From positions 44,124-108,123 of the forward strand of contig CACWLG010000008.1 of the NCBI GenBank assembly GCA_902761635.1: DNA of 64,000 nt, in the 5' to 3' direction. The position numbers and the translations under genes are program-made. The stretch comes from Oscillospiraceae bacterium. Its GTDB lineage: Bacteria > Bacillota > Clostridia > Oscillospirales > Oscillospiraceae. Positions 1-64,000 of the stretch are shown piece by piece (within the stretch, counting starts at the first letter, position 1; every line of letters begins with the position of its first letter). Under the pieces are notes generated by a model. It searched no databases and was not told the DNA's origin. It saw only the letters and a list, made by a program, of their open reading frames with translations.

Positions 1-613
1 CTGTAAAGGAATCGACGGTGACATAGGCGTCCAGCTCTCCGGTCTCCAGCATCCTCAGCGATTCGTCCTCGGTGTTTGCCAGCTCGATCAGCTCAGCCTG
101 GATGTCGTTTCGCTTTGCCCACTCAAGGTAGAAGTCCGCCTGGATGCTGTCCCTGTTCACGCCGATCCGCTTCCCGTTCAGCGTGGAGATATCTGCCGAG
201 CTGATAGCTCGGTTATTGGGAGAGATAAACAGATAGTATTCCTCCGCCCCCATGGGAAGCTCGGGGAACAGCATGCGTTCCGCGCGCTCGGCCGTATAGG
301 AGACATCGCTCATCAGGTCGATATCGCCGTTTATGAGCAAACGCAGAAGCTCCGACCAGCTTCCGGTCACATATTCATAAGACCAGCTGGTATAGGCCGC
401 GATCTTGAGCTGGTACTCATAGGCGTAGCCGGAGCGTCTCCCGAACGAATCCACCGTATTATAGGAGGAATCATACCAGCCGACACGCACGATCTTCTGC
501 GTGTCTTGTGCCAGAGCAGCGCTTGGAGGCAAAACGGATAATCCCAGAAAAAAGCACAACAGCAGTGCTGCAAGCCGTTTCATAAGCTCCGATCTGACTG
601 TGTCTTGTCTCAT
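1..613 (-). CDS. Membrane sensor with SBP_bac_3 domain (N-terminal part, cut by window edge)
   Basis: The reading frame is open from the ATG at 613 to the window edge (204 codons). The start is supported by GGGGGAAAGG just upstream; a second Met at 583 begins the hydrophobic signal segment (LAALLLCFFLGLSVLPPSAA). After the signal comes a periplasmic solute-binding fold of the SBP_bac_3 type: VRVGWYDSSY, FGRRSGYAYEYQ, SWSELL, GDIDLMSDVSYT and LNGKRIGVN are all present and match the two full genes downstream almost motif for motif. In this family such a domain senses a small ligand outside the membrane and passes the signal to a cytoplasmic output. The output domain lies outside the window; by analogy it is probably GGDEF and/or EAL, but this is inference. 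It is the third tandem copy of the module. Confidence 0.85.
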   Translation of the reverse strand, partial: MRQDTVRSELMKRLAALLLCFFLGLSVLPPSAALAQDTQKIVRVGWYDSSYNTVDSFGRRSGYAYEYQLKIAAYTSWSYEYVTGSWSELLRLLINGDIDLMSDVSYTAERAERMLFPELPMGAEEYYLFISPNNRAISSADISTLNGKRIGVNRDSIQADFYLEWAKRNDIQAELIELANTEDESLRMLETGELDAYVTVDSFT

Positions 614-861
614 TTTCAACCTTTCCCCCGCTGTTCAGGATTAATTCGCTTTTACAGCATGTATATGTGTTATTCTATCATAACCATGGCTGTCATTGCA
701 AGTGGCGCCTCCCCGCTTCTGTCGGTATGCTCTTGCCTGCGATCCTTGTGTTTCGGCACGGCGCCCAAAAACAGACAGACCAGACCCGGGATCAAAAGCA
801 AGAAACGCATTGCAGCCTCCTGATTCCTTTTGCTCCGGATACCCCGCCGCGCAGCATGTGC

Positions 862-3798
862 TCACTGCTTCTCTGCCGGCAGGTTTTTGATGATGCGCGC
901 TTCAAAATCGTCTGCCGGAAGGGGCCTTGCAAAATAATAGCCCTGCACCAGATCGCATCCCATTTTTTTCAGCAGCTCAACCTGCGTTCTGGTCTCAACG
1001 CCCTCCGCGACGACCGGGATCTTCAGCTTGCTTCCGATGTTGAGGATCAGTTCCACCAGCTGGATATCCTTTTCGTTCTGCTCGATATTCCTCACAAAAG
1101 CCATGTCCATCTTCAAGCCGTCGATCGGAATGGAGGAGAGCATGTTGAGCGAAGAGTATCCGGAGCCGAAATCATCCATCTCAATTTTGTAGCCCTTGGC
1201 CCGCAGCTGCTGAATAATGCTGCCCAGCTGCCCGGCATCCTCGGTATAGGCGGATTCCGTCACCTCCAGCTGAAGGTACCGGGGATGCAGGGAAAACGCC
1301 TTCATCATATCCTCCAGCGTCTGCTCCAGCGTGGGGTCCAGCGCGTCCACGCGGGACAGATTGACGGACACGGGGATCGTGATCCCGTACTGCTCCCGCC
1401 ACTGTGCGATCTGCCGGATCGTCTCCCGCCACACGTACTTGTCGATTTCGCTGATCTGTCCGTTGGCTTCAAACAGGGGGATAAAATCAGCGGGCGAAAT
1501 CAGGCCGAGATCGGGATGCTGCCAGCGGATCAGCGCCTCTGCGCTTCTGAAAACGGGCGGTTCGCTTTGAATATCATACTTTGGCTGATAATAGACCCTG
1601 AACTCCCGCTCCTCCAGCGCACGCCCGAAGTCGTTGAGCAGGCGGTGGCTCAGCTCCTCCCGAATACGCATCTTCTCGTCGTAGATCATGAGGTGCTTTT
1701 CCGTTGCGCGCACGGCGCTGCTGGCCGTTCTTGCCCGGTCAAACAGCTGTACCGGCTCGATCCCCTCCTGCCAGGGGGCCACGCCCATGCGCAGCCGTAT
1801 ATTGGCATCAGGAAACTGCTTGCTCAGTCCGTCCTGAAAGCGGTGCAGCAGTGCGCGGTAATCGTCCTGCGGCACGCAGTAAATATCAAAACGGTCTCCC
1901 TCAAAACGCCCGCCGATCCCCTTCGTCTCACTCAGGAAGCTCCGTATCTCCTCCCCGAAGGCCTTGAGCACCCGGTCGCCATAGTCCCTGCCGTGAAGCT
2001 CGTTGATGGTATGGAACTGTTCAATGTTCATGACGACCGCGTCTGCCTTTCGCATCGGATCGCTCTGATACAGGCGGCTGGCATATTCAAAGAAAAAGTT
2101 TCGGTTATACAGTCCCGTCAGGGCATCCGTCTCGACCGCGGAGATCAGCTTCCGCTCCTGGTTTTCCCGCCGCTCTGTCCGGATGACCCGCAGAAGCAGC
2201 GCGATGATAAACAGCGCAAGCCCCGTCACGAACGCAAACACGCCGGCCATGTTGTCCCGCAAAAAGCTGCTGAAGGTCACGCGGTCGTTGGAATAGGAAT
2301 TGGCCGTCAGGGAAGAATGGATCAGCGACTCCGGGATGAGACGGCTGATTTTGTTGAGAATGGAGTACAGGCAATCGTCGTCCCGCCTTACGGCAAAGGA
2401 ACAATCCGCATTTCTGCCGGTTGCAAGGGAGGAAAGCTCATATCTCTCGCACACATCCTTCACGCGGTTGAGGCGATAATTGTTGATCAGCACACAGTCC
2501 GCCTCCCCCGCGGATACCGCCTTGAAGCCGTCCTCTCTCTCGTCATAGTATTGGATCTCCCAGTCGGGAAAATTGTCCTTCAGAAACGTTTCAAAGCCCA
2601 GATTGCCGCGTGCAATCGCAGCCGTCATGGGCTGCTCCGGCGATATTCCCCGCCGATCCGCGGTACGTACCGCCGCATAAAGCTCTGTGGATACATAGGG
2701 GTCTGTGATGATAACGCCAAGCTGCTCACCATCGTAGGAGCTGAGGTTGGCCGGGAAGAAGCAGTCGATCTCCCCGCGCTGGAGCGCCTTTATGCCCTCT
2801 TGCGTAGACGGATAGCCCTGGGTTTCAAAGCTTAAAACCGCATTCTTCTCGCAGGTCCGGGCAAAGGACAGGATATCCGACAGCGCGCCCTCCAAAGACT
2901 GTGTCTTCTCGTTATTGCCGCAGAACGGGAGATAGTCCGTCATATACCCCACGCGGATGCTGCCGTGCTCCTGGTACCAGGCCAGCTCATCCTGCGTCAG
3001 GAAGCCGGTGAGCCCGCTGGCCTTGTGGTACTTTGCGGTCATCTCTTCGTTGAAATTCCGGTTGTCCTCCATGATGCGGTTCATGGCGGCGTCCAGTTCG
3101 CGTTTGAGATCCGGACGGTTCTTGTTTACGCCGAAGAAGGATTCCGCAAAGCCCACCTTGCAGATGGGCAGCACGTCGGCAGTATTTCCGTAGGTATCCA
3201 GCGTCACAAGTGCGTCGATCTCGCCGCGCTCAAGCATGGCGAGCAGCTCCGGCGTCTTGCCCGTCAGCTCCGTGATTACCGGGTGAACGTTATAATTCTT
3301 TGCCCATTCGACAAAGAGCTGCTCCTGAATGCTGTTTTTATTGACGCCGACAAGCTTGCCGTCCAGGGTGGAAAAATCATCCGGCCTGATTTCCGTATTG
3401 TCGGGAGATATAAAGACATGATAGTCCTCAGAGCCCATGCGCAGAGCGGAATAGAGGATCTTTTCCGCGCGCGCCTCGGTATAGGACACGTCGCTGAGAA
3501 GGTCGATCTCTCCCGCCATCAGCATTTCAAGCAGCTCCGACCAGCTGCCCTCTACATATTCATAATCCCAGCCGGTAAAGGTGGCGACCCGCTGCTGGTA
3601 TTCATAACCGTAGCCGGAGCGTCTTCCGAACTGATCTGTATGGTGAAAGGCTGACTCATACCATCCGACGCGCACGGTCTTTCTGCTTTTTTGTGCATAA
3701 ACATCGAAAGGCATCCACATGGAAAAGACTGCCGCAACAAGAATCAGTAGCACTACTGCCTTTCGCATGCGATAAAATACAGTGTTTCCTGATGACAT
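862..3798 (-). CDS. Membrane c-di-GMP protein: two SBP_bac_3 domains, degenerate GGDEF, EAL
   Basis: Likely c-di-GMP phosphodiesterase that responds to an extracellular solute. Order: signal/TM segment near residues 12-35, two solute-binding repeats (VRVGWYESAF and later IRVGYMTDYLPFCG, about 40-510), a transmembrane helix (FAFVTGLALFIIALLL), a GGDEF domain at about 575-730 and an EAL domain at about 740-975. The GGDEF signature has decayed (GGRFEGDRF instead of GGDEF), so cyclase activity is unlikely. The EAL domain keeps the catalytic set: EALIRW, NLSR, the Glu of VTES, DDFGSGYSSL, VVAEGVET and QGYYFARP. The open frame extends to a GTG at 3810, but AAGGAG at about 3811-3816 is spaced correctly only for the ATG at 3798, chosen here. 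It is a paralogue of both neighbours and has its own 5' gap. Confidence 0.9.
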   Translation of the reverse strand: MSSGNTVFYRMRKAVVLLILVAAVFSMWMPFDVYAQKSRKTVRVGWYESAFHHTDQFGRRSGYGYEYQQRVATFTGWDYEYVEGSWSELLEMLMAGEIDLLSDVSYTEARAEKILYSALRMGSEDYHVFISPDNTEIRPDDFSTLDGKLVGVNKNSIQEQLFVEWAKNYNVHPVITELTGKTPELLAMLERGEIDALVTLDTYGNTADVLPICKVGFAESFFGVNKNRPDLKRELDAAMNRIMEDNRNFNEEMTAKYHKASGLTGFLTQDELAWYQEHGSIRVGYMTDYLPFCGNNEKTQSLEGALSDILSFARTCEKNAVLSFETQGYPSTQEGIKALQRGEIDCFFPANLSSYDGEQLGVIITDPYVSTELYAAVRTADRRGISPEQPMTAAIARGNLGFETFLKDNFPDWEIQYYDEREDGFKAVSAGEADCVLINNYRLNRVKDVCERYELSSLATGRNADCSFAVRRDDDCLYSILNKISRLIPESLIHSSLTANSYSNDRVTFSSFLRDNMAGVFAFVTGLALFIIALLLRVIRTERRENQERKLISAVETDALTGLYNRNFFFEYASRLYQSDPMRKADAVVMNIEQFHTINELHGRDYGDRVLKAFGEEIRSFLSETKGIGGRFEGDRFDIYCVPQDDYRALLHRFQDGLSKQFPDANIRLRMGVAPWQEGIEPVQLFDRARTASSAVRATEKHLMIYDEKMRIREELSHRLLNDFGRALEEREFRVYYQPKYDIQSEPPVFRSAEALIRWQHPDLGLISPADFIPLFEANGQISEIDKYVWRETIRQIAQWREQYGITIPVSVNLSRVDALDPTLEQTLEDMMKAFSLHPRYLQLEVTESAYTEDAGQLGSIIQQLRAKGYKIEMDDFGSGYSSLNMLSSIPIDGLKMDMAFVRNIEQNEKDIQLVELILNIGSKLKIPVVAEGVETRTQVELLKKMGCDLVQGYYFARPLPADDFEARIIKNLPAEKQ

Positions 3799-3878
3799 CT
3801 CCCTGCTCACTCCTTAAAGCGCTTTCAGATTTCCATTCTTTTGTTTCTGGTCCATGCCAGGACCGAGGCCATGCTTCG

Positions 3879-3903
3879 GCTTCCCGCAGCAGGAAGCTTT
3901 TTT
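3879..3903 (+). terminator. Short terminator-like hairpin
   Basis: GCTTCC (3879-3884) pairs with GGAAGC (3892-3897), loop of seven, followed by six T on the plus strand. It lies between two minus-strand genes, and no plus-strand gene ends here. Read on the minus strand the hairpin has no T tail, so its role in ending the 3920-7351 transcript is doubtful. Confidence 0.3.
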
Positions 3904-3919
3904 ACCCCGGGGACTTTGC

Positions 3920-6900
3920 TTAGCCTGTCTGTCTGTCCTTCAATTCGCTTTTGTTCTCATACATTTTCTGGTCTGCGCGGTCGAACACGAGCGCCACGCT
4001 GGCGTCGCCGTCATATTTCGACACGCCGCAGGCAATGACGATCCCGCCTGTTTGAATCGCCTTCGTGTTGTGATCCTTCATTTTCCCGATCAGCTCTTCA
4101 ATGCATTCATAATCCGCGCCCTGTATAACGGCGACAAATTCATCCCCGCCGATGCGGAAAACAGGACTGTGCTTAAAAATACCGCAGATGATACGGCAGG
4201 CATCCCGAAGGTATAGATCCCCGGCTTTGTGTCCGACTGTATCATTGATTTTCTTCAGGTCGTTCACATCCAGGATAACAATGGCAAAGTCCGACACGCG
4301 GTGCTCCGCGATCTGGGAATCCAGGCGTTCCTCCGTTTCGAGGTAAGCATGCCTGTTCTTCACGCCTGTCAGCACGTCCAGGTTTGCTTCCCGCTGAGCC
4401 TGCGCAAGGCGCCTCTCATATTCCTCCTCCTGCCGGACATGCGCGTCGATATCGCTGATGCCCACGATCATGCGGGGTCCTTCCTTCTCCTCGATGATGG
4501 CCGCCCGCAGCTGCACATAGCGCGGCTTCCCCTCCAGCATGAGGCGATAGCTGACAGAGAAGACGCCGTGACGCTCGATCTCGGCCAGCACGTTTTCCTT
4601 TGTCAGCACTTCAAGCAGGCGGTTCTGATCCTCCGGATAGATCACGATACGAATCTGCTCCCTGGAATCAGCAAAGAAATCCGTCCCCTCCCTGGGGCTG
4701 GCAAGATCCTTAAAGCTGTTTGTCGCACTGTATTCGTGATACTGGCCGGTCTCCGGAACAATGGAATAGAGACTGAGAAAGTCGCCGAAGAGCGCTCTGA
4801 GCCGGGCGTAGGCAAGCTGCTCCTCCTTCACCCGTTCCATCGCAAGTCGCTGCCTCACCTCTTCATCAACATCCGCAATGCCGATGATGATGAAGCGCTC
4901 ATCGTCCTCCATGCGGGAGACCTTCATGGTGACGTAAGTCGGCCCATGATCCGAAATCAGCCGGTACTGCATCATGAAGGTATTGTTGTGCTCCAGCGCC
5001 GCCAGGAGCGTTTTGCGATCCATTGCTTTTGCGAACTTGGCGCGGTCATCGGGATAGACGAACTCATTGACCTCGATCTGGCATTCCTCAAAGAAGTGCC
5101 AGCCGCGCCGGGCCTCGGTCAGCGCGTTATGCTCATCGTTTGTCCGATACTCGATATACTCCTCCGTCTGCAGATTCACATAGTAAAGATCCGTATAGCT
5201 GCGTGCCAGGGTCTGGGCAATGTGGGTATAGATGATGCCGGTTCTCCGCGCCTTCTCGTAGGCTTCCTTGGACGTGGCGATCTCGCGCCGAATGCGCACC
5301 ATATCCGTCATATCCTGGCAGATGCCGAGTACGCACTGACGGCCGGAGGCGTCCATGTATTTGAGCTTGGTGGTCTGGAGCTGGTGCCGGTTCCCGTTTG
5401 CGTCCGGTACGTCTTCCACAAAAATGTACGGCGTATCCATGGACAGGGCGATCTTGTCCTCCTCGTCAAACTTGGCGGCGGTCTTTTCGTCAAAGATCTG
5501 CGCGGCGGTGAGGCCGATCACTTCCTCCGGCTTCTCCTTATGCGCATACCTGGCAAAATCCCGGTTGCAGGCCAGGTACACGCCGGTTTTGGCATCCTTG
5601 GTGAAGTTCATGCCGGGCATATTGTCCAGAAGCGAAGCGATGGTCTGCTTGAGCTCCGCAATTTTCTCCGCTTCCTCCAGCAGGCGTTTCTGCTCGTTTG
5701 CGGTCCGCTCCGCCTTCAGCTTCTGCAGCAGCAGGACAATGATGACCGTGAACACCGCAATCATCACAAGCATGACCGCACGCCAGTTATCCTTCAGCAC
5801 CTGCGTAAGGGAGACATTCTGATCCGCGTGCATGTAGGAGGCCAGTGCCGAGTCCATGTCATCGCTGTCTGTTGTGACAGCCGTCTTGTTCAGGATGAAA
5901 TAAAGCTCCCGGTCCGCCCTGTTTACCGCAAAGGAGAGGGGCATGGTCTCACCGGTCGGCACGGAGAAGAGCCGGGATTTCGCTATGATCTCCTCCGCGG
6001 CGGGCATTCTGTATGCGCTGACAAGGATGCAGTCGGCATCCCCGGAAGCGACCGCGGCAAAGCACGACCTGCCGTCGCCATAGTTTTTCCTGACGGACGC
6101 GGGGTACTTTTCCATTATAAAGGTTTCAATGTTCAGATCATCGGTATGAATCGCGAAGGTGGTTCTGCTGTCGCGGGAAAGCCTGTTCTGATCGGAAGAG
6201 CGCATCACCGCGTTCATCTCGGTCTTCATGGCAGGCGCCGTCACCCGCACATCCATGGCGGCGGCATCATGAGAACTCAGGTTGACGGGAAACACGCAGT
6301 CGATCTCGCCGGCTCTCATGGCGTTCAGCGCAGATTCGGTTGAGGCATAGGGATGCGGCTCGAATTGAATATCGTAGCGTCTCAGATGGTTTGCCGCATG
6401 CGTCAGGTAATCCCCCAGCGCGCCGGTCAGTTTTCCCGTCTGCTTGTCGGCGTCACAAAACGGCAGACAATCGTCCCGATATCCGATGCGGATCGGGCCG
6501 TGCGTTTTCAGCCAGTCCTCCTGCCCAGGTGTCAGAAAGATATTGGTATTGGTGTTATAACTGTTGTTTTCTCTGATTCTTTGTCTGAAATCCGGATCTT
6601 CATCCTGGATTCCGGACAGCGCCATGTTGAGCTCCGCAAGCAGATCGGGTCTGCTCTTGTTGACGGCGTAGTAATAATCCGATGCGCCGACTCTGGAGAC
6701 AGGGACGATCTTCTGCTCAGAACCAAAGGAGTAGACAGTCGTGTACCCGTCGATTTCGCCCCGCGTGAGCTTATCCAGGGATTCCGCCTCCCCCAGATCC
6801 ATCGGGACGATTTCGATGTTCAGGCCGTTTCTATCCGCCCAATCCTCAAGAAAGCCCTCCTGGATGCTGCCCACATTGACGCCGATCCGCTTGCCGTTGA

Positions 6901-7351
6901 AGGTGGCAAGATTATCCGCCGTGATCTCACGGTTCTCCGCGTCGATATAAATATAGTAGGCCTCCGAGCCCATGGGCAGATCCGGGAAGGACATGAACTC
7001 CGTCCTCTCCGGCTTATAGGAGACGTCGCTCAGCAGGTCGATTTCTCCGTTTTTCAGCATCTGGAACAGGTTCGACCAGCTGTCCTCCACATATTCATAA
7101 GTCCAGCCCGTATACGCGGAGATCTTTTCCTGGTATTCGACGTCTACGCCGCAGCGTCTTCCGAACTCATCCCAATAGCAGAAGGAGGAATCATACCAGC
7201 CGACACGCACGACCTTCTGATTCGATTCCTGTGCATATGCCGCGGCAGGGATGCTCAGAGTGATGATGACGATCACACACAGAACAGAGGCTAAAAACCT
7301 CCTCAAACTTCGTTTTCCTCCCATGTTCAGTACCGTCCCCTCATGATCCAT
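3920..7351 (-). CDS. Membrane diguanylate cyclase: two SBP_bac_3 domains, PAS-type domains, GGDEF
   Basis: Probable c-di-GMP synthase under extracellular control, 1143 residues. An N-terminal signal (LASVLCVIVIITLSIPAAAYA) leads into two solute-binding repeats (VRVGWYDSSF; IRIGYRDDCLPFCD). A transmembrane helix follows (VMLVMIAVFTVIIVLLL), then a short coiled linker, a PAS domain (about 560-690, LLDNMPGMNFTKDAKTG), two further PAS-like segments (ERFIIIGIADVDEEVRQR and PRMIVGISDIDAHVRQ end each) and a C-terminal GGDEF domain. The cyclase motifs are intact: DVLTGVKNRHAYLE, VILDVNDLKKINDTVGHKAGD and FRIGGDEF, suggesting an active enzyme. The ATG at 7351 lacks a clear ribosome binding site; the ATG at 7324 (MGGKRSLRRF) gives a more typical signal peptide and is an alternative start. 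It has the opposite activity to the EAL protein next to it. Confidence 0.9.
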   Translation of the reverse strand: MDHEGTVLNMGGKRSLRRFLASVLCVIVIITLSIPAAAYAQESNQKVVRVGWYDSSFCYWDEFGRRCGVDVEYQEKISAYTGWTYEYVEDSWSNLFQMLKNGEIDLLSDVSYKPERTEFMSFPDLPMGSEAYYIYIDAENREITADNLATFNGKRIGVNVGSIQEGFLEDWADRNGLNIEIVPMDLGEAESLDKLTRGEIDGYTTVYSFGSEQKIVPVSRVGASDYYYAVNKSRPDLLAELNMALSGIQDEDPDFRQRIRENNSYNTNTNIFLTPGQEDWLKTHGPIRIGYRDDCLPFCDADKQTGKLTGALGDYLTHAANHLRRYDIQFEPHPYASTESALNAMRAGEIDCVFPVNLSSHDAAAMDVRVTAPAMKTEMNAVMRSSDQNRLSRDSRTTFAIHTDDLNIETFIMEKYPASVRKNYGDGRSCFAAVASGDADCILVSAYRMPAAEEIIAKSRLFSVPTGETMPLSFAVNRADRELYFILNKTAVTTDSDDMDSALASYMHADQNVSLTQVLKDNWRAVMLVMIAVFTVIIVLLLQKLKAERTANEQKRLLEEAEKIAELKQTIASLLDNMPGMNFTKDAKTGVYLACNRDFARYAHKEKPEEVIGLTAAQIFDEKTAAKFDEEDKIALSMDTPYIFVEDVPDANGNRHQLQTTKLKYMDASGRQCVLGICQDMTDMVRIRREIATSKEAYEKARRTGIIYTHIAQTLARSYTDLYYVNLQTEEYIEYRTNDEHNALTEARRGWHFFEECQIEVNEFVYPDDRAKFAKAMDRKTLLAALEHNNTFMMQYRLISDHGPTYVTMKVSRMEDDERFIIIGIADVDEEVRQRLAMERVKEEQLAYARLRALFGDFLSLYSIVPETGQYHEYSATNSFKDLASPREGTDFFADSREQIRIVIYPEDQNRLLEVLTKENVLAEIERHGVFSVSYRLMLEGKPRYVQLRAAIIEEKEGPRMIVGISDIDAHVRQEEEYERRLAQAQREANLDVLTGVKNRHAYLETEERLDSQIAEHRVSDFAIVILDVNDLKKINDTVGHKAGDLYLRDACRIICGIFKHSPVFRIGGDEFVAVIQGADYECIEELIGKMKDHNTKAIQTGGIVIACGVSKYDGDASVALVFDRADQKMYENKSELKDRQTG

Positions 7352-7544
7352 ATGTCAGCAGCCATATCACCGTTTATCCCGCTGCCTGTTTTATCGGCTT
7401 TTTTACATACTCGCGCTTGATTATTTACAGTTATTGTATCACGCTTTTCATCAAAAAACAACAAAAACTCCCAAATTCTCACGCGCTTTTCCTCCTTTGT
7501 TTCGTACATTTTGATAAGGAGCAGGCGTCAATGCGCAGCAAGAT

Positions 7545-7578
7545 GCCCGCCGGGTGCTGTGGTCAGCACCCGGCGGGC
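7545..7578 (-). terminator. Strong GC-rich hairpin after asnB
   Basis: A perfect 15-bp stem (GCCCGCCGGGTGCTG with its complement, loop TGGT at 7560-7563) lies about 80 bases past the asnB stop. There is no T-run on either side, so it may be a Rho-independent terminator with a weak tail or an mRNA 3' stabiliser. The rest of 7352-7659 is AT-rich around 7420-7510, which suits the promoter of the minus-strand GGDEF gene, but no clear -35/-10 pair was assigned. Confidence 0.55.
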
Positions 7579-7659
7579 CGCGTTATTTAACATATATAAC
7601 AGAAACAGGATCGCTTGATTCTCCAAACGCGGTTTCCCTGCCTTTTTCTCCGTTCGCGC

Positions 7660-9243
7660 TCAGGTCCCGCTCGCGCCGTAGTTTGCCAGGACGCGGGCGG
7701 AGGGATCGTTCACATTGCAGCCAGGCCAGCTCTTGTTCGGCATCCAGAAGTCCGCGATCATCTCCGCCTGTCCTGGATAGTATTTCTCGAAGATTTCGCG
7801 GTACAGCAGGCTCTCCTTGGTAAAGGGGCGGCCATGCTCATAGGCCATCCGCCTGCGTTCAAATTCCTCGTCGGTGTAAAGGCTCTCGGCATAGGCCTTC
7901 AGATCGTCCACCATGGAGTGGCCCACCGCGTCCGAGAAGGCTGCCTTCTGCCGCCAAAGGATCTCGTCCGGCAGCAGATGGTCCTTTTCAAACGCACGGC
8001 GCAGCAGGTATTTTCCCATGTTGTAACGGTTCATCTTGAGGCCCGGGTCGATGGACATGACATATTTTACAAACTCCAGGTCGCCGAAGGGAACGCGGGC
8101 TTCCAGAGAGTTTACCGAAATGCATCGGTCAGCGCGCAGCACGTCGTACATGTGGATTTCGTCGATGCGCTTTTTCGCCTCCCGCTGAAATTCCTCGGAG
8201 CTCGGAGCAAAGTCCGTGTACTTGTAGCCGAAGAGCTCATCGCTGATTTCACCGGTCAGCAGCACTCGCACGTCCGTCTGTTCATGGATCGCCTTGCAGC
8301 AGAGGTACATGCCCATGCTGGCCCGGATCGTGGTGATGTCCCAGGTGCCGAGGGCGGCGATGACCTCCTCCAGAGAGTCCAGCACCTGCTGTCGGGTCAT
8401 GTACACCTCGGTGTGCTCGGCCCCGATGTAGTCCGCCGCCGTGCGGGCGTACTTGAGGTCGATGGCGTCCACATCCATGCCGATGGCAAAGGTGCGTACA
8501 TGCCTGCCGAGGATCTTGGCGGAGATGGCGCACACGAGGCTGGAGTCCAGCCCGCCGGAAAGCAGGAAGCCCAGGGGCGCGTCCGCGTCCAGGCGCTTGT
8601 CCACGCCGAGGATCAGCTTTTCCCGGATCCCCGCGCAGATTTCGTCCAGGTCCCCGTCAATGTAGGAATCGACGGTGGTGAGATCGGCATAGCGGACAAA
8701 CCGTCCATCCTTCCAGTAGTGTCCCGGCGGGAAGGGCTTGATCTCTTTGCAGAGTCCCACCAGGTTCTTGGCCTCACTGGCAAAGACCATGCTGCCGTCG
8801 GAGAGCTCTCCATAAAACAGCGGGCGAATGCCGATCGGGTCACGGGCGGCGATGAAGCTGTCCGTTTCGGCATCATAGAGGATCATGGCAAACTCCGCGT
8901 CCAGCTTTGCGAACATCTCCACGCCGTACCTGTGATAGAGCGGCAGGATGATCTCGCAGTCGGAATCGCTCTGAAAGACGTATCCCTCATCCTCCAGCTC
9001 CTTTTTAAGCGGGCGGAAGAGATACAGCTCGCCGTTGCAGACGCACATATCGCCCTTGAGGTGAAACGGCTGCATCCCCTCCTCATGCAGGCCCATGATG
9101 GCGAGACGGTGGAAGCAGAGATACCCTTCCCCGGCCTGCTCCACGCGGCTCATATCCGGGCCGCGGGAAACGGTGCGCTCAAAAAACGGCAGGAATTGCT
9201 CCGGCGTCAACGTGCCGGACGTAAAGCCCATAATCGAACACAT
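7660..9243 (-). CDS. asnB: Glutamine-hydrolysing asparagine synthase
   Basis: Makes asparagine from aspartate, ATP and the ammonia of glutamine. At 527 residues it has the AsnB layout. The N-terminal class II glutamine amidotransferase begins MCSIMGF, so Cys2 is the nucleophile after Met removal; RGPD, HRLAIMG and CNGELY follow. The C-terminal synthetase domain carries the ATP-binding PP-loop LLSGGLDSSLV near residue 233, then TGEISDELFGYKY and ARVPFGDLEFV. It starts 13 bases after glmS on the same strand, with a good GGAG before the ATG, so glmS-asnB should be one transcript. Both enzymes spend glutamine amide nitrogen, which fits the surrounding assimilation cluster. Confidence 0.95.
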   Translation of the reverse strand: MCSIMGFTSGTLTPEQFLPFFERTVSRGPDMSRVEQAGEGYLCFHRLAIMGLHEEGMQPFHLKGDMCVCNGELYLFRPLKKELEDEGYVFQSDSDCEIILPLYHRYGVEMFAKLDAEFAMILYDAETDSFIAARDPIGIRPLFYGELSDGSMVFASEAKNLVGLCKEIKPFPPGHYWKDGRFVRYADLTTVDSYIDGDLDEICAGIREKLILGVDKRLDADAPLGFLLSGGLDSSLVCAISAKILGRHVRTFAIGMDVDAIDLKYARTAADYIGAEHTEVYMTRQQVLDSLEEVIAALGTWDITTIRASMGMYLCCKAIHEQTDVRVLLTGEISDELFGYKYTDFAPSSEEFQREAKKRIDEIHMYDVLRADRCISVNSLEARVPFGDLEFVKYVMSIDPGLKMNRYNMGKYLLRRAFEKDHLLPDEILWRQKAAFSDAVGHSMVDDLKAYAESLYTDEEFERRRMAYEHGRPFTKESLLYREIFEKYYPGQAEMIADFWMPNKSWPGCNVNDPSARVLANYGASGT

Positions 9244-9256
9244 GATGATTCTCCTC

Positions 9257-11080
9257 TCACTCCACTGTCACGGATTTTGCCAGGTTCTTCGGCTTGTCGA
9301 TATCGCAGCCCTTTTCTTTTGCCGCATAGTAGGCCAAAAGCTGAAGCGGAACGACCGCGAGCGCTGCCGAAAACACCGTCTCCACGCGCGGGATGAAAAC
9401 CACATCGTCCGCCTGGGAGACGATTTTTTTATTGCCTTTGAAGGACAGCGCCAGTACCTTTGCCCCGCGGGCCTTGACCTCCACGATATTGGAGAGCGTT
9501 TTATCCATAAGCGCTTCGTTGCAGCAGACGGCAATGACCGGCTGGTTTTCCTCGATGAGGGCGATGGTGCCGTGCTTGAGCTCCCCGGCCGCGTAGGACT
9601 CCGCGTGGAGGTAAGAGATCTCCTTCATCTTGAGTGCGCCCTCCAGCGCCACGGCATAGTCCGTATTGCGCCCGATGAAGAAGAGCGAGCGGCTGGAATA
9701 GCGGCTGGCAAGCTTCGGGAGCTGCCAGTTCATGTCGATGGTCTGCTGGATGTGCCGCGGCAGATGCTGAAGCTCCTTTACAAGCGCGGCGTAGCTCTCC
9801 GCGTCGATGCGCCCGAGCTTCTCGGCGACGTAGAGTGCGAAGAGATACAGGACCGTGAGCTGCGTGGTGTAGCCCTTGGTGGTGGCAACGGCGATCTCCG
9901 GCCCTGCGAAGGTATAGAGCGTGAGATCCGCGAGCTTGGCGATGGAGCTGCCCACTACGTTTACAATGCCGATCACCTTCGCTCCGCGCGCTTTGCACTC
10001 GCGGAGCGCTGCAATGGTGTCCGCCGTCTCGCCGGACTGGGAGATCACCAGCACAAGCGTGTGTTCATCCACCATGGGATCAGAGTAGCGCAGCTCGCTG
10101 GCAAGCTCCACCTGCACCGGGATGCGGCACAGGCGCTCAATGGCGTAGCGGCCCGAGCAGCCGGCATAATAGGCCGAACCGCAGGCGGTGATGATGATCT
10201 TGCTGACGCCCTTGAGTTCCTCCGCGCTCAGTTCAAAGCCGTCAAGCTGTACACGGCCTTCGTGAATGCGCGGGGCCAGGGCGGCTTTGACGGCGGCGGG
10301 CTGCTCCATGATCTCCTTGAGCATGAAGTGCTCATACCCACCCTTTTCCGCAGCTTCCACACTCCAGGTCACGCGGCTGATGGGTTTTTTCAGCTCCCGC
10401 CCGGTGCAGTCGCAGACCGTGATGCTCTCCGGCGTGAGCTTTGCAAACTCCCCATCCTCCAGATAGATGACATTTTTCGTGTGGGATACCAGCGCCGTCA
10501 CGTCCGAGGCGAAGTAGTTCTCCCCTACGCCGACGCCGAGGATCAGCGGGCTTGCCTCGCGCACGACATAGAGGGCGTCCGGCGTGTCGGTGCAGACGAT
10601 GCCGAGGGCGTAAGACCCCTCCAGCCGCGCGGCGGTCTTCATGACGGCAGCCTTGATGTCACCCTCATAGTAGAGCTCCAGAAGGTGGACGATGGTCTCC
10701 GTGTCCGTCTCGCTTTGAAAGACATAGCCGTCCCGCATGAGCTCCCTGCGAAGCTCCAGATAGTTTTCAATGATCCCGTTGTGCACCACGGCGAAGCGCC
10801 CGTCGTTTGACAGGTGCGGATGGGCATTCAGATCCGTCGGCGCGCCGTGTGTCGCCCAGCGGGTGTGGCCGATCCCGGCAAAACCAGGCGCCAAAGCGCC
10901 GTCCTCCGTCTTTTCGCGCAGCTTGGCGATACGTCCGCTGACCTTCTCCACCTGGATTTGCTCACCGTTCAATACAGCGATCCCGGCAGAGTCATAGCCC
11001 CGGTATTCCAATCTTTCCAATCCCGCGAGCAGCACGGGCGCCGCAGCGCGCGCTCCGGTAAATCCAACGATTCCGCACAT
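9257..11080 (-). CDS. glmS: Glutamine--fructose-6-phosphate aminotransferase (isomerizing)
   Basis: Converts fructose-6-phosphate and glutamine into glucosamine-6-phosphate, the entry step to peptidoglycan amino sugars. The frame is open back to 11302, but the enzyme must begin at MCGIVGFTG (ATG at 11080, preceded by AAGGGG) so that Cys2 can act as glutaminase nucleophile; this gives 607 residues, the normal family length. N-terminal motifs: [23 protein letters not shown]. Two SIS sugar-isomerase domains follow ([20 protein letters not shown]; then [24 protein letters not shown]), and the C-terminus has the classic [13 protein letters not shown]. The 5' region was searched by eye for the glmS ribozyme and none was recognised. 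Confidence 0.97.
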
Positions 11081-11291
11081 GATGATTCCCCTTTTTCTAT
11101 ACGTCTGTCGCAGGGGTCGATCCCCAGATCGACCCGAACTCCGGCTCATTATGGCAATACCGCATAATTCGGCAAGAGCAGATCCTGAGAAAATTTGGGT
11201 TCTGATAAAGGCACTTTTTCGCAGATGTACTTTGTGTACCTCAAGAAAAACGTAACATTTCGTGCCGATGAGGGCATCGGCCCCTACGGGC
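11081..11291 (-). promoter_or_regulatory. glmS 5' region with two hairpins
   Basis: Between glnN and glmS, the minus strand offers a possible promoter (TTGCCG, 16 bases, CATAAT near 11150-11175), then a 9-bp hairpin at 11114-11135 (GGGTCGATC with its complement, loop of four) inside the putative leader. A second hairpin at 11264-11281 (GCCGATG/CATCGGC) lies directly behind the glnN stop and may help end that transcript. Both hairpins share words with the dispersed intergenic repeat found at 36921, 49290 and 54619. Promoter assignment is weak. Confidence 0.4.
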
Positions 11292-13385
11292 TCAAAGCGC
11301 AAACAGAATTTCTCCGTAAGTCGGGAAGGGCCAGTATTCCTTCGCCGTCATGACCTCCGCCTCATCTGCCACAGCGCGAAGCTCCGCCATCTTCGGCAGC
11401 AGCTTATCCCGGATCGCCTCCGACAGCGCGGTGATCTCGTTTACGGTAGAGAGCTTTACAAGCGTACCCTCCAGCTCCTCCACGCTCTTTTCGATCTGAT
11501 CGGAGAGCATGGAGAGCTTTTCCACAAGCTCCGTCTCATAGGCGCAGGGCAGCGTCGGCACGAGCGCGCGCTTCTTGCCCGCGCCCTCCGCCACAGCCGC
11601 GCAGTACCTCGACACAGCAGGCAGGATCTCCTTGCGCGTCATCTCCGCCATGGTGTTGGCCTCGATGGCAATGGTCTTGCAGTAGTTTTCCAGCATGATC
11701 TCATACCGGGAGCGCAGCTCCGTTTCGGAATAAACCTTCTGTCTGAGCAGCATCTCCATATTTTTGGGCTCCAGCAGGGCCTTCATGGCGTCGGGCGTGG
11801 TGCGCAGGTTGTGAAGTCCCCGCACCTTTGTCGCCTCCTCGATCCAGGCGTCGTCATAGCCGTTGCCGTTGAAGAGGATGCGCTTGTGGGCCTTCAGGCT
11901 CCCGATCAGCAGGGCATGAAGCGTCGCGTCAAAGTCCGTGCTCGCTTCAAGCGCATCGGCAAACCTCCGCAGGGTGTCCGCCACGGCGGCGTTGAGCATG
12001 ATGTTGGCGCAGGCGATGGAGTTTGACGAGCCCACCATGCGGAATTCAAACTTGTTGCCCGTAAAGGCGAAGGGTGAGGTGCGGTTGCGGTCGGTGGTAT
12101 CGCGCAGGAAGTGCGGCAGGGTCAGCACGCCCAGCATCATCTCGGACCGCGCAGTCCCGGCGTAGGGTTCCTCCTTCTCAAGTGCCTCCAGCACCGCCGT
12201 GAGCTCGTCCCCGAGGAAGACTGACACCACGGCGGGCGGCGCTTCGTTTGCCCCGAGACGGTGGTCGTTTCCGGCAGTGGCGACGCTTGCCCGCAGGAGA
12301 TCGGCGTATTCGTCCACGGCTTCGATGACCGCAATGAGAAACAGCAGGAACTGCGCGTTCTCGTAGGGAGATTCGCCCGGGGAGAGAAGGTTCACGCCCG
12401 TGTCGGTGGCAATGGACCAGTTGTTGTGCTTACCGGAGCCGTTTACGCCCGCAAAGGGTTTTTCATGCAGGAGACACATCAGACCGTGCCTCTCGGCGAC
12501 CTTCTGCATGATCTCCATGGTGAGCTGGTTATGGTCGGTTGCGATATTGGTAGTGGAGTAGATGGGCGCCAGCTCATGCTGGCAGGGGGCGACTTCGTTG
12601 TGCTCGGTCTTTGCGAGGATGCCGAGCTTCCAAAGCTCCTCGTTCAAGTCCTCCATGTACGCCTGCACCCGCGGCTTGATGACGCCGAAGTAGTGGTCGT
12701 CCAGCTCCTGTCCCTTGGGCGGCTTTGCGCCGAAGAGCGTCCGCCCGGTGTAGATGAGGTCGCGGCGTTTTTTATAGAGCTCGCGGTCTACAAGGAAATA
12801 TTCCTGCTCCGGCCCGACCGAGCAGGTGACGTGGGTAACATCGTTGTTTCCGAAAAGCCGCAGGATGCGCAGCGCTTCCCGGTTCAGCGCCTCCATGGAC
12901 CTGAGCAGCGGGGTCTTTTTATCCAGGGCTTCGCCGCCGTAGGAGCAGAAGGCCGTCGGGATGCACAGGACCTTGCCCTTGATGAAGGCATAGGAGGTGG
13001 GGTCCCAGGCGGTGTAGCCTCTCGCCTCAAAGGTGGCGCGCAGGCCGCCGGAGGGGAAGGAGCTGGCGTCCGGTTCTCCACGTATGAGCTCTTTGCCGGA
13101 AAACTCCATGATGACGCCGCCGTCGGGAGCCGGGGAGATAAAGCCGTCATGCTTTTCCGCCGTGACGCCGGTGAGAGGCTGGAACCAGTGGGTAAAGTGT
13201 GTGGCGCCATGCTCCACAGCCCAGTCGCGCATGCTGGTCGCAACGGCGTTTGCCACCTTGGGATCAAGCGGCTGGCCCTTCTTCATGGTCTGCTTCATGG
13301 CATGGTAGACCTCGCCGGAGAGGCGGGCCTTCATGGTGCGGTCGTCAAAAACAAGACTGCCGAAGGTTTCCGGTACGGATTTCAT
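11292..13385 (-). CDS. glnN: Glutamine synthetase type III
   Basis: ATP-dependent condensation of ammonia with glutamate. At 697 residues it matches the large GSIII family of Bacteroidota, cyanobacteria and Clostridia rather than the GSI family of about 440 residues. Recognisable features are the GSIII-specific N-terminus ([35 protein letters not shown]), [10 protein letters not shown] for metal binding, [25 protein letters not shown] and the Arg-containing [12 protein letters not shown]. The ATG at 13385 is preceded by AAGGGTG. Transcription should start from the TTGACA/TATACT promoter at 13484-13512 and pass through an ANTAR-type attenuator, so expression is probably set by nitrogen status through antitermination. 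A second, unrelated glutamine synthetase is encoded divergently. Confidence 0.96.
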
Positions 13386-13414
13386 TTTGATTCACCCTTT
13401 CAAAATTTGAGAAC

Positions 13415-13472
13415 AAAAAAAGAGACAACGATGCACAGGGGGCAGAAAGCCCTCTGAGACGTCGTTGTCTCA
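13415..13472 (-). promoter_or_regulatory. ANTAR-type transcription attenuator in the glnN leader
   Basis: Read on the minus strand, TGAGAC-AACGAC-GTCTCA (13472 to 13455) is a 6-bp hairpin with a hexanucleotide loop, A at loop position 1 and G at position 4, the features bound by ANTAR proteins. Its left half is also the 5' arm of an intrinsic terminator: GAGACAACGA pairs with TCGTTGTCTC (13431-13422) followed by seven T (13421-13415). The two structures cannot coexist, so binding of an ANTAR protein to the hexaloop hairpin would permit read-through into glnN. The classical target has two such hairpins; only one is visible here. Confidence 0.8.
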
Positions 13473-13483
13473 AGACGCTCGCG

Positions 13484-13512
13484 AGTATAGCCCTGTTTGG
13501 TGCCTTTGTCAA
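13484..13512 (-). promoter_or_regulatory. glnN promoter
   Basis: On the minus strand TTGACA (13512-13507), 17 bases, TATACT (13489-13484): close to the housekeeping sigma consensus. The start point would fall about five to ten bases before the ANTAR hairpin. Confidence 0.75.
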
Positions 13513-13541
13513 GTTCATTCAAATTTTTTCACCGATTTGCA

Positions 13542-13570
13542 TTGACAAAGGAATCTCCCGGGTGTTATCT
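13542..13570 (+). promoter_or_regulatory. Promoter of plus-strand glutamine synthetase gene
   Basis: TTGACA (13542-13547), 17 bases, TTATCT (13565-13570), or TATCTT with 18 bases. It lies back to back with the glnN promoter. The stretch from the -35 through ATTGAACGAA resembles the pyrG promoter at 15601-15643 over about 45 bases (TTGACAAAG, GGTGTTATC, ATTGAAC), suggesting a shared origin or shared control. No terminator hairpin separates it from the gene. Confidence 0.65.
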
Positions 13571-13608
13571 TTCAGCATATTGAACGAATCGGAAAGGAGC
13601 CAAGCAGC

Positions 13609-14820
13609 ATGGACTTTACCGAACAGGAAGTACGCCAGTATGTGGAACAGGAGGATGTGCGCTTCATCCGCCTGGCTTTTTGTGATGTATTCGGAAAACA
13701 GAAAAACATCGCCATTCTGCCGACGGAGCTGGAACGCGCCTTTCGGCACGGCATCGCCATAGACGCCTCTGCCATTGCCGGCTTCGGGGGCGAGGTGCGC
13801 TCCGATCTTTTCCTGCACCCCGATCCCGCCACACTCGCCTCCCTGCCCTGGCGTGGCGAAAACGGTCAGGTCGTGCGTATGTTCTGCGGTGTTGCTCACC
13901 CGGACGGGACTACCCTGGAGACGGATTCCCGCGCTCTTCTCAGGAGGGCTGTGGAGCGCGCGGCGAAAAGCGGAATCTCCTTTGCCTTCGGTACGGAGAT
14001 GGAGTTTTATCTCTTCAAGACCGACGAGGACGGCGAGGCAACAAAGATCCCCTTTGACCGGGCGGGTTACATGGACATTGCCCCCATGGACAAGGGTGAG
14101 AATGTACGGCGTGAAATCTGCCTGACGCTCTGTCAGATGGGCATACAGCCGGAGTGCTCCCACCATGAGGAGGGGCCGGGGCAGAACGAGATCGACTTTC
14201 GTTACTCCGATCCGCTGACCGCCGCCGACAACGCCCTGACCTTCCGCGCCGTGGTGGAGGCGATCGTTGCGCGAAACGGCCTTGCGGCGGACTTTTCCCC
14301 CAAGCCGCTCCCGGATCAGGCGGGAAACGGGATGCACATCAACATCTCTGTGGAAAGCCGCGACAGGCGAGATCTTCTTCCGCAGGTGATCGCGGGCATC
14401 ATGGCACACATCCGGGAAATCACCGCCTTTCTCAACCCGACGGAGAACTCCTATCTCCGCCTCGGCAGCAGGAAAGCGCCGGGCTATCTCTCCTGGTCGA
14501 GTGAAAACCGATCTCAGCTCATCCGCATTCCCGCCGCGCCGGGGCTCAACAAGCGTGCCGAGCTGCGCTCCGCCGATCCCGGCGTGAACCCCTATCTGGC
14601 TTTTGCCCTTCTGATCCTCGCTGGGCTTGACGGCATTGAGGCGGGTTTGCCCCTGCCGCCGAGCGCCGATCTCAACCTCTTTACAGCGCCGGAGGAAATC
14701 CTGCGCGGTTTTGATCGTCTGCCGACCTCTCTTAAAGAGGCAAACGCCCTGGCGCTTCACAGCGACTTTGTCCGGCGCACTGTTCCCGAGGCGATCATCG
14801 CCGCGTACTGCGAGCGGTGA
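13609..14820 (+). CDS. glnA: Short glutamine synthetase (GSI-like)
   Basis: Second glutamine synthetase of the cluster, 403 residues against about 440 for standard GlnA. The catalytic core is complete: FGTEMEFYLF, HHEEGPGQNEIDF, GNGMHINIS, RLGSRKAPGYLSWS with NRSQLIRIP, and ELRSADPGVNPYLAFALLI. No tyrosine adenylylation loop of the enterobacterial kind is evident. AAAGGAG sits ten bases before the ATG. It is divergent from glnN and followed by the ANTAR regulator gene. Members of this shorter group exist in many Clostridia and are assumed to make glutamine, but some GlnA-like proteins use other amines, so the substrate is inferred from motifs and context. Confidence 0.88.
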   Translation: MDFTEQEVRQYVEQEDVRFIRLAFCDVFGKQKNIAILPTELERAFRHGIAIDASAIAGFGGEVRSDLFLHPDPATLASLPWRGENGQVVRMFCGVAHPDGTTLETDSRALLRRAVERAAKSGISFAFGTEMEFYLFKTDEDGEATKIPFDRAGYMDIAPMDKGENVRREICLTLCQMGIQPECSHHEEGPGQNEIDFRYSDPLTAADNALTFRAVVEAIVARNGLAADFSPKPLPDQAGNGMHINISVESRDRRDLLPQVIAGIMAHIREITAFLNPTENSYLRLGSRKAPGYLSWSSENRSQLIRIPAAPGLNKRAELRSADPGVNPYLAFALLILAGLDGIEAGLPLPPSADLNLFTAPEEILRGFDRLPTSLKEANALALHSDFVRRTVPEAIIAAYCER

Positions 14821-14899
14821 CCCTCTCAGTCACGGCGCTTGCGTGAGACACGCCGTGCCGGCAATCTTGGATCGTCGCGCGCTTCCCGCGCGTCGCTAT

Positions 14900-14990
14900 G
14901 CTCCCCCAGAGGGGGAGCCAAGCCTATGATTTGAACTCAGGCACTTGCCTCCCCCTTTGGGGGAGGTGCCCCAGTGCGCACACTGGGGCG
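14900..14990. repeat. Palindromic intergenic repeat
   Basis: Three hairpins in a row fill the gap before the ANTAR gene: GCTCCCCC/GGGGGAGC (14900-14918), CCTCCCCC/GGGGGAGG (14948-14966) and GCCCCAGTG/CACTGGGGC (14968-14989). The style (CTCCC...GGGAG flanking a second stem) matches the element at 15693-15749, and such repeats are common between genes in gut Clostridia. They may modulate read-through from glnA into the regulator gene. Confidence 0.6.
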
Positions 14991-15013
14991 GAGAGGGTAT
15001 TGGAAAGGAGGGA

Positions 15014-21975
<6,962 letters not shown>

Positions 21976-21988
21976 GGAGGCGGATGTT

Positions 21989-23380
21989 ATGGGAAAACCG
22001 ACCGGATTTCTGGAATATGAGCGCAGGGCGAACCCTGTGCGTCCGCCTTTGGAGCGGGTAAGGGACTGGGAGGAGTTTCATCTTCCGCACTCTGAGGAGC
22101 AGCGGCGTGAGCAGGGCGCAAGATGCATGAACTGCGGCGTTCCCTTCTGCCAGGCCGGGGTCCAGTTCGAGGGAAAGCAGCTCGGCTGTCCGCTTCACAA
22201 CCTGATCCCGGAGTGGAACGACAGCGTCATGGACGGGAACTTCACCCATGCCCTGACAAGACTTCTCAAGACAAACAACTTCCCGGAGTTTACCGGGCGC
22301 GTCTGCCCCGCCTTCTGCGAGCAGGCCTGTACCTGCGGGCTGTATGGCGATTCCGTCACGGTACACGATAACGAGCTGAGCATCATTGAATACGGCTTTT
22401 CTCACAATCTGATGGAGCCTCGCTTTTCGCCCCACAGTTCGGGAAAGAACGTGGCGGTGGTGGGCTCCGGCCCGGCAGGGCTTGCCGTGGCCGACCAGCT
22501 CAACCACCGGGGCCACTGCGTCACGGTGATCGAAAAGCGCGTGCTGCCCGGCGGGCTGTTGATGTACGGTATCCCGAACATGAAGCTGCCGAAATCCGTT
22601 GTCCGCCGCCGCATTGAGCTCATGACGCGCGAGGGCGTGAGCTTTGTGACCGGTCTCAACGCCGCCGATCCCGCCATCGCCCAGCGCCTCATGCTGGAAT
22701 ACGACGCGGTGGTGCTCTGCTGCGGGGCAGAAAAGCCGCGCCCTCTCGGGCTCGACGCTGAGGGGGTTCAGGGCGTGTTCTTTGCCATGGACTTTCTGCC
22801 TGCCGCCGTTGAACGGCAGCAGTTCTCCCGCTCCCCTGCCGTTCCCTCCGCCGAGGGGAAAAACGTGATCGTCATCGGTACCGGCAATACCGCGAGCGAC
22901 TGTGTGGCAACGAGTCTTCGCCAGGGCTGCAAAAGTGTCGTACAGCTTGTGCGAAGACCGAAGGAGGATTATCTTGCACCGGACGGCAGCCTTCCGCAGG
23001 ACTACGCGCAGGAGGAATGCGATGCCGTTTTCGGCAGCGACCCGCGCCTTTTCTCGCAGAGCCTTGCATCCCTTGAAAGCGACGAAACAGGCAGGCTCAC
23101 GGCTGTTGTCACGAAGGACGGGACGAGGCTCCCCTGCGAGCTTCTGATCGCCGCGACAGGCTTTGCCGGATGCCGGGAGGATGTCTGCGCCGCCTTCGGC
23201 GTGGAGCTCGACCGCACTGTAAAAACCGCGGCGGGCTCCTTCCAGACCAGCGTTCCGCACATCTTCACTGCCGGCGATATGCACCGCGGCCAATCTCTGG
23301 TCGTCCACGCCATAGCCGAGGGCCGCGCCTGCGCCGCCGAGGTCGACCGCTTTTTAATGGGCTATACAAACTTGATCTGA
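21989..23380 (+). CDS. gltD: Glutamate synthase small subunit (NAD(P)H, Fe-S flavoprotein)
   Basis: Electron-input subunit of glutamate synthase, 463 residues. The N-terminal cysteines for 4Fe-4S clusters are present (CMNCGVPFCQAG, CPLHNLIPEW, CPAFCEQACTCGL). The FAD site VAVVGSGPAGLAVADQL and NAD(P)H site VIVIGTGNTASDCVATSL follow, and the C-terminal flavin motif is IFTAGDMHRGQSLVVHAIAEG. GAGGAGG precedes the ATG, 13 bases after gltB. The gene ends at 23380, right against a group II intron fragment on the opposite strand, but its own C-terminus looks normal. Last gene of the pyrG-gltB-gltD operon. Confidence 0.96.
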   Translation: MGKPTGFLEYERRANPVRPPLERVRDWEEFHLPHSEEQRREQGARCMNCGVPFCQAGVQFEGKQLGCPLHNLIPEWNDSVMDGNFTHALTRLLKTNNFPEFTGRVCPAFCEQACTCGLYGDSVTVHDNELSIIEYGFSHNLMEPRFSPHSSGKNVAVVGSGPAGLAVADQLNHRGHCVTVIEKRVLPGGLLMYGIPNMKLPKSVVRRRIELMTREGVSFVTGLNAADPAIAQRLMLEYDAVVLCCGAEKPRPLGLDAEGVQGVFFAMDFLPAAVERQQFSRSPAVPSAEGKNVIVIGTGNTASDCVATSLRQGCKSVVQLVRRPKEDYLAPDGSLPQDYAQEECDAVFGSDPRLFSQSLASLESDETGRLTAVVTKDGTRLPCELLIAATGFAGCREDVCAAFGVELDRTVKTAAGSFQTSVPHIFTAGDMHRGQSLVVHAIAEGRACAAEVDRFLMGYTNLI

Positions 23381-23675
23381 CAGGAAGGATAACGCTTGCT
23401 GCTTTTGACCCTGTCCGGTATTCCGAGGGGTGGGTCATATACAGCAAAGCAGCGTGTGGGAAGCGATTGCGTGCAGCTATTGGGCTTTGACTTGGTTGGC
23501 AGCCTTGCCCTCGCTTGCGGCCTGACATGATTTCTGTTCGTCGGGCCAGAGTTTTGCCGCCGCCTTCCTTCAGATTCCGCCTCACGACGGACACCCTTGG
23601 CTTTGGCTATGACCTTCCCGCTGCCGGGCGGTCTCGGGACTTTCACCCTTTAGAACGTGCGCTCGCCGGGCGCAC
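23381..23675 (-). mobile_element. Truncated group II intron (5' / domain I part, no reverse transcriptase)
   Basis: On the minus strand the segment opens with GTGCGCCC at 23675, the standard group II intron 5' end, and continues with words of bacterial domain I RNA: GGGTGAAAGTCCCGA, GGTGTCCGTCGTGAGGCGG, GAATCTGAAGGAAGGC, GGCAAAACTCTGG and GACGAACAGAAATC, in the usual order. The intron-encoded protein and domains V-VI are missing, so it is a dead fragment, ending near the gltD stop. Its 5' boundary follows a terminator hairpin and TTTG, the insertion preference known for class C introns. The overlapping open frame in this stretch is a by-product of the RNA. Confidence 0.75.
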
Positions 23676-23681
23676 CAAACT

Positions 23682-23718
23682 GTGCCCGGCACTGTTCAGA
23701 ACAGACAGTGCCCGGCAC
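23682..23718 (-). terminator. Terminator of the ABC transporter operon, intron target
   Basis: Two near-copies of GTGCCCGGCAC (23682-23695 and 23705-23718) pair as a 14-base stem with one mismatch, 20 bases past the SBP gene stop. On the minus strand the hairpin is followed by AGTTTG and then the intron 5' end, so the original T-tract was probably split or displaced by the insertion. Confidence 0.6.
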
Positions 23719-23738
23719 TTTCATTATACAGGTTTCGC

Positions 23739-25280
23739 TCAGTCGATATCGAGATCGACGGTGACCTCGTAGTAGTCGCAGGCGTGAGCGGTCCAGTTAT
23801 GGACATTGGCCTTGGAGATCATGTTCATCTGCAGGAAGGAGCAGAAGACATAGGCATTGTCGTCCAGGATAGCCTGCTGCAGCTCGATGGCGAGCTGGGC
23901 ACGCTTTGCCGTGTCAAACTCGGTGGAGAGCTTCTCAATCAGGTCAATGACGTGCGCATTCTCATAAGCGCCGAAATTGTAGCTCATGCCGGGCAGGCAG
24001 GAGGTGGTGAAGAAGTACTGCGGATCACCGGAGGGCGCTGTCACCAGGGCGGAGGCGTAGATGTCCCAGGAAGACATGTCGGCCAGGAACTGGCGGCGGT
24101 TGGCGGTGCAGTTGATGTCCACGTCAATGCCGACCTGCTTGAGGGACGCCTGCGCGGACTCAGCCAGCAGCGGCAGCTCCTGACGGCTGGGATAGGTCAG
24201 CCAGCGCACAGCGAGCTTTACGCCGTCCTTCTCGCGGATACCGTCGCCGTCAGTATCGACCCAGCCCGCTTCCTCCAGAACAGCTTTGGCCGCTTCGGGA
24301 TCATAGGTCTCGGTGGTGATATTCTCGCCGCCGAAGGTGGAGAAGCCGTCGGGGAAAGCGCCATTTCCGACAACACCGTGACCTTCAAGCAGCACGGCGA
24401 CAAAGCCGGCCTTGTCAATGCCGAGGGCGATGGCCTTACGCACGGCGGGATCCTGGATGATCGGGCTTTCCATGTTCATGGAGCCGAAGAAGGTGCGGGA
24501 GGTCTGGATGCTGGAGAACTGATAGGCGGGATTTTCAAAGTTGGGGTAGGCTTCGTAAGCCATGCCGTAAGCCGCGTCAATGTCGCCGGCCTGGAGTGCG
24601 AAGGAAAGGGTGTCGCCGTTGGAGAGGGTGCGGATCGTGAGCTCGTCCAGCTTCGGCTCACCGTTCCAGTAAAGCTTGTTGGGCGCAAGGGTCAGGTGGT
24701 CGTCAGTGACCATGTCCACCGCAACATAGGGGCCGGTACCGACAGCGATGCCGGTCTCGAAGTCACTTGCGTCCACGTCGATGATGCAGCCGTAGGGGTC
24801 GCCCAGGCAGTTCATGAGGACGGGGTTCGGCTCGGAGGTGGTGATGGTCAGGATCTGGCCGTCCGCCTGGATATCCGCGATCTTGGTATCGCCGGGGGCG
24901 CGGTCATGAACCTCCAGCAGATGCTCCAGACACTGCTTGACGGCGGCAGCGTCCATATCGCGGCCGCTGGAGAACTTCACGCCGTCACGAAGGGTAATGG
25001 TCCAGGTCAGGTTGCCGTCATTTTCCCAGGAGCTTGCAAGCCAGGGCTCGAGCTCCATGGTGTCGGTGTAGTGAACCAGAGTCTCGCCTACGCCGTAGCG
25101 AATGCAGGGCCAGCCGTTGTAGGTGCGGTGCGGGTCGATGGTCTCTTCCCAGTTTTCGGCGTTGAAGGTGGTATCGCCGATGACCATCTTCTTGCCTTCT
25201 GCCGAGGCGGTACCGGAAAACAGGCATACAAACATGCAGAGGATCAGCGCGAAGGGCAGGATTCTTTTGAGACTATTCAT
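23739..25280 (-). CDS. ABC transporter substrate-binding protein, peptide/nickel family (SBP_bac_5)
   Basis: Extracellular solute-binding protein, 513 residues, of the DppA/OppA/NikA class. A signal peptide ends at TASA-EGKK. No lipobox cysteine follows the hydrophobic core, although two cysteines lie inside it, so anchoring is unclear. Family marks: ETLVHYTDTMELEPWLASSW, LTWTITLRDGVKFSSGRDMD, GTGPYVAVD, DPAVRKAIALGIDKAGF and PEAAKAVLEEAGWVDTDGDG. It is the last gene of a minus-strand operon with two permeases, two ATPases and a methyltransferase, though 166 bases with two hairpins separate it from the latter. GGAGGAAAAAC precedes the ATG. The ligand cannot be read from sequence; short peptide, nickel or a metallophore complex are candidates. 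Confidence 0.92.
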   Translation of the reverse strand: MNSLKRILPFALILCMFVCLFSGTASAEGKKMVIGDTTFNAENWEETIDPHRTYNGWPCIRYGVGETLVHYTDTMELEPWLASSWENDGNLTWTITLRDGVKFSSGRDMDAAAVKQCLEHLLEVHDRAPGDTKIADIQADGQILTITTSEPNPVLMNCLGDPYGCIIDVDASDFETGIAVGTGPYVAVDMVTDDHLTLAPNKLYWNGEPKLDELTIRTLSNGDTLSFALQAGDIDAAYGMAYEAYPNFENPAYQFSSIQTSRTFFGSMNMESPIIQDPAVRKAIALGIDKAGFVAVLLEGHGVVGNGAFPDGFSTFGGENITTETYDPEAAKAVLEEAGWVDTDGDGIREKDGVKLAVRWLTYPSRQELPLLAESAQASLKQVGIDVDINCTANRRQFLADMSSWDIYASALVTAPSGDPQYFFTTSCLPGMSYNFGAYENAHVIDLIEKLSTEFDTAKRAQLAIELQQAILDDNAYVFCSFLQMNMISKANVHNWTAHACDYYEVTVDLDID

Positions 25281-25332
25281 GTTTTTCCTCCAATATATTC
25301 TTGTCTCTTTCCGCAGATTACGTTATACTGGA

Positions 25333-25411
25333 GGCGGCAGAGGCGGATTCTCCGCCGCCTGTCAGTTTTCCGGGCGGCTTCCCTGTTGCTTTCCGACGGC
25401 TCACAGGGAAG
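25333..25411 (-). other. Two hairpins between methyltransferase and SBP genes
   Basis: GGCGGA/TCCGCC (25342-25356), extended by outer GGCGGC/GCCGCC, and CTTCCCTGT/ACAGGGAAG (25378-25411) lie between two genes of one operon. Such intercistronic stems often stabilise or partly terminate messages so that the binding protein can be made in different amounts from the membrane parts; that role is inferred. Confidence 0.45.
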
Positions 25412-25446
25412 TCGCTTTTTATATAAAACACATACCGTGTCTTATA

Positions 25447-26169
25447 TCACTTGTATGCTGCGATGGTGAAGATCGGCGTGGGATTGTAAAACTCGTCGAT
25501 CTCTTTATAAATACGCTTATAGACGCCCACATCCACAAACACGCGCTCGAAGCCGGCCTCTACCAGAAGCTGCACGTCCCACTGGGGGCGCGGCCCTTCG
25601 TAAGCGGAAAGCTCCATGGTGATCTCCTCGTTTTCGTGGGTGAGAAACTCCGGAACCAGCTTGTGGGCGTGGTTTTCCGGCAGCTCGATCTCATCATTGT
25701 CGATGGCGGCGCAGTAATCCGCGTCGAAGTTGATGAGCACCCCGCCCGGCTTCAGGATACGGTACCACTCCCGGTAAGCCCGCGCGATGTGGGGCAGCGT
25801 CCAGGTCAGGTTCCGGGTCACCAGCACGTCGAAGCTCTCGGAGGCAAATTTCGTCTCTTCGGCGTCCATGATCTGAAACTGTGCGTCCAGCCCGAGGACA
25901 GCCGCCATATGCTCGGCATGCTCGATCATCTCCGGGGTCAGGTCGATGCCGATCGCCTCATGGCCTTCCTCGGCCATCAGGCAGGCGAAGAAGCCTGTCC
26001 CAGTGCCGATATCCAGTACGCGAAGCGGTCTTCCTTGCGGCAGATACTTGCGAAATTCCGCAAGCCAGCGGTCCTTTTTCTCGCTTTCAAATTCCCGCAG
26101 GCGCTGGGCTTCAAAGCCCTCTGCCCGGTGGGACCAGTAATGCGTCACACGATGCTTGATTCTCTCCAT
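25447..26169 (-). CDS. Class I SAM-dependent methyltransferase, ABC-operon encoded
   Basis: Small-molecule methyltransferase, 240 residues. SAM-binding motif I is LRVLDIGTGTGFFACLMAEE, motif II AIGIDLTPEMIEHAE, then SFDVLVTRNLTWTLPHI and the post-motif LKPGGVLINFDADY. The gene lies between an ABC ATPase gene and the substrate-binding protein gene, all on the minus strand, so it is cotranscribed with the transporter. A second, clearly homologous methyltransferase (29713) stands at the other end of the operon in the opposite direction. The sharing of NLTW.LP and FDA(D/N) between the two suggests one substrate class, possibly the transported compound or a metal-binding ligand, but nothing in the sequence names it. 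Confidence 0.88.
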   Translation of the reverse strand: MERIKHRVTHYWSHRAEGFEAQRLREFESEKKDRWLAEFRKYLPQGRPLRVLDIGTGTGFFACLMAEEGHEAIGIDLTPEMIEHAEHMAAVLGLDAQFQIMDAEETKFASESFDVLVTRNLTWTLPHIARAYREWYRILKPGGVLINFDADYCAAIDNDEIELPENHAHKLVPEFLTHENEEITMELSAYEGPRPQWDVQLLVEAGFERVFVDVGVYKRIYKEIDEFYNPTPIFTIAAYK

Positions 26170-26184
26170 GGATAACTTACCTCT

Positions 26185-26952
26185 CTATAAGATGCTTTCT
26201 ATTAGGCGTTTCGTATAGTCGTTCTGTGGATTTCGGATCACGTCGTCCGGTCTCCCCTGCTCCACGATTTTGCCCTTGTACATCACCAGCACCCGGTCAC
26301 AGAACTGCTGAACCAGGGCGATATCATGGCAGATAAACAGGATGGTCAGCTTTCCTCCATGGTTCCATCGCAGATTGTTCAGCAGGGCAATGATCTCCTT
26401 CTGGATGGTCACGTCCAGAGCGGAGGTCGCCTCGTCGCAGATCAAAAGCTTCGGCTTGATTGCAAGGGCGCGGGCAATGGCGGCACGCTGACACTGTCCG
26501 CCGCTGACCTGATAGGGGTAGCGGGAGGCGAAGTCAGCCGACAAACCGCACTGCTCCAAAAGCCTTGCGACCTCCATGTTTGTACTCGAACGTCCCCAAC
26601 CATTGTTCCGCAGGCTCTCTCCGATTCCGTCGCCCAGGGTACAGCGGGGATCAAAGGAATCCGTCGGCGTCTGGAAAACCATCTGCATCTTTGCGTAAAC
26701 CTTGCGCAGTTCTCTGCCGCTGATACCGGTGATGTCGTCCCCGTCCAGAAAGATCTTGCCCTCCGTCGGGTCCAAAAGCCGGGTAATCATGTTGACAGCA
26801 GTGGTCTTGCCGCTGCCGCTTTCCCCGATGAGACCGAGACATTCGCCGGGCATCAAATCGAAGCTGATATGATCCACCGCAGCAAAATCGGGCTGTCCTT
26901 TGCGGGTGAAAACTTTCGTGAGGTTCTCAACCTTTAATATCGGCTGTTGCAT
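26185..26952 (-). CDS. ABC transporter ATP-binding protein (DppF/NikE type)
   Basis: Second of two ATPases that drive the transporter, 255 residues. Walker A GESGSGKTTAV near residue 43, Q-loop MQMVFQTPTDSFDPR, ABC signature VSGGQCQRAAIARAL, Walker B LLICDEATSALD, and switch His in FICHDIALV. FDPRCTLGDGI after the Q-loop is typical of the DppF/OppF partner. The start ATG has GGAGGGCATGAG before it and sits one base after the preceding ATPase gene, so translation is coupled. It normally forms a heterodimer with the product of 26954-27736. Confidence 0.94.
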   Translation of the reverse strand: MQQPILKVENLTKVFTRKGQPDFAAVDHISFDLMPGECLGLIGESGSGKTTAVNMITRLLDPTEGKIFLDGDDITGISGRELRKVYAKMQMVFQTPTDSFDPRCTLGDGIGESLRNNGWGRSSTNMEVARLLEQCGLSADFASRYPYQVSGGQCQRAAIARALAIKPKLLICDEATSALDVTIQKEIIALLNNLRWNHGGKLTILFICHDIALVQQFCDRVLVMYKGKIVEQGRPDDVIRNPQNDYTKRLIESIL

Positions 26953-26953
26953 C

Positions 26954-27736
26954 TCATGCCCTCCTCAGCTTCGGTACTGCGGACATGAGCGTCCGGGTGT
27001 ATGCCTCCTGCGGATGGTTCAGGATCTGGGCTGTCTCGCCGTATTCCACGGTCTCACCGTTTTTCATCACGAGCACCTTGTCCGCCATGGCGCCGATGAC
27101 GCCGATATTGTGCGTAACGAGGACGATCGCGATGCCGAAGGTCTTGCGCACCAGAAGCATTTCCTCCACCACCTGCTTCTGTACCGACACGTCCAGCGCC
27201 GAGGTGGGTTCGTCCGCCAGGAGGACGGAGGGATTGAGGAGCATCGCCGCCGCGATGCCGACGCGCTGCTGCATACCGCCAGAGAGCTCAAAGGGGTAGG
27301 CATCCAGTATACGCTGCCCGTTTTCAAAGCCGATCTTCTGCAGGAGCTCCACCGCGCGGGTGCGAAACGCATCTTTCGATACGCTTTCGTGCTCCGTCAT
27401 GCTCTCGTAAAGTTGTGCGCCGACGGTACGGATCGGGCAGAAGGAGCTGCCCGCCGACTGGAAGATCATCCCCAGCTCCGGGCCGTTGAGCTTACGGATC
27501 TCATTTTCCGGGAGATCCGGCAAATTCTTTCCCTTGTACCAGATATCCCCGCGTGTCACCAGACCGGCGGGGCCGAGAAGCCCCATGGCCGCCTTGATAA
27601 GTGTGGATTTGCCGGAGCCGGATTCGCCCACGATGCCGAGAATCTCTCCCTCGGAAACGGTAAAGCTTACGTCTTTTACGGCACAGACGCCGTTATATGT
27701 AATGTCTACATGTTCATAGCGTAATATCTCCGCCAT
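26954..27736 (-). CDS. ABC transporter ATP-binding protein (DppD/NikD type)
   Basis: First ATPase of the pair, 260 residues from the ATG at 27736. That start has GGGAGGTG close by and leaves four bases to the permease stop; the open frame continues to 27769 but would overlap the permease without a better site. Motifs: Walker A GESGSGKSTLIKAAMG, Q-loop MIFQSAGSSFCPI, signature LSGGMQQRVGIAAAML, Walker B VLLADEPTSALD, switch His in LVTHNIGVI. The QSAGSSFCP stretch (in place of QDPMTSLNP) is shared with transporters of the nickel/metallophore branch more than with OppD, a weak hint about the cargo. Confidence 0.94.
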   Translation of the reverse strand: MAEILRYEHVDITYNGVCAVKDVSFTVSEGEILGIVGESGSGKSTLIKAAMGLLGPAGLVTRGDIWYKGKNLPDLPENEIRKLNGPELGMIFQSAGSSFCPIRTVGAQLYESMTEHESVSKDAFRTRAVELLQKIGFENGQRILDAYPFELSGGMQQRVGIAAAMLLNPSVLLADEPTSALDVSVQKQVVEEMLLVRKTFGIAIVLVTHNIGVIGAMADKVLVMKNGETVEYGETAQILNHPQEAYTRTLMSAVPKLRRA

Positions 27737-27740
27737 CTTG

Positions 27741-28592
27741 TCACCTCCCGCGGGATCTGGGGTCAGCATAGTCCCGGATGGTATCGCCCAGGAGGTTGAA
27801 GATCATGACAGAGACAAAGATCGCAAGACCGGGGGCAAAGGTGACCCAGGGGACGGTGGTGATGAGACTGCGCGTGTCGCTCATCATGCTGCCCCATTCG
27901 GCAATGGGCGGCTTTGCGCCGAGGCCGAGAAAGCTCAGGCCCGCAAGCTCCATCATCATGGTGCCGATATCCAGCATGGAGGTCACGAGGATCGGGCCCA
28001 TGATGTTCGGCAGAATATGCTTGAAAATGATCTTCCATGTCCCGCTGCCGGAGAGCTTTGCTGCCTTGAGGTAGGGCGTCTCCTTCTGAGACAGCGTCTG
28101 GCTGCGGGCGATACGGGCATACTTGGGCCAGGAGATCGCCGCCAGCGCGATGATCGCGTTTTGCAGGCCGCCGCCCAGAACGCCCGCCACGGCCAGGGCA
28201 AACACCAGGCCGGGGAAGGCGAGAAACATATCCGAAATGCGCATGAGCACGGTGTCGATCCACTTGCCGTGCCAGCCGCAGAATACGCCGATCACGGTGC
28301 CGATCACGGTGATGATCGCAACGAGCAGGAGCGTAGAATAGATGCTTGCGCGGCTGCCCACGATGACGCGGGAGAGCATGTCACGTCCATAGCGGTCCGT
28401 GCCGAAGAGATGCGCGGCAGAGGGAGCGGCCTTCGCGTTGGAGAGATCCTGCACATAGGGGTCGTAGGGTGTCAGATGCTCTGAGAAGATGGAGCCGATC
28501 AGGAGCAGGAGGGCAAGCGTCCCGAAGATGATGAGCCGTGTCTTGACGGTATTCTTCTTTATTTTCTGTACGCGGACTGTCGGTTCACTCAT
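27741..28592 (-). CDS. ABC transporter permease (DppC/NikC type)
   Basis: Inner-membrane channel subunit, 283 residues. One N-terminal helix (LIIFGTLALLLLIGSIF) is followed by the family mark GTDRYGRDMLSRVIVGSR and five more helices. The cytoplasmic EAA loop that contacts the ATPase is LKAAKLSGSGTWKIIFKHIL. The C-terminus contains AGLSFLGLGAKPPIAEWG, typical of DppC-class permeases. It overlaps the upstream permease gene by four bases (ATGA-type junction), so both permeases are translated together. Confidence 0.94.
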   Translation of the reverse strand: MSEPTVRVQKIKKNTVKTRLIIFGTLALLLLIGSIFSEHLTPYDPYVQDLSNAKAAPSAAHLFGTDRYGRDMLSRVIVGSRASIYSTLLLVAIITVIGTVIGVFCGWHGKWIDTVLMRISDMFLAFPGLVFALAVAGVLGGGLQNAIIALAAISWPKYARIARSQTLSQKETPYLKAAKLSGSGTWKIIFKHILPNIMGPILVTSMLDIGTMMMELAGLSFLGLGAKPPIAEWGSMMSDTRSLITTVPWVTFAPGLAIFVSVMIFNLLGDTIRDYADPRSRGR

Positions 28593-29530
28593 TCCTTGCT
28601 CACCCCCAGTCTGATGCGCGGGTCAAGGGCATGGTACATAAGGTCGGTGATCAGGTTCACCAATACGTAGATAATGGCCATCCACACCACATAAGCCTGG
28701 ATGAGCGGATAGTCGCGCATGGTGATAGCGTCCACCGCGAGCTTGCCCACGCCGTCCCACATGAAGATGCTCTCAATGATGGCCGTGCCGCCAAGCAGGC
28801 TGCCGATGGAGAGAGCAAGCAGCGTGATGATCGTGAGCATGGATGATTTGAGAACGCTTTTCCAGAGAATCACACGGTTTCTTACGCCGCGGGCCTTCGC
28901 CCCGGTGACGTAATCCTTGTTGAGTTCTTCCAGAACCGTCGTCCGTACCTGCCGCATGTATTTGGCGGACATGGCGATGGCCAGGGTCAGCGTTGGCATA
29001 AGGGCGCTGCGCAGCGTTGTGCCGTTGGAGATGACCGGCAGAAGCTTTAATTTGATAGCCAGTAACTGCATCAGCAGCAGAGCCACGAAGAAATTGGGCA
29101 GAGAGTTTCCCACAAAGCTAAGCAAGCGCAGGATGTAGTCGATGATTTTGTCATGGTTCACCGCTGCGAGAATGCCCAGCGGAATGGAGATCGCGACGGT
29201 CATGAGGATGGAAAGCGCCGTCAGCAGCAATGTTGCCGGGAGCTTGGAGACGAAGGTCGGGAACACTTCCCTGCCGGAGACATAGCTTGTGCCCATATCC
29301 CCGGTCAACATGCCGCCAAGCCAGGAAAAGTACTGTGTGACAAAGGGCTTGTCCAGGCCAAGCTCCGCCTTCTTCGCGTCGATGACCTCCTGCGCCACCG
29401 CGCCCTTGTCACCGTAGAGCTCGGTGATCGCGTCGCTGCCCGCCATGCGCATCATGGCAAAGGACAAAAACGTGATCCCGATGAGCACCGGGATCAGTTG
29501 TATAAATCTCTGAATGACATACTTTCTCAC
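28589..29530 (-). CDS. ABC transporter permease (DppB/NikB type)
   Basis: First gene of the transporter operon, 313 residues. N-terminal helix MRKYVIQRFIQLIPVLIGIT with TFLSF, periplasmic part, then five helices. The EAA loop reads DYVTGAKARGVRNRVILWKS and the C-terminus ends LMYHALDPRIRLG, all standard for DppB-class permeases. The promoter should lie in 29531-29712, where TATAAT on the minus strand (29580-29575) is a fair -10 without a strong -35. It is divergent from the methyltransferase gene at 29713. Confidence 0.94.
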   Translation of the reverse strand: MRKYVIQRFIQLIPVLIGITFLSFAMMRMAGSDAITELYGDKGAVAQEVIDAKKAELGLDKPFVTQYFSWLGGMLTGDMGTSYVSGREVFPTFVSKLPATLLLTALSILMTVAISIPLGILAAVNHDKIIDYILRLLSFVGNSLPNFFVALLLMQLLAIKLKLLPVISNGTTLRSALMPTLTLAIAMSAKYMRQVRTTVLEELNKDYVTGAKARGVRNRVILWKSVLKSSMLTIITLLALSIGSLLGGTAIIESIFMWDGVGKLAVDAITMRDYPLIQAYVVWMAIIYVLVNLITDLMYHALDPRIRLGVSKE

Positions 29531-29712
29531 GTTGTTCTCCCAGCTTCGCAGAGATTGTCAAATCTATCGTTGAAATTATATGCGATCCCGAGCCGCAGCG
29601 GAAGCCCCGGGGGGGGATATTTTTTCGCTGTTTTCAAAAAAACAGGACAGGGGCTTGTGAAGAGGCAAAACTTATGGTAATTTGAAAAAAACAGGAAAGG
29701 TCCATTATAACC
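29531..29712. promoter_or_regulatory. Divergent promoter region, transporter operon / methyltransferase
   Basis: AT-rich gap between two divergent genes. Minus strand: TATAAT at 29580-29575 as possible -10. Plus strand: TTGTGA, 17 bases, TAATTT (about 29656-29684) as possible promoter for the methyltransferase, with AGGAAAGG some 12 bases before its ATG. A run of eight G stands at about 29609-29617. No palindromic operator was recognised. Confidence 0.4.
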
Positions 29713-30480
29713 ATGGAAATCATATCGGAAAACAAAGCATACTGGACCGGCCGCGCTTCCGGGTATTCCGAGGTCAATCAGCTGGAGCTTGAAACCGACC
29801 AGCGTAAAAAGTGGAGAGACTGCCTGCAGGCTGAGATTGCCCGACAGTATCCCGGAATCGCGGCAGCTCCGCTTCGTGTATTGGAGATCGGCACCGGACC
29901 GGGCTTCTTCGCGATCCTGCTCTGCGAGCTGGGATATGACGTGACGGCCATCGACCTGACCCCGGCCATGCTCAAAGAGGCAAAGAAAAATGCCGGCGAT
30001 ATGGCCGACAGCATCCGTTTTTTGGAGATGAACGCGCAGGCGCTTGGCTTTGAAGACGCCGCCTTTGATGTGGTGATCAGCCGCAACCTGACCTGGAACC
30101 TTCCACACCCGGAGGCAGCATATGCCGAGTGGGTCCGGGTGCTCAAGCCCGGCGGCCTTCTCCTGAACTTCGACGCCAACTGGTATGCCTACCTCTTTGA
30201 CGAGAAAGCCCGGGCCGCGTATGATCAGGACCGGATCAACAGCGCCGGACAGGGTGTCTGGGATCAGAACATCGGCAAAAACTTTGACGTGATGGAGGAC
30301 ATCGCCCGACGCATCCCGCTCAGCAGTATCCGCCGTCCCGCTTGGGACTTATCCATGTTGCGCAGCCTCGGTCTGCATGCGCAGGCGGAGGAAGCGGTAT
30401 GGCAGCGGGTATGGTCAGAGGAAGAAAAGCTGAATTTTTCCTCCACCCCTTTATTTCTTGTGCGGGCGACAAAAGCATGA
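29713..30480 (+). CDS. Class I SAM-dependent methyltransferase, divergent from ABC operon
   Basis: 255 residues, paralogue of the methyltransferase at 25447. SAM site LRVLEIGTGPGFFAILLCE, acidic loop VTAIDLTPAMLKEAK, then AFDVVISRNLTWNLPHPEA and LKPGGLLLNFDANWYAYLF. The N-terminus (AYWTGRASGYSEVNQLEL) and C-terminus (FSSTPLFLVRATK) align with YWSHRAEGFEAQRLRE and NPTPIFTIAAYK of the partner, so they share full-length ancestry. It is transcribed away from the transporter and ends at a strong terminator. Paired methyltransferases around one transporter point to modification of the transported molecule or its carrier; this is inference. Confidence 0.88.
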   Translation: MEIISENKAYWTGRASGYSEVNQLELETDQRKKWRDCLQAEIARQYPGIAAAPLRVLEIGTGPGFFAILLCELGYDVTAIDLTPAMLKEAKKNAGDMADSIRFLEMNAQALGFEDAAFDVVISRNLTWNLPHPEAAYAEWVRVLKPGGLLLNFDANWYAYLFDEKARAAYDQDRINSAGQGVWDQNIGKNFDVMEDIARRIPLSSIRRPAWDLSMLRSLGLHAQAEEAVWQRVWSEEEKLNFSSTPLFLVRATKA

Positions 30481-30515
30481 GACCGGCACCTGACCCATTC
30501 TCTTCATCCAACATG

Positions 30516-30577
30516 AACAGCAACGGCAGAAGACGTCCTCACACGCTTCTGCCGTTGCTGTTATACTGATATTTTTT
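30516..30577 (+). terminator. Intrinsic terminator after methyltransferase
   Basis: A perfect 17-bp stem (AACAGCAACGGCAGAAG, 30516-30532, with 30546-30562), 13-base loop, and a run of six T a few bases later (to 30577). Confidence 0.85.
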
Positions 30578-30687
30578 AGCCGCTGCGGGAGAGGGCGCCG
30601 GGCTCTGCTGCGCCGAAGCACCGGCAATTCAGGAGCTCCATGCCATAGGGCTGTACGCTCCGTGTTTGTTCTCCCTTCGCAGACAGA

Positions 30688-31560
30688 TTACTGCATAGCC
30701 AGCGCAACGCTCACGCCGCCATTACCCAGCAGCTCCCGCATTTCCTCGGGAGTCTTGTCTGTGATGTGTCCCAGCCGGGTATAGGCCCAGGAATTGCTGC
30801 CGTAGAACACTACAAGCTGATTGCCGGAATACAGCACGATATCGCCGGGGGAGGTGCTGGTCTGCACGTCCCCGCTGGGCATACGCCGGCCGATGGAGCC
30901 CACCTGCTCAAATCCGCCGTACATGGACATCTCAATACGCAGGCCGCTCTGCGCCAGATCCTTGAGAGCCGCAACGGATTCGTTGTCTTCCCAGGCAACC
31001 GCAACAGGCGTATCGTTGATCTTCATCTGCATGACAGGCTCCGCCTCTCTTTCGTCCAGTTCAATCAGCACGTCATAGCTGCCGTTCAGGGCGGCGATCT
31101 CGGCAAGCGGACAGGTGATCACGCCGAGGTTTACCTGATTGCCGTAGCTTTCGGACTTGTCCTGATCCTCGAACAGGATCGTGAAATAAGGTGCGTCGGT
31201 GGCGTAGTCGATATCGCCGTTCAGCCAGCCATTGTGCTCTTCTTCCTCATGATAGGGCAGGTTCTCCGTAACGCCGCAGAAATCATGGGAATAGCGGCTC
31301 ATGTGCTGGGTGCAGGGCAGCCTTGCGATCAGGGCCTGCGCGGTTTCGCTGTCATTCAATACGCCGGGAATCACCGTGTCTCCAAAGTGAAGCAGGATCT
31401 TCGTTCCGTTTTCCGGCGGCAGACGGGTCGGCATGGTGGGATCGTCGGTCTGCATCTGCGCTCCGTCTTTCGCCGCCCGCCTGCCCGTATCAGCTGAAGC
31501 GGTCAGGCACGCGGACAGCAGCATCAGAATCGCCAGCAGCAATGACATGGTCTGTTTCAT
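30688..31560 (-). CDS. Secreted protein with two cyclophilin-like domains
   Basis: 290 residues with a signal peptide or lipoprotein leader (LLAILMLLSACLTASAD; the LLSAC could be a lipobox). Two copies of the Cyclophil_like domain follow. The first (about 50-150) has GTKILLHFGDTVIPGVLNDS and later DAPYFTILFEDQDKS; the second (about 175-288) has MQMKINDTPVAVAWEDNESV, EMSMYGGFEQVGSIGRRMP and GDIVLYSGNQLVVFYGSNSW. This fold resembles bacterial cyclophilin but lacks a proven isomerase function, and single-domain versions often travel with flavodoxins and redox genes, as here a short way off. GGAGGATAC precedes the ATG. Function unknown. Confidence 0.85.
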   Translation of the reverse strand: MKQTMSLLLAILMLLSACLTASADTGRRAAKDGAQMQTDDPTMPTRLPPENGTKILLHFGDTVIPGVLNDSETAQALIARLPCTQHMSRYSHDFCGVTENLPYHEEEEHNGWLNGDIDYATDAPYFTILFEDQDKSESYGNQVNLGVITCPLAEIAALNGSYDVLIELDEREAEPVMQMKINDTPVAVAWEDNESVAALKDLAQSGLRIEMSMYGGFEQVGSIGRRMPSGDVQTSTSPGDIVLYSGNQLVVFYGSNSWAYTRLGHITDKTPEEMRELLGNGGVSVALAMQ

Positions 31561-31659
31561 TCTTGTATCCTCCCTCTATCGCACTTTGCACGAGTGTTCT
31601 TCCATTCTTTTTCAACGCTTGCGGGATCGTTTCCGGAAACGGTCCCCACGTGGATGGTT

Positions 31660-32535
31660 TTACGTTCTCATCTGCAGGAGCTTCGTAATATCCTGTACGC
31701 AGCGCTCCGTAACCTTTTTTCGATCCGGAGCCGGCAGATCCGTATGTCGGTCCACATAGTCTATAATTCTGATGCAGCCCAGAAGCTGGGCTGCATGCTT
31801 TGCCTCACGAAGCTTCTCCTCATTCGCCCCATCCAGATACAGCTCAAAAATCCGGTCACAGATTTTTGCAGCCGTTTCGACATCAATGCCCAGCATATAC
31901 GCAGCCTTCGGTTCTATGGAAGGGAATTGACGATAGGAGACAAACACGGTTGCAAGCTCAAAAATCGGGTCCCCCGTACTGAGTGTATCCATGTCTATGA
32001 GCATCAGCTCATCGCCGCAAATCAGTATATTGTTCATGTGAAAATCCGCATGAATGATCGTATTTCTAACCGGGATCATATCCACGAAGCCGCAAAGCCT
32101 TGCATAAAGATCTTCAGACAGGAACGTACGTACCTTCGGAAGCCAGCGCAAGGTCTGCTGTTTCATATCCGGAAGCTCACCCGGCTCTGCCGTGATGGCA
32201 TGGATCTGTTTCATCAAATCTACGGATCGTTCGAGGAAGCTTTCGAAACGCTCCGGAGATTCCCGGATATAATCGGCAGAGGATTGCGCCTCCAGATGTT
32301 CAAACACGATGCCGTAGCGATCACCCACACGCACGATATCAAAAGGGATCGCGGTGGGTATTCCTTTCACAAACGCCCAGCGAGCCAGTTCTCTTTCCCT
32401 CCGTATGGCATCTATGGAAGAATTCTCGTTATAGACCTTAACCAGCATATCCGGTGCGGTCTGATACACAATCCCATGCGCGCCTCGTCCTATCTCAGGG
32501 CATCCGTCAATGCTTATCTCCCGAAGCTTTTTCAT
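31660..32535 (-). CDS. APH-like phosphotransferase (TIGR02172-type)
   Basis: Protein-kinase-fold phosphotransferase, 291 residues. N-terminal nucleotide loop EIGRGAHGIVYQT and the ATP-anchoring Lys in MLVKVYNENS; catalytic loop IIHADFHMNNILI (HxD....N, Brenner motif); metal Asp in LMLIDMDTLSTGDP. The pattern matches the TIGR02172 paralogous family, whose substrates are unknown. The open frame reaches an ATG at 32550, but GAGGG stands eight bases before the ATG at 32535, which was chosen. It is a single gene; no resistance role can be claimed. Confidence 0.85.
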   Translation of the reverse strand: MKKLREISIDGCPEIGRGAHGIVYQTAPDMLVKVYNENSSIDAIRRERELARWAFVKGIPTAIPFDIVRVGDRYGIVFEHLEAQSSADYIRESPERFESFLERSVDLMKQIHAITAEPGELPDMKQQTLRWLPKVRTFLSEDLYARLCGFVDMIPVRNTIIHADFHMNNILICGDELMLIDMDTLSTGDPIFELATVFVSYRQFPSIEPKAAYMLGIDVETAAKICDRIFELYLDGANEEKLREAKHAAQLLGCIRIIDYVDRHTDLPAPDRKKVTERCVQDITKLLQMRT

Positions 32536-32676
32536 ATTGCAAACCCTCATAATCGTATTTTCAGTTATTGTAAGAGTGAATCATCTCTGTAAATACTGAT
32601 TTGGCGAGATGGAGTATACCATAAATTCCCGGCTTACGGAAGATGCTTTGTTTTGCGGAAGGCGAAAAAACGTACC

Positions 32677-33225
32677 TCACCGCAGGGCTGAGACGCTTTT
32701 ACCCATACGGTAGGCTTGCTCTATGGCAGGATGCTCAGGATTGTCCCCGGCTGCCGTGACGCCGCCCATGAAGACGCTCCCGGCAAGACGCGCCCGCTCA
32801 AAGCATTCGATCCAGCCCTCCAAACCACTGACGGCGCGCTGCGGGACAGGCTCCTCATCTTCGGCGGCGGCGGTCAGCAGATACACGTCGCGAAAAGCGT
32901 ATTCGCTCGGGAAGAGCGGATTGAGCCGGTCGAGCAGGGTCTTGAGCTGTCCCGACATTTCATAGTAGTAGATCGGTGTGGCGAAAACCAGCACGTCGGC
33001 CCGGAGCGCCTTTTGGCAGATCTCATCTGCATCGTCGCGGATCACGCAGCGCAGCTTCTCCTGGCACACAAAGCAGCCCCGGCAGAAGTTCACCGTCTTG
33101 CCGCGCAGCGAGATCAGCTCCACCTCATGTCCCGCTTCCTGCGCGCCTTTGGCAAAGGCTTTTGCCAGCGCTTCCGAATTGCTGTTCACCCGGGGACTTG
33201 TCGATACGATCAAAATCTTTTTCAT
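32677..33225 (-). CDS. NAD(P)H-dependent FMN reductase / iron-sulfur-type flavoprotein
   Basis: 182 residues. Flavodoxin-like fold with the phosphate loop IVSTSPRVNSNSEALAKAF, a cysteine cluster FCRGCFVCQEKLRC as in iron-sulfur flavoproteins, and FMN ring contact ATPIYYYEMSGQLKTLLDR. Probably shuttles electrons from NAD(P)H to flavin. The ATG at 33225 is seven bases from AAGGAGG; the ATG at 33231 is too close. Last gene of a five-gene minus-strand operon headed by a TetR regulator (35055 to 32677), all parts of which handle flavin or quinone-like redox chemistry. Confidence 0.9.
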   Translation of the reverse strand: MKKILIVSTSPRVNSNSEALAKAFAKGAQEAGHEVELISLRGKTVNFCRGCFVCQEKLRCVIRDDADEICQKALRADVLVFATPIYYYEMSGQLKTLLDRLNPLFPSEYAFRDVYLLTAAAEDEEPVPQRAVSGLEGWIECFERARLAGSVFMGGVTAAGDNPEHPAIEQAYRMGKSVSALR

Positions 33226-33237
33226 TTTCATGCCTCC

Positions 33238-33717
33238 TTACGCCAACTGCAGGCTGTTGACCCAGTCCTTCAGCTCGCGCTCAGAGGCACGGGCAGAGAA
33301 GCGCTTTCCGGCAAGGACCTTTGCGCCCTTTGCCAGTGCTGCGATCCGTTCCTGACCCTCTCCGAGCTGACTGCCGCCGGAGGTGAAGAAGGGTACGACC
33401 GTCTTGCCGGAAAAATCATAGGCATCCAGGAAGCTGTCGATAATGCTGGGTTCGCGGTACCACCAGATGGGAAAGCCGAGGAAAATGACATCCGCCCGCT
33501 CAACAGGCGCAGCCGTATCGGCAAGCGCCGGGCGGCAGCTCTTGTCCTGCATCTCAACCGTGCTGCGGGCCTTCTTGTCCATCCAGTTCAGATCCCGACG
33601 TTCATAGGGGACGGCGGGCTTGATTTCATACAGGACTGCGTCTGCCGCTGCGGAAAGCGTATTTGCCAGTCTGGCGGTGCTGCCGCTGGCGGAAAAACAG
33701 GCAACCAATGCTTTCAT
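33238..33717 (-). CDS. Flavodoxin
   Basis: 159 residues, one-electron carrier. FMN phosphate loop CFSASGSTARLANTLS and the second flavin loop FLGFPIWWYREPSII, then PFFTSGGSQLGEG. GGGAG is eight bases before the ATG. It lies 12 bases before the FMN reductase and behind the CMD gene in the TetR-led operon. Proteins of this type act as electron donors in stress or detoxification in anaerobes. Confidence 0.92.
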   Translation of the reverse strand: MKALVACFSASGSTARLANTLSAAADAVLYEIKPAVPYERRDLNWMDKKARSTVEMQDKSCRPALADTAAPVERADVIFLGFPIWWYREPSIIDSFLDAYDFSGKTVVPFFTSGGSQLGEGQERIAALAKGAKVLAGKRFSARASERELKDWVNSLQLA

Positions 33718-33750
33718 TTATGATACTCCCTTCTCGTTTTACAGGATTGC

Positions 33751-34083
33751 TTATGCTTCCTCGTTCCAGATCTCCTTGGCCTGACGGAACACGGCCCAGC
33801 CCTTGGGCCAACCCACATACATGGTGGCATGGGTGATGATGGCGGCGATCTCCGCTTTTGTCACGCCGTTATTCTTCGCGTTTTGCAGATGGTAGGCAAG
33901 AGACGAATCCGTGATCCCCGACGCCATCAGGGACACAACGGTGATGATGCATTTGGTCTTTACGTCAATAGCTTCCTCATTCCACACCTCGCCGAACAGT
34001 ATGTCATCGTTGAGGTGAGCGAACATCGGCGCGAACTGGCCGAGCTGTTCCCGTCCCGCCGTCTGTGTGATCTTTTTATTCAT
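33751..34083 (-). CDS. Carboxymuconolactone decarboxylase (AhpD-like) family protein
   Basis: 110 residues, all-helical CMD fold: FAPMFAHLNDDILFGEVW, KTKCIITVVSLMASG and YHLQNAKNNGVTKAEIAAII. The family usually has a CxxC redox pair; here only one Cys (KCII) is seen, so peroxidase-like activity is doubtful. It is the third gene of the TetR operon. Such proteins often accompany flavodoxins in Clostridia; substrate unknown. Confidence 0.88.
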   Translation of the reverse strand: MNKKITQTAGREQLGQFAPMFAHLNDDILFGEVWNEEAIDVKTKCIITVVSLMASGITDSSLAYHLQNAKNNGVTKAEIAAIITHATMYVGWPKGWAVFRQAKEIWNEEA

Positions 34084-34099
34084 ATCATGCTCCCCTTCT

Positions 34100-34429
34100 C
34101 TATTTTTTAATAAACTTCAAATCCTGCTCCGGCAGGCCGGAATCTTCGGAGACAAAGCGCTCGACCTTCATGTGCAGGTCATATTTTTCCCGCAGGGCCG
34201 CGATCTGTGCCATCATGGGCGAGGCATGGTGCGCGTCGATGGCTGCCTGATCCCGCCATTGGTCAATAAGCAGCACGCTTTCGGGATCGTCCATCGGGAA
34301 ATAGTATGCATAGCGGAGGTTTCCCTCCTCGGCACGGATCGTGGACACAACGCCGCTTCTGACCATTTCTTCGGCAAAAGCTCTGGCACTCCCGTTTAAG
34401 CCGGTGTAATAAAGATGAACGGTAATCAT
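34100..34429 (-). CDS. Antibiotic biosynthesis monooxygenase (ABM/YgiN-like) domain protein
   Basis: 109 residues forming a dimeric alpha/beta barrel: ITVHLYYTGLNGSARAFAEE, LRYAYYFPMDDPESVLLIDQ, then WRDQAAIDAHHASPMMAQI, where the W-x10-H pattern is typical. YgiN relatives oxidise quinols without cofactor. It overlaps the TetR gene by four bases, so it is translated with the regulator. GGGAGG precedes the ATG. Confidence 0.85.
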   Translation of the reverse strand: MITVHLYYTGLNGSARAFAEEMVRSGVVSTIRAEEGNLRYAYYFPMDDPESVLLIDQWRDQAAIDAHHASPMMAQIAALREKYDLHMKVERFVSEDSGLPEQDLKFIKK

Positions 34430-35055
34430 AGCAAGCCTCCCAGCAAAGTCCAGATAAAGTCATAGGCCATGTCATAGGTGCTCATATAAACATAGGAGAT
34501 CCCCGCCTCCTTCATAGCCTGCTTCTGCTTTTCCGTCACCACGGTATAGGGATAAAGGCCGTAGACAAAGGGCAGAAAGGCATACAGGAAGCTCTGGCGT
34601 TTCTGCTCACCGAGGCCGGGAACAAAGTGTTTCAGGCAGCTGTCCAGCGCGTCCTTCGACTTCCCATAGGCCCTCTTGAATGCGACCAGACGCTCCATAC
34701 GGGAATTGGCCTCCATGTCATAGAGGTTCATGCTCAAAAGCTTGAGCATCAGGGAGCGGCGCTCCAGCGCATGGGCAAGCGCGGATGAAAGCTCATCCAG
34801 CGTCATTCTTTCATTCTGCATGCAAAGGCTCTCAAGGTCTTCGGTAAACAGCTCGTATTCCTGCGCGAAAAGCGCAAGGAATATCTCCTCCTTTGTCTCA
34901 AAGTAATTATAGATCGAGGTACGGGTAAAGGAGGTCTGCTGCCCGATTTCCTTCAATGTGATATCCTTGAAGCTCATGGTCTCATAGAGCTTGCGGCATG
35001 CGGCGATGATTTCCTCCCGCCGCGCATTGGTCAGTTCCGCAGATCCTTTTGGCAT
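34426..35055 (-). CDS. TetR family transcriptional regulator
   Basis: 209 residues. The N-terminal helix-turn-helix reads REEIIAACRKLYETMSFKDI, TLKEIGQQTSFTRTSIYNYF, ETKEEIFLAL; the ligand-binding domain that follows is of the type found in clostridial TetR proteins with long C-terminal helices. It is the first gene of the redox operon and is preceded by a strong promoter overlapped by twin palindromes (35220-35274), so it almost certainly represses itself and the genes behind it until an inducer, perhaps a quinone or electrophile, is bound. Confidence 0.93.
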   Translation of the reverse strand: MPKGSAELTNARREEIIAACRKLYETMSFKDITLKEIGQQTSFTRTSIYNYFETKEEIFLALFAQEYELFTEDLESLCMQNERMTLDELSSALAHALERRSLMLKLLSMNLYDMEANSRMERLVAFKRAYGKSKDALDSCLKHFVPGLGEQKRQSFLYAFLPFVYGLYPYTVVTEKQKQAMKEAGISYVYMSTYDMAYDFIWTLLGGLL

Positions 35056-35219
35056 CTCACTGCTCCTCTCTCAAGCGCCTTCTCCATGGAAAGCTTCCAA
35101 TGGCTGCACGCCATGATACCCGCGTGTTTCGCCGGAGTCCGGCTCAGCCTTCCGTCACCCATCGCTCCCATTACGATCACCGGAGGCGGATACGTCACCA
35201 AGGGCGCTTCTATTTTAAA

Positions 35220-35274
35220 GTATTGACACGATGTCAGAGTGTACTATAGCACCATTCTGACACCGTGTCAATAC
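35220..35274 (-). promoter_or_regulatory. TetR promoter with twin operators
   Basis: On the minus strand TTGACA (35271-35266), 17 bases, TATAGT (35248-35243). Two palindromes TGACA-N3-TGTCA (35224-35236 and 35258-35270) are 34 bp apart centre to centre. They sit within two 19-base arms (GTATTGACACGATGTCAGA and its near-complement) that form one large inverted repeat. One operator covers the -35, the other the region just after the start point. The plus strand also reads TTGACA-16-TATAGC, but no plus-strand gene follows. Confidence 0.8.
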
Positions 35275-35352
35275 CGTTTTCGTTTCTTCCGCTGCCCATC
35301 GCTGCGTTTCTGAGCATTGGTCACGATCCCGGTCAATCTGTTTTCATCCTGT

Positions 35353-35889
35353 TCAAAACTCGAAACGGCATACTTCGCAGTTATTCACGCCAAAAGCGGC
35401 AAACTCTTCGTTTTTCATATCCTGAAAATAGGACTTGATAAACCGGGCTATACCGTTGTGGGCAACCAGGATACAGGTATGCTCATCGTCTTTCAGTTCA
35501 TCCAGCAGATTATAGATCCGCTGGGCAACACGGAACATGGATTCGCCAGTCCCGTAAGAGCAGATAAAGTTCTGCTTTGCCTTCTGAAAAGCCTCGCTTT
35601 TTCTCGGGCTGGTTCCCTCCCATCTGCCGAAATTCTGCTCGATCAATCTGGGTTCCACCTTTGCGGGGATCCCCGTAATTTCCGAGATATGCCGCGCGGT
35701 ATCCGCCGCCCGCTGCAAAGGCGAATACAGGATCAGATCTGCATGGATTCCCGACTCTGCAATGACCTTTCCCGTTTTGACGGCCTGCTCATGACCTTTT
35801 TCTGTCAGCGGCGCGTCTGTTGCACCGCAAATCTTATCCTCGAGATTCCACAGGGACTCTCCGTGCCGCACAAAATAAAGCTCCTTCAT
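35353..35889 (-). CDS. Histidine phosphatase family protein
   Basis: 178 residues, phosphoglycerate-mutase-like fold. Phosphohistidine motif LYFVRHGESLWN at the N-terminus; second Arg in LILYSPLQRAADTARHI; catalytic Glu in EQNFGRWEG; second His in CILVAHNGIARFI. Cobalamin pathway phosphatases and broad sugar-phosphate phosphatases share this pattern; the substrate cannot be told. GGGGGG stands some 12 bases before the ATG. Single gene. Confidence 0.9.
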   Translation of the reverse strand: MKELYFVRHGESLWNLEDKICGATDAPLTEKGHEQAVKTGKVIAESGIHADLILYSPLQRAADTARHISEITGIPAKVEPRLIEQNFGRWEGTSPRKSEAFQKAKQNFICSYGTGESMFRVAQRIYNLLDELKDDEHTCILVAHNGIARFIKSYFQDMKNEEFAAFGVNNCEVCRFEF

Positions 35890-36056
35890 CTCTGTTTCTT
35901 TTCCCCCCTGCTTTTTCAGTTTAGCAAATCATATCACATTCTCTGCGGAAAAACAATGCAGCCCTTCTGCATCTTCCCGGTAAAAAGCCGATGCACGCGC
36001 GGCTTGCGGACGGTCGCTGAGCGCATCTCAGCGGCATTGCCCATGGAGCATGATGG

Positions 36057-36818
36057 TCATTGCCTGTTCAAAAACCCCAGATACTCGTCAAAGGCGTTAA
36101 AAAGCATGTCCCCGGAGCAGACCGGCAGCACCATGTCCGTCTCCCCTACCGGACAAAAATCAAAAAAGTCGGCTGCGCCCGTCAGCACGAGTACCGGAAT
36201 CACTTCATAGGAGGGCCCGAACACGATTTCCAGATACGGCACATACTTGGCAGATTGCAGGACCTCCTTCGGGTCGATCCTGTCCTTCATCTTGAACTCC
36301 AGCGAGAAGACCTTGTTTTCGGTGATGACCAGCACATCCGCATAGATTCTGACAAATCGGGAGCGCTTGAGCCGCAGCTCGAAGGCAAGCTCCCAATTCA
36401 GGCAGGCGTCGCCCGCCATCTCCAGAAGATCGTCAAAAAGCCTGCGCATTTGCGTGCGGCAGTCCCGGAAGGAATGGAACAGACCACGCGTGTCGTTGAG
36501 ATTTCTCCCGATGTTTGTACAGCCCTCCGTCAGCCTCTCAAGCCATGCCTCTTCGGATAAATCCATGAACTCGCCCACGCTGCCGTAATACCCGGCGAAT
36601 TCCTGCAGGCCGATATGCGGCCTCGCCTGTCGGACGATCCCGTGCCAGCGGTATTCCCGATCCTGCCAGCACAGCTCCTTCATCAGCGGCGAGCTAAAGA
36701 GAATATGGTTGACAGTCTGGTGATCAAGGCCCAGTTCCTTTGCAATCTCGCGCGCCTTCAAGCCGCTGTTTTGACAGATCAGCGCGCAAATCGACTGTTC
36801 AGTCTCGTGTGTCTTCAT
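36057..36818 (-). CDS. HTH plus PD-(D/E)XK nuclease-like protein of unknown function
   Basis: 253 residues, not recognised as a named family. Residues 1-60 look like a winged helix-turn-helix (ICQNSGLKAREIAKELGLDH, QTVNHILFSS). The C-terminal half (about 160-215) has the strand order and residues of a PD-(D/E)XK fold: RIYADVLVITENKV, then SLEFKMKD (E-x-K) and VLQSAKYVPYLEIVF, like the nuclease-type domains found in some DUF2075 and restriction-related proteins. The middle region is helical. GGAG lies before the ATG. It stands alone beside a dispersed repeat. A DNA-directed or defence-like role is possible but unproved. Confidence 0.7.
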   Translation of the reverse strand: MKTHETEQSICALICQNSGLKAREIAKELGLDHQTVNHILFSSPLMKELCWQDREYRWHGIVRQARPHIGLQEFAGYYGSVGEFMDLSEEAWLERLTEGCTNIGRNLNDTRGLFHSFRDCRTQMRRLFDDLLEMAGDACLNWELAFELRLKRSRFVRIYADVLVITENKVFSLEFKMKDRIDPKEVLQSAKYVPYLEIVFGPSYEVIPVLVLTGAADFFDFCPVGETDMVLPVCSGDMLFNAFDEYLGFLNRQ

Positions 36819-36920
36819 GGCTCGCTCCGTTCCGACATCTGTTTATTCTGCTCCGTGACAGACTCAGGTAGAACGTCTCTGAAGAATCTGCGCCGGATTT
36901 CCATGCAAGATGATTCGATA

Positions 36921-37020
36921 GATCGACCCGCTGAGCAACGCAGCTTGACGTTGAACGACGGGCCGATGAGGGCATCGGCTCCTACGGATTTGTATGCTTA
37001 TGCCTTTTGAGACAGCCCCT
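36921..37020. repeat. Dispersed intergenic repeat, copy B
   Basis: About 100 bp starting GATCGACCCGCTGAGCAACG, with a GCCGATG/CATCGGC hairpin and ending TGCCTTTTGAGACAGCCCCT. Nearly identical to 54619-54720 and related to 49290-49439 and parts of 11114-11290. The rest of 36819-37232 holds a hairpin ATCGACCGG/CCGGTCGAT (37072-37098) and nothing else that could be identified. Confidence 0.75.
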
Positions 37021-37232
37021 TTTTCTCTCGAAGGGGATGGGACCATAACAGGAAGCCCTGGCGGGGCTTTCATCGACCGGTGTACATATCCGGTCGATTC
37101 CTTTTAAGCTGTTGTCAGGATATCAGGGCTATCGGTGATCGGCGGCAAAATGCTGCCGCGCTCTCGCTTCGTCGCTTCCGGGAATAAGGTACCCGTCCCC
37201 GTGAGGCGCGGCGCAGCGGGAGATTCTTTATG

Positions 37233-37718
37233 TCAGGACGGATCAAAGGGGATTTCATAATCTGCGTCCGGATCATAGAATTCAAATCCCGCTTTAACGG
37301 CAAATCGTTCCGCCTCTGTTCCTTTTTTGCCGAACACCATTACGTTCCCACAGCCCTGCAGGGCACAGTCGTCCACCTTTTCCACCGTGGGGGGGATGCG
37401 GATCTCACGCAATTTTTTGCAGTTGGCGAAGGCGTTTTTCTCAATCGCCGTCACGTTTTCCGAAATCACGATACACTCCGCCGCGCTCCCCTCAAAGGCG
37501 CCCTCCCCGATCCATGTGAGGGATTCGGGCATGAGGAGGACGGGGGGTTCGTCCTGCGCGGCATGAACATGCTCGGAACGAATCACGGGCGCTTCCGATG
37601 TCAGCGCCTCGGCTCTCCTGCCGTCCTCCGCCCTGGCCGTCGGCACAAGACAGAGCATGATCGTCAGCCCCGACAGCAGCACAAGGCTCCCGCGTTTTGC
37701 CATCTTGTGTGATCTCAT
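37233..37718 (-). CDS. Small secreted BspA-type leucine-rich repeat protein
   Basis: About 161 residues. A signal segment (RGSLVLLSGLTIMLCLVPTA) is followed by a short acidic linker and a few LRR_5 units: LTWIGEGAFEGSAAECIVIS, VTAIEKNAFANCKKLREI, VEKVDDCALQGCGNVMVFG and AERFAVKAGFEFYDP. The cadence is the same as in the protein at 49475, with which it shares the AxxFAxCKKL core. GGAGG lies eight bases before the ATG at 37718; an ATG two codons upstream is possible. It ends the gene series lipoprotein-LRR behind the 2779-residue protein and the 47-residue peptide. Confidence 0.8.
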   Translation of the reverse strand: MRSHKMAKRGSLVLLSGLTIMLCLVPTARAEDGRRAEALTSEAPVIRSEHVHAAQDEPPVLLMPESLTWIGEGAFEGSAAECIVISENVTAIEKNAFANCKKLREIRIPPTVEKVDDCALQGCGNVMVFGKKGTEAERFAVKAGFEFYDPDADYEIPFDPS

Positions 37719-37850
37719 TGTCATATCCTCCCCCGGCAGTGTTACGGACAGCCCTCGGCCAGGCACGATTTCAAGCATTTGCCGCTGCCCCATAAGTGTG
37801 TGGAAAGGCTGTCCGTTCCGTAAGGCGGTTTCCCGTATTGCATGCTGCTC

Positions 37851-38468
37851 TCAGCCGATGACGAACACCTGTCCCCACTGTTGCTCCAGCGCCGTCGGCG
37901 TTGGAACCGGCGTTGGGCTTGCCGTTAGTGTCGGGTTTGGCACTGGCGTTGTGCTTGGCGCTGGCGTTGCGCTTGGCGCTGGTGTTGCGCTTGGCGCTGG
38001 CGTTGCGCTTGGCACTGGCGTTGCGTTTTCTGTCAGTATTTCATCCGATATCGGATTTGGGCTCCGCATCGGCGTCGGATCCGGTGTGAAAACGGCCGTC
38101 CGATCCGATATCACAGCGATCTGCTGAGGGCTGTCCCAAGCAACAACGATCTCCCAGTCTTCTTCCGTGGCAGACTGGGTGGAACGCGGCGCGGCCGCCG
38201 GCGTTGTTGTGGGCGTCGGCGCCGCTGTGGCCGCGGGAGTCTGCACAGATATCGGTGCCGGCGCCGCTGTGGCCGCGGGCGTTTGCACAGATATCGGTGT
38301 CGGTGCCGCTGTGGCCGTGGGAGTCGGAGAAGGCGCAGGCGTCGGCGAAGCTGCAGATGCAGATGGCGCCGGGGATGCAGAAGGCACGGGCCCGGTCTTC
38401 GACGTACAGCCGCACAACAGGCAAAGCGCAAGGGCCAGGGCACAGATCCTGCAAATTTTATGTCTCAT
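37851..38468 (-). CDS. Pro/Thr/Ala-rich lipoprotein
   Basis: 205 residues. Lipoprotein leader ICALALALCLLCGCTSK, with the lipobox LCGC. Two low-complexity arms made of repeats (TPISVQTPAATAA, then SATPAPSATPAPSATPAPS) flank a central ordered stretch of about 45 residues (EEDWEIVVAWDSPQQIAVIS). The repeats likely form an extended wall-spanning stalk. The DNA repeats are of 18 and about 48 bases and could vary in number by slippage. The ATG at 38468 is eight bases after AAGGA, a better fit than the TTG at 38474. It lies 12 bases behind the 47-residue peptide gene. Confidence 0.75.
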   Translation of the reverse strand: MRHKICRICALALALCLLCGCTSKTGPVPSASPAPSASAASPTPAPSPTPTATAAPTPISVQTPAATAAPAPISVQTPAATAAPTPTTTPAAAPRSTQSATEEDWEIVVAWDSPQQIAVISDRTAVFTPDPTPMRSPNPISDEILTENATPVPSATPAPSATPAPSATPAPSTTPVPNPTLTASPTPVPTPTALEQQWGQVFVIG

Positions 38469-38480
38469 ATGCAATCCTTC

Positions 38481-38624
38481 TTAATTCAGCGGATAGACCT
38501 CAGACCAGTCTTTTTCAAACATGGAGCTTGTGATGATGTCCATCGGTTCGAGCTCTATCCATTCCAGCTCCGGCGCAATATAGGGCTTTTTGCTCATCCC
38601 CGACCATTCATAGGGCTCTTTCAT
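38481..38624 (-). CDS. 47-residue peptide with DIITSS motif
   Basis: Small open frame, ATG at 38624 to TAA at 38481, between the giant protein and the lipoprotein. It begins MKEPYEWSGMSKKPYIAPEL, continues EWIELEPMDIITSSMFEK and ends DWSEVYPLN. The core Y-x-A-P-E-L-E....DIITSS is mirrored in the 41-residue product at 50007 (YEPVTITVTRFETEDIITTS), which also follows a large secreted protein and precedes a small LRR gene. No signal peptide. A purine-rich stretch (AAGGGAGCGGAAAG) lies upstream. The conserved acidic-DIIT(S/T)S core suggests a peptide recognised by another protein, such as a maturation or export factor, but the function is unknown. Confidence 0.75.
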   Translation of the reverse strand: MKEPYEWSGMSKKPYIAPELEWIELEPMDIITSSMFEKDWSEVYPLN

Positions 38625-38642
38625 AAGCTTTCCGCTCCCTTC

Positions 38643-41600
38643 TCAGCTGCGTTTCGCCGGCACAGGTTTGGTGCCGTTCCAGGTGATATAGAATTCCTTC
38701 GGCTTGATTTCCGATCTCACGCCATCCTTCGTAACGAGGTAGAGCGTAACGCGAAAATCCGTCTCGGCTGGCGTGCTGCCGTCAAGGTAGAGCTTGTTGG
38801 GCACGCCCAGCACCGCGCAGCAGGTCAGGTTCTTCGACCATAGCGCATTCGCGCCCAGGAGTCTGACCGCATCCGCGACTTCAAACTTTGTCACCTGATC
38901 CTCAACCGTCTGCCATATATAATCGCTGTAGATTTTGTCACTGTACTGCGCGTCGGCCAAATCGGAATAGTCGGCCGCGCCGCTCAGCTTGTAATCAATG
39001 TCGAAGCCGATCTTGCTGTACAGAGACTTCTCCGGAACGGATGTGACAAAGCGGAGGTCCGTCTTGTTCGGATCACCGGTCTTTGAATTTGTACGGAACT
39101 GGATGCCTAGGGCGAGGGCGTTGGCCGGGATGTAGCGGGCATAAGCGCCGGTCTCAGGGATGTCAGTCTCCGTGGCGATGGGGCTGCCGCTGAATTCCGC
39201 GTCGGCATACCAGCCGAGGAAGAGGGTGTCGGTGTCATCCTCCCATTCGCGCAGCGCGGGCGCTGTCCTGCCGAAGCAGGTCAGGACATCCTCCTTCGAG
39301 TAGTAGAAGGGCAGCGGGTCGGGTGCTGCCGCAATGAGGAAGCGCGTGGTAACTGCGCCGTCGCCGAAGTTCACGGTAAGGCTGTGCTCGCCGTCGGACA
39401 GGGTTTCGAGATACTCGCTCTTGATCGTCACAATCACACTGCCCTTCTCGGCTGAGTAATGATCTGCCGTGACGCTCCTGCCGTCGATCTCGATGCCGGT
39501 GAAGAGCTCCATGGTCAGCTTATCGTGATTCACATCGTCACTGCCGTTGCCGCGCACGACGCGGAAAACGGCGCTCTTGCCGCTGCCCCGGGTCCACGTT
39601 TCTGTCTCCTCGCGGTAGGTGTAACCCGGGCGCGCGATGGACTCACACAGCTGCTCCGTATAGGTTTTTCCCTCCAGGTCCGCCGCCACAGTGTAGGTCA
39701 CACTGCCGTCGGCCTCTCTGGTCGGCAGTATTATCTCGGGCTGAAGCTGCGCCTCGGCCAGCGCCTCACAGATGTGGCTCGTGTCATGCCGGCAGACGAA
39801 GCGAAGAACCGCGCTGTAACGATCGTCCGTCCACACCGCTTCCCCGTTCCGCTGCCAGTCGTGTCCGAGGGGGGCGAGAAAGATCGTGTCATAAAGCTCG
39901 GGCTCGACCTCGTTCTCCCCGCCGGCATCAGTGAAGACGCTGTCACAGCTTTCACAGATCCAGTATGCGATGTTACCTTCCTCTGTGCAGCCGGGTTTCT
40001 TTTCCGGGACAGCTGTCAGCTTGTGCACATGGGTGATGCTCGGGATGACGGCTGTCTCGCTGTGCGTGGGGTCGTTTTCGCATACACGCGTCTGCTCGCC
40101 GTCCTCGGTCTCGGTGGCAGCCCTGATGACTGTCCACTCGCCCCACTTATGACCGAGAGCAGGGATGCTGCGGGTCTTCTCGGAATCAAAGGCGGGGTTT
40201 TCAAACAGGGCCCGGTACAGTGCCACCCCTTCGTCCTCGCAGCTTGCAGGGACCGCGGTTTTGATTTCGATCGCGTCACAGATCTCCTGCTGTATGTGGC
40301 TCGTGTCGTTTCTGCACCGGCGCTCGGCAACCACAATACTCAGATCGTCGGACCAAAGGTAAGTCGCCTTGCCCCAGTCGTGGCCGGCAGCGGGGATGAT
40401 CTCGCTGCGCGTTGAGAGGATCGCAGTGCAGTTTTCGCAGTGCAGTGCAAGCGTTTTCACGCCGGGCTGTGTGCAGCCGGGGGCAGTGCTGCTCTCTTCC
40501 TCCCAGGCTCCGGTCTTGTGGCCGAGGGGGGGTATCACGGTATCCTCAGGGGCAATCCAGTTCTTCCCCTGCTCATCTTCAAAGCAGAGGCCGCAGCCCC
40601 GACACCGGTAATAAGCCCTGCTGCCTTCCTCCGTGCAGCTTGCTGCCTTTTCCGGGACAAGTGTCATGGTATGGGTGTGGCCCAGAGCAGGAATGGCGCG
40701 GGTCTGGACATGCGCAGGGTCATGCAGGCAGATGCGCTGTTCTTCCCCGTCTTCCGTTTCGGTGGGCGTCTTGATGGTCTCCCACTTGCCCCAGTCGTGA
40801 CCGAGGGCGAAAATTGCATCGCCGCGGGTGCTGAGAGTCTCACCGCAGTCGGCGCAGTGCAGTGTAAAGCGGACATAGCCCGGCGTCGTGCAGTCGGGTT
40901 CTTGCTTTTCGCTGACCCAGTCTGCGGCGGTGTGGCCATTCGGCGGGAGGGTAAGATTGTCGGGGGTGATTTCCGTTGTTCCTTCCGCTTCGGTGAAGAG
41001 CCTGCCGCAGCCGGTACAGGTCCAATATGTGATGCTGCCGGGCTCGGTGCAGGAAGGCTCTGTGCCTTCGGTCCTGACCAGGGTGTGGACATGCGGCAGC
41101 TTCGGGATCGCGCGCGTCTCGGTATGGTCCGCGTCATGGGCGCAGATTCGGATTTCGGTACCCTCTGCCTCTTCTGTCGCCTGGGTATCGGTGATCCATT
41201 CGCCCCAGGCGTGGCCAAGGGCGGGGATGCGTTCGGTGCGGGTAGTGAGTGCCTCGCCGCAGCGGGCACAGAACAGGGTATAAGAACGGATACCGATCTC
41301 GGTGCACGTGGGGCTTTTCTCGACTGTGCCCTCGCTCCACGCCCCCGCTGTATGGCCGAGGGGGTCGGTCGCCATGTCCTCGGGATCGACAGGCTTTGTC
41401 CCGGCGGCGTCTGCGAAATACAGCCCGCAGCCGGAGCAGCGGTAGTAAGCGCTGCTGCCGGGAGCGACACAGCCTGGCTGCTGCGCGGGGATCGCCGTCA
41501 GGGTATGGGTATGCTGGAGGACCGGAAGCGTGCGCTCTTCAACGTGGCGCTCGTCGTTCAGGCAGACGCGGGTCTGTCTGCCCTCCTGCGTCTCGGTGGG

Positions 41601-44600
41601 CTCCAGAGTGGTCTCCCACTCGCCCCAGTCGTGGCCGAGGGGAGCGATGCTCTCACCCCGGGAGGAAAGCTCCTCACCGCAGTCCGAACAATAGAGCTTC
41701 ATTCGCCTGTAGCCCTGGTCGGTGCAGCCGGGCTGCTTGGTGACGGCGTCAAGCTGCCATCCGGACCCGGCGCTGTGACCTTTGGCGGGAAGCGCAATGT
41801 CGCTGTCATAGATTTCTTTTTTGCCCGCCGCATCGGCAAAGCGCCTGCCGCAGCCGGTGCACGTCCAGTAGGCGATATTGCCCGGCTCCGTACAGCCGGG
41901 CGCTGCAGCGTCGGTCTTCGTCATGCTGTGGCGATGCGCAAGCTTCGGGATGACATGCTGCCCGGCCTTGCCGCAGCGCGCGCAGGTGCGCGTTTCGATT
42001 CCGGTTTCCTGCTCGGTTGCGGGCTTGGTCACGGTCCAGGCGCCCCAGGCGTGGCCCAGGGCGGAGGTGCGCTCGGTGCGCGTCTCAAGCGCCGCGCCGC
42101 AGACGGAGCAGCGCCTCACATAGGTGTCGAGGCCCTCAGTCCCGCACGTGGGGGCAAGACTGCCTGTCAGATCCCACGCGTCCTTCGGTGTGTGGTCCTT
42201 GACCGGGATCACAGTCTCGGCCTGCGTGGTTTCGTTCGTACCTGCATCGTCTGCAAAGAGCTTGCCGCAGCCGGTACAGGTCCAGTATTCCATACTGCCG
42301 GGCACGGTGCATGAGGGCTGTCTGCCTTCTGTCTTCACCAGGGTGTGAACATGCTTGAGGCGCGGGATCGCACGCGTCTCGATGTGACTTTCGTCACGCG
42401 CGCAGACGCGCTGCTCGCTGCCTTCCTCGCCCTCGGTGGCTGCCTTCGTCACCGTCCACTCGCCCCAGTCGTGGCCAAGCGGATCAAGGACCCGGTCGTG
42501 GACGCTGATGACCTCCCCGCAGCGCGTACACCGGATCTCCATGCGTTCAAAGCCCCGTTCGGTACAGCCTGGCTGCTTCGTGATCCCGGCGCTGGTGGCT
42601 TTGCCTTCGGTCTGGTGGCCGAGGGGATCGACCACGGTCGCAGTCCGGGCAATCTCCTGTGTCCCGGTACTGTCGGCAAAAAGCCTGCCGCAGCCGGTGC
42701 ACGTCCAGTAGGCGATATTGCCCGGCTCCATACAGGTGGCCGCTGCGGCCTCTGTTTTTTCCAGTCTGTGCACATGCGCCGCTCTGGGGATGACGCGGGT
42801 CTCGACGTGAGAGGCGTCGCGCTTGCATGTGCGTGTCTCTTCGCCTTCCTGCGTTTCGCTTGCCTCTCTGGTCACGGTCCAATCGCCCCAGTCGTGTCCG
42901 AGGGGGACGTTCCAGTCATTGCGGCCCTCGAGCAGCTGACCGCAGTCCTTGCAGCGTACCCGGTACTGGTATTCCCCGCGCTCGGTGCAGGTGGCCTCCT
43001 TTGTCACGGTCGTGGTGGCTGTCGGCTGATGGGTTCCCGTGGCCGGGAGGATCACCGACTCCTTCCCGATCCCGGTCTTCCCTTCCGCGTCCGCGAAATA
43101 CTCGCCGCATCCGGTGCATTTCCAGTATCGGATGTTGCCCGCTCTGACACAGATGGGCTCGCTGCGCGCCACTTCGATCAAGCTATGGCTGTGAAGCTGG
43201 GGGATGAGCTTCTGCTCGACGTGGCTGGAGTCGTTTTTGCACACACGCGTCATCTCTCCGGGGTTCTCGGCAGTGGGCTCGGCCGTGGTTTTCCACTCCC
43301 CCCAGTCGTGGCCGAGGGCCGGAAGCGTGACGGTCCTGCTGTCGTTATACTCGCCGTTATCCCCGCCGAAGGCGCGCACGCTGGCAAGATAGCGGATGCT
43401 GCCAGGCTTCTCGCAGGCAGCCTTCGTCGTGCTGGCAAAGACGGACGCGGCAACCTGGCTGAGCTCATTACACTCGGAGCAGACAAACAGCGCCGTAGCG
43501 AGCATGTTGCCGTTCTCGTCCTGCTTCCATTCCCAGATCGGCGCTTTCCAGCTGTGGGCATGCTCCTGCCATACGGCTTTCGCGGTGGTGTCCTCACCGA
43601 TGGAGAAGCTCATGCCCGCATCGTACATGCTCCCGTCAATGCTCCAGTAAAGGAAGTCATAATTCTGGCGTCTGGGCTTTCCTTCGGGCAGCGTGTACTC
43701 CCTGTTTTTGACAAGGCCCTTCATGGGTGTCGGGGTCCCGACGGCGCCGTTCGCGTCAAAGCTGAGCGTGAGCCCGCGCACGAAACTGACTGCCGCTGCT
43801 TTTTTTCCGTCCTTGTCTGCAATCGCGCCGCCGCTCGCTTTGCCGTACTCGGGGATTTTGATGCCGACGTTCTCATTGATTACGGGGGGCTTGTCTCCGA
43901 AATAGACGCCGGTGCCGCCTTCCCTGGCAGTAAATCCGAGTGCTTTTACATTTTCTATGTTTATGCCGCCGGGCGCATAGATCCCGTACTCGCCGGCCGA
44001 AAAGGACAAATTGCTGTCCGCCTTGAAGGTCACCGTCCCGTTCTTCACATACACGCCGTACTTCGCCGGGTTATCCTTGGGGCTTAACCAGGCGTTTCCG
44101 TCAATGGTCAGGTCTCCCTCCGCATAGATGAGCGCGTCGTTGGTCAGCGGCTTCAAGAGAGTCCAGTCGACATTCTTGGGGATCGTCAGGGTATGGGTAA
44201 AGGGATCATAGTGCATTTTCTCCATGTTCTCGGAGGTGACGCGGTTGCCGAGATACCAGATATCGTACTCCACGGGCTTGTCGTTCCTGTTGTACAGGCA
44301 CTTTCTGCAGATGCCCTTTTCGTCGAAGTCGTGCGCCTCGGCGCGCTCATAGTACAGGCAGGTGTTGCAGCAGTGCTCATGGTAATTCTTATCCACCTGG
44401 CGGTAGACCATATCCCCATGCTCGCAGGCCGAGATATAGGTGATCCCGCTGAATGTGAGAATTGAGTTGCGCTTTTCGCGGGTGATGCTGTTCCAGCCAT
44501 AGGAGTCTTTTCTCATTGTCTCGCAGAGCTTGTCCATGGACGTGCCGTGTCGGATCCTGGCATAATCGTCGGTGATGGTCGCCGTGCCGTTCGACTCGCC

Positions 44601-46982
44601 CTCCATACCGTGACCGATGCCGTGGCTGCCGTTGCTGCCCGAGGCGGCGAGAACCGTGCCGCCGCTGATCGTGACGGTGCCGCCGTTGCCGCCGTCGCCG
44701 CCGCCGATGCCCGCGCCGCCGTATTCATGCCTGGTAAATGCTTCCATAAGCAGGTTGGCGATCACCTCGAGGCCTGCTCTGGCCGCGGAATTCTGCTTCT
44801 CCGCCGTGATCCACTTGTGTCCGTGGCCGAAGGGGACCTGCAGATCCGTGCCGCGGGCGATGACATAGCCGCCGCTGATGTTCACGATGCCGCCGTTGCC
44901 CTTGTAGCTGCCGCCGATGCCCGCGCCTCTTTTGGAAGACACCGCCTCCACAAAGCCGCCGCTGATGTTCACCGTACAGCCCGTGCCGCCCCTCTCGATG
45001 GCGTTCATACCCGCGCCGATACCGGCGCCGTCGGTGCCGGAGGCGATGACATGGCCGCCCTTGATGATAACAGCACCGTTATCATTGATACGCCTGCCGC
45101 CGCTTGTGATGCCGCTGTCGCCGATGCCCGGCCCGCCGTTGCTGGCATGCGCGATGACGACGCCGCCGTCAATGATGATATCGGCGCCCAGATTTTTGTC
45201 TTCCCCTGCGCCGATGGCGGCAGAGTAGTTAATGGTATCCTGCTGGTCGGTTGAAAGGCTTTTCGCCGTGACCAGGCCGCCGTGGATGACAATGGGGCCC
45301 GTGATGGTTCCGCCCTTTCCGCCGCCGATGCCCGCGCCCTTTTTCCCCTTCACCGTCACGCTGCCGTCGTACATGGTAAAGCCGCGCAGATTGCCGTCGG
45401 TGCCGCCGCCGATGCCGGAGCCCTGTATGGCGCCCACAGCCTTGATCTCGCCGCCGTAGACCGTGATGACGCCGCCGTCTTCACCCCGGTTCCCGCCGAT
45501 GCCCGCATAAAAGCTCTCCCGTGTGCCTCTGTCGTAATTGACCTCGCAGCGCAGAAGGCCCGTGCCCTTGTCCTCAGCATAGACGGTGAGGGCGGTTTTC
45601 GGGTCCACCTGCGTCGCGGTGCGGATGCCGTACTTGCAGGTGAGGGTGCAGCCGTCGCGCAGGATCAGATGCACGTCGCCCAGCACGGTGAGGCGGTGTT
45701 TTTCAAAGGTGACGTCCTTGTCGACGATATACCAGCCGTCCTTGAGCGTCATGCCCATCTGTTCCTTAATGGTGGACATGGGGGTGTATTTGACGCACTC
45801 CAGCGTCTCGCCGAGTTTCCGGTACGGAACGCCCGGCATGTGCGATTTGACCGTGATCGTATATTCATTCGTGGGGCTTACATCGCCCTCCCACGGCGAA
45901 GTGCCGACTGTGAGCGTGACCGTTTCATCGAACACCCAGGGCACCTCGACGAACCAGATGTCCATATCCTTAAAAGTCTTCACAAGGTTCGGATGGCTTG
46001 AGGAAACATAGACCACATATAAGTTTTTCTCTTCCGTGACTACGCTGTCCACGATATTTTTCACAGGCGTCGGGACGCTGCTCGTAGCAGTGTAGCGGCG
46101 CTCGGTGCGGGTAAACTCCACCACAAATGCGGAAAAGCCCGTGGTCTCGGCATAGACGGTGCCGTCCTCCACACGGGCGGGCAGCTCCTCCTGCGCGCCG
46201 GAAGCGGGAAGGTGTACGACCCTCACGTCCAGGCTCTCGTCGGACGCCTCGGGCAAGTCGAAGGCCAGGGTCACCGTCTCGCCCTCAGGGGGCTGCAGGG
46301 CCTCGCCCTCGGGAGAGAGCATGCTGATCTCGTAGCGGTAGGATGCCACGGTCTCGGTCGTGACGCCGCAGTTTGCGCTCACGTCGGACGCGCGGCGGGG
46401 ATTGACCAGCAGGACCTCGTCCCCGTCGGGGATGGCCTCGTCATAAATCAGATCTTCGGAGTCGTCTTCATCCTCTTCCGGCGCGCTCTCAAAGCTATTG
46501 GTTTCAGCAAGCTTCAAAAGCCTCGTGCCTTCTGTCTCGGTCAGGGGCGTCACGCTGAGGCTCGTGCCCGTCGGGAACAGTTCCTCCCCTGCCGCAAGGC
46601 GCACCGTACCGGGGACGGCTTCGGTCTGAAGCTGCGCGTCAGGGACAGTTGTCTCAGCCGCAGAGGACGCCAGCTCGGGCGCGGCTTCAAGCGTGTCCCG
46701 TGCGCTCTCCGGGACCTGCTCCTGCGCGTCGGCTTCCGCCGTGTCCGCCGGGCTCTCGTCCTCAGACCGGGGCAGCCCTTGCGCAGGGAGATATCCCTCT
46801 TCGGCCTCTTCTTTGAGGAGCTCATCAAAAAGCGCAGGCTCACAGTCCGTCTGTGCCGTCTCTTCGTCCTCCAGGAGAAACTCCTCGGCAAAGGCTGCAA
46901 AGCCGGATGAGCTCGTAAACAGGGTCAGGACCAGCAGAAGCGAAGCCAGGCGCTTCCAAATCGGATATCGGGATGATTTCAC
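38643..46982 (-). CDS. Giant secreted protein: beta-helix region plus Cys-rich tandem super-repeats
   Basis: 2779 residues, starting at GTG 46982 (GGAGG nine bases upstream). A signal peptide (LASLLLVLTLFTSSSGFAAFA) and an acidic region come first. A glycine-rich beta-helix-like segment (about 470-850) follows, with GAGIGGG.GG recurring about ten times alternating with GG-x-V/I. A linker with CxxC pairs leads to about nine super-repeats of roughly 150 residues (DNA about 39850-43325). Each repeat contains LGHDWGEW, R-x-C-x-x-D-x-x-H, SCTEPGSITYWTCTGCGRLF and a second CxxC, reminiscent of small metal ribbons. The C-terminal region (about 2350-2779) is a non-repetitive all-beta domain. No LPxTG sorting signal or membrane anchor is seen at the end. 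Adhesin or wall-associated scaffold is likely. Confidence 0.85.
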   Translation of the reverse strand: MKSSRYPIWKRLASLLLVLTLFTSSSGFAAFAEEFLLEDEETAQTDCEPALFDELLKEEAEEGYLPAQGLPRSEDESPADTAEADAQEQVPESARDTLEAAPELASSAAETTVPDAQLQTEAVPGTVRLAAGEELFPTGTSLSVTPLTETEGTRLLKLAETNSFESAPEEDEDDSEDLIYDEAIPDGDEVLLVNPRRASDVSANCGVTTETVASYRYEISMLSPEGEALQPPEGETVTLAFDLPEASDESLDVRVVHLPASGAQEELPARVEDGTVYAETTGFSAFVVEFTRTERRYTATSSVPTPVKNIVDSVVTEEKNLYVVYVSSSHPNLVKTFKDMDIWFVEVPWVFDETVTLTVGTSPWEGDVSPTNEYTITVKSHMPGVPYRKLGETLECVKYTPMSTIKEQMGMTLKDGWYIVDKDVTFEKHRLTVLGDVHLILRDGCTLTCKYGIRTATQVDPKTALTVYAEDKGTGLLRCEVNYDRGTRESFYAGIGGNRGEDGGVITVYGGEIKAVGAIQGSGIGGGTDGNLRGFTMYDGSVTVKGKKGAGIGGGKGGTITGPIVIHGGLVTAKSLSTDQQDTINYSAAIGAGEDKNLGADIIIDGGVVIAHASNGGPGIGDSGITSGGRRINDNGAVIIKGGHVIASGTDGAGIGAGMNAIERGGTGCTVNISGGFVEAVSSKRGAGIGGSYKGNGGIVNISGGYVIARGTDLQVPFGHGHKWITAEKQNSAARAGLEVIANLLMEAFTRHEYGGAGIGGGDGGNGGTVTISGGTVLAASGSNGSHGIGHGMEGESNGTATITDDYARIRHGTSMDKLCETMRKDSYGWNSITREKRNSILTFSGITYISACEHGDMVYRQVDKNYHEHCCNTCLYYERAEAHDFDEKGICRKCLYNRNDKPVEYDIWYLGNRVTSENMEKMHYDPFTHTLTIPKNVDWTLLKPLTNDALIYAEGDLTIDGNAWLSPKDNPAKYGVYVKNGTVTFKADSNLSFSAGEYGIYAPGGINIENVKALGFTAREGGTGVYFGDKPPVINENVGIKIPEYGKASGGAIADKDGKKAAAVSFVRGLTLSFDANGAVGTPTPMKGLVKNREYTLPEGKPRRQNYDFLYWSIDGSMYDAGMSFSIGEDTTAKAVWQEHAHSWKAPIWEWKQDENGNMLATALFVCSECNELSQVAASVFASTTKAACEKPGSIRYLASVRAFGGDNGEYNDSRTVTLPALGHDWGEWKTTAEPTAENPGEMTRVCKNDSSHVEQKLIPQLHSHSLIEVARSEPICVRAGNIRYWKCTGCGEYFADAEGKTGIGKESVILPATGTHQPTATTTVTKEATCTERGEYQYRVRCKDCGQLLEGRNDWNVPLGHDWGDWTVTREASETQEGEETRTCKRDASHVETRVIPRAAHVHRLEKTEAAAATCMEPGNIAYWTCTGCGRLFADSTGTQEIARTATVVDPLGHQTEGKATSAGITKQPGCTERGFERMEIRCTRCGEVISVHDRVLDPLGHDWGEWTVTKAATEGEEGSEQRVCARDESHIETRAIPRLKHVHTLVKTEGRQPSCTVPGSMEYWTCTGCGKLFADDAGTNETTQAETVIPVKDHTPKDAWDLTGSLAPTCGTEGLDTYVRRCSVCGAALETRTERTSALGHAWGAWTVTKPATEQETGIETRTCARCGKAGQHVIPKLAHRHSMTKTDAAAPGCTEPGNIAYWTCTGCGRRFADAAGKKEIYDSDIALPAKGHSAGSGWQLDAVTKQPGCTDQGYRRMKLYCSDCGEELSSRGESIAPLGHDWGEWETTLEPTETQEGRQTRVCLNDERHVEERTLPVLQHTHTLTAIPAQQPGCVAPGSSAYYRCSGCGLYFADAAGTKPVDPEDMATDPLGHTAGAWSEGTVEKSPTCTEIGIRSYTLFCARCGEALTTRTERIPALGHAWGEWITDTQATEEAEGTEIRICAHDADHTETRAIPKLPHVHTLVRTEGTEPSCTEPGSITYWTCTGCGRLFTEAEGTTEITPDNLTLPPNGHTAADWVSEKQEPDCTTPGYVRFTLHCADCGETLSTRGDAIFALGHDWGKWETIKTPTETEDGEEQRICLHDPAHVQTRAIPALGHTHTMTLVPEKAASCTEEGSRAYYRCRGCGLCFEDEQGKNWIAPEDTVIPPLGHKTGAWEEESSTAPGCTQPGVKTLALHCENCTAILSTRSEIIPAAGHDWGKATYLWSDDLSIVVAERRCRNDTSHIQQEICDAIEIKTAVPASCEDEGVALYRALFENPAFDSEKTRSIPALGHKWGEWTVIRAATETEDGEQTRVCENDPTHSETAVIPSITHVHKLTAVPEKKPGCTEEGNIAYWICESCDSVFTDAGGENEVEPELYDTIFLAPLGHDWQRNGEAVWTDDRYSAVLRFVCRHDTSHICEALAEAQLQPEIILPTREADGSVTYTVAADLEGKTYTEQLCESIARPGYTYREETETWTRGSGKSAVFRVVRGNGSDDVNHDKLTMELFTGIEIDGRSVTADHYSAEKGSVIVTIKSEYLETLSDGEHSLTVNFGDGAVTTRFLIAAAPDPLPFYYSKEDVLTCFGRTAPALREWEDDTDTLFLGWYADAEFSGSPIATETDIPETGAYARYIPANALALGIQFRTNSKTGDPNKTDLRFVTSVPEKSLYSKIGFDIDYKLSGAADYSDLADAQYSDKIYSDYIWQTVEDQVTKFEVADAVRLLGANALWSKNLTCCAVLGVPNKLYLDGSTPAETDFRVTLYLVTKDGVRSEIKPKEFYITWNGTKPVPAKRS

Positions 46983-47029
46983 AATGATCGACCTCCGGAC
47001 GGTATACCGTGCAAATAGATATTCACTTT

Positions 47030-47058
47030 ATTATACCACTTTTTACAAAGTGATGCAA
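47030..47058 (-). promoter_or_regulatory. Promoter of the giant secreted protein gene
   Basis: Minus strand TTGCAT (47058-47053), 17 bases, TATAAT (47035-47030). The spacer contains CACTT-TGTAA-AAGTG, a small inverted repeat that could be an operator. Confidence 0.7.
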
Positions 47059-47080
47059 TACATGCGGCGTTCGCAGAATG

Positions 47081-47116
47081 AAAAAAAGCCGGAGGGCGAC
47101 AACGTTGCCCTCCGGC
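47081..47116 (-). terminator. Intrinsic terminator after the MATE fusion gene
   Basis: GCCGGAGGGC (47088-47097) pairs with GCCCTCCGGC (47107-47116); on the minus strand seven T follow (47087-47081). It lies some 260 bases past the MATE fusion stop; between them no gene is seen. Confidence 0.85.
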
Positions 47117-47374
47117 CGGACTGCCGGAAAAGTCTGTTTATTCATTGCGAGCCTGTGACCGATGTCACGCGGCAGCAGCGATAAGGAACGACCTCTTGAA
47201 AGAACATTTTTGGGATCATATAAGATGCATAGAGACGGATAAAGACGTCTTGACGAGCGGGTTCACTGAGACGCAGTTGATTTCAAAAAAACGCTGTTGA
47301 AGCGGCAAGGATTCCGGCTTACTCCATTTCTGTAAGCTATGCAATTGACCGGCGCTTGTCATAAACGCGGTTTT

Positions 47375-49159
47375 TCAAATCCGTATGGTCAGCACATTCA
47401 GGCCCAGCAGATTCTGATAGCTCACATCCTCGGCGATCCTGCAGACCATGCGGATGCCGATGTTGCTGCCCGTTTCGCCCGGCTCCATGGCGCTTGCGCG
47501 CTCAGCCGGATCAAAGGCCGTGCAGTTGTCGCGGATACGCAGGATCAGGTCGTCTCCTTTGTGTACCACGCGTATGTCGATGTGGTTCTTCTTGCCGTCC
47601 TTCTTGAAGCCGTGTTTGATGACGTTGCCTGCCATCTCCTCCATGCACAGCCCGGCGAAATATGCCCTGCGCCGGTCGATGCCACGCTCCAGGCAGAAAT
47701 CGCCGATCTGCTGGGATACCGTCACTACCCCTTCCATGCTGTTCACGCTGATGTCGATACGCTCGTTTTCCGGTACGCCGATCCGCTCCGGAATCGCCAT
47801 CAGCTCCTCCATGCTGCGCGGGAAGCGCCCGCGCAACACCCACGAATCCACGATGACCACCAGGGTGCAGAGTATGCCGTTGCAGGTATTGGCGAGGTAC
47901 AGGCCGTTCATCTTCATGGATGGGATCAGCAGGAAGCTGAACAGCACCACGCCGATCACCCCGTCGACCGTGGGCAGAAGCACCGCCAGGACCCGCTTTT
48001 CCGCAGTCTGCGCGTAGCTTGCAAAGTGGATGCTGACCATGGACCAGGGCATGCACAGCGGCAGGAGACGAAAGCCCATCACGGTCATCTGATACACGGG
48101 CTCGGCAGGGTCGCGGTAAAACAGGCGGGTCAGCGGTTCGGCCAGCACAACGAGCAGCACCACGATCGTACACATCACGAGCATGCCCTTCGTCATCGTG
48201 ATCTTCATCGTATTCACAAGGGATCTGCGATCCTCCTCCCCGATGCTGATGCTGAAGAGCATCCTGCACACGGCGGCCATGCCGAAGGGAACTGCCCAGA
48301 CGATTGCCAGCAGCGAATTGGACGCGGAGAACGAGGAGATACCGATGCTCCCGACATATTTCAGCACCAGGAAATTCACGATCAGGCAGCGCAGCATTTC
48401 CCCAAAGCGGGCGATCGCGCCGGGATAACCGAGCCTGACGATCAGTCCGCCCTCCTCGCGCTGCCAGGTGCGCAGGGAGAAGCGCAGCTCCGATTGCTCA
48501 CGCAGGAAGTAGGCGGCCTGAATGCCGAAAAACACCCAGTTTGAGAGCGCGGTGCAAAGCCCCAGGCCGAAGGTGCCCATGCGAAAGACCACAATAAAGA
48601 GATGGTCAAACACGACTTTGCATAAGAAGCACGCAACGCTTGCGACCATGGTGCGCCGCGTCTGGTTTTGCAGGGAGAGGAAGGAGAAAAGCTGCTGCCC
48701 CAGCAGGAGCGGCGGAATGCCGATAATCTGTCCGAGTATATACTGGTTCAGCATTTGCAGATCCGGCTGCTGGGAAAGCAGAAGCCGCGTCAGGCTCGTC
48801 GCCACGGCGAGTACCAGGGCCGCGGAGGTCAGCAGAGAGATGCCGAGGGCGATCAGGAGATCGACCGTAAACAGCTCCGGGAGCTTCTCTCTTTTCGTGG
48901 TCACGTACCGGCCGTAGAGGATCTGCGAGCCGCTGACCAGCACGATGCCCGCCGCGGAGAGGAAGAGGTTGATCGGGCCGAAAAGCCCGATTGCGCTCAT
49001 CGCCGCCGTCCCGATGGCGTTGCTGGCATAGAGGGTGTCCACGATCCCGTTGACCGCGTTGATGACAAGCAGCAGAATCTGATAGGGCAGGAGCCGGAAA
49101 TACAGCTCGGTCAACAGCTTGTATTCGTTCGTTTTTTGTTTCAAGTACAGCACCCCCAT
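47375..49159 (-). CDS. MATE-type transporter fused to an RsbW-like ATPase domain
   Basis: 594 residues. Residues 1-450 form a MATE/MVF-type membrane transporter with about 12 helices (LLPYQILLLVINAVNGIVDT, IGTAAMSAIGLFGPINLFLS, LGYPGAIARFGEMLRCLIVN). Residues 460-594 form a GHKL ATPase of the RsbW/SpoIIAB class: N-box YFAGLCMEEMAGNVIKHGF, G1 box LILRIRDNCTAFDPAER, G2 box SNIGIRMVCRIAEDVSY and the end LNVLTIRI. MATE pumps are ion driven and normally lack any ATPase, while RsbW-like kinases are separate soluble proteins that phosphorylate anti-anti-sigma factors. The fused frame is continuous with no sign of frameshift. The ATG at 49159 has only a weak ribosome site. No sigma factor or STAS gene is near. 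Confidence 0.87.
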   Translation of the reverse strand: MGVLYLKQKTNEYKLLTELYFRLLPYQILLLVINAVNGIVDTLYASNAIGTAAMSAIGLFGPINLFLSAAGIVLVSGSQILYGRYVTTKREKLPELFTVDLLIALGISLLTSAALVLAVATSLTRLLLSQQPDLQMLNQYILGQIIGIPPLLLGQQLFSFLSLQNQTRRTMVASVACFLCKVVFDHLFIVVFRMGTFGLGLCTALSNWVFFGIQAAYFLREQSELRFSLRTWQREEGGLIVRLGYPGAIARFGEMLRCLIVNFLVLKYVGSIGISSFSASNSLLAIVWAVPFGMAAVCRMLFSISIGEEDRRSLVNTMKITMTKGMLVMCTIVVLLVVLAEPLTRLFYRDPAEPVYQMTVMGFRLLPLCMPWSMVSIHFASYAQTAEKRVLAVLLPTVDGVIGVVLFSFLLIPSMKMNGLYLANTCNGILCTLVVIVDSWVLRGRFPRSMEELMAIPERIGVPENERIDISVNSMEGVVTVSQQIGDFCLERGIDRRRAYFAGLCMEEMAGNVIKHGFKKDGKKNHIDIRVVHKGDDLILRIRDNCTAFDPAERASAMEPGETGSNIGIRMVCRIAEDVSYQNLLGLNVLTIRI

Positions 49160-49289
49160 CCAAGGAACTTATGAAAGGGCCGGAGGATTCCGCAGCCTTG
49201 ACGGATCGTCGCTTTTATGCGTCCATTATACGCAAGAACGCAGAGCAATGCAAGGCATAAGAAAAGGAGCTTTCTCAAAACATTTGCAA

Positions 49290-49439
49290 GATCGACCCGC
49301 CGAAATCGCAGAATGCTGCAAAACGGCGGGCCGATGAGGGCAGAGGGTGAATTGCCAGGAGGCCGCCGGTCAAATAACCGGTGGCCCCCTTCGGCATTTG
49401 TATTGATACAGGGATTGTCTTCTTTTGAGACAGCCCCCC
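49290..49439. repeat. Dispersed intergenic repeat, copy C (with insertion)
   Basis: Begins GATCGACCCGCCGAAA and ends TTTTGAGACAGCCCCC like copies B and D. In the middle it has an extra hairpin GGCCGCCGGT/ACCGGTGGCC (49361-49386). It fills most of the 315-base gap between the MATE fusion and the LRR gene. Confidence 0.65.
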
Positions 49440-49474
49440 GACGAGACAGGCAGCCTCGTTTTTCCGGATTTGTC

Positions 49475-49987
49475 TCAGCCCAAAGCGACGTAAGGGAGCG
49501 TTACCGGGGGCTGGGCCGGTTGGGATACAGGGGTGTCGTCGTTTGCAGGGATGAAGGAGATGTTGAACTCCTCGGCGAAGCGCTGGGCCTCGGTGTTGAT
49601 TTCTCCGTAGATCGTAACATTGGGGCTGCCGTCAAGGGCTGTGTCGTCGATGTGCTGCACCGTACCGGGGATGACAAGCTCGGTAAGCTTCTTGCAGTCG
49701 GCGAAGGCGCGCGGCCCGATGGCGGTCACGTTCTCGGTGATCTCCACGCGTTTGGCGTCAATGCTCGCGAAGGCTTCTTCCTCGATGGTGACGAGGGCGG
49801 CTGGGAGCGTGAAGCCCTCGCCCTCGGCAGCGTTAAAGGCGTTGGTCTCCCCTGCCGTGAGGGCCGGGGTTTCGACCACGACGGGGATACCGTCCATATA
49901 GATAAGCTCCACGCCGTTGTCCGCAAAGGCGGAGGCGCCCAGGCTCAGCAGCAGAGCAAAGATTAGAAGGAAACTAAGCTTTTTCAT
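49475..49987 (-). CDS. Small secreted BspA-type leucine-rich repeat protein
   Basis: 170 residues from the ATG at 49987, eight bases after AGGAGG; the open frame upstream to 50059 overlaps the peptide gene and is not needed. Signal peptide LSFLLIFALLLSLGASAFA, then LRR_5 units: LVTIEEEAFASIDAKRVEI, VTAIGPRAFADCKKLTELVI, VQHIDDTALDGSPNVTIYG and AQRFAEEFNISFIP, with a Pro-rich tail ending LPYVALG. Its last 60 codons are duplicated as a remnant at 54727. It is the final gene behind the ubiquitin-like protein and the 41-residue peptide. Confidence 0.85.
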   Translation of the reverse strand: MKKLSFLLIFALLLSLGASAFADNGVELIYMDGIPVVVETPALTAGETNAFNAAEGEGFTLPAALVTIEEEAFASIDAKRVEITENVTAIGPRAFADCKKLTELVIPGTVQHIDDTALDGSPNVTIYGEINTEAQRFAEEFNISFIPANDDTPVSQPAQPPVTLPYVALG

Positions 49988-50006
49988 GTTCAATACCTCC
50001 TGGCGT

Positions 50007-50132
50007 TTAGTCCGGTACTTTTTCCGTGACAGGATCACCGTCCACGTTGTTGTTGGCATTCAGGCTGGTGGTGATGATGTCCTCGGTCTCAAAACGGGTG
50101 ACTGTGATTGTGACAGGCTCGTACTTTTCCAT
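50007..50132 (-). CDS. 41-residue peptide with DIITTS motif
   Basis: ATG at 50132, TAA at 50007. It begins MEKYEPVTITVTRFE, continues TEDIITTSLNANNN and ends VDGDPVTEKVPD. AAAGGAG lies ten bases upstream. It sits 15 bases after the stop of the 931-residue secreted protein and 19 bases before the LRR gene start, exactly the place the 47-residue peptide holds in the other locus. Shared features are a Tyr-(x)-x-Pro start, a beta-prone middle and (E/P)-x-DIIT(S/T)S. No signal peptide or cysteine. Function unknown. Confidence 0.78.
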   Translation of the reverse strand: MEKYEPVTITVTRFETEDIITTSLNANNNVDGDPVTEKVPD

Positions 50133-50147
50133 GGTTTGTCTTCTCCT

Positions 50148-52943
50148 TTAAGCAGTAGTTTCCAAATAATAGGCCTCCGCTGCGGTGTAGTAGTTATAGA
50201 ACGCGGTGAGGGCCACAGCTTCATCCTGCTTGTCGCGGCCGCTTGCCATCACGACGCGGGCATAGGTCAGGGCTGAAACCTTTATCTTGCAGAACTCGAC
50301 TCCATCCGCGGAGAACGCCACCGTATAGTCCTTGCCCAGGTTGTTCGCCGCAATGTTGGGGATCTCGATACCGTACAGATTGCCGCCGAGTTCGGTAACC
50401 TCGCAGGCGTTTGTGCCCACCTTTGCGGTGACGGTTTTCGCGCTCTTGAGCTTGACCACCACATGCAGCGTGGTACTCTCCGCGAAGCTGTCGTAGTAGC
50501 TCACGGATTCCAGAACCGCATTGTTGTGAGATATCCACTCAGTCTGGTATTTTTGCAGCGCACTCGCGTCCACAGGCGTGATGCTCGTTGCGGCGGGCAT
50601 CATGGCATAGCCGCCTGTGCCGATGTTGAAGTTGTGGAGCCTTGCAAGGTAGGGCTGGATATAGTGGCCGTAGTTGCGCAAGGCAGTGATCAGGGCTTGA
50701 AGCTTTTCTACCGACGGGTAGGCTTCCTGCGCATTATCCAGATACTCCTTGACAGAGGAGGTGAGCGTCGCGGTTTTGGCTGTACCGCCCATTTTGTAAT
50801 GGAAGACCGCCGTTACAGGCTCCGCCATTTCGATGGAGTACACCGGGCAGGAGAAGATTTTTTGGCCCTGCGTGGCGGCTGCCGTGCTGTTTTCTGCCTT
50901 GGAGAACGGAACGTCGACAGTTCTGCCGTGGACGGTAAGGCTCATGTGCGCGTTGCTGTAATCGAAGCCATCAGGCGTGAACGTATAGAAGCGCATAGTC
51001 AGCGTACCGTCAAGCACCAGGTCCGCGCCGGTGATTTTGGGCTCAACTATTTGAACAGCATATGGATAGGTCGCTTTGTCGGCACCGGTGTTTTCAAATA
51101 CGGCATAGTTCTCGGCAATCAGATTCGCATCTGGTTCGACGTTATATTTGCCGCCTGTAATGTTGCCTGTAACGACATCAAATACGGTCTGTGCGTTATC
51201 GGTATCCACGTTAAATTTGTAGGCGCCGCTATCTATATTGAGCTTGCCTGTTACAATTGCTTCCGTCACATCGTCGCTTTCATGGATATCGACCATAACG
51301 TCCACGCCGCTGAAAGTAAGTGTGGAGCTGTCAAGATCATCACCCAACACATATACACCGCCGGTGCTGCTAAAGCTGCCGCTTGTGACTGATACTGTCT
51401 GAGAGGCAGTATGATCACCGTCTCCGGTTTCGGCAGATACAATAAGCCCATACAGGCCGGAGGTAATGATTGTGCTGTTTGATGAATTCAGTGTGAGATT
51501 CCCCACATTACTATTATAGTTTTCACCCGCTCCCAGGCAAATACCTGCTGTCTTTTTTGCGGATGCCGTGATATTGCTGTCTTTGAATGTAACAGTTGTT
51601 GGGCCGTTTTTGTACGCATAGGCAACAATACCATAAGCGCCTTCATCATCTGTTGCTGATGCTGTCAGGGTACTGCTATCAACCGTAAGCGTAGTTCCAC
51701 ACGGGTTAGTGGTTAGATCACCCCATGTAAAAATATTTAACCCGTTTGCGCATCCGGTTGCTGTTACAGTACTACTGTTCTTAATTTCTACTTTGGCAGC
51801 GCCTTTTCCGTTCGCTGTTTCCTGCGTGCCGACATTAATGCCGTCGGCGCCGTTTCCATTTGCTAAGACGCCATTTGATGCAGTTACATTCACGATGCTT
51901 CCATCAATGGTCAGTGTGCTGTCACCACATTTAGACAGCAGCTCCATCGCATGTCTGCTTGCACCGCTTGCCGGAGCTGATGTGCATCCCGAAAGGATCA
52001 CTGTACTGTTTTCAATTGATACATTCGCATCCCCAGACGCAGTCCCATATCCATAGCAAAGAATTGCCCCTTTGCCGGAGAGATTTGAACCGTTTTTGAT
52101 GGATATTGTACCATCACCAAACTCATTATAAACAAAAATGGCCTGATCAATATCGGTTCCGTCGAAGGTGATCGCGCATTTGTCAATGGTCAACGCATCT
52201 CCGGCGGTATTGTTTCCGTTGACGACAATACCGCGATAGCCAGATATCTGCATACTCAGATCCTTCAATACCGCCTCTTTACCCTTCACGGATACAGCAT
52301 AGCCGTTATCATAGGTACTGGGTACAGTAAGATTCAAGGCCGCGCCATTTCCTGACCCCACAATGCTGACTTTGCCGCTTCCGGCGGATTTGATCGCATA
52401 GCCATACTGAGTTGTAGACTCTACGCTGTTTGTTCCGGAAACGGAAATCGTGAAATCCTTTCCGCCCACATCTCCGATATAGATTGCAGCATCGCCATAC
52501 CCTTCCCCGCGGTATGAATAACTATCCAGCGTCAGCGTGGCAGTTTCGGCATTATACGCAGCCTTTCCGTCATTGAATATGTTCGCGGCGTTCGCGCTCG
52601 TCACCTGCGTGCCGCCGATCCAGAGGGGGTATGCCACTACCAGCCTCAGGGTGCATAGCGACGTGATGTTGTAAGAATAAAGAGTATTACTGTCATCCAG
52701 AACAGTCTCACCATAATATAGCGTTTGACGGGAAGTGGATATTTCTGTTTTATCCTCTATCTTTGCCTTGACATTCTCAATGCTGTCACTGGCTTCTACC
52801 TCCAACGTGAGATTCTCTGCACCGGTGTCAATCTGTACATAAATCTGCATGGCGAAGGCCGGCGTCGCAAACCCCATCACCAGCACCAGCATCAGCACCA
52901 GGCAGATCAGGACGCCGAACAGTCTCTTTGTGTTTTGTTTCAT
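50148..52943 (-). CDS. Secreted beta-helix protein with N-terminal ubiquitin-like domain
   Basis: 931 residues. Signal peptide (1-31) ends TPAFA, so the mature chain would start at Met32. Residues 32-103 (52850 down to 52635) are a ubiquitin-like domain: MQIYVQIDTGAENLTLEVEA, then SDSIENVKAKIEDK and YNITSLCTLRLVV. About half of the positions equal those of eukaryotic ubiquitin by eye, including the helix SDxIENVKAKIxDK with Lys27, Lys29 and Lys33. Lys48, Lys63, Ile44 and the terminal Gly-Gly are not conserved. A long repetitive region (about 105-640: WIGGTQVTSANAANIFNDGK, then many Ser/Thr/Asn-rich beta-helix turns) and a C-terminal domain (about 650-931, ITALRNYGHYIQPYL) follow. Extracellular; binding role likely. 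Confidence 0.88.
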   Translation of the reverse strand: MKQNTKRLFGVLICLVLMLVLVMGFATPAFAMQIYVQIDTGAENLTLEVEASDSIENVKAKIEDKTEISTSRQTLYYGETVLDDSNTLYSYNITSLCTLRLVVAYPLWIGGTQVTSANAANIFNDGKAAYNAETATLTLDSYSYRGEGYGDAAIYIGDVGGKDFTISVSGTNSVESTTQYGYAIKSAGSGKVSIVGSGNGAALNLTVPSTYDNGYAVSVKGKEAVLKDLSMQISGYRGIVVNGNNTAGDALTIDKCAITFDGTDIDQAIFVYNEFGDGTISIKNGSNLSGKGAILCYGYGTASGDANVSIENSTVILSGCTSAPASGASRHAMELLSKCGDSTLTIDGSIVNVTASNGVLANGNGADGINVGTQETANGKGAAKVEIKNSSTVTATGCANGLNIFTWGDLTTNPCGTTLTVDSSTLTASATDDEGAYGIVAYAYKNGPTTVTFKDSNITASAKKTAGICLGAGENYNSNVGNLTLNSSNSTIITSGLYGLIVSAETGDGDHTASQTVSVTSGSFSSTGGVYVLGDDLDSSTLTFSGVDVMVDIHESDDVTEAIVTGKLNIDSGAYKFNVDTDNAQTVFDVVTGNITGGKYNVEPDANLIAENYAVFENTGADKATYPYAVQIVEPKITGADLVLDGTLTMRFYTFTPDGFDYSNAHMSLTVHGRTVDVPFSKAENSTAAATQGQKIFSCPVYSIEMAEPVTAVFHYKMGGTAKTATLTSSVKEYLDNAQEAYPSVEKLQALITALRNYGHYIQPYLARLHNFNIGTGGYAMMPAATSITPVDASALQKYQTEWISHNNAVLESVSYYDSFAESTTLHVVVKLKSAKTVTAKVGTNACEVTELGGNLYGIEIPNIAANNLGKDYTVAFSADGVEFCKIKVSALTYARVVMASGRDKQDEAVALTAFYNYYTAAEAYYLETTA

Positions 52944-53100
52944 ACGTTTTTCTCCCTTCCGTTTGTCTATACAGCAAAAAGCCGCCGAACCTGACAGGGT
53001 ATAGTAACCCCGTCAAATCCGACGGTTATCCATCACGAATGCTGTATTCAGTTTCAAGTGCCCCGCAGCCACAAGGCGCAAAAAGGGCGCAGTCAGCCTC

Positions 53101-53165
53101 TGCTCTGCTCTGCTCTGCTCTGCTCTGCTCTGCTCTGCTCTGCTCTGCTCTGCTCTGCTCTGCTC
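53101..53165. repeat. Pentanucleotide simple repeat (TGCTC)13
   Basis: Thirteen perfect tandem copies of TGCTC, about 160 bases upstream of the ubiquitin-like protein gene, that is, near where its promoter should be. It is set inside a segment that recurs at about 54906-54980 (GCAAAAAGGGCGCAG ... TTCCGCATGGCTG) without the repeat. The remaining bases of 52944-53374 show no gene; a hairpin CCGTC/GACGG lies near 53010-53026. Confidence 0.9.
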
Positions 53166-53374
53166 TAAGGAGCGTAGGTCTGTTCCGCATGGCTGTCAAG
53201 CCCTTCTGTTACGTATAATCAGCCTGTCGCCCGGAGACGAACAGCCCGCGCAGGTGAATAAGAAAGTATGATCTATAATAACATAATTTAAACCTGTATG
53301 CAAGGTTTTTTTAGGGAGGTTCCAGATTGTCATCCCCGGCGATCGGCCGCAGGATTTCAAGGGCTTTTCAACTT

Positions 53375-54508
53375 CTACCGTTCTTTTTCCGCCCTTTTCA
53401 ACGCCTTCAGCTCCGCTTTGAGCCGCCCGCTGAACAGGCGGAGAAGCACCCGGTAAAACGGCAGGAGCGGCAGCAGGATTTTGTATTTGTAAAAAAGCGG
53501 AAATTCGAAGGAGAGGTTCCGGTAGTTCCAGCTGTTTTTATTGAGCGGCTCCAGAAAGCGCTCAAGGGTATAGCGGAGCTTCCCATATCCGAAGCCGGAC
53601 AGCCGCCGCTGAACCGCAAAGACCCTTGACCCATAGACGCCGGAGTTCAGGATGTTTTGTAGCGTCTCGTCCTCCTCCGCCGTCAGCGCCTCGCCGGAGA
53701 ACAGGCGCCGCGCCAGGGAACGGTTGAGGGCTTCAAACTCCGCAATGCCCATCTTTTCCGCTTCCCCAGTCACATAGGCCATATCGAGCTCTTCGTTTTG
53801 CAGGACCACACAGGTATCCAGCAGGGAGCGCAGCCCCGTGCCCATGTCCATATAGTGCTTGTATTCGTGGGCGGTCAGATAGAGATAGAAGTCCTCCGGG
53901 CTGAGGTGCTTTTCATAGCCCTCGCCGAGCAGCCTGCTTTCCACATCCCGGTAGTATTCATACAGCTTCTTATACAGGCCGGGGCCGATCAACTGCCGGT
54001 GCATCTCAAAATTGCTGACAGGCTCTTTGAAATAGACATCATGATGCATGGCGCCGTACTCTTCCGTGTGAAAGCCGAGGCCCTCCATGATGCGCTTTAC
54101 GTCCTCGGCGCGCCCCGCGTCAAACAGGATATCGTGGTCGGACATTTCGCGCATGCCGAACTGCGGGTAATAGTCCTTCAGCACAGCCCCCTTGAGCGGC
54201 ATATGCCAGATCCCCGCCGCGTCCATCTCCGCGAAGATGGCAGCCATATCGGTATCCATCAGGGCAAGCTTGCGCATGGCCTTGGCCTGTGCCTGCGTGA
54301 AGGCGGGATCATGGACCCCTGCGGATTCCAGCGCATACGCCGCAGCCGCGGTCAGCATATGACGGTCGGCGGCAGTATAGAGCGCCGCAAGATCCATGGC
54401 TTCGACACGGCTTCTGTCCGGGACGCTCTCCTGCACGGCGCAGGAGACGAGATAGATCAGGTCATCCAGCGCCGCCCGGTTTTGTCCTTTTCTCATCGTT
54501 TTCACCAC
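53375..54508 (-). CDS. Nucleotidyltransferase-fold protein (NTP_transf_5 family)
   Basis: About 377 residues. The central domain carries WHMPLKGAVLKDYYPQFGMR followed by EMSDHDILFD, the G-x-x-L-x-x-x-Y...(M)R-x-x-x-D-x-D pattern of the uncharacterised NTP_transf_5 group. A helical region with HEYKHYMDMGTGLRSLLDTC follows, and a basic C-terminus with a hydrophobic helix (FYKYKILLPLLPFYRVLLRL). Members occur near polysaccharide and peptide-maturation genes. Start is GTG 54508 or ATG 54496 (second choice four codons in); neither has a strong site. Substrate unknown. Confidence 0.82.
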   Translation of the reverse strand: MVKTMRKGQNRAALDDLIYLVSCAVQESVPDRSRVEAMDLAALYTAADRHMLTAAAAYALESAGVHDPAFTQAQAKAMRKLALMDTDMAAIFAEMDAAGIWHMPLKGAVLKDYYPQFGMREMSDHDILFDAGRAEDVKRIMEGLGFHTEEYGAMHHDVYFKEPVSNFEMHRQLIGPGLYKKLYEYYRDVESRLLGEGYEKHLSPEDFYLYLTAHEYKHYMDMGTGLRSLLDTCVVLQNEELDMAYVTGEAEKMGIAEFEALNRSLARRLFSGEALTAEEDETLQNILNSGVYGSRVFAVQRRLSGFGYGKLRYTLERFLEPLNKNSWNYRNLSFEFPLFYKYKILLPLLPFYRVLLRLFSGRLKAELKALKRAEKER

Positions 54509-54618
54509 ATTCCGATTGAATAAGGGACTGCCCCAATTCGCATATTTATACGTGCCGTAGGGGTCGATGGCCCAGGCCAGCTTCTCTTGCCCTTTCAGGG
54601 CAATTCACCTTCTCCCCA

Positions 54619-54720
54619 GATCGACCCGTTGAGCAACGCAGCTTGACGTTGAACGACGGGCCCGATGAGGGCATCAGCCCCTACGGATTTGTATGCTTAT
54701 GCCTTTTGAGACAGTCCCTT
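54619..54720. repeat. Dispersed intergenic repeat, copy D
   Basis: GATCGACCCGTTGAGCAACG to GAGACAGTCCCTT; differs from copy B at only a few positions over about 100 bp. It lies directly before the LRR remnant, as copy C lies before the intact LRR gene, so repeat and gene end were duplicated together. Confidence 0.75.
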
Positions 54721-54726
54721 TGCTTT

Positions 54727-54906
54727 TCAGCCCAAAGCGACGTAAGGGAGCGTTACCGGGGGCTGGGCCGGTTGGTATACAGGGGTGTCGTCGTTTGCGG
54801 GGATGAAGGAGATGTTGAACTCCTCGGCGAAGCGCTGGGCCTCGGTGTTGATTTCTCCGTAGATTGTAACATTGGGGCTGCCGTCAAGGGCCGTGTCGTC
54901 GATGTG
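54727..54906 (-). pseudogene. Truncated duplicate of the small LRR gene
   Basis: About 180 bases nearly identical to the 3' part of the LRR gene at 49475-49655 (IDDTALDGSPNVTIYGEINT and the tail LPYVALG are preserved). Homology stops at about 54906, where a different segment with GCAAAAAGGGCGCAG begins. There is no signal peptide or start, so it is a non-functional end fragment. Confidence 0.85.
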
Positions 54907-55299
54907 CAAAAAGGGCGCAGCTATGACCGATGCGATGCGATTATGTGCGTCAGATTTCCGCATGGCTGCCAAGCCCCTTTTGCCCATGATGTATGCCGGC
55001 ATTCCCCGAAGCCAACACCATATATTGTGGTTTATTATACCAAACACGCACAAGCAGCGCAAGTCTTTTATGACGTCTGATGCTTTCCGGTTCCCTTCCT
55101 CTTTACCGCCGGTTTATTCCGGACTCAGCTTCCAAAGCTCGCATCTCGAAAAGCGTTGCAAACGGCAGGCTGCCGCGTTATAATGATTAACTTTTTTGCG
55201 TTTGCGGGGTAGAAATCAGACGGGAATCATGTTATACTGATTATGTATGGAATCAGACAGTCCGGAGCTGCCCGCCGCAGATGAAGGGAGAAATGCCAG

Positions 55300-57711
55300 T
55301 TGGTTGAAAATATAGAAAACATCGTGTCCCTGCTGTGTACCATCGTGGGTCTTTTGTGGTGCAGCTTTCAGTATATCGAGACGCCCAGGCGCGGATACCG
55401 TTTCCTGATCGCCTTTTATCTTGCCAATTTCCTGAGCGAATACTACTGGACAAGCTATGAGCTGATCATGAAGGACTACCCCGAGGTGTCTGAATTTGTG
55501 GCCTACCTCGGCTGGAACCTCGGCTATCTCTTCCTTCTCCTCGCCGTTTACTTTATTCGGCCGAAGGAAGCAAGACGCTTCTTCCATCCCGCCATCCTTC
55601 TGCCTGTGCTGATCACCGTCCCGCAGTTTTTCCTCTACATCCGCTATGGCGGGGTCCTGAACAATTGCTGGGAGGTCGGGACTACCACCCTCACCCTGGT
55701 TTTCTGCATGCAGGCGCTGATGTACTATTGGAAAAACCGGGAAAACAGGACAGGCTTTCCCGTCTTTTCCGTGCTTGTCCTTGTCTACCTGTTCGCGCAC
55801 TACGGAATGTGGACCACGTCCTGCTTCAGCTGGAGCCGTGAAACCCTCAATCCGTATCACATCTTTTCGTTCATCGCCTCCGCCCTGCGCCTGCTCCTTG
55901 TATTCGGCGCGAAAAAGCATTATGAACGCGAAGTGTCCCTGTCAAAGCCGAAGAGCGCGTCCGAGCTGCGCTTCCAGGTGATGATCCAGACGTTCCTGTG
56001 TCTTCTGATCGTCGGGATCTGCCTGGCGGGCTACTATATCGCGTCACAGATCCATAACGAGGGGCATATCGTGCTCATCCTGTTTGCCGTCTCGACCGTT
56101 CTGATCCTGCTGATCCTGGGCCTGCTGTACGTGATGACCTCACGCTACCGCAGTATTCTGGAGCTCGGTGAAAAAACAGACGAGGGAACGCGCAGCCGGC
56201 TCAATCTGATCATTACCATTGTCGTCACGTTTGCGCTCATGATCTTTGCCGTGGTCTATAACACCACCACGCTCTACAACGCCTCTGTCATCAGCGTGTA
56301 CGAGGACGGCGCAAAGGAAATCAAGACCACGGCCACAGAGCTTGAGAACTATCTCACTACCGCGGCTACGACCCTGCGCGTCGTGGCGGACGGCGTTGAT
56401 TATATGGAGGAAATCGGCAGATCCCCGCAGGATATGGAGCGCTTTCTCGTCGATCAGACGACGAGGCAGGCCGAACAGTTTGATGAAAACTTCACGGGGC
56501 TCTATGCCTATATCAACGGCGAATACCTCGACGGCCTGGGCTGGGTGCCGCCGGAGGGATATGAGCCGACAGAGAGGGACTGGTATCAGTCTGCCGCGAA
56601 GGCCGGCGGCGAGATCGTGATCGTCTCGCCGTATGTGGACGCGCAGACGGGTTCGGTCGTCATCACCATCGGCAAGAGCGTATCCGGCGACGAACACCGC
56701 ACGGCAAATGTGGTCTGCCTGGATGTGATCGTCAATCATATCCAGGAAATCACCGAGAAGGTGGAGATCGCCGGAAAAGGCTTCGGAATGGTCGTCAACA
56801 CCGACGGCTTCATCATTGCCCATCGGGACGCCGAACAAAACGGGAAGAACCTCAGGGACGTCTACGGGCAGGAGCTTCTGAACGCCATCGTGCACACAGA
56901 CGACAACCGAACAAACGCAGGCATCAACGGCGAAGACTGCACGCTTTTCGTTGCGCCCGTCATGGGGCAGTGGTACGCCGTGACCGTGATCCGCAACACG
57001 GAGCTTTTTGAGGATACCTGGACACAGCTCCTCATCAACATCCTGGTATCGCTCATCACCTTCTGCCTGATTTCCTTCTTCTACTACATCGGGTACAAAA
57101 ACGAGCAGATTTCCGGCAAGAGAGTCGAGGAGATGAACCTCCAGGTGGTCAGCGCTCTCGCCGCCGCCATTGACGCCAAGGATAATTACACAAACGGCCA
57201 TTCGTCAAGAGTGGCCTCGTACGCAAGGACGATCGCGGCCCGCTCCGGCTGCTCCCTGTCGGAGCAGGACGAAATCTACATGATGGGTCTGCTGCATGAC
57301 GTGGGCAAGATCGGCGTGCCGGATGAGGTGATCAACAAGCCGTCAAAGCTTACGGATGAAGAGTTTGAACTGATCAAGAAGCATCCCGTGATCGGGAGCA
57401 ACATCCTGGCCAGCATCAAAGAAAGGCCGAAGCTTGCCACCGGCGCCAGATGGCACCACGAGCGCTTCGGCGGCGGCGGTTATCCGGACGGCATCGCCGG
57501 GGAGCAGATCCCGACGGCGGCCAGGATCATAGCGGTTGCCGACGCATACGACGCGATGACAAGCAGGCGCAGCTACCGCGGCATCATGCCGCAGGACAAG
57601 GTGCTGCAGGAGATGAAAAAAGGGAGCGGAACGCAGTTTGATCCCCAGTATGCCGAAGTGATGATCCAAATGATCGAGGAGGACCCCGACTATACCATGC
57701 GGGAAATATAA
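55300..57711 (+). CDS. Membrane HD-GYP phosphodiesterase with Cache sensor
   Basis: 803 residues. Start is TTG at 55300 with AGGGAG nine bases upstream. About seven to eight N-terminal helices (1-285, e.g. LLCTIVGLLWCSFQYI) resemble a 7TM sensor. Then a helix, an extracellular dCache domain (about 310-560; PTERDWYQSAAKAGG, SPYVDAQTGSVVITIGKSV), another helix (ILVSLITFCLISFFYYIGY) and an HD-GYP domain (about 605-790). Catalytic residues: NGHSSRVASYA, GLLHDVGKIGVPDEV, HPVIGSNIL, WHHERFGGGGYPDG, DAYDAMTSRRSYR. HD-GYP enzymes break c-di-GMP to GMP, so this is the third c-di-GMP turnover gene type in the window. It ends at a terminator. Confidence 0.93.
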   Translation: MVENIENIVSLLCTIVGLLWCSFQYIETPRRGYRFLIAFYLANFLSEYYWTSYELIMKDYPEVSEFVAYLGWNLGYLFLLLAVYFIRPKEARRFFHPAILLPVLITVPQFFLYIRYGGVLNNCWEVGTTTLTLVFCMQALMYYWKNRENRTGFPVFSVLVLVYLFAHYGMWTTSCFSWSRETLNPYHIFSFIASALRLLLVFGAKKHYEREVSLSKPKSASELRFQVMIQTFLCLLIVGICLAGYYIASQIHNEGHIVLILFAVSTVLILLILGLLYVMTSRYRSILELGEKTDEGTRSRLNLIITIVVTFALMIFAVVYNTTTLYNASVISVYEDGAKEIKTTATELENYLTTAATTLRVVADGVDYMEEIGRSPQDMERFLVDQTTRQAEQFDENFTGLYAYINGEYLDGLGWVPPEGYEPTERDWYQSAAKAGGEIVIVSPYVDAQTGSVVITIGKSVSGDEHRTANVVCLDVIVNHIQEITEKVEIAGKGFGMVVNTDGFIIAHRDAEQNGKNLRDVYGQELLNAIVHTDDNRTNAGINGEDCTLFVAPVMGQWYAVTVIRNTELFEDTWTQLLINILVSLITFCLISFFYYIGYKNEQISGKRVEEMNLQVVSALAAAIDAKDNYTNGHSSRVASYARTIAARSGCSLSEQDEIYMMGLLHDVGKIGVPDEVINKPSKLTDEEFELIKKHPVIGSNILASIKERPKLATGARWHHERFGGGGYPDGIAGEQIPTAARIIAVADAYDAMTSRRSYRGIMPQDKVLQEMKKGSGTQFDPQYAEVMIQMIEEDPDYTMREI

Positions 57712-57752
57712 AATCTCCGCCCCGGCGCTGTCCGGTGTCTGGCATTGTTTAC

Positions 57753-57795
57753 GCCCGCCGAGTGCTTTGAAACCAAAGCCGTCGGCGGGCGCTTT
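57753..57795 (+). terminator. Intrinsic terminator after HD-GYP gene
   Basis: GCCCGCCGA (57753-57761) pairs with TCGGCGGGC (57782-57790), with an inner CTTTG/CAAAG stem, then GCTTTTT. It resembles the terminator at 63294 in sequence (GTTTACGCCCG...CGGCGGGCG). Confidence 0.85.
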
Positions 57796-57860
57796 TTCTC
57801 GAATGCGGTAATCATTGCACCGCTCGTTCATCCCCGGACGGCGATGCAGACCGGGCCTCT

Positions 57861-58244
57861 TTATTCATGCAGCTCCAGAGGCAAGGCGTCCGGGTCATGG
57901 AAGAATGTCATTTTTCTGCCGGTAAACGTATCCGTGCGGATCGGCTCGCAGTTTATTCCCATCTCTTCAAGCTCTCTGACGGTCTTCTCGATATCCGCAA
58001 CATGAAAAGCCAGATGTCTGAGTCCGCAGGCTTCCGGATAGGACGGCCGTTCCGGGGGATTCTCCGGTGCGAAGATTTCAAGCTCCGTATCGTGATTCAA
58101 TCTGAGATCCAGCTTCCAGTCCTTTTTGTCGGGCCGGTAGTTCTCCCGCAGGATCGGGAAGCCAAGCCTGTTGACATAGAAATCTTTGGAAGCCGCATAG
58201 TCGGATACAATGATGGCGACATGATGAATCGCATTCAGGTTCAT
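57861..58244 (-). CDS. VOC superfamily (glyoxalase-like) protein
   Basis: 127 residues from the ATG at 58244, with AAAGGGG upstream; the open frame to 58331 lacks a better site. It has two beta-alpha-beta-beta-beta modules: AIHHVAIIVSDYAASKDFYV with NRLGFPILRENYRP, and LRHLAFHVADIEKTVRELEE with FFHDPDALPLELHE. Metal ligands of the glyoxalase I pattern (His in HHVAI, Glu in ELEIF, His in RHLAF, Glu in LELHE) are present. Length and pattern match the YaeR/SMU1112c group. Substrate unknown. It follows the LOR/SDH-type gene on the same strand. Confidence 0.9.
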   Translation of the reverse strand: MNLNAIHHVAIIVSDYAASKDFYVNRLGFPILRENYRPDKKDWKLDLRLNHDTELEIFAPENPPERPSYPEACGLRHLAFHVADIEKTVRELEEMGINCEPIRTDTFTGRKMTFFHDPDALPLELHE

Positions 58245-58327
58245 CTTTCTTTCCCCTTTCTCAGTGCGTGCGTTGAGGCACGGAACACAGACCGCTTCGC
58301 CGAAGGCTCTGCCGCCTGGCAGGGCGC

Positions 58328-59422
58328 TCATATTCCAAGGCCGTTGCGGAGCGTTACAATGAAATCCTGCACGTTGGTGACGATCCCCTTTGCGGAAAGG
58401 CTGCCCCGGTCACCGAGCTTGTTGGCTGTAAATTCCGAGATGTCCACGCAGTAGAAATACACCTCACGGATCGTGCCGTCAGGCATCACGCGGTAAGAGG
58501 GCGTCATGTTGCCCACGGCAATGCTGTGCAGCATGGTGGCAAGGCAGATCACCGTGGTGGCGCCGCGCACCTGATCGCGCATTTTATTCTGCGCCTCGTA
58601 GACATTGCCCGTCACCTCAGGCAGCGGACCGTCGTCCCGGATGGAGCCTCCCAGCACGTAGGGCACACGGCACTTTTCCAGGTGCGCCATAATGCCGTCC
58701 GACAGTCCCTCCTTCTCCAGAAACGCCCGGATCGACCCGCAGGCGCGGACACGGTTTATCGTGTCCAGATGGTTGTAATGCCCGTTCGGCTGGATGGCCT
58801 GGGTATAGATATTCTGCCCGAGCGCAGTCTTGAGCCAGGCCGCCTCCAGATCGTGCGTGGCAAGGGCATTGCCCGCCAGGAGCGCGTCTACATAGCCGTT
58901 GTCTATCAGCCGGGAAAAGGCCTCTCGCGCGTCATAGTCAAAGGCCAGGGCCGGGCCCATTACCCAGACGATTTTGCCATGATCCCGGTCATGCTTCAGG
59001 ATCTCATAGAGCTCATCATAGTCCCGGGAAAACGCAGTCTCCCGGGAACGCTTCTGCCGGAACGCGAAGGTCTCCTCATGCCCGCCCTCACCGGGATGGT
59101 GAAAGGCCCCGGGATGAACATATATGCCCTCGCTGCCGTCCTCGCTGCGCCCCAATACAACCGGCTGACCCTGTTTCAGATTGCGAAACTCGATCACCCT
59201 GATCTTTTTTTCTTCCCACACTGCCACACAGTCCATACGGCTCTCCTCAGCCAAATGCCAGGCGCCCTCGATTTTGAAGTATTCCGGGAAAATACTCATG
59301 GCGTGGTAGCCATCGGGGGCTATGCCGTCAGCCGGGGCGGGAGCCAAGCGTGCTTCCGGCGCGCTCAGAAAACGTTCCTCCGTGAAAACCGGTGCATGAT
59401 AAGATCTGAGCTGAAAGGCCAT
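58328..59422 (-). CDS. LOR/SDH-domain protein, TIGR00300 / ornithine cyclodeaminase-like
   Basis: 364 residues from the ATG at 59422 (AAGGAGG eight bases upstream). The C-terminal Rossmann-like domain has WVMGPALAFDYDAREAFSRL, YVDALLAGNALATHDLEAAW, LGGSIRDDGPLPEV and ICLATMLHSIAVGNMTPSY, the signature of the TIGR00300 group found in archaea and in the C-terminal part of cyanobacterial arginine dihydrolase/ornithine cyclodeaminase. Related archaeal proteins convert ornithine to proline with NAD. The N-terminal part (PDGYHAMSIFPEYFKIEGAW) matches the Saccharop_dh_N-like domain. No guanidine-modifying domain is present. Ornithine cyclodeaminase is a fair but untested assignment. Confidence 0.82.
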   Translation of the reverse strand: MAFQLRSYHAPVFTEERFLSAPEARLAPAPADGIAPDGYHAMSIFPEYFKIEGAWHLAEESRMDCVAVWEEKKIRVIEFRNLKQGQPVVLGRSEDGSEGIYVHPGAFHHPGEGGHEETFAFRQKRSRETAFSRDYDELYEILKHDRDHGKIVWVMGPALAFDYDAREAFSRLIDNGYVDALLAGNALATHDLEAAWLKTALGQNIYTQAIQPNGHYNHLDTINRVRACGSIRAFLEKEGLSDGIMAHLEKCRVPYVLGGSIRDDGPLPEVTGNVYEAQNKMRDQVRGATTVICLATMLHSIAVGNMTPSYRVMPDGTIREVYFYCVDISEFTANKLGDRGSLSAKGIVTNVQDFIVTLRNGLGI

Positions 59423-59750
59423 CGTTCTGTCCTCCTTTTCTACAATACCATGATTGTAGCACAAGGGGCTGAATCGAAGCAAGAGAGAGAAGCCTTTTTC
59501 CCGCACTTCCTCGTAAAAAGAGCGCAGGATCACGGGACGCTGCGTCCCCCATAAGCCTGCGCCAGCCGGAACAGGATCGTCACTGACGGCGCGGCTCATC
59601 GGCATGTCTTTTCCCGCGCGGCCGGAGAATCCGGAATAATCGCGCCGACACTTGATAGTCTGCCAAAGCTATGGTAGACTGACTTCAAGAGACCCGATGA
59701 CCGGGAATAAAACCAACGGGACAATTTCAACACAGAAAGGAAGGATTTCC

Positions 59751-60977
59751 ATGTCTGTCATCCGAAAATGGAATTCCATGAATCTCATTCTTCGTATCCT
59801 GATCTGTCTGATCATCGGCGCGATTCTTGGCTTCCTTGTGCCGAAGGCGTCGTGGATCGGAATACTGGGTGAGCTGTTTGTAGGCGCTTTGAAGGCCATT
59901 GCGCCGATCCTTGTGTTCATACTCGTGGCGTCGTCGCTGGCAAACTCCAAGGGTGGAAACATGGAGAAGTTTCGGACCGTCATCATCCTGTATCTGGTCA
60001 GTACGCTGTGCGCCGCCATCGTTTCCGTGTTTACCAGCTTTGCCTTCAAGGTCACCATCCCGCTGACAGGATTGGACGCCGTGGATGGCTCGACTGCTCC
60101 CCAGGGCATGGCAGACGTGGTGAAGAACCTTCTGGAGAGTATCGTCATCAACCCGGTGAACGCGTTGATGAATGCCGATTACATCGGCATCCTGTTCTGG
60201 GCTGTGGTGTTCGGCATTGCGATGAAGCTGGCTTCCCCTGCCACCAAGCAGGTGATGGAGGATCTGTCCAACGCCGTGTCCACCACGGTGCGCTGGGTCA
60301 TCAGCTGCGCTCCCATCGGTATCCTCGGCCTGATGTACACCGCCGTTTCTACCAGCGGCACAGAAGTTTTCGCGAAATACGGCCAGCTTGTGGCGCTGTT
60401 GGTCGGGACCATGCTCTTTGTAGCCCTGGTCATCAATCCGTTGATCGTATTCCTCGTCCTGCGTCACAATCCCTATCCGCTGGTGTTCCGCTGTCTGCGG
60501 CAGAGCGGCCTCACGGCATTCTTTACCCGCAGCTCCGCGGCCAACATCCCCGTGAACCTGGAGCTCTGCAAAAGCCTGGGATTGGATGAGAATCTGTATT
60601 CCGTGTCCATTCCGCTGGGTTCCACCATCAACATGGACGGCGCTGCGGTGACCATTACCATCTTTTCGCTGGTGGCAGCCTTTACGGCAGGCGTGCCCGT
60701 GACCGTACCGATGGCCATCTTTCTGAGCATCGTGGCCACCTTCTCCGCCTGCGGCGCCTCCGGCGTGGCGGGAGGTTCGCTGATGCTGGTACCCCTGGGC
60801 TGCTCGCTGTTCGGCATCTCGGCTGACATTGCCATGCAGCTCGTGGGCGTCGGCTTCATCATCAGCGTGATTCAGGATTCCCTGGAGACTGCGCTGAACT
60901 CCTCCGGTGATGTTCTTTTTACCGCCACCGCCGAGTTCAGGGAGTGGAAGAAGCAGGGCAGGAAGCTGCCTCTTTAA
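59751..60977 (+). CDS. sstT: Serine/threonine:sodium symporter (SstT-like)
   Basis: 408 residues; the ATG at 59751 follows AAAGGAAGG, and the upstream open frame to 59652 is non-coding. Dicarboxylate/amino-acid:cation symporter (DAACS) fold with eight helices and two re-entrant loops. Diagnostic stretches: IAPILVFILVASSLANSKGG, FFTRSSAANIPVNLELCKSL (serine-rich loop), SIPLGSTINMDGAAVTITIF (NMDG sodium/substrate motif) and FSACGASGVAGGSLMLVPLG. These agree best with SstT, which brings serine and threonine in with sodium. Single gene. Confidence 0.93.
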   Translation: MSVIRKWNSMNLILRILICLIIGAILGFLVPKASWIGILGELFVGALKAIAPILVFILVASSLANSKGGNMEKFRTVIILYLVSTLCAAIVSVFTSFAFKVTIPLTGLDAVDGSTAPQGMADVVKNLLESIVINPVNALMNADYIGILFWAVVFGIAMKLASPATKQVMEDLSNAVSTTVRWVISCAPIGILGLMYTAVSTSGTEVFAKYGQLVALLVGTMLFVALVINPLIVFLVLRHNPYPLVFRCLRQSGLTAFFTRSSAANIPVNLELCKSLGLDENLYSVSIPLGSTINMDGAAVTITIFSLVAAFTAGVPVTVPMAIFLSIVATFSACGASGVAGGSLMLVPLGCSLFGISADIAMQLVGVGFIISVIQDSLETALNSSGDVLFTATAEFREWKKQGRKLPL

Positions 60978-61213
60978 TTCCTGTTCCGGTCAACCGCGGC
61001 TGCGGGTGTAGTTTGTAAAGGAGGAATTTGTCCCTCATGCACTACACCTGACTGCGGGTCATTTGCGGCAAAGTGACACGGCAGTTGGGAAAAAGGAAAT
61101 GCGGAGGTGATAGCGACCGGCAGTGCGGGCAGACAGTTTTGGTGTGCTTCTTCCCGGCCTCGGCCATGAGCTTGCGGGCTTCCAGGATGGCAGCATAGCG
61201 CTCCTTGATGTCC

Positions 61214-61305
61214 GGGCCGACACAAAGGATGTGCCCGCAAACAGCATTGCGGGCGGCAATCCGGCAAAGGTCATCCGTATGCTGGATGGCAATGATGAAA
61301 AATAA
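61214..61305 (+). pseudogene. C-terminal remnant of a hexapeptide-repeat acetyltransferase
   Basis: The plus strand reads TKDVPANSIAGGNPAKVIRM, the hallmark end of maltose/galactoside O-acetyltransferases, before a stop at 61305. The left part of that enzyme is absent. Just upstream (about 61090-61215) the minus strand reads RYAAILEARKLMAEAGKKHT followed by CPHC, an unrelated fragment. Both look like gene debris between sstT and the flavodoxin. Confidence 0.7.
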
Positions 61306-61328
61306 TAATTGAAACAGGAGGAAGAAGC

Positions 61329-61844
61329 ATGTCCAGAAATCTTATCATCTACTACTCCCGCAAGGGTCAGAACTATGTCAACGGCAGCATTCGTGAGCTG
61401 AGCAAAGGCAACACCGAGATCGTGGCGGAGTTTATCCAGAAGGCGGTGGGCGGCGATCTGTTTGAGATTGAGACAGTCAAGGAGTATTCCCGGGACTATA
61501 TGACCTGCACCGAGGAAGCCCAGGAGGAGCTGCGCGCCAAGGCCAGCCCGGAGCTCAAGCGCTACCTGGATGATATCAGCGAGTACGACAACATTTTCGT
61601 CTGCGGCCCCTGCTGGTGGGGCACCTTCCCCATGGCGGTGCTGACGCAGCTTGAGCGTCTGGACTTCACCGGGAAGAAGGTCTTTGCTGTCATGACCCAT
61701 GAGGGCAGCGGCCTCGGCGGCAGTGAGCACAGTTTGAAGCAGAGCTGCAAAGGCGCGACAGTAGGCCGCGGGCTTGCTGTCCACGGCGCGGATGCCGCAC
61801 ATTCCGAGGCGGCAGTTGCTGCCTGGGCGAAAAAGAGCGTGTGA
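61329..61844 (+). CDS. Flavodoxin
   Basis: 171 residues. FMN loop IIYYSRKGQNYVNGSIRELS, second loop VCGPCWWGTFPMAVLTQLER and third loop VMTHEGSGLGGSEHSLKQSC. It is of the longer flavodoxin type often found as a general electron carrier in Clostridia and is distinct from the copy at 33238. GGAGGAAG precedes the ATG. Gene remnants flank it on both sides, so its former operon has decayed. Confidence 0.92.
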   Translation: MSRNLIIYYSRKGQNYVNGSIRELSKGNTEIVAEFIQKAVGGDLFEIETVKEYSRDYMTCTEEAQEELRAKASPELKRYLDDISEYDNIFVCGPCWWGTFPMAVLTQLERLDFTGKKVFAVMTHEGSGLGGSEHSLKQSCKGATVGRGLAVHGADAAHSEAAVAAWAKKSV

Positions 61845-61856
61845 TAAAGCTTTCAG

Positions 61857-62071
61857 GCCCGCCTGAACCTGCTGCTCCTGGTCTTTATGATCGTCCAGCC
61901 TCTGTGCAGGATCCTGATGAGCAAGCACCTGTATACCTTCCTGCCGACTGAGGGACTCCTTTCACGATGTTGATCGCGGCGCGGAGCCGGACTTCGCCCT
62001 CACAGGCTTTGACCAGAACTATGACCGCGCAGCCCTGACCGACTATATCAACAGCCTGTGCTGGGCAATAT
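61857..62071 (+). pseudogene. Degenerate coding remnants behind flavodoxin
   Basis: One frame gives a membrane segment, LNLLLLVFMIVQPLCRILMS, then a stop at about 61974; another gives PDFALTGFDQNYDRAALTDY to a stop at 62071. Neither has a start. They look like the middle and end of one or two broken genes. No family could be named. Confidence 0.4.
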
Positions 62072-62094
62072 AAGCAGATATGAGTCATCCCTGC

Positions 62095-62124
62095 GGGAGC
62101 GTCCCATCCGGGGTGCTCTCTTTT
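62095..62124 (+). terminator. Terminator after flavodoxin region
   Basis: Stem of 11 pairs (from GGGAGCGTCCC at 62095-62105, some G-T pairs) around loop ATCC, followed by four T at 62121-62124. Confidence 0.6.
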
Positions 62125-62265
62125 CATGTCTGTCCGGCCATAGGTTTTGCAATTTTGAGTTGGTTTTGAGCGTCCTGTGTGCTATGATACGGAAGCAATT
62201 GATTGATGCCGCGGGACTGCCCCCCCAACGGGGCAGACAGCCCTCACAGGCAGAAAGGAGACAAT

Positions 62266-63180
62266 ATGGAAAATAAAACAAGCGTGTCCGGTGGAATCCA
62301 CCGGGACGGGTATACCTGGAAGGATTCGATCATCATTTCGATTCTTCTCTTCTTTATGATGTTTTTTGTGGGATCAGGGATCGGCACGGCTGTAGGCAGC
62401 TTTTTCAAGCTGTTCAAGAACGAGGCAAACGCCTCGTTTATTCAGATCCTGCAGGATAACTTCGGCTTTCTGGGGTATTGGATCATTGCGATCGTCTACC
62501 TGCTTCTCGTCAAATCCGACAGGCCGATCCTCCGCGCATTCGGCACCGAGCCGCGGGGCAACACCGTGAAAATGGCGCTTTGGGGGCTTCTCATCGGCCT
62601 GGGGCTGAACGCCCTCTGCGTCGGCGCAGCCGTACTTCACGGGGATATTCAGCTCAGCTTTTCCTCGTTTCCGGTGCTGAAGCTCCTGCTGGTCTTCCTG
62701 TCGGTGCTTGTGCAGTCCGGCGCCGAGGAGCTCCTCTGCCGGGGTGTACTGTACCAGCGGCTCAGAAAGGCGTACCGGAATCCGTGGGTCGCCATTCTGG
62801 TCAATCCCCTCGTCTTTGTGCTCGCGCATATTCTGATCCCCGGCATCACGGTCTGGGCTGTGCTCAGCATCTATCTGGTGGGCGTGGTGTTCGGCCTCAT
62901 GGTCTATTATCTGGATTCGCTGTGGATGGCGATTGCGATGCACGCAGCCTGGAACTTCACACAGAATTTCATCTTCGGCCTGCCGAACAGCGGCACGGTG
63001 TATGATTTCGCCATCTTCAAGCTCGATCCCGCCACGGCCAGAACCAGCCTCTTCTATAACGTGGAGTTCGGCGTGGAAAGCTCCATAAGCGCGCTGCTCA
63101 TATTTGCTGCCGCGACGGCGATCCTGGTTTACCTGGGGAATAAGCACAGGCTGACGTCCCTGGACGTCTGGGAAAAATAA
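62266..63180 (+). CDS. CPBP family intramembrane glutamic endopeptidase
   Basis: 304 residues from the ATG at 62266 (AAAGGAG upstream). Eight or so helices. The three CPBP/Abi motifs are present: EELLCRGVLYQRL (EExxxR), FVLAHILIPG (FxxxH) and HAAWNFTQN (HxxxN), so it should be an active membrane protease of the CAAX-processing type. In Bacillota such proteins process or confer immunity to peptides; no peptide gene lies next to it. In-frame behind the stop a further 43 codons stay open (63181-63309) with a membrane-like stretch, a likely gene remnant. Confidence 0.92.
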   Translation: MENKTSVSGGIHRDGYTWKDSIIISILLFFMMFFVGSGIGTAVGSFFKLFKNEANASFIQILQDNFGFLGYWIIAIVYLLLVKSDRPILRAFGTEPRGNTVKMALWGLLIGLGLNALCVGAAVLHGDIQLSFSSFPVLKLLLVFLSVLVQSGAEELLCRGVLYQRLRKAYRNPWVAILVNPLVFVLAHILIPGITVWAVLSIYLVGVVFGLMVYYLDSLWMAIAMHAAWNFTQNFIFGLPNSGTVYDFAIFKLDPATARTSLFYNVEFGVESSISALLIFAAATAILVYLGNKHRLTSLDVWEK

Positions 63181-63293
63181 TACGAGGGTCGATTTGCCGT
63201 TCGGCTGCTGGTGTTCTGCCTGTTCATCCTGCTGCCCACGCTCTACGTCAGCCTTGATCGGAACGGGAGCGTCATGGACCTGGGTAACGTTTA

Positions 63294-63339
63294 CGCCCGT
63301 CGGCTGCTTTAACAGTCAAGCAGTCGGCGGGCGTTTTTT
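63294..63339 (+). terminator. Intrinsic terminator after CPBP gene
   Basis: A 16-bp stem (63294-63309 with 63318-63333, two G-T pairs), loop of eight, and six T (63334-63339). Confidence 0.88.
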
Positions 63340-63341
63340 GT

Positions 63342-63929
63342 CTATGATTTCCTCAGGCGGGCAGCTTTGGTCTCCGCATCAAATTCCTGTAAGAAGTTCA
63401 CCATGAAGAGGTGTCGGCTTTCGGCGATCCTCTTTGCCGTCTCGGTGTTCATCTCATCTTTCAGCAATAGCAGCTTATCATGGAAATGCTGAATCGTCGC
63501 TTCCAAAGGTCTGCCGTGCTCACCGCCAAACGCAAAGGTTCTGGCAATCCCGATCGCGCCGATGGCATCGAGACGATCCGCGTCCTGTACGATCATCCCT
63601 TCCAGGCTGTCCGGACGTTTCCCCCTGTTCTGGCTGAATGAGACAGCGTTAATTGCTTTGCAGATATATTCGATCTTATCCGGCTCAACATCGTGCTGCG
63701 TCAGAAATGATCTCGCGTTGGCATTATTCTCTGTATGGAACAGCTTATGATCGTCTGCATCGTGAAGCAGGGCACTCAACGCTACCGTTTCCAGGTCACA
63801 GTCCGGTTCCTGTTGGGCAATCATCATCGCGTTTTGATAGACACGCAAGGTGTGCTCTGCATCATGCCCGCCGGCATTATCCCGAAACAGCGAATACACA
63901 TAGTCGATCGCTGCATCAATCAAAGACAT
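63342..63929 (-). CDS. HD domain phosphohydrolase
   Basis: 195 residues from the ATG at 63929, with GAGGTG seven bases upstream; the ATG at 63950 has no such site. HD motif: GGHDAEHTLRVY (first His), ALLHDADDHKLF (HD pair), and DADRLDAIGAIGIARTFAFG (last Asp). The family (YedJ/YpgQ type) hydrolyses nucleotide phosphates. The stop codon lies almost against the terminator of the CPBP gene, so the two transcripts converge. Confidence 0.9.
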   Translation of the reverse strand: MSLIDAAIDYVYSLFRDNAGGHDAEHTLRVYQNAMMIAQQEPDCDLETVALSALLHDADDHKLFHTENNANARSFLTQHDVEPDKIEYICKAINAVSFSQNRGKRPDSLEGMIVQDADRLDAIGAIGIARTFAFGGEHGRPLEATIQHFHDKLLLLKDEMNTETAKRIAESRHLFMVNFLQEFDAETKAARLRKS

Positions 63930-63954
63930 ATACTCACCTCGTTCGCTCATTGTA

Positions 63955-64000
63955 TTAATCCAACACCTTCATCGGCTTCCATTTCAGATAATCTCCGGAA
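63955..64000 (-). CDS. C-terminal end of an unknown gene (cut by window edge)
   Basis: The minus strand ends SGDYLKWKPMKVLD then TAA at 63957-63955, a few bases before the HD gene. It is too short to name; spacing suggests it is the upstream gene of the same operon. Confidence 0.35.
   Translation of the reverse strand, partial: SGDYLKWKPMKVLD

What the first reader, a model, noticed from the sequence alone, without database searches (positions are those of the whole stretch)
52635..52943. Secreted bacterial protein whose mature N-terminus is a ubiquitin-like domain
Seen: after a signal peptide ending TPAFA, the chain starts MQIYVQIDTG and runs for about 72 residues in register with ubiquitin (LEVEASDSIENVKAKIEDK, YNI, STL-like CTLRLV), about half identical by eye with one inserted residue. 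Signal peptidase cleavage would expose Met exactly where ubiquitin begins. Known: Bacteroides fragilis secretes a ubiquitin homologue; true ubiquitin is otherwise eukaryotic. Inference: transfer from a eukaryote and use outside the cell, perhaps to mimic or bind host factors. Because Gly-Gly, Lys48, Lys63 and Ile44 are lost and a beta-helix follows, it cannot be conjugated in the usual way.
Basis: partly seen in the sequence, partly recalled or inferred. Interest (0 to 1): 0.88.

Follow-up and report, generated by a model that had tools for sequence, protein, structure and literature searches.

The report
Exported ubiquitin-headed bacterial protein
A bacterium exports a large protein whose front end is a real ubiquitin-fold domain, and the same signal-peptide-plus-ubiquitin layout turned up in several bacterial phyla and in some phage-like contigs, often with a surface anchor behind it, so ubiquitin seems to have been reused outside the cell rather than as a protein tag.

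Summary
Minus-strand gene 50148-52943 encodes 931 aa: signal peptide (1-31), ubiquitin-like domain (32-103; Pfam 53.7 bits, 37 of 70 residues identical to human ubiquitin, AlphaFold beta-grasp pLDDT 90.8), a predicted beta-helix, and a C-terminal module shared with other secreted proteins of the genus. It is not alone: of 46 distinct bacterial ubiquitin domains collected, 37 directly follow a signal peptide, and 35 of these have small residues at -1/-3 exactly before ubiquitin residue 1 (20 by a stricter rule). They come from several phyla, including named strains (Ruminococcus albus 7, Xylanibacter brevis, Shewanella). Ten of 31 scanned have recognised anchors (SLH, autotransporter, LPXTG, PEP- or VPDSG-CTERM); in a few the ubiquitin is nearly the whole payload; phage-like contigs carry some. 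The conjugation tail is lost and the Ile44 face is less conserved than random exposed sites (P about 0.0007). Best reading: ubiquitin exapted as an exported, non-conjugable N-terminal head; its partner is unknown and a pure spacer role is not excluded. Secreted bacterial ubiquitin is known (BfUbb), so this is a new variant of a known kind. Host mimicry is not specifically supported.

The parts
50148..52943 (-). Whole gene: signal peptide - ubiquitin-like domain - predicted beta-helix - C-terminal module, 931 aa
52851..52943 (-). Signal peptide, residues 1-31, ending TPAFA; cleavage predicted directly before ubiquitin Met1
   Evidence: sequence; hydrophobic core and small residues at -3/-1
52635..52850 (-). 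Ubiquitin-like domain, residues 32-103 of the precursor
   Evidence: PF00240 53.7 bits; AF2 beta-grasp pLDDT 90.8; Foldseek TM about 0.9 to ubiquitin
51291..52628 (-). Predicted parallel beta-helix / beta-repeat region, about residues 106-551
   Evidence: regular short strands in a medium-confidence AF2 model; no convincing solved-structure match
50151..51035 (-). C-terminal module of 295 aa, shared with otherwise different long proteins of the genus and lying at or near their C-terminus; inferred terminal (attachment or sorting) domain
   Evidence: 13 of 61 genus genomes, 5 places in this genome; positions in seven paralogues; well-folded part of the model
52944..53374 (-). Leader between the nucleotidyltransferase gene and the ATG, conserved with the same locus in genome G084 (L026)
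   Evidence: pairwise alignment
53098..53166 (-). Pentanucleotide tandem repeat (CTCTG on the + strand, 13.8 copies, 100% match), absent at the same place in L026; possible phase-variation element (inference)
53375..54508 (-). Upstream NTP_transf_5 nucleotidyltransferase gene; same neighbour and order in G084
   Evidence: Pfam 140.4 bits; L002/L026

Best explanation
A horizontally acquired ubiquitin has been exapted as an exported, non-conjugable N-terminal head domain. Shown from sequence: a Sec-type signal peptide placed exactly in front of ubiquitin residue 1; a ubiquitin-family domain with a predicted ubiquitin fold; loss of the Gly-Gly tail and of most of the Ile44 face; a long repeat region and a C-terminal module behind it. 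Inferred: signal peptidase leaves ubiquitin Met1 as the mature N-terminus; the domain folds outside the cytoplasm and is held away from the cell by the predicted beta-helix, whose C-terminal module probably attaches or sorts the protein; the head acts by non-covalent contact with an unknown partner (another cell, a polymer or a protein). Without Gly75-Gly76 it should not be charged by an E1 nor cut there by a standard deubiquitinase.
For: Of 46 distinct bacterial ubiquitin domains, 37 follow a signal peptide directly. In 35 of 37 a small residue stands at -1 (A, G, S) and a small or permissive one at -3 (A, V, S, T, L, I, G, C, M) exactly before residue 1, against 7, 25, 8, 8 and 20 of 37 at shifts of 1 to 5; with the strict rule (A at -1; A, V, S or T at -3) it is 20 of 37 against 2, 13, 0, 1 and 5. 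The junction is kept where Met1 is replaced by W, F or I (L067, L024, L065). Anchors at curated cut-offs in 10 of the 31 bacterial signal-peptide-ubiquitin proteins scanned with Pfam (11 of the 31 with NCBIfam too): SLH in L029, L031, L033, L105; autotransporter barrel in L017 (two genes) and L022; LPXTG in L030; VPDSG-CTERM in L064; PEP-CTERM in L065; IPTL-CTERM in the viral-collection contig L114. In small members ubiquitin is almost the only folded payload (L114 151 aa, L024 140 aa, L023 132 aa), which argues that the head itself is what is exported. Tail positions 72-76 keep the ubiquitin residue in 14% of cells, the Ile44 face in 49%, the core in 89%. In G084 about 170 residues stand between ubiquitin and the region matching the window's first beta-helix part, so ubiquitin is not an obligatory cap of that helix.
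Against: No binding partner, no expression data, no experiment. No shared binding patch was shown: the other face tested, the Phe4 face, is only weakly above average (P 0.058). dN/dS of the 14 pairs with the lowest dS is 0.21-0.58, a moderate constraint that also fits a structural spacer; some of those pairs are from different phyla, so their dS is rough. The window protein has no recognised anchor, and 21 of the 31 scanned proteins show none at curated cut-offs (four of these 31 are cut off at the C-terminal end by the contig). Nine of the 46 domains have no signal peptide. The C-terminal module has no known function. The beta-helix is a prediction of medium confidence.
Confidence: 0.6

Rival explanations
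1. Structural module only: a fast-folding, protease-resistant N-terminal fold that protects the chain end or caps the stalk, with no ligand.
For: Conservation is highest in the core and in structural residues; no exposed patch is clearly retained. It sits at the N-terminus of many unrelated stalks.
Against: Ubiquitin is nearly the entire payload in several short members; in G084 a different stretch separates it from the region matching the beta-helix; the other four places in this genome with the same C-terminal module have no ubiquitin.
Confidence: 0.25
2. Antagonism factor like BfUbb: the ubiquitin head is recognised by an importer of competitors and inhibits them.
For: BfUbb, a secreted bacterial ubiquitin with the same exact signal-peptide junction, inhibits other B. 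fragilis strains (PMC5705921, passages); the title of Tong et al. 2024 links Bacteroides ubiquitin homologues to a SusCD transporter (reference entry only). Phage-like contigs also carry such genes.
Against: BfUbb is a free 76-residue protein; here the domain is part of a 900-residue chain. No evident immunity or receptor gene among the seven neighbouring genes scanned, although BfUbb producers are reported to need no immunity protein either.
Confidence: 0.12
3. Host mimicry: it binds host ubiquitin receptors or blocks E1 or other ubiquitin enzymes.
For: Ubiquitin fold; BfUbb was reported to bind human E1 covalently, proposed to be through its C-terminal cysteine (PMC3352274, passages).
Against: No free C-terminus, no Gly-Gly or terminal Cys, Ile44 face mostly lost; relatives come from MAGs of varied settings (my reading of titles); nothing found suggests entry into host cytosol.
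Confidence: 0.05
4. Artefact: eukaryotic contamination or chance similarity.
For: The genome is a fragmented assembly (176 contigs, 85.8% complete, 4.7% contaminated).
Against: The domain is in frame inside a signal-peptide gene on a 108-kb contig with bacterial genes; same locus with the same neighbour and a conserved leader in G084; same layout on the completed R. albus 7 plasmid.
Confidence: 0.01

Closest known systems
BfUbb (ubb) of Bacteroides fragilis (PMC3352274, PMC5705921)
   Same: Bacterial ubiquitin homologue; signal peptide whose cleavage site puts residue 1 of ubiquitin at the mature N-terminus; terminal Gly-Gly lost.
   Different: BfUbb is a free 76-aa protein, 63% identical to human ubiquitin, ending in Cys, with reported inhibition of other strains. 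The window domain is 53% identical over positions 1-70 and is the head of a 900-aa chain.
'Ubiquitin family protein' WP_013483628.1 of Ruminococcus albus 7, plasmid pRUMAL01
   Same: Signal peptide directly followed by ubiquitin (90% identical to human over 70 residues), then a further part.
   Different: Short (246 aa); no Pfam match besides ubiquitin-type models; set among small genes several of which start with signal-peptide-like segments. One dedicated paper search returned none.
Same-locus gene in genome G084 / RUG13571 (L026, L012)
   Same: Same neighbour, conserved leader, signal peptide and ubiquitin head (60% over the first 105 residues), same C-terminal module (60%).
   Different: 2117-residue open frame with extra domains between; no CTCTG repeat; its last part reads as shifted in frame in that assembly.
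Eukaryotic ubiquitin and its N-terminal ribosomal-protein fusions (UBA52, RPS27A; recalled)
   Same: Predicted fold, sequence family, N-terminal position in a fusion.
   Different: No Gly-Gly, no processing site, exported, canonical binding face mostly lost.

Membership tests
Ubiquitin superfamily (PF00240) | Profile score above the curated cut-off | tested here: met
   53.7 bits against 25.4
Ubiquitin superfamily (PF00240) | Beta-grasp fold like ubiquitin | tested here: met
   predicted model, pLDDT 90.8; TM about 0.9 to solved ubiquitin; no solved structure
Conjugable ubiquitin / ubiquitin-like modifier | C-terminal Gly-Gly, free or exposed by processing | tested here: not met
   LW at 75-76, chain continues
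Conjugable ubiquitin / ubiquitin-like modifier | Cognate E1, E2 or deubiquitinase genes | tested here: inconclusive
   none among seven neighbouring genes; the rest of the genome was not scanned
Secreted bacterial ubiquitin (BfUbb type) | Signal peptide cleaved exactly before ubiquitin residue 1 | tested here: met
   by sequence rules only; no experiment
Secreted bacterial ubiquitin (BfUbb type) | Free 76-residue protein ending in Cys | tested here: not met
   931-aa chain
Secreted bacterial ubiquitin (BfUbb type) | Inhibits related strains | not testable with these tools
   needs a growth assay
Cell-surface anchored protein | Recognised anchor (SLH, LPXTG, autotransporter, CTERM) | tested here: not met
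   no such hit in the window protein, although present in 10 of 31 scanned proteins of the wider set

The most novel reading that the evidence does not exclude
Bacteria and their phages have turned ubiquitin into a general-purpose extracellular display head: transferred from eukaryotes or their viruses, fused once or several times to a signal peptide at residue 1, then moved between phyla (also on phage genomes) and joined to whatever surface anchor the new host uses, where it works as a non-covalent recognition or antagonism domain. In the window the gene may in addition be switched by the pentanucleotide repeat in its leader.
Probability: 0.3. Interest if true: 0.85.

Novelty: new variant of a known kind. 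Interest (0 to 1): 0.68.

Why it matters
Ubiquitin is the textbook eukaryotic signature, and the published bacterial exception that my searches brought up is BfUbb. A recurrent class of exported ubiquitin heads on different anchors would show that the fold has a second life outside cells without the conjugation machinery. It makes a direct question testable: what does an extracellular ubiquitin bind once its canonical face and tail are gone? It also supplies natural ubiquitin variants and a caution against reading PF00240 hits in bacteria as ubiquitination.

Tried and rejected
Chance or contamination: rejected. Beta-helix N-cap: disfavoured. Number and direction of transfers from the tree: not resolvable with 76 columns (7 of 47 inner branches starred, bootstrap not settled, several long branches; the window row is flagged for odd letter make-up). 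Window + G084 is starred (99/93), yet by raw domain identity another row, L019, is marginally closer (55%). Base composition: domain 43% G+C, gene 51%, window 58%; weak support for foreign origin, not used. Known RNA in the leader: one sub-threshold match in the window, none in L026. Promoter scan: none; one terminator-like hairpin 53025-52982, near chance level. Foldseek of the full-length model: three matches at E up to 0.001, all with TM under 0.1 of query length; in that model the ubiquitin part has low confidence because none of the other alignment rows was chosen to cover it. Phages collection: no match with human ubiquitin, against my phage reading; IMG/VR did match. Plasmids: 3 records; two were opened, the third (a second Pseudoalteromonas) was not. 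Ascertainment: the 14 genome-contig loci were found with patterns taken from the window sequence, so letters shared among them are biased, and they enter the 46; prevalence is taken from the profile searches, whose draws include the centre genome and may overlap.

Rows dropped before the counts: of 49 distinct sequences, two truncated copies of L017 (L056, L045), one weak hit (L038) and two fragments from L072 were left out; two plasmid loci (L099, L100; the ubiquitin start of L100 set by eye) were added, giving 46. Signal peptides were called by a hydrophobic ten-residue stretch (mean Kyte-Doolittle above 2.2) upstream, the two plasmid ones by eye. The permutation test treats positions as exchangeable and sequences as given, not as independent lineages; buried sites and the Ile44 and Phe4 faces were set from recall of ubiquitin structure, and the sets differ slightly. 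The 31 proteins scanned with Pfam are the window protein, 9, 10, 10 and L024; NCBIfam was run on the window protein and ten of the others. L029, L032, L034 and L035 are cut off at the C-terminal end by the contig.

Full report
What is there. The reported segment is the start of a 931-residue minus-strand gene (50148-52943). Residues 1-31 are a Sec-type signal peptide ending TPAFA. Residues 32-103 are a ubiquitin-like domain: PF00240 E 1.8e-14, 53.7 bits; about 54 bits to single-chain ubiquitin in the PDB, with the 60 rows shown of 319 all ubiquitin, ubiquitin fusions or ubiquitin variants; 37 of 70 positions identical to human ubiquitin. On an alignment of 42 sequences AlphaFold2 gives a beta-grasp at mean pLDDT 90.8, and Foldseek returns ubiquitin chains at TM about 0.9 in nearly all of the 50 listed rows (one row 0.30). 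The rest is a run of short strands, predicted as a beta-helix at medium confidence, and a well-folded C-terminal module. The genome holds one PF00240 match.

It is not alone. PF00240 matches (draws include the centre genome and may overlap): genus 3 of 101 genomes, family 8 of 400, phylum 5 of 348, of which 4 pass the cut-off and two of those score only 26-28 bits, the phylum of a Verrucomicrobia MAG 8 of 240, the family of Xylanibacter brevis 4 of 251, the phylum of a Proteobacteria MAG 2 of 249, one of them at 26.6 bits, the phylum of a Coriobacteriia MAG 2 of 198, the phylum of a Spirochaetia MAG 1 of 120, the centre itself. The 14 control genomes gave no match in these searches. So it is rare but wide. 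A scan of named genome contigs gave 14 loci, two of them not MAGs by title: Xylanibacter brevis ATCC 19188 and Shewanella oncorhynchi S-1. The completed plasmid pRUMAL01 of Ruminococcus albus 7 has one too.

The junction. Of 46 distinct domains, 37 follow a signal peptide directly; nine do not (three in L014, two in L018, L021, L072, L071, and L027, where it lies inside a 2026-residue frame). In 35 of 37, permitted residues stand at -1 and -3 exactly before ubiquitin residue 1; shifting by 1 to 5 residues gives 7, 25, 8, 8 and 20 of 37. With the strict rule (A at -1; A, V, S or T at -3) it is 20 of 37, against 2, 13, 0, 1 and 5. The high values at 2 and 5 fit runs of small residues at the end of signal peptides. 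Three members have lost Met1 yet keep the junction (L024, L065, L067). The pattern is what results from a signal peptide fused to the start of a complete ubiquitin reading frame.

What follows the ubiquitin. Of 31 bacterial signal-peptide-ubiquitin proteins scanned with Pfam (11 of them with NCBIfam too), ten have anchors at curated cut-offs: SLH in four, autotransporter barrel in three, LPXTG in one, VPDSG-CTERM in one, PEP-CTERM in one; 21 have none, and four of the 31 are cut off by the contig. Ig-like, MBG, List-Bact or kelch repeats occur in a number of them. By eye only: an LPATG tail in L019, a sortase-like tail in L028, a T9SS-like end in L108 and L070. In some members there is little besides ubiquitin: L023 132 aa, L024 140 aa, and the viral-collection L114 151 aa with an IPTL-CTERM. 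This is the main reason to think the ubiquitin is itself the functional head.

Phage carriage. An IMG/VR scan gave 11 loci. L114-L116 encode nearly the same signal peptide-ubiquitin-CTERM protein (the IPTL-CTERM was scored in L114 only); in L114 terminase small and large subunit and portal genes lie nearby. L111 has the signal peptide-ubiquitin layout with an autotransporter-like part just below Pfam's cut-off (24.3 against 26), in a contig with a ParB/methyltransferase gene of phage type. L110 encodes a signal peptide followed by a complete ubiquitin that stops after LRLRGG, in a contig with phage-like genes. The other six (L112, L113, L117-L120) show ubiquitin frames without an evident signal peptide. 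The annotated phages collection gave no match. Phages are a plausible vehicle; for the window gene itself there is no such evidence.

Which surfaces are kept. In the 37 signal-peptide members the ubiquitin residue is kept in 89% of core cells, in 14% of tail cells (72-76) and in 49% for the Ile44 face, the last lower than random sets of exposed sites (P 0.0007); the Phe4 face is at 78% (P 0.058); lysines other than K27 are average (67%, P about 0.5). The face used by most known ubiquitin-binding proteins (recalled) has thus decayed while the core is held. dN/dS of the 14 pairs with the lowest dS (all below 1) is 0.21-0.58; window against G084 has dN 0.46 and dS 1.75.

History of the window copy. 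The gene at the same locus in G084 has the same NTP_transf_5 neighbour, a conserved leader of about 430 nt, and 60% identity over the first 105 residues and over the C-terminal module. The two group at 99/93 in the tree, although by raw domain identity L019 is marginally closer at 55%. The gene is therefore probably older than this genome, and a direct transfer from a eukaryote into it cannot be claimed. The C-terminal module occurs in 13 of 61 genus genomes and at five places in this genome (not searched beyond the genus), at or near the end of seven other proteins examined. The other four places in this genome lack ubiquitin, which fits domain shuffling onto a resident protein family.

Literature. 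BfUbb is the clear precedent: first quarter of the text and passages of PMC3352274; passages of PMC5705921, including its remark on the exact junction; passages of the review PMC10892293. Tong et al. 2024 was seen only as a reference. Ten full-text searches listed no paper whose title or displayed start of abstract describes anchored or multi-phylum signal-peptide-ubiquitin proteins; several lists were capped (20 of 791, 20 of 31, 15 of 16, 25 of 149), and the library lacks most subscription papers and preprints.

Verdict. The mechanism offered, an exported non-conjugable recognition head, is an inference; a pure spacer role is the main rival. Novelty: new variant of a known kind.

Noticed in passing
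window 53098-53166: (CTCTG) x 13.8 perfect tandem repeat in the leader of the gene, absent from the otherwise conserved leader in L026; possible phase-variation switch.
   Followed up: partly
window 49475-49655 and 54727-54907: 181-nt direct repeat, 98% identical, 5252 bp apart, flanking the ubiquitin gene and its nucleotidyltransferase neighbour; one copy is the end of a BspA-type LRR gene, the other appears to be a lone tail.
   Followed up: partly
window 50151-51035: 295-aa C-terminal module found at or near the end of otherwise different proteins of the genus; no Pfam match there in the window protein; candidate terminal attachment domain.
   Followed up: partly
L110:3902-4228 (IMG/VR contig): Signal peptide followed by complete ubiquitin ending in LRLRGG and a stop, in a contig with phage-like genes: an apparently exported free ubiquitin.
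   Followed up: partly
L114:1791-2243, also L115, L116: Signal peptide-ubiquitin-IPTL-CTERM gene; in L114 it lies near terminase and portal genes.
   Followed up: partly
L014, L018, L021, L072: Contigs labelled or drawn as Actinomycetota with ubiquitin frames without signal peptide, two or more near each other in L014, L018 and L072; L018 and L021 have an LRLRGA ending.
   Followed up: no
L026 near 16073-16085: The end of the G084 same-locus gene reads as shifted in frame relative to the window protein (assembly error or real).
   Followed up: no
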